DNA from: Anaerolineales bacterium
GTDB lineage: Bacteria; Chloroflexota; Anaerolineae; Anaerolineales; Villigracilaceae
Direction: 5' to 3'
Assembly: GCA_016789485.1 (NCBI GenBank)
Contig: JAEURE010000180.1
Location: forward strand, 1 to 6,018
DNA: 6,018 nt
The position numbers were made by a program, and so were the translations under genes. This document shows, piece after piece, positions 1 through 6,018 of this stretch (its first letter is position 1; every line of letters begins with the position of its first letter). The notes beneath the pieces were generated by a model. The model was given only the letters and a program-made list of their open reading frames with translations. It did no database searches and was not told the DNA's origin.

Positions 1-1087
1 TGCGGATGCGGGGCGCGGCCAGAGCAAGTGCGAGATCATCGGAAAGGGATGCGATTTTGCTGACACGGACTTTCGTCTTAATGCCGCCTCGGGACTCAAG
101 AAAAAGTGGCTCCACTCCGAACTGCGTGATCGAAGGTCCGCGGCTGATCGCAACTACCTGCGCTGGCGCGCCAAAGGAAGCACGAGTCTCTTCAATTAAT
201 CGCGCGCGCTGTTGAATGAAGTCTTCATTGATGGAAGGAGCGTTGCCAGAGTCGAGGATGTCGCTGACGTTGGGCAATGTCCAGTGGATGACGGTTGAAC
301 CGCTGGTTGTCCGCGTGGGTTGCACAGGGACTTCCGTGGTGGTGACCTTGGGCATGGCTGCGGGATCTATCGGGGTGAAATCCTCTGTCGTGGTGGAAGC
401 AGGAATCAGCGAAGGAGGAGGCGAGACGGGCTTGTTCAGCAGTTGCCGCAGTTTTACAGTCAACGGCGCGAGCCAGAAGAACAATTCCACAACAGGTTTA
501 TCCAGCATGACTGCAATTCCGAGAATCAACCAGGCAAGCAAGGCGATGAATGTGCCTCCGCCGCCCAGCCCCGCCCAAAGGATGCGTTGGAAGAGACCGC
601 CAAAATAACCGCCGCCTGAACCAGTCAGGGCAACAGCTTCGGCGGTTTCTGCTGTGGCGATCAATGAATGCAGGACGGTGAGAAGCCAGAAAAACAGGAT
701 GACACTGCCGACGGCACTTTCAACGGAGAGCGGCGGAATGCGTTCGATCTTGCGGAAGACAAGCCATAGCCCGAAGACCAGCAGACCAAGCGGAAGAATG
801 TAAACACCCCAGCCGAAAATTTGCGAAAGAAAAAATATGGCGCCGCCCACGATGGCGGAGCGGTTTGAGGAGATCAGACCCAATAAAATGATGATGCCAG
901 CTAGAGCAAGCCCGATTCCGACGACATCCAGTTTGCGCTCGGCGGAGAGCTTCTCCCACCATGAAGATTCCCTGACAGAATGCGGAGCATGTTTCGTGCG
1001 GGGCGCTTCTCCTTTTTTGGGAGGAAGTGTTTTGCCCGCAGGTTTTGTATTTTTCTTGGGGGGAGTGGACGGTTTAAGAAGCGGCAT
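1..1087 (-). CDS. ftsK: DNA translocase FtsK/SpoIIIE, N-terminal part (gene runs off the left edge)
   Basis: Membrane-anchored ATP-dependent DNA pump that clears and resolves chromosome ends at the division septum. The reverse strand reads open for 362 codons from ATG at 1087 to the window edge. In order: a basic, Pro/Lys-rich cytoplasmic tail (residues 1-45); about four hydrophobic membrane spans (roughly 53-74, 88-111, 124-144, 176-196); a short Pro/Thr-rich linker (about 218-285); then the start of the FtsK alpha domain. That last part carries typical family sequence: RARLIEETRASFGAPAQVV, the RGPSITQFGVEP stretch, and KVRVSKIASLSDDLALALAA. The Walker A/B motor and gamma domain are not in the window. 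The linker is short compared with E. coli FtsK and more like SpoIIIE-type proteins. ATG at 1087 is the first possible start downstream of the promoter: the frame upstream has no ATG, GTG or TTG up to the -10 element. No Shine-Dalgarno sequence precedes it. It diverges from rnz. Confidence 0.93.
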   Translation of the reverse strand, partial: MPLLKPSTPPKKNTKPAGKTLPPKKGEAPRTKHAPHSVRESSWWEKLSAERKLDVVGIGLALAGIIILLGLISSNRSAIVGGAIFFLSQIFGWGVYILPLGLLVFGLWLVFRKIERIPPLSVESAVGSVILFFWLLTVLHSLIATAETAEAVALTGSGGGYFGGLFQRILWAGLGGGGTFIALLAWLILGIAVMLDKPVVELFFWLAPLTVKLRQLLNKPVSPPPSLIPASTTTEDFTPIDPAAMPKVTTTEVPVQPTRTTSGSTVIHWTLPNVSDILDSGNAPSINEDFIQQRARLIEETRASFGAPAQVVAISRGPSITQFGVEPLFLESRGGIKTKVRVSKIASLSDDLALALAAPRIR

Positions 1088-1172
1088 GAATTCAAAGGAG
1101 AAATGATGAGAAGGAAGGATGAATTTTCGTGAAGCACCAAACGTTATTTCATCGCTTGTAATTCCAAAAAAG

Positions 1173-1181
1173 ATTATAGCA
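1173..1181 (-). promoter_or_regulatory. Extended -10 promoter for ftsK
   Basis: On the reverse strand the sequence TGCTATAAT is an exact match to the extended -10 consensus TGnTATAAT (TATAAT occupies 1178 to 1173). The hexamer 17 nt upstream (1201-1196, CAAAGA) is a poor -35, as is usual for extended -10 promoters. Transcription would begin near 1166, giving a leader of about 80 nt before the ftsK ATG at 1087. The leader has no Shine-Dalgarno sequence. It carries a pyrimidine-rich tract (about 1092-1120), which could help ribosome loading through protein S1; that role is inference. Confidence 0.6.
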
Positions 1182-1251
1182 CAAATGGTCTGTTTTCTTT
1201 GAGGTACAATTGCAGGGCTTTTGGCTTTTAAAAAATCTTTGCCGCAGAGTT

Positions 1252-1257
1252 TATAGT
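1252..1257 (+). promoter_or_regulatory. Candidate -10 element for the rnz-pfkA operon
   Basis: TATAGT matches 5 of 6 bases of the -10 consensus and lies 60 nt upstream of the rnz TTG. No good -35 is present at the expected spacing, only an A-run; TTTAAA sits 19 nt away. An alternative, TAGACT at 1274-1279, matches 4 of 6. The promoter must lie between 1088 and 1316 because ftsK diverges there, but which hexamer is used cannot be decided from sequence alone. Confidence 0.25.
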
Positions 1258-1304
1258 GACTTCGACTATTTTTTAGACTCAATTTTCTTTGTGGCTGGTT
1301 TGGC

Positions 1305-1309
1305 AAGGA
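1305..1309 (+). promoter_or_regulatory. Ribosome binding site that fixes the rnz TTG start
   Basis: AAGGA lies 7 nt before the TTG at 1317, an ideal spacing. The same frame has no ATG or GTG between this point and the upstream in-frame stop TGA at 1257-1259. The first beta-strand and the LGTSASAP loop of the metallo-beta-lactamase fold begin immediately after the TTG, so a later start would remove essential structure. Confidence 0.65.
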
Positions 1310-1316
1310 CTTCACT

Positions 1317-2237
1317 TTGTTCGAAATTCTTTTTCTTGGCACATCTGCATCCGCGCCTTCTGCAAACCGCGGGCTTTCGGGGCTAATCGTTTCTCATAAC
1401 GAGCATCGCTTTCTGGTGGATTGCGGTGAAGGCACACAGCGGCAGATCCTTCAGTCCGGCATCGGATTCAAACGCATCACCCGCATTCTGCTGACCCACG
1501 GGCATCTTGACCACATCCTTGGGTTGGGCGGTCTGCTTTCCACGCTTTTAAGATGGGAAGCCATTGATGAACTTGAAATATTCGGCGGAAAATCCACGCT
1601 GGAGCGCGTGCGCACGCTTCTTTATGATGTAGTGCTGCGCGGCAACCAGCCTCCCATGCCATTGAAATTAACCGAGATCAAACCTGGTATTGTTTTTGAA
1701 GCCGATGATTTTACAGTGACCGCGTTTCCAGTTACGCATAAGGGACCGGATTGTCTGGGATATTTGTTTGAAGAAAAAGCGCGCCGTCCATTTTTGGCGG
1801 CAAAGGCGGATGAACTTGGAGTCCCGTTCGGTCCCGAACGCCGTGACCTGGTGGCCGGCAAAGAGATCATTCTGTCTGATGGAAAACGCATCTCTCCAGA
1901 CGATGTGCTGGGTGACTGGGAAAAGGGCAGTAAACTCGTCGTTGTGGGGGATACGGGTAGAACCGATAACCTGCTCGAGGTCTGTAAAGAAGCGGATGCA
2001 GTTGTGATCGAGTCCACATATTTGGATGAAGAAGAAGATATGGCGAAGCAGTTCTCGCATCTCACAGCTCGCATGGGCGCGGAACTGGCGCTAAAAGCAG
2101 GGGTTAAAAAACTAATTCTTACTCATATTTCGCGCCGCTATCGCGGAAAAGACGTGCTTGCAGAAGCGCAGACCGTTTTTCCGAATGTGGTGGTGGCACG
2201 CGATTTTGATAATTTTCAAGTCAAGAGAGAAACTTAA
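1317..2237 (+). CDS. rnz: Ribonuclease Z (tRNA 3' endonuclease, short form)
   Basis: Zinc-dependent endonuclease of the metallo-beta-lactamase fold. It cuts precursor tRNAs after the discriminator base so that the CCA end can be added or exposed; it acts in the cytoplasm as a dimer. At 306 residues it has the normal length of the bacterial short form. Visible motifs: strand 1 with LGTSASAP (7-14); VDCGEGTQRQ (34-43); the HxHxDH zinc motif HGHLDH (H61, H63, D65, H66), where D65 is the expected general acid/base; H141 in PVTHKG; the flexible-arm (exosite) segment about residues 163-198 with GVPFGP and SPDDVLG; GDT with zinc-bridging D212; SHLTAR with H248; and LTHISRRY with H270. All expected metal ligands are present. 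The exosite reads GPERRDLVAG where many family members have GPLYGKL, a modest divergence. It starts with TTG behind a good Shine-Dalgarno site. Its TAA stop lies 3 nt before pfkA, so the two are probably co-transcribed. Confidence 0.95.
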   Translation: MFEILFLGTSASAPSANRGLSGLIVSHNEHRFLVDCGEGTQRQILQSGIGFKRITRILLTHGHLDHILGLGGLLSTLLRWEAIDELEIFGGKSTLERVRTLLYDVVLRGNQPPMPLKLTEIKPGIVFEADDFTVTAFPVTHKGPDCLGYLFEEKARRPFLAAKADELGVPFGPERRDLVAGKEIILSDGKRISPDDVLGDWEKGSKLVVVGDTGRTDNLLEVCKEADAVVIESTYLDEEEDMAKQFSHLTARMGAELALKAGVKKLILTHISRRYRGKDVLAEAQTVFPNVVVARDFDNFQVKRET

Positions 2238-2240
2238 GAA

Positions 2241-3215
2241 ATGGCAGATAAATTTACGATTGGTATTCTTACATCCGGCGGGGATGCGCCCGGTATGAAT
2301 GCGGCCATCCGCGCTGTGGTGCGGACTGCGCTGGCAAATAACATGGACGTGATCGGTGTGATGCACGGGTATGAAGGCTTGCTCAACGGCGAATTCAAGC
2401 CGATGGGTCCGCGTGATGTCGGCGGAATTTTGCAGCGCGGCGGGACGGTCTTGCAGACAAGCAGAAGCAAACGTTTCATGGAGCCGTCCGGTCAGCGGGA
2501 CGCCATCCGTAAGATGAACGAAGCAGGCATGGATGCGTTGATCGTCATCGGCGGCGAAGGTTCCATGAATGGCGCATACGCCTTGTCACAGCAGAATATA
2601 AAAGTGATTGGTATTCCCGGCAGTATCGATAACGATATTTGGGGCACAAACATTGCCATTGGCACAGATACAGCCATGAATACAATCATGGAGGCGGTGG
2701 ATAAGCTTCGCGATACCGCTTCATCGCATCAACGCGCGTTTTTGGTGGAGACGATGGGACGCAACAGCGGCTATCTTGCTGTGATGGCGGCAATCGTCTG
2801 CGGCGCGGAAGTGGCGCTCATTCCCGAAATGCCTATCACAGCCGACGAAGTGGCTGTAGTGGTTGAGGAAGCTTACAAACGCGGCAAGACTCATGCCATC
2901 ATCATTAATGCGGAAGGCTCAGGCGTCCGCACTACGGATCTGGCGCAGCGCATTGATGATTTGGATGTCGGTTTCAAAACCCGCATGACCATTCTGGGTC
3001 ACATCCAGCGCGGCGGTTCGCCCACCGCGTATGATCGTCTGCTGGCATCCCGCATGGGAGTCAAAGCTGTGGAAGCGTTGGTGGAAGGCACACATGGCAT
3101 GATGACCGGGCTCAAAGGCAAAGGCGTGGATTTCGTTCCGCTGCAGGATGTCATCAGCAATAAACGCAAGGTCAATATGGAATACTTCCACATGGCCAAA
3201 GTGTTGGCGAGATAA
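2241..3215 (+). CDS. pfkA: ATP-type 6-phosphofructokinase
   Basis: Phosphorylates fructose 6-phosphate to fructose 1,6-bisphosphate, the committed step of glycolysis, as a cytoplasmic tetramer. The length of 324 residues is normal for the bacterial PfkA group. Visible motifs: SGGDAPGMN nucleotide loop (12-20); TSRSKRF (73-79) at the phosphate-binding arginine; GGEGS (104-108); PGSIDND (126-132) with catalytic D130 (E. coli D127); R165; MGRNSG (172-177); AEG with E225; R248; and LGHIQRGGSP (252-261) with H254 and R257, the fructose 6-phosphate site. G107 and G127 occupy the two positions where PPi-dependent enzymes usually carry Asp and Lys, so ATP is the predicted donor. The Mg-site Asp of E. 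coli (D103) is Glu here (E106), as also occurs in actinobacterial enzymes. E190 and K216 match E. coli effector-site residues, so allosteric control is possible. ATG lies 3 nt after the rnz stop with only a weak purine-rich site (AGAGAG, 2224-2229), consistent with translation following rnz. A strong terminator follows. Confidence 0.96.
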   Translation: MADKFTIGILTSGGDAPGMNAAIRAVVRTALANNMDVIGVMHGYEGLLNGEFKPMGPRDVGGILQRGGTVLQTSRSKRFMEPSGQRDAIRKMNEAGMDALIVIGGEGSMNGAYALSQQNIKVIGIPGSIDNDIWGTNIAIGTDTAMNTIMEAVDKLRDTASSHQRAFLVETMGRNSGYLAVMAAIVCGAEVALIPEMPITADEVAVVVEEAYKRGKTHAIIINAEGSGVRTTDLAQRIDDLDVGFKTRMTILGHIQRGGSPTAYDRLLASRMGVKAVEALVEGTHGMMTGLKGKGVDFVPLQDVISNKRKVNMEYFHMAKVLAR

Positions 3216-3236
3216 GTTTGTATTGACTGGCATGTT

Positions 3237-3275
3237 AAAAAAGCAGAGGCAGATGATTCTGCCTCTGCTTTTTTT
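3237..3275. terminator. Bidirectional intrinsic terminator between convergent genes
   Basis: A perfect 12-bp inverted repeat, AGCAGAGGCAGA (3242-3253) and TCTGCCTCTGCT (3258-3269), encloses a TGAT tetraloop. An A-run lies on the left (3237-3242) and a T-run on the right (3269-3275), so the hairpin plus U-tract works when read from either side. It lies 21 nt past the pfkA stop on the plus strand. On the minus strand it begins 11 nt past the stop of the PBP homologue. Confidence 0.95.
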
Positions 3276-3286
3276 CAACAAAAACC

Positions 3287-5806
3287 TTACTTTATTGTTA
3301 CCTGGATCACAGCCGTATCCACCAATTGACCGTCCCTCACAACCACCAATTGCACTGCATACAAGCCGCTTAATTCTGTCGTGTCCCATTCTGCAAGGAC
3401 GTCATTTACGACTGGCACATTGCCATCTGAACCCAGTTGAAGCCATTCCTGCGGATTCAATCCCTTGCCGACCTGTACACGATAATATAAAAATCCATCT
3501 CCTGAAGCCGTGCCGATAATTTTCACAACCCCGTTCACATCCGCAAACAACTGCGGAGAAGTGATATTTGCGACGGGATTGATCGGCGGCGCTTGAATGG
3601 CATCATACGAAGTTGGTGGAATGTCGAGGTTTGTGCTTTGTGCCCAGTCCCGCGCACTTTCAGGGATGAGCATGTACACACGATTATCAATTAATGCGGG
3701 CGGGGTGAACACTGTGGCAAGCAACCCTGTTTCGCGGTTGACAGAAAACTCGCGGAACATTGTATCTGGCTGAGTTGGTTCGCTTCCGTTCAGGAAAACT
3801 TCGGTTACCAAATTCGGGCATTCACGCGTGGGCAGCATTCCCGATGGATCGCAGACGGTTATCGTACTCACTCCCAATGGAGCGGTCCAGCCATTTGGCG
3901 GGGTGTTTTCAGAAACGATCTGCATCAATGCATTCCACAGCACAGCAGGGAAACGCGGCGTGACGGAGTCACTCGCATCGCGGCCGCGTACGCCCGTCCA
4001 CGTGACCACCAAATGCGAGGGCGTGAACCCAACCACCCATGCATCGCGGCCATTAGCTGTTTGCCCGACCTTCACGCCTGCAGGTCTGCCGATTTCCAGC
4101 GCATTCGATCTGCCAAGCGAATCCCAACGCGCGGGCTCATCGCTTAACACGTTAGCCATCAAATACGCCATTGCAGATGTTACGATCGTTTGTGCTTTTG
4201 GCAATGACCAATCCAATAGCACGGAACGATCTGCACTTTCCACACGCAGCACGCTGACAGGTAAAAATTCATCGTCCACGCTTTGGCCAAAATAAACGCC
4301 TTGCGTTCCAAAGACTCCATACGCGCCTGCAAGCTCAAGCATCGAAACATCGGAATTTAATTCAATGCCAAACGACGAGGCGATCTTCGCCACGTTCTCG
4401 ATTCCCATTTGCTTTTTCAACGTTTCCACAGGCACTTGATAATCATTTGCCAGTGCCATTCGCAATCGCATCGGTCCGTGATATTGGCCGTCAAAGTTTT
4501 GGATATTTTCGCTGCCGGGGATGTCCCATGTTAATGAAGCTGGACTCAAGCCTCGAGTGAATCCCGTCAGATAGACAAACGCATCCAAACTGGACCCGGG
4601 CCTGTGCGCGCTTGCAAGGGGAGTTTCCACGCCTTGATTTGTCTCGCCAACCATCGCCAATACCTGACCCGTATTCGGGTCAAGGATCAACGCGCTTGCT
4701 GACGAATCTGCAAAAGTCACAGCAGGCGGCAGGGACGGCAGCACCCGCGCCGTGTCGCAATCCGTTTCGGGTGTGGGCAGCCCGGCCATGCGCGTTGCAT
4801 AGACTTCGGTGACACAAGCCGCTTTCTTTTGCAGGTCATAATCCAGCGTAGTGATGATCGTCATGCCGCCGCGCTCGATTCGTTCGCGGGGAATCTGCGA
4901 GTCTAATTGGGTGAGGACCAGGTTCACGAAAGCAGGAGCAATTTTCGGCGCAGGGAGAGGCGTGGACTCCATCTTCGGAGTCTCTGCCAATGCAAGCGCT
5001 GTTGCTTCGTTGCTAACCAAGCCAAGCCCATTCAAAATATAGATCGTTTCGCGCCCGCGCTGCAGCGCTACTTGCGGCGCATCCAACGGATTGAGCGCAG
5101 GCGTTTCGCTTGTCGCCGCAAGAATGGCAGACTCGGCGAGGGTCAGTTCATCGGCGGGTTTGCCGAAATAAAGTTGAGATGCAGCGTCCACGCCATAGGC
5201 ATGGTTGCCGAAATTCGCGCTGTTCAAATACCACTCGATGATCTGTGTGCGCCCAAATTGCGCGGTGACCTGCGCGGCAAGGATGCGCTCGCGAATGGCG
5301 CGGCGCATGGATGGCGGCTCGTTGTAAAGAATCAAATTGCTGACCAAACGCTGCGCGATGGTGGGATGAAGCTCAGGATCGTTGATGCCTTGAACGGCAT
5401 AGCCTGAATGCAAGTTGAACTGCGGATCGGCTACGGCGATGACAGCATTGACAAGGTTTGCAGGAACGTGCTGCGGATTTTGCGGGTTGACAGGAATATA
5501 ACGACGCGGCGAGTCATTCGGTGCAAAGGTGGCAAGCACTTGCAATCCGCTGCGGTCATAAATGCGTGTGGGTTGCAGCAGCAAGCCATCCGGTGGATTT
5601 AACAGCCGCGGCAAAATTTCAGTAGATGGAAGTTCACGCGTGACATCCGCATATGCGAATGCGCCGAGGATGATTCCTGCCGCGAGCAGAAGCAATAGAA
5701 CGATTCCCCCGCTGATGATCGCACCGCGCAAACGCGCCGATTGATTGTTTTGCTTTTCAAGACGGCGTTCACGACGGGCGCGCAGAATGGGAAGTGTGGA
5801 GGGCAT
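3287..5806 (-). CDS. Class A penicillin-binding protein homologue with degenerate active sites (probable pseudoenzyme)
   Basis: Membrane-anchored envelope protein with class A PBP architecture: an Arg-rich cytoplasmic tail (1-27), one membrane span (about 29-53), a GT51 glycosyltransferase-like domain (about 79-265), a transpeptidase-like domain (about 366-610), and a tail containing a BiPBP_C/Ig-like beta domain (about 744-839). Fold-level sequence is well kept: IIEWYLN (189-195), AYGVDAA (203-209), YFGKPADELTLAESAILA (213-230), FDGQYHGP (438-445), GRDAWVVGFTP (586-596). The catalytic residues are not. The GT51 glutamate of the EDxxFxxH motif is Ala (A126-D127, codon 5429-5431), although E173 in the RxxxE motif remains. 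SxxK reads SSLD (405-408), SxN reads DYQ (455-457) and KTG reads KVG (579-581). The only cysteines, C331/C350 and C652/C663, form two close pairs suited to disulfides. ATG at 5806 is the first start after an in-frame TAA at 5816-5818. The frame is intact with no frameshift. Peptidoglycan synthesis by this protein looks unlikely; a scaffolding or sensing role is inference. Confidence 0.9.
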   Translation of the reverse strand: MPSTLPILRARRERRLEKQNNQSARLRGAIISGGIVLLLLLAAGIILGAFAYADVTRELPSTEILPRLLNPPDGLLLQPTRIYDRSGLQVLATFAPNDSPRRYIPVNPQNPQHVPANLVNAVIAVADPQFNLHSGYAVQGINDPELHPTIAQRLVSNLILYNEPPSMRRAIRERILAAQVTAQFGRTQIIEWYLNSANFGNHAYGVDAASQLYFGKPADELTLAESAILAATSETPALNPLDAPQVALQRGRETIYILNGLGLVSNEATALALAETPKMESTPLPAPKIAPAFVNLVLTQLDSQIPRERIERGGMTIITTLDYDLQKKAACVTEVYATRMAGLPTPETDCDTARVLPSLPPAVTFADSSASALILDPNTGQVLAMVGETNQGVETPLASAHRPGSSLDAFVYLTGFTRGLSPASLTWDIPGSENIQNFDGQYHGPMRLRMALANDYQVPVETLKKQMGIENVAKIASSFGIELNSDVSMLELAGAYGVFGTQGVYFGQSVDDEFLPVSVLRVESADRSVLLDWSLPKAQTIVTSAMAYLMANVLSDEPARWDSLGRSNALEIGRPAGVKVGQTANGRDAWVVGFTPSHLVVTWTGVRGRDASDSVTPRFPAVLWNALMQIVSENTPPNGWTAPLGVSTITVCDPSGMLPTRECPNLVTEVFLNGSEPTQPDTMFREFSVNRETGLLATVFTPPALIDNRVYMLIPESARDWAQSTNLDIPPTSYDAIQAPPINPVANITSPQLFADVNGVVKIIGTASGDGFLYYRVQVGKGLNPQEWLQLGSDGNVPVVNDVLAEWDTTELSGLYAVQLVVVRDGQLVDTAVIQVTIK

Positions 5807-5812
5807 GGCTCT

Positions 5813-5818
5813 ATTTTA
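5813..5818 (-). promoter_or_regulatory. -10 element placed for leaderless transcription of the PBP homologue
   Basis: On the reverse strand TAAAAT (5 of 6 to TATAAT, and fitting TAnnnT) ends exactly 6 nt before the ATG at 5806. Transcription would then start at or next to the A of the ATG. No convincing -35 is seen (TCCCTA at 17-bp spacing) and there is no Shine-Dalgarno sequence, only a weak AGAG. Its TAA doubles as the in-frame stop bounding the reading frame. A leaderless mRNA is inference from spacing. Confidence 0.4.
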
Positions 5819-5887
5819 CAGAGTATCGCCTGATTTAGGGAAAAGGAATTTCAGTGTGGCGCGTTGGATTTTCCTATATTCTTCTAA

Positions 5888-5916
5888 TGAACATTTTTCT
5901 TTTGGAATGCTAAAAT
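5888..5916 (+). promoter_or_regulatory. Rightward promoter diverging from the PBP homologue
   Basis: TGAACA (5888-5893, 4 of 6 to the -35 consensus), a 17-bp spacer, and TAAAAT (5911-5916) preceded by TGC make an extended -10 promoter pointing right. The expected start point is about 5923, which coincides with an ATG. It probably serves a gene or RNA that lies mostly beyond the right edge. Confidence 0.45.
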
Positions 5917-5922
5917 AATCTC

Positions 5923-5949
5923 ATGAACACAACCCGTCCCCCCTGCTAA
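5923..5949 (+). other. Eight-codon mini-ORF at the predicted transcription start (unrecognised)
   Basis: An ATG 6 nt behind the TAAAAT element opens a frame reading MNTTRPPC and then TAA. There is no Shine-Dalgarno sequence, so it would be translated only if the transcript is leaderless. It could be a leader peptide, or a chance ATG. A run of six C (5938-5943) lies inside, but adding or removing one C does not open a longer frame: both shifted frames stop within about 35 nt. The rest of the right edge up to 6018 holds no recognisable coding sequence. Confidence 0.2.
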
Positions 5950-5959
5950 GCCTTAATCC

Positions 5960-5984
5960 ACGAAGCCCTACGGGCTGATTTCGT
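5960..5984. repeat. Imperfect inverted repeat (hairpin) near the right edge
   Basis: Inner stem AGCCC (5964-5968) pairs with GGGCT (5972-5976) around a TAC loop. Outer arms ACGA (5960-5963) and TCGT (5981-5984) pair across a 4-nt bulge. It is not followed by a T-run, so a simple intrinsic terminator is unlikely. It may be one copy of an intergenic palindromic repeat or a structured leader; only one copy is present here, so repetition cannot be shown. Confidence 0.4.
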
Positions 5985-6018
5985 ATTCTCCTTAATTCGT
6001 AAAAAACCTACACCCGAT

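Follow-up and report, generated by a model that had tools for sequence, protein, structure and literature searches.

Class A penicillin-binding proteins (PBPs) have been studied as enzymes and as drug targets, and any work that they perform without catalysis is hard to separate where the enzyme itself is needed. In PBPs the SxxK, SxN and KTG motifs of the transpeptidase domain are catalytic, as are, in the glycosyltransferase (GT51) domain, the glutamate corresponding to E233 of Escherichia coli PBP1b (EcPBP1b) and the RKxxE motif. Pseudoenzymes in general are a known kind; searches of open-licence papers on inactive or non-catalytic PBPs, pseudoenzymes and Chloroflexota walls brought up no class A PBP with both domains dead. 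A precedent that works in a like manner is PBP3 of Clostridioides difficile, a class B PBP of the PBP1 divisome: its presence, rather than its own catalysis, is reported to promote the synthesis carried out by an active class A PBP, its catalytic activity being dispensable for this role (PMC12539705). In the proteins described here, by contrast, the catalytic residues themselves are gone, and this across a clade.

Here we describe a gene from an Anaerolineales bacterium that encodes a class A PBP in which the catalytic residues of both domains have been replaced and which is kept by selection. A double-dead PBP standing beside an active paralogue is a natural separation-of-function protein with which the non-catalytic role of class A PBPs may be probed.

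Domain organization of the gene

The window, by which we mean the whole stretch of DNA analysed (6,018 nucleotides; contig JAEURE010000180.1 of GenBank assembly GCA_016789485.1), carries at 3287..5806 on the minus strand, the strand of all features given for this protein, a pseudo class A PBP gene recognized through Pfam and its homologues. Its reading frame, 5806..3287, starts with ATG and runs for 839 codons plus a stop without an internal stop, in agreement with the first-pass annotation, which had described one intact class A PBP gene. Domain order, fold and sequence homology are those of class A PBPs of the PBP1a, PBP1b and PBP2 type. Behind a basic tail of cytoplasmic type (RARRERR) lies a hydrophobic anchor, read from the sequence at residues 31-56 (5639..5716), which falls within a single long helix (residues 5-56) in the structure model. 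It is followed by the GT51 domain (residues 75-260; 5027..5584), for which PF00912 scores 97.7 bits against a Pfam cut-off of 27, and, C-terminal to this, by the transpeptidase domain (residues 366-640; 3887..4711), for which PF00905 scores 29.8 bits against a cut-off of 22.1 over residues 371-483. The predicted structure has the class A PBP fold over both domains and, compared at the level of the fold, matches class A PBP crystal structures; a superposition of this kind had been proposed as a check on the motif positions. With TIGR02074, the NCBIfam family for PBP1A, the protein scores 250.5 bits, below the curated cut-off of 508.75.

The remainder of the protein comprises a C-terminal class A PBP module (residues 641-740, 3587..3886; CDPSGxLPTxxCP, NRETGLLATVFTP) and an Ig/FnIII-like beta sandwich (residues 741-839; 3290..3586). 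The piece 641-839 matched no Pfam family at E 0.1, and its fold match spans the Ig-like half only, a search by which module 641-740 alone is barely probed. As a separate observation on deposited structures, PDB 7u4h is labelled as PBP1a of Chlamydia trachomatis; this group is not known to have class A PBPs, so that the source label may be wrong.

Catalytic residues are replaced in both domains

The first-pass annotation held that all three transpeptidase motifs are disabled. Alignment with EcPBP1b confirms the positions on which this was based: the SxxK position reads S405 S L D408 (4583..4594), the SxN position D455 Y Q457 (4436..4444) and the KTG position K579 V G581 (4064..4072), and the SxxK and KTG segments also fall on the canonical motifs in HMMER alignments to solved PBP1a chains. 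Each of the three motifs is therefore altered, but "disabled" is too strong for KTG, which loses its Thr only and keeps Lys and Gly, and the Ser of SxxK is kept as well. An intact SxxK, SxN and KTG elsewhere in the domain, which would have undermined the claim, is not present: there is no K[ST]G anywhere in the protein, the sole SxxK elsewhere (SLPK, 534-537) maps to a strand in the model, off the active-site helix, and the only [SY]xN triplets in the transpeptidase domain are SEN at 432 and 632. The segment that follows SxN is short, as had been noted: counted from the SxN Asn column to Ala495 it has 38 residues, where 78 canonical orthologues have a median of 51. Its median is likewise 38 (range 37-53) in 61 sequences of the window's own family, but 51.5 in the order's remaining 20 dead orthologues.

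The GT51 domain, which the earlier reading did not include, appears from its residues to be dead besides the transpeptidase domain. In EcPBP1b columns, the catalytic E233 is Ala126 (5429..5431), the RKxxE Lys, K287, is Ala170 (5297..5299; E290 is retained as Glu173), Q271 is Arg153 and K274 is Ser156. The spacing from D234 to T267, which has a median of 32 residues among canonical orthologues, is 22 residues here, and about 10 residues are missing from the GGSTITQQ region. Class A PBPs thus differ from the window protein in both sets of catalytic residues and in the length of this glycosyltransferase loop, and with Ala126/Ala170 in one domain and SSLD/DYQ/KVG in the other it does not qualify as a functional bifunctional enzyme. 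Several classic residues are still present (Asp127, Phe130, His133, Arg169, Glu173, Ser405, Lys579 and Gly581). We infer that this protein would perform neither enzyme reaction and would not be acylated by beta-lactams.

Distribution of dead and canonical forms

At E 0.001 or better the window protein matches 120 of 121 relatives, paralogues included. Motif states were read in 173 orthologue-type sequences, comprising the window protein and L087-L178 of the order (93) and L206-L285 from across the class (80, matches chosen from 80 of 199 genomes searched). In total 90 are dead and 83 canonical; for the order alone the counts are 79 and 14. Among the 90 dead sequences the SxxK Lys is absent in all, the Ser and Asn of SxN in 89 (L238 keeps both) and the GT51 Glu in 86 (it is kept in L150, L217, L249 and L250), and KTG is whole in four (L135, L137, L146 and L159). 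Because the dead set was picked by motif, bare loss within it is circular, whereas the identity of the replacing residues is not. In an 81-sequence set of the dead proteins of the order, window family included, Asp replaces the SxN Ser in 72, Ala the GT51 Glu in 45 and Ala the RKxxE Lys in 61, while the canonical residue is kept at these positions, gaps aside, in 49 canonical orthologues and 18 canonical paralogues. The E233 column holds Glu in one of the 81 (L150) versus 46/46 canonical orthologues with a letter there, and the RKxxE Lys is found in 2/81 or 0/81, according to which of two alignments is used, versus 48/48. The dead motifs are in this respect conserved in orthologues, a check that the first-pass annotation had proposed.

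Among the best 120 of 2443 matches, Asp stands at the SxxK Lys in 119/119 other relatives and at the SxN Ser in 118/119, which excludes chance or sequencing error, and Glu is found at E233 in two of the 119 (P0046 and P0049). When L152, a distant dead member, served as the query, at least 69 proteins were returned, 68 of them new (58 dead-type and 10 canonical); the E233 Glu is retained in three of these 58 (P0165, P0176 and P0177), and P0176, among others, has a whole KTG. The 58 include a protein (P0145) of Longilinea arvoryzae, family Anaerolineaceae, whose residues at ten motif positions are N A M S S D L K I G, against E K E S K S N K T G in canonical proteins. This species, which is in culture, offers a host for studying the non-catalytic role. 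The source genome of the window is 75% complete and in 477 contigs, which might favour an artefact of assembly or alignment, with motifs mis-called or the gene chimaeric; we give this explanation practically no weight, as it is contradicted by independent genomes in which the same state is found, including two assembled as single contigs and the Longilinea arvoryzae protein.

In the window's family (f1), 49 of the 52 genomes that are at least 90% complete have an orthologue-level match, and motifs were read in 46 of these 49 (all except G014, G039 and G050). The copy in G039 is split over two contigs and that in G014 has an internal stop. The three near-complete genomes without the gene (G024, G044 and G072) indicate that it is not indispensable everywhere. 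In four members from family f2 (L175-L178) the GT51 and transpeptidase motifs are barely recognizable and Asp455 and Lys579 are gone, with frames open; the C-terminal module is retained in L175. Besides the full gene, G047 has an extra 202-codon piece (C6:5992-6549) that matches the dead PBP at 73% over residues 4-189. In their sources the dead proteins are named transglycosylase domain-containing, penicillin-binding protein or membrane carboxypeptidase, and since they carry such enzyme-type names, annotation alone is an unsafe guide to beta-lactam targets or to the capacity for wall synthesis.

Phylogeny of the loss

In a tree of 87 rows, the 46 dead rows lie on one side of a single branch (SH-aLRT 99). 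The neighbouring group consists of 14 canonical orthologues from families f3, f4, f10, f11 and f15 (SH-aLRT 99), and both canonical paralogue groups are placed elsewhere. Canonical orthologues from other Anaerolineae (for example L155, L163 and L206, the first two in this sister group) have the same C-terminal module and, unlike the window protein, keep E233, RKxxE, SxxK, SxN and KTG. Each of the 14 genomes with a canonical orthologue has one match at that level, other matches scoring far lower (a comparison of scores, not of tree positions). The simplest reading is that the same gene was inactivated, rather than that an extra copy survived.

Outside the order, nine further dead-type sequences occur in families f33, f46 and f58. 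These are L217, L238, L252, L254 and L255 (f46), L243 (f58) and L249-L251 (f33), and they are dead or half-dead. L217 and L238 are placed among canonical f46 sequences in the tree, which suggests a second, independent loss. L238 may represent an intermediate state, as its loss is partial: SxN and the TG of KTG are kept, and what is gone is Lys from both SxxK and KTG, together with the GT51 Glu. The deep branches that join f33, f58 and three dead f46 sequences to the main dead clade are without support, long branches being in play, and the AU test did not reject a single dead clade across the class (p 0.098). We therefore claim one clade only within the order and treat more than one loss as a suggestion; a single loss in the whole class was dropped as a firm claim, given the position of L217 and L238 and the unsupported deep joins. 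On the sequences compared, the best reading is that the loss is old and order-wide.

Selection on the gene and the fate of the old active sites

Comparison of the window gene with a 96% relative gave an NG86 dN/dS of 0.077 (GT51 domain 0.047, transpeptidase domain 0.056, last 199 residues 0.049). Overall values were 0.073-0.148 in 11/11 dead pairs and 0.020-0.128 in seven canonical pairs, several of the latter with saturated dS. The ratio is well below 1 in the domains of the tested pairs, which was the test that the first-pass annotation had proposed; the highest domain value, 0.41, belongs to one short linker of 99 codons, domain bounds being approximate for pairs without the window gene. 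Canonical relatives accompanied by relaxed selection here had been named as grounds for doubt: canonical relatives exist, and dN/dS shows no sign of relaxation here. In 59 family sequences Asp455 is encoded by GAT in 51 and by GAC in seven, with one Asn, and Lys579 by AAG in 34 and AAA in 25, so that both residues have been held through synonymous codon turnover. At the level of codons, purifying selection is seen to maintain the dead gene, and the protein, with catalytic residues lost and kept by selection, would class as a pseudoenzyme. The earlier proposal of selection for a non-catalytic role is supported, but it was too narrow, since the loss affects the two catalytic domains alike and is an old one that extends through a clade.

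These data bear on whether the gene is a decaying pseudogene of a redundant PBP. Members from f2, f5 and part of f12 are far more divergent, the gene is missing from the three near-complete family genomes noted above, G014 has its internal stop, and the copies in G002 and G016 are split over frames, all of which would be expected of decay. We nevertheless consider it highly improbable, given the dN/dS of the 11 dead pairs and the codon turnover at the new residues, the restriction of an internal stop to G014 among the matches listed, and one supported clade that extends across many families.

Asp455 and Lys579 occur together in 70/81 dead sequences, neither is found in eight and they are split in three, a pattern that follows lineages and is compatible with a kept salt bridge. 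It might also be taken to indicate changed chemistry, in which Ser405 together with Asp455 and Lys579 forms a new active site, for example that of a hydrolase, and Ser or Thr at position 405 in 78/81 agrees with this. We find such a site improbable, because position 408 varies in dead sequences (Asp 48, Thr 15, Ala 6, Leu 5, others 7), Ser405 swaps with Thr, and the Asp-Lys pattern, following lineages, offers no independent test.

Conservation of the C-terminal module

Ranked by conservation within their domains, the windows around SxxK, SxN, KTG and GGSTITQQ reach the 96th-100th percentile in 78 canonical orthologues, and the GT51 windows around E233, K274 and RKxxE only the 54th-69th. In a set of 14 dead sequences from outside the window's family, the SxxK, KTG and GGSTITQQ windows stand at the 54th-68th percentile and SxN, at the 87th, is the highest of the four; the percentiles for E233, K274 and RKxxE are the 53rd, 78th and 63rd, which means that the windows at the last two sites show no fall. 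The best-kept windows of this dead set, ETGLLATVFTP and VCDPSGMLPTR, both lie within 641-740. Mean column identity of module 641-740 minus that of the former catalytic domains is +0.165 in these 14 sequences (0.10 to 0.23; bootstrap over columns, uncorrected for the tree, with L158, L173 and L175-L178 omitted as too divergent from the order's 20 dead sequences outside the family). For canonical sequences the same difference is -0.114 (14 from the order) and -0.106 (64 from the class), for the two paralogue groups it is -0.21 (7 sequences) and -0.15 (11 sequences), and in the window's own family (61 sequences) it is only +0.058, with an interval touching zero. Outside the window's family, conservation thus appears to have moved from the transpeptidase motifs to module 641-740, a further difference from class A PBPs.

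The retained residues leave room for binding or for unknown chemistry, as Ser405 is kept in 63/81 dead sequences (Thr in 15), Lys579 in 71 and Glu173 in 65. The protein could accordingly be imagined as a substrate sensor, whose altered clefts would bind, but not turn over, lipid II or stem peptide and would serve to report or buffer substrate; Asp127 (73/81) and Gly581 (72/81) are retained too, the old SxN window remains at the 87th-88th percentile of its domain, and the K274 window is at the 78th in the dead set outside the family. We judge this role rather unlikely, in view of the drop of the SxxK, KTG and GGSTITQQ windows from the 96th-100th to the 54th-68th percentile and of a GT51 cleft in which neither the K274 nor the K287 column has Lys and about 10 loop residues are gone. 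Among sensing, new chemistry and decay, only decay is contradicted, by dN/dS, open frames and codon turnover.

Cellular setting and proposed role

Searches with PF00912 found a single dead member in each of 12/12 dead-type genomes, accompanied by one or two further matches, and all 17 other class A PBPs are canonical at the ten positions; a thirteenth genome, G144, served as the canonical control. The two single-contig genomes each have one dead and one canonical class A PBP. SEDS proteins are present in 9/9 genomes searched, and further transpeptidase-domain proteins in 8/8. With canonical PBPs, SEDS proteins and other transpeptidase-domain proteins in the same genomes, wall synthesis need not rely on the lost activities.

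A gene that is dead in both domains and yet kept intact across much of an order is likely to work without catalysis. We consider it probable that this predicted membrane-anchored, double-dead class A PBP, kept by selection, has a non-catalytic role as scaffold or regulator of active wall synthases. The N-terminal tail and membrane helix would place the protein at the site of synthesis, where the pseudo-domains may serve as a rigid body and a salt bridge between Asp455 and Lys579 could fill the old cleft. Module 641-740 would then be the working surface, docking to an active PBP, to a SEDS complex or to the nascent wall.

A second type of altered synthase was encountered in these genomes. At positions 2-2017 of contig C163 in the window's own genome (L007), and in L346-L353, a SEDS protein (FtsW/RodA) is encoded in frame with a transpeptidase-like domain. 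In 9/9 aligned genomes this domain lacks both the SxxK Lys and KTG, its SxN segment is missing or unrecognizable, and in the own-genome fusion the PF00905 match is limited to profile positions 1-45. By its motifs, the SEDS-fused domain appears to be a second pseudo-PBP. A tentative and somewhat doubtful extension of the scaffold proposal is that Anaerolineales made synthases non-catalytic twice in the same cells, once as the dead class A PBP and once as SEDS with a dead transpeptidase, and that the two pseudo-PBPs form or control an assembly in which transpeptidase folds are purely structural and the class A protein docks through its C-terminal module.

Gene neighbourhood was considered as a clue to partners and set aside, as FtsK, RNase Z and PfkA genes adjoin the gene only in close family relatives and many loci have too little flank to judge. 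When the flanking open reading frames of 75 loci were clustered, no other gene family occurred in more than 12. At 3237-3275 of the window, a perfect 10-bp hairpin between an A run and a T run lies where the PfkA and PBP genes converge, as expected of a terminator that acts in both directions.
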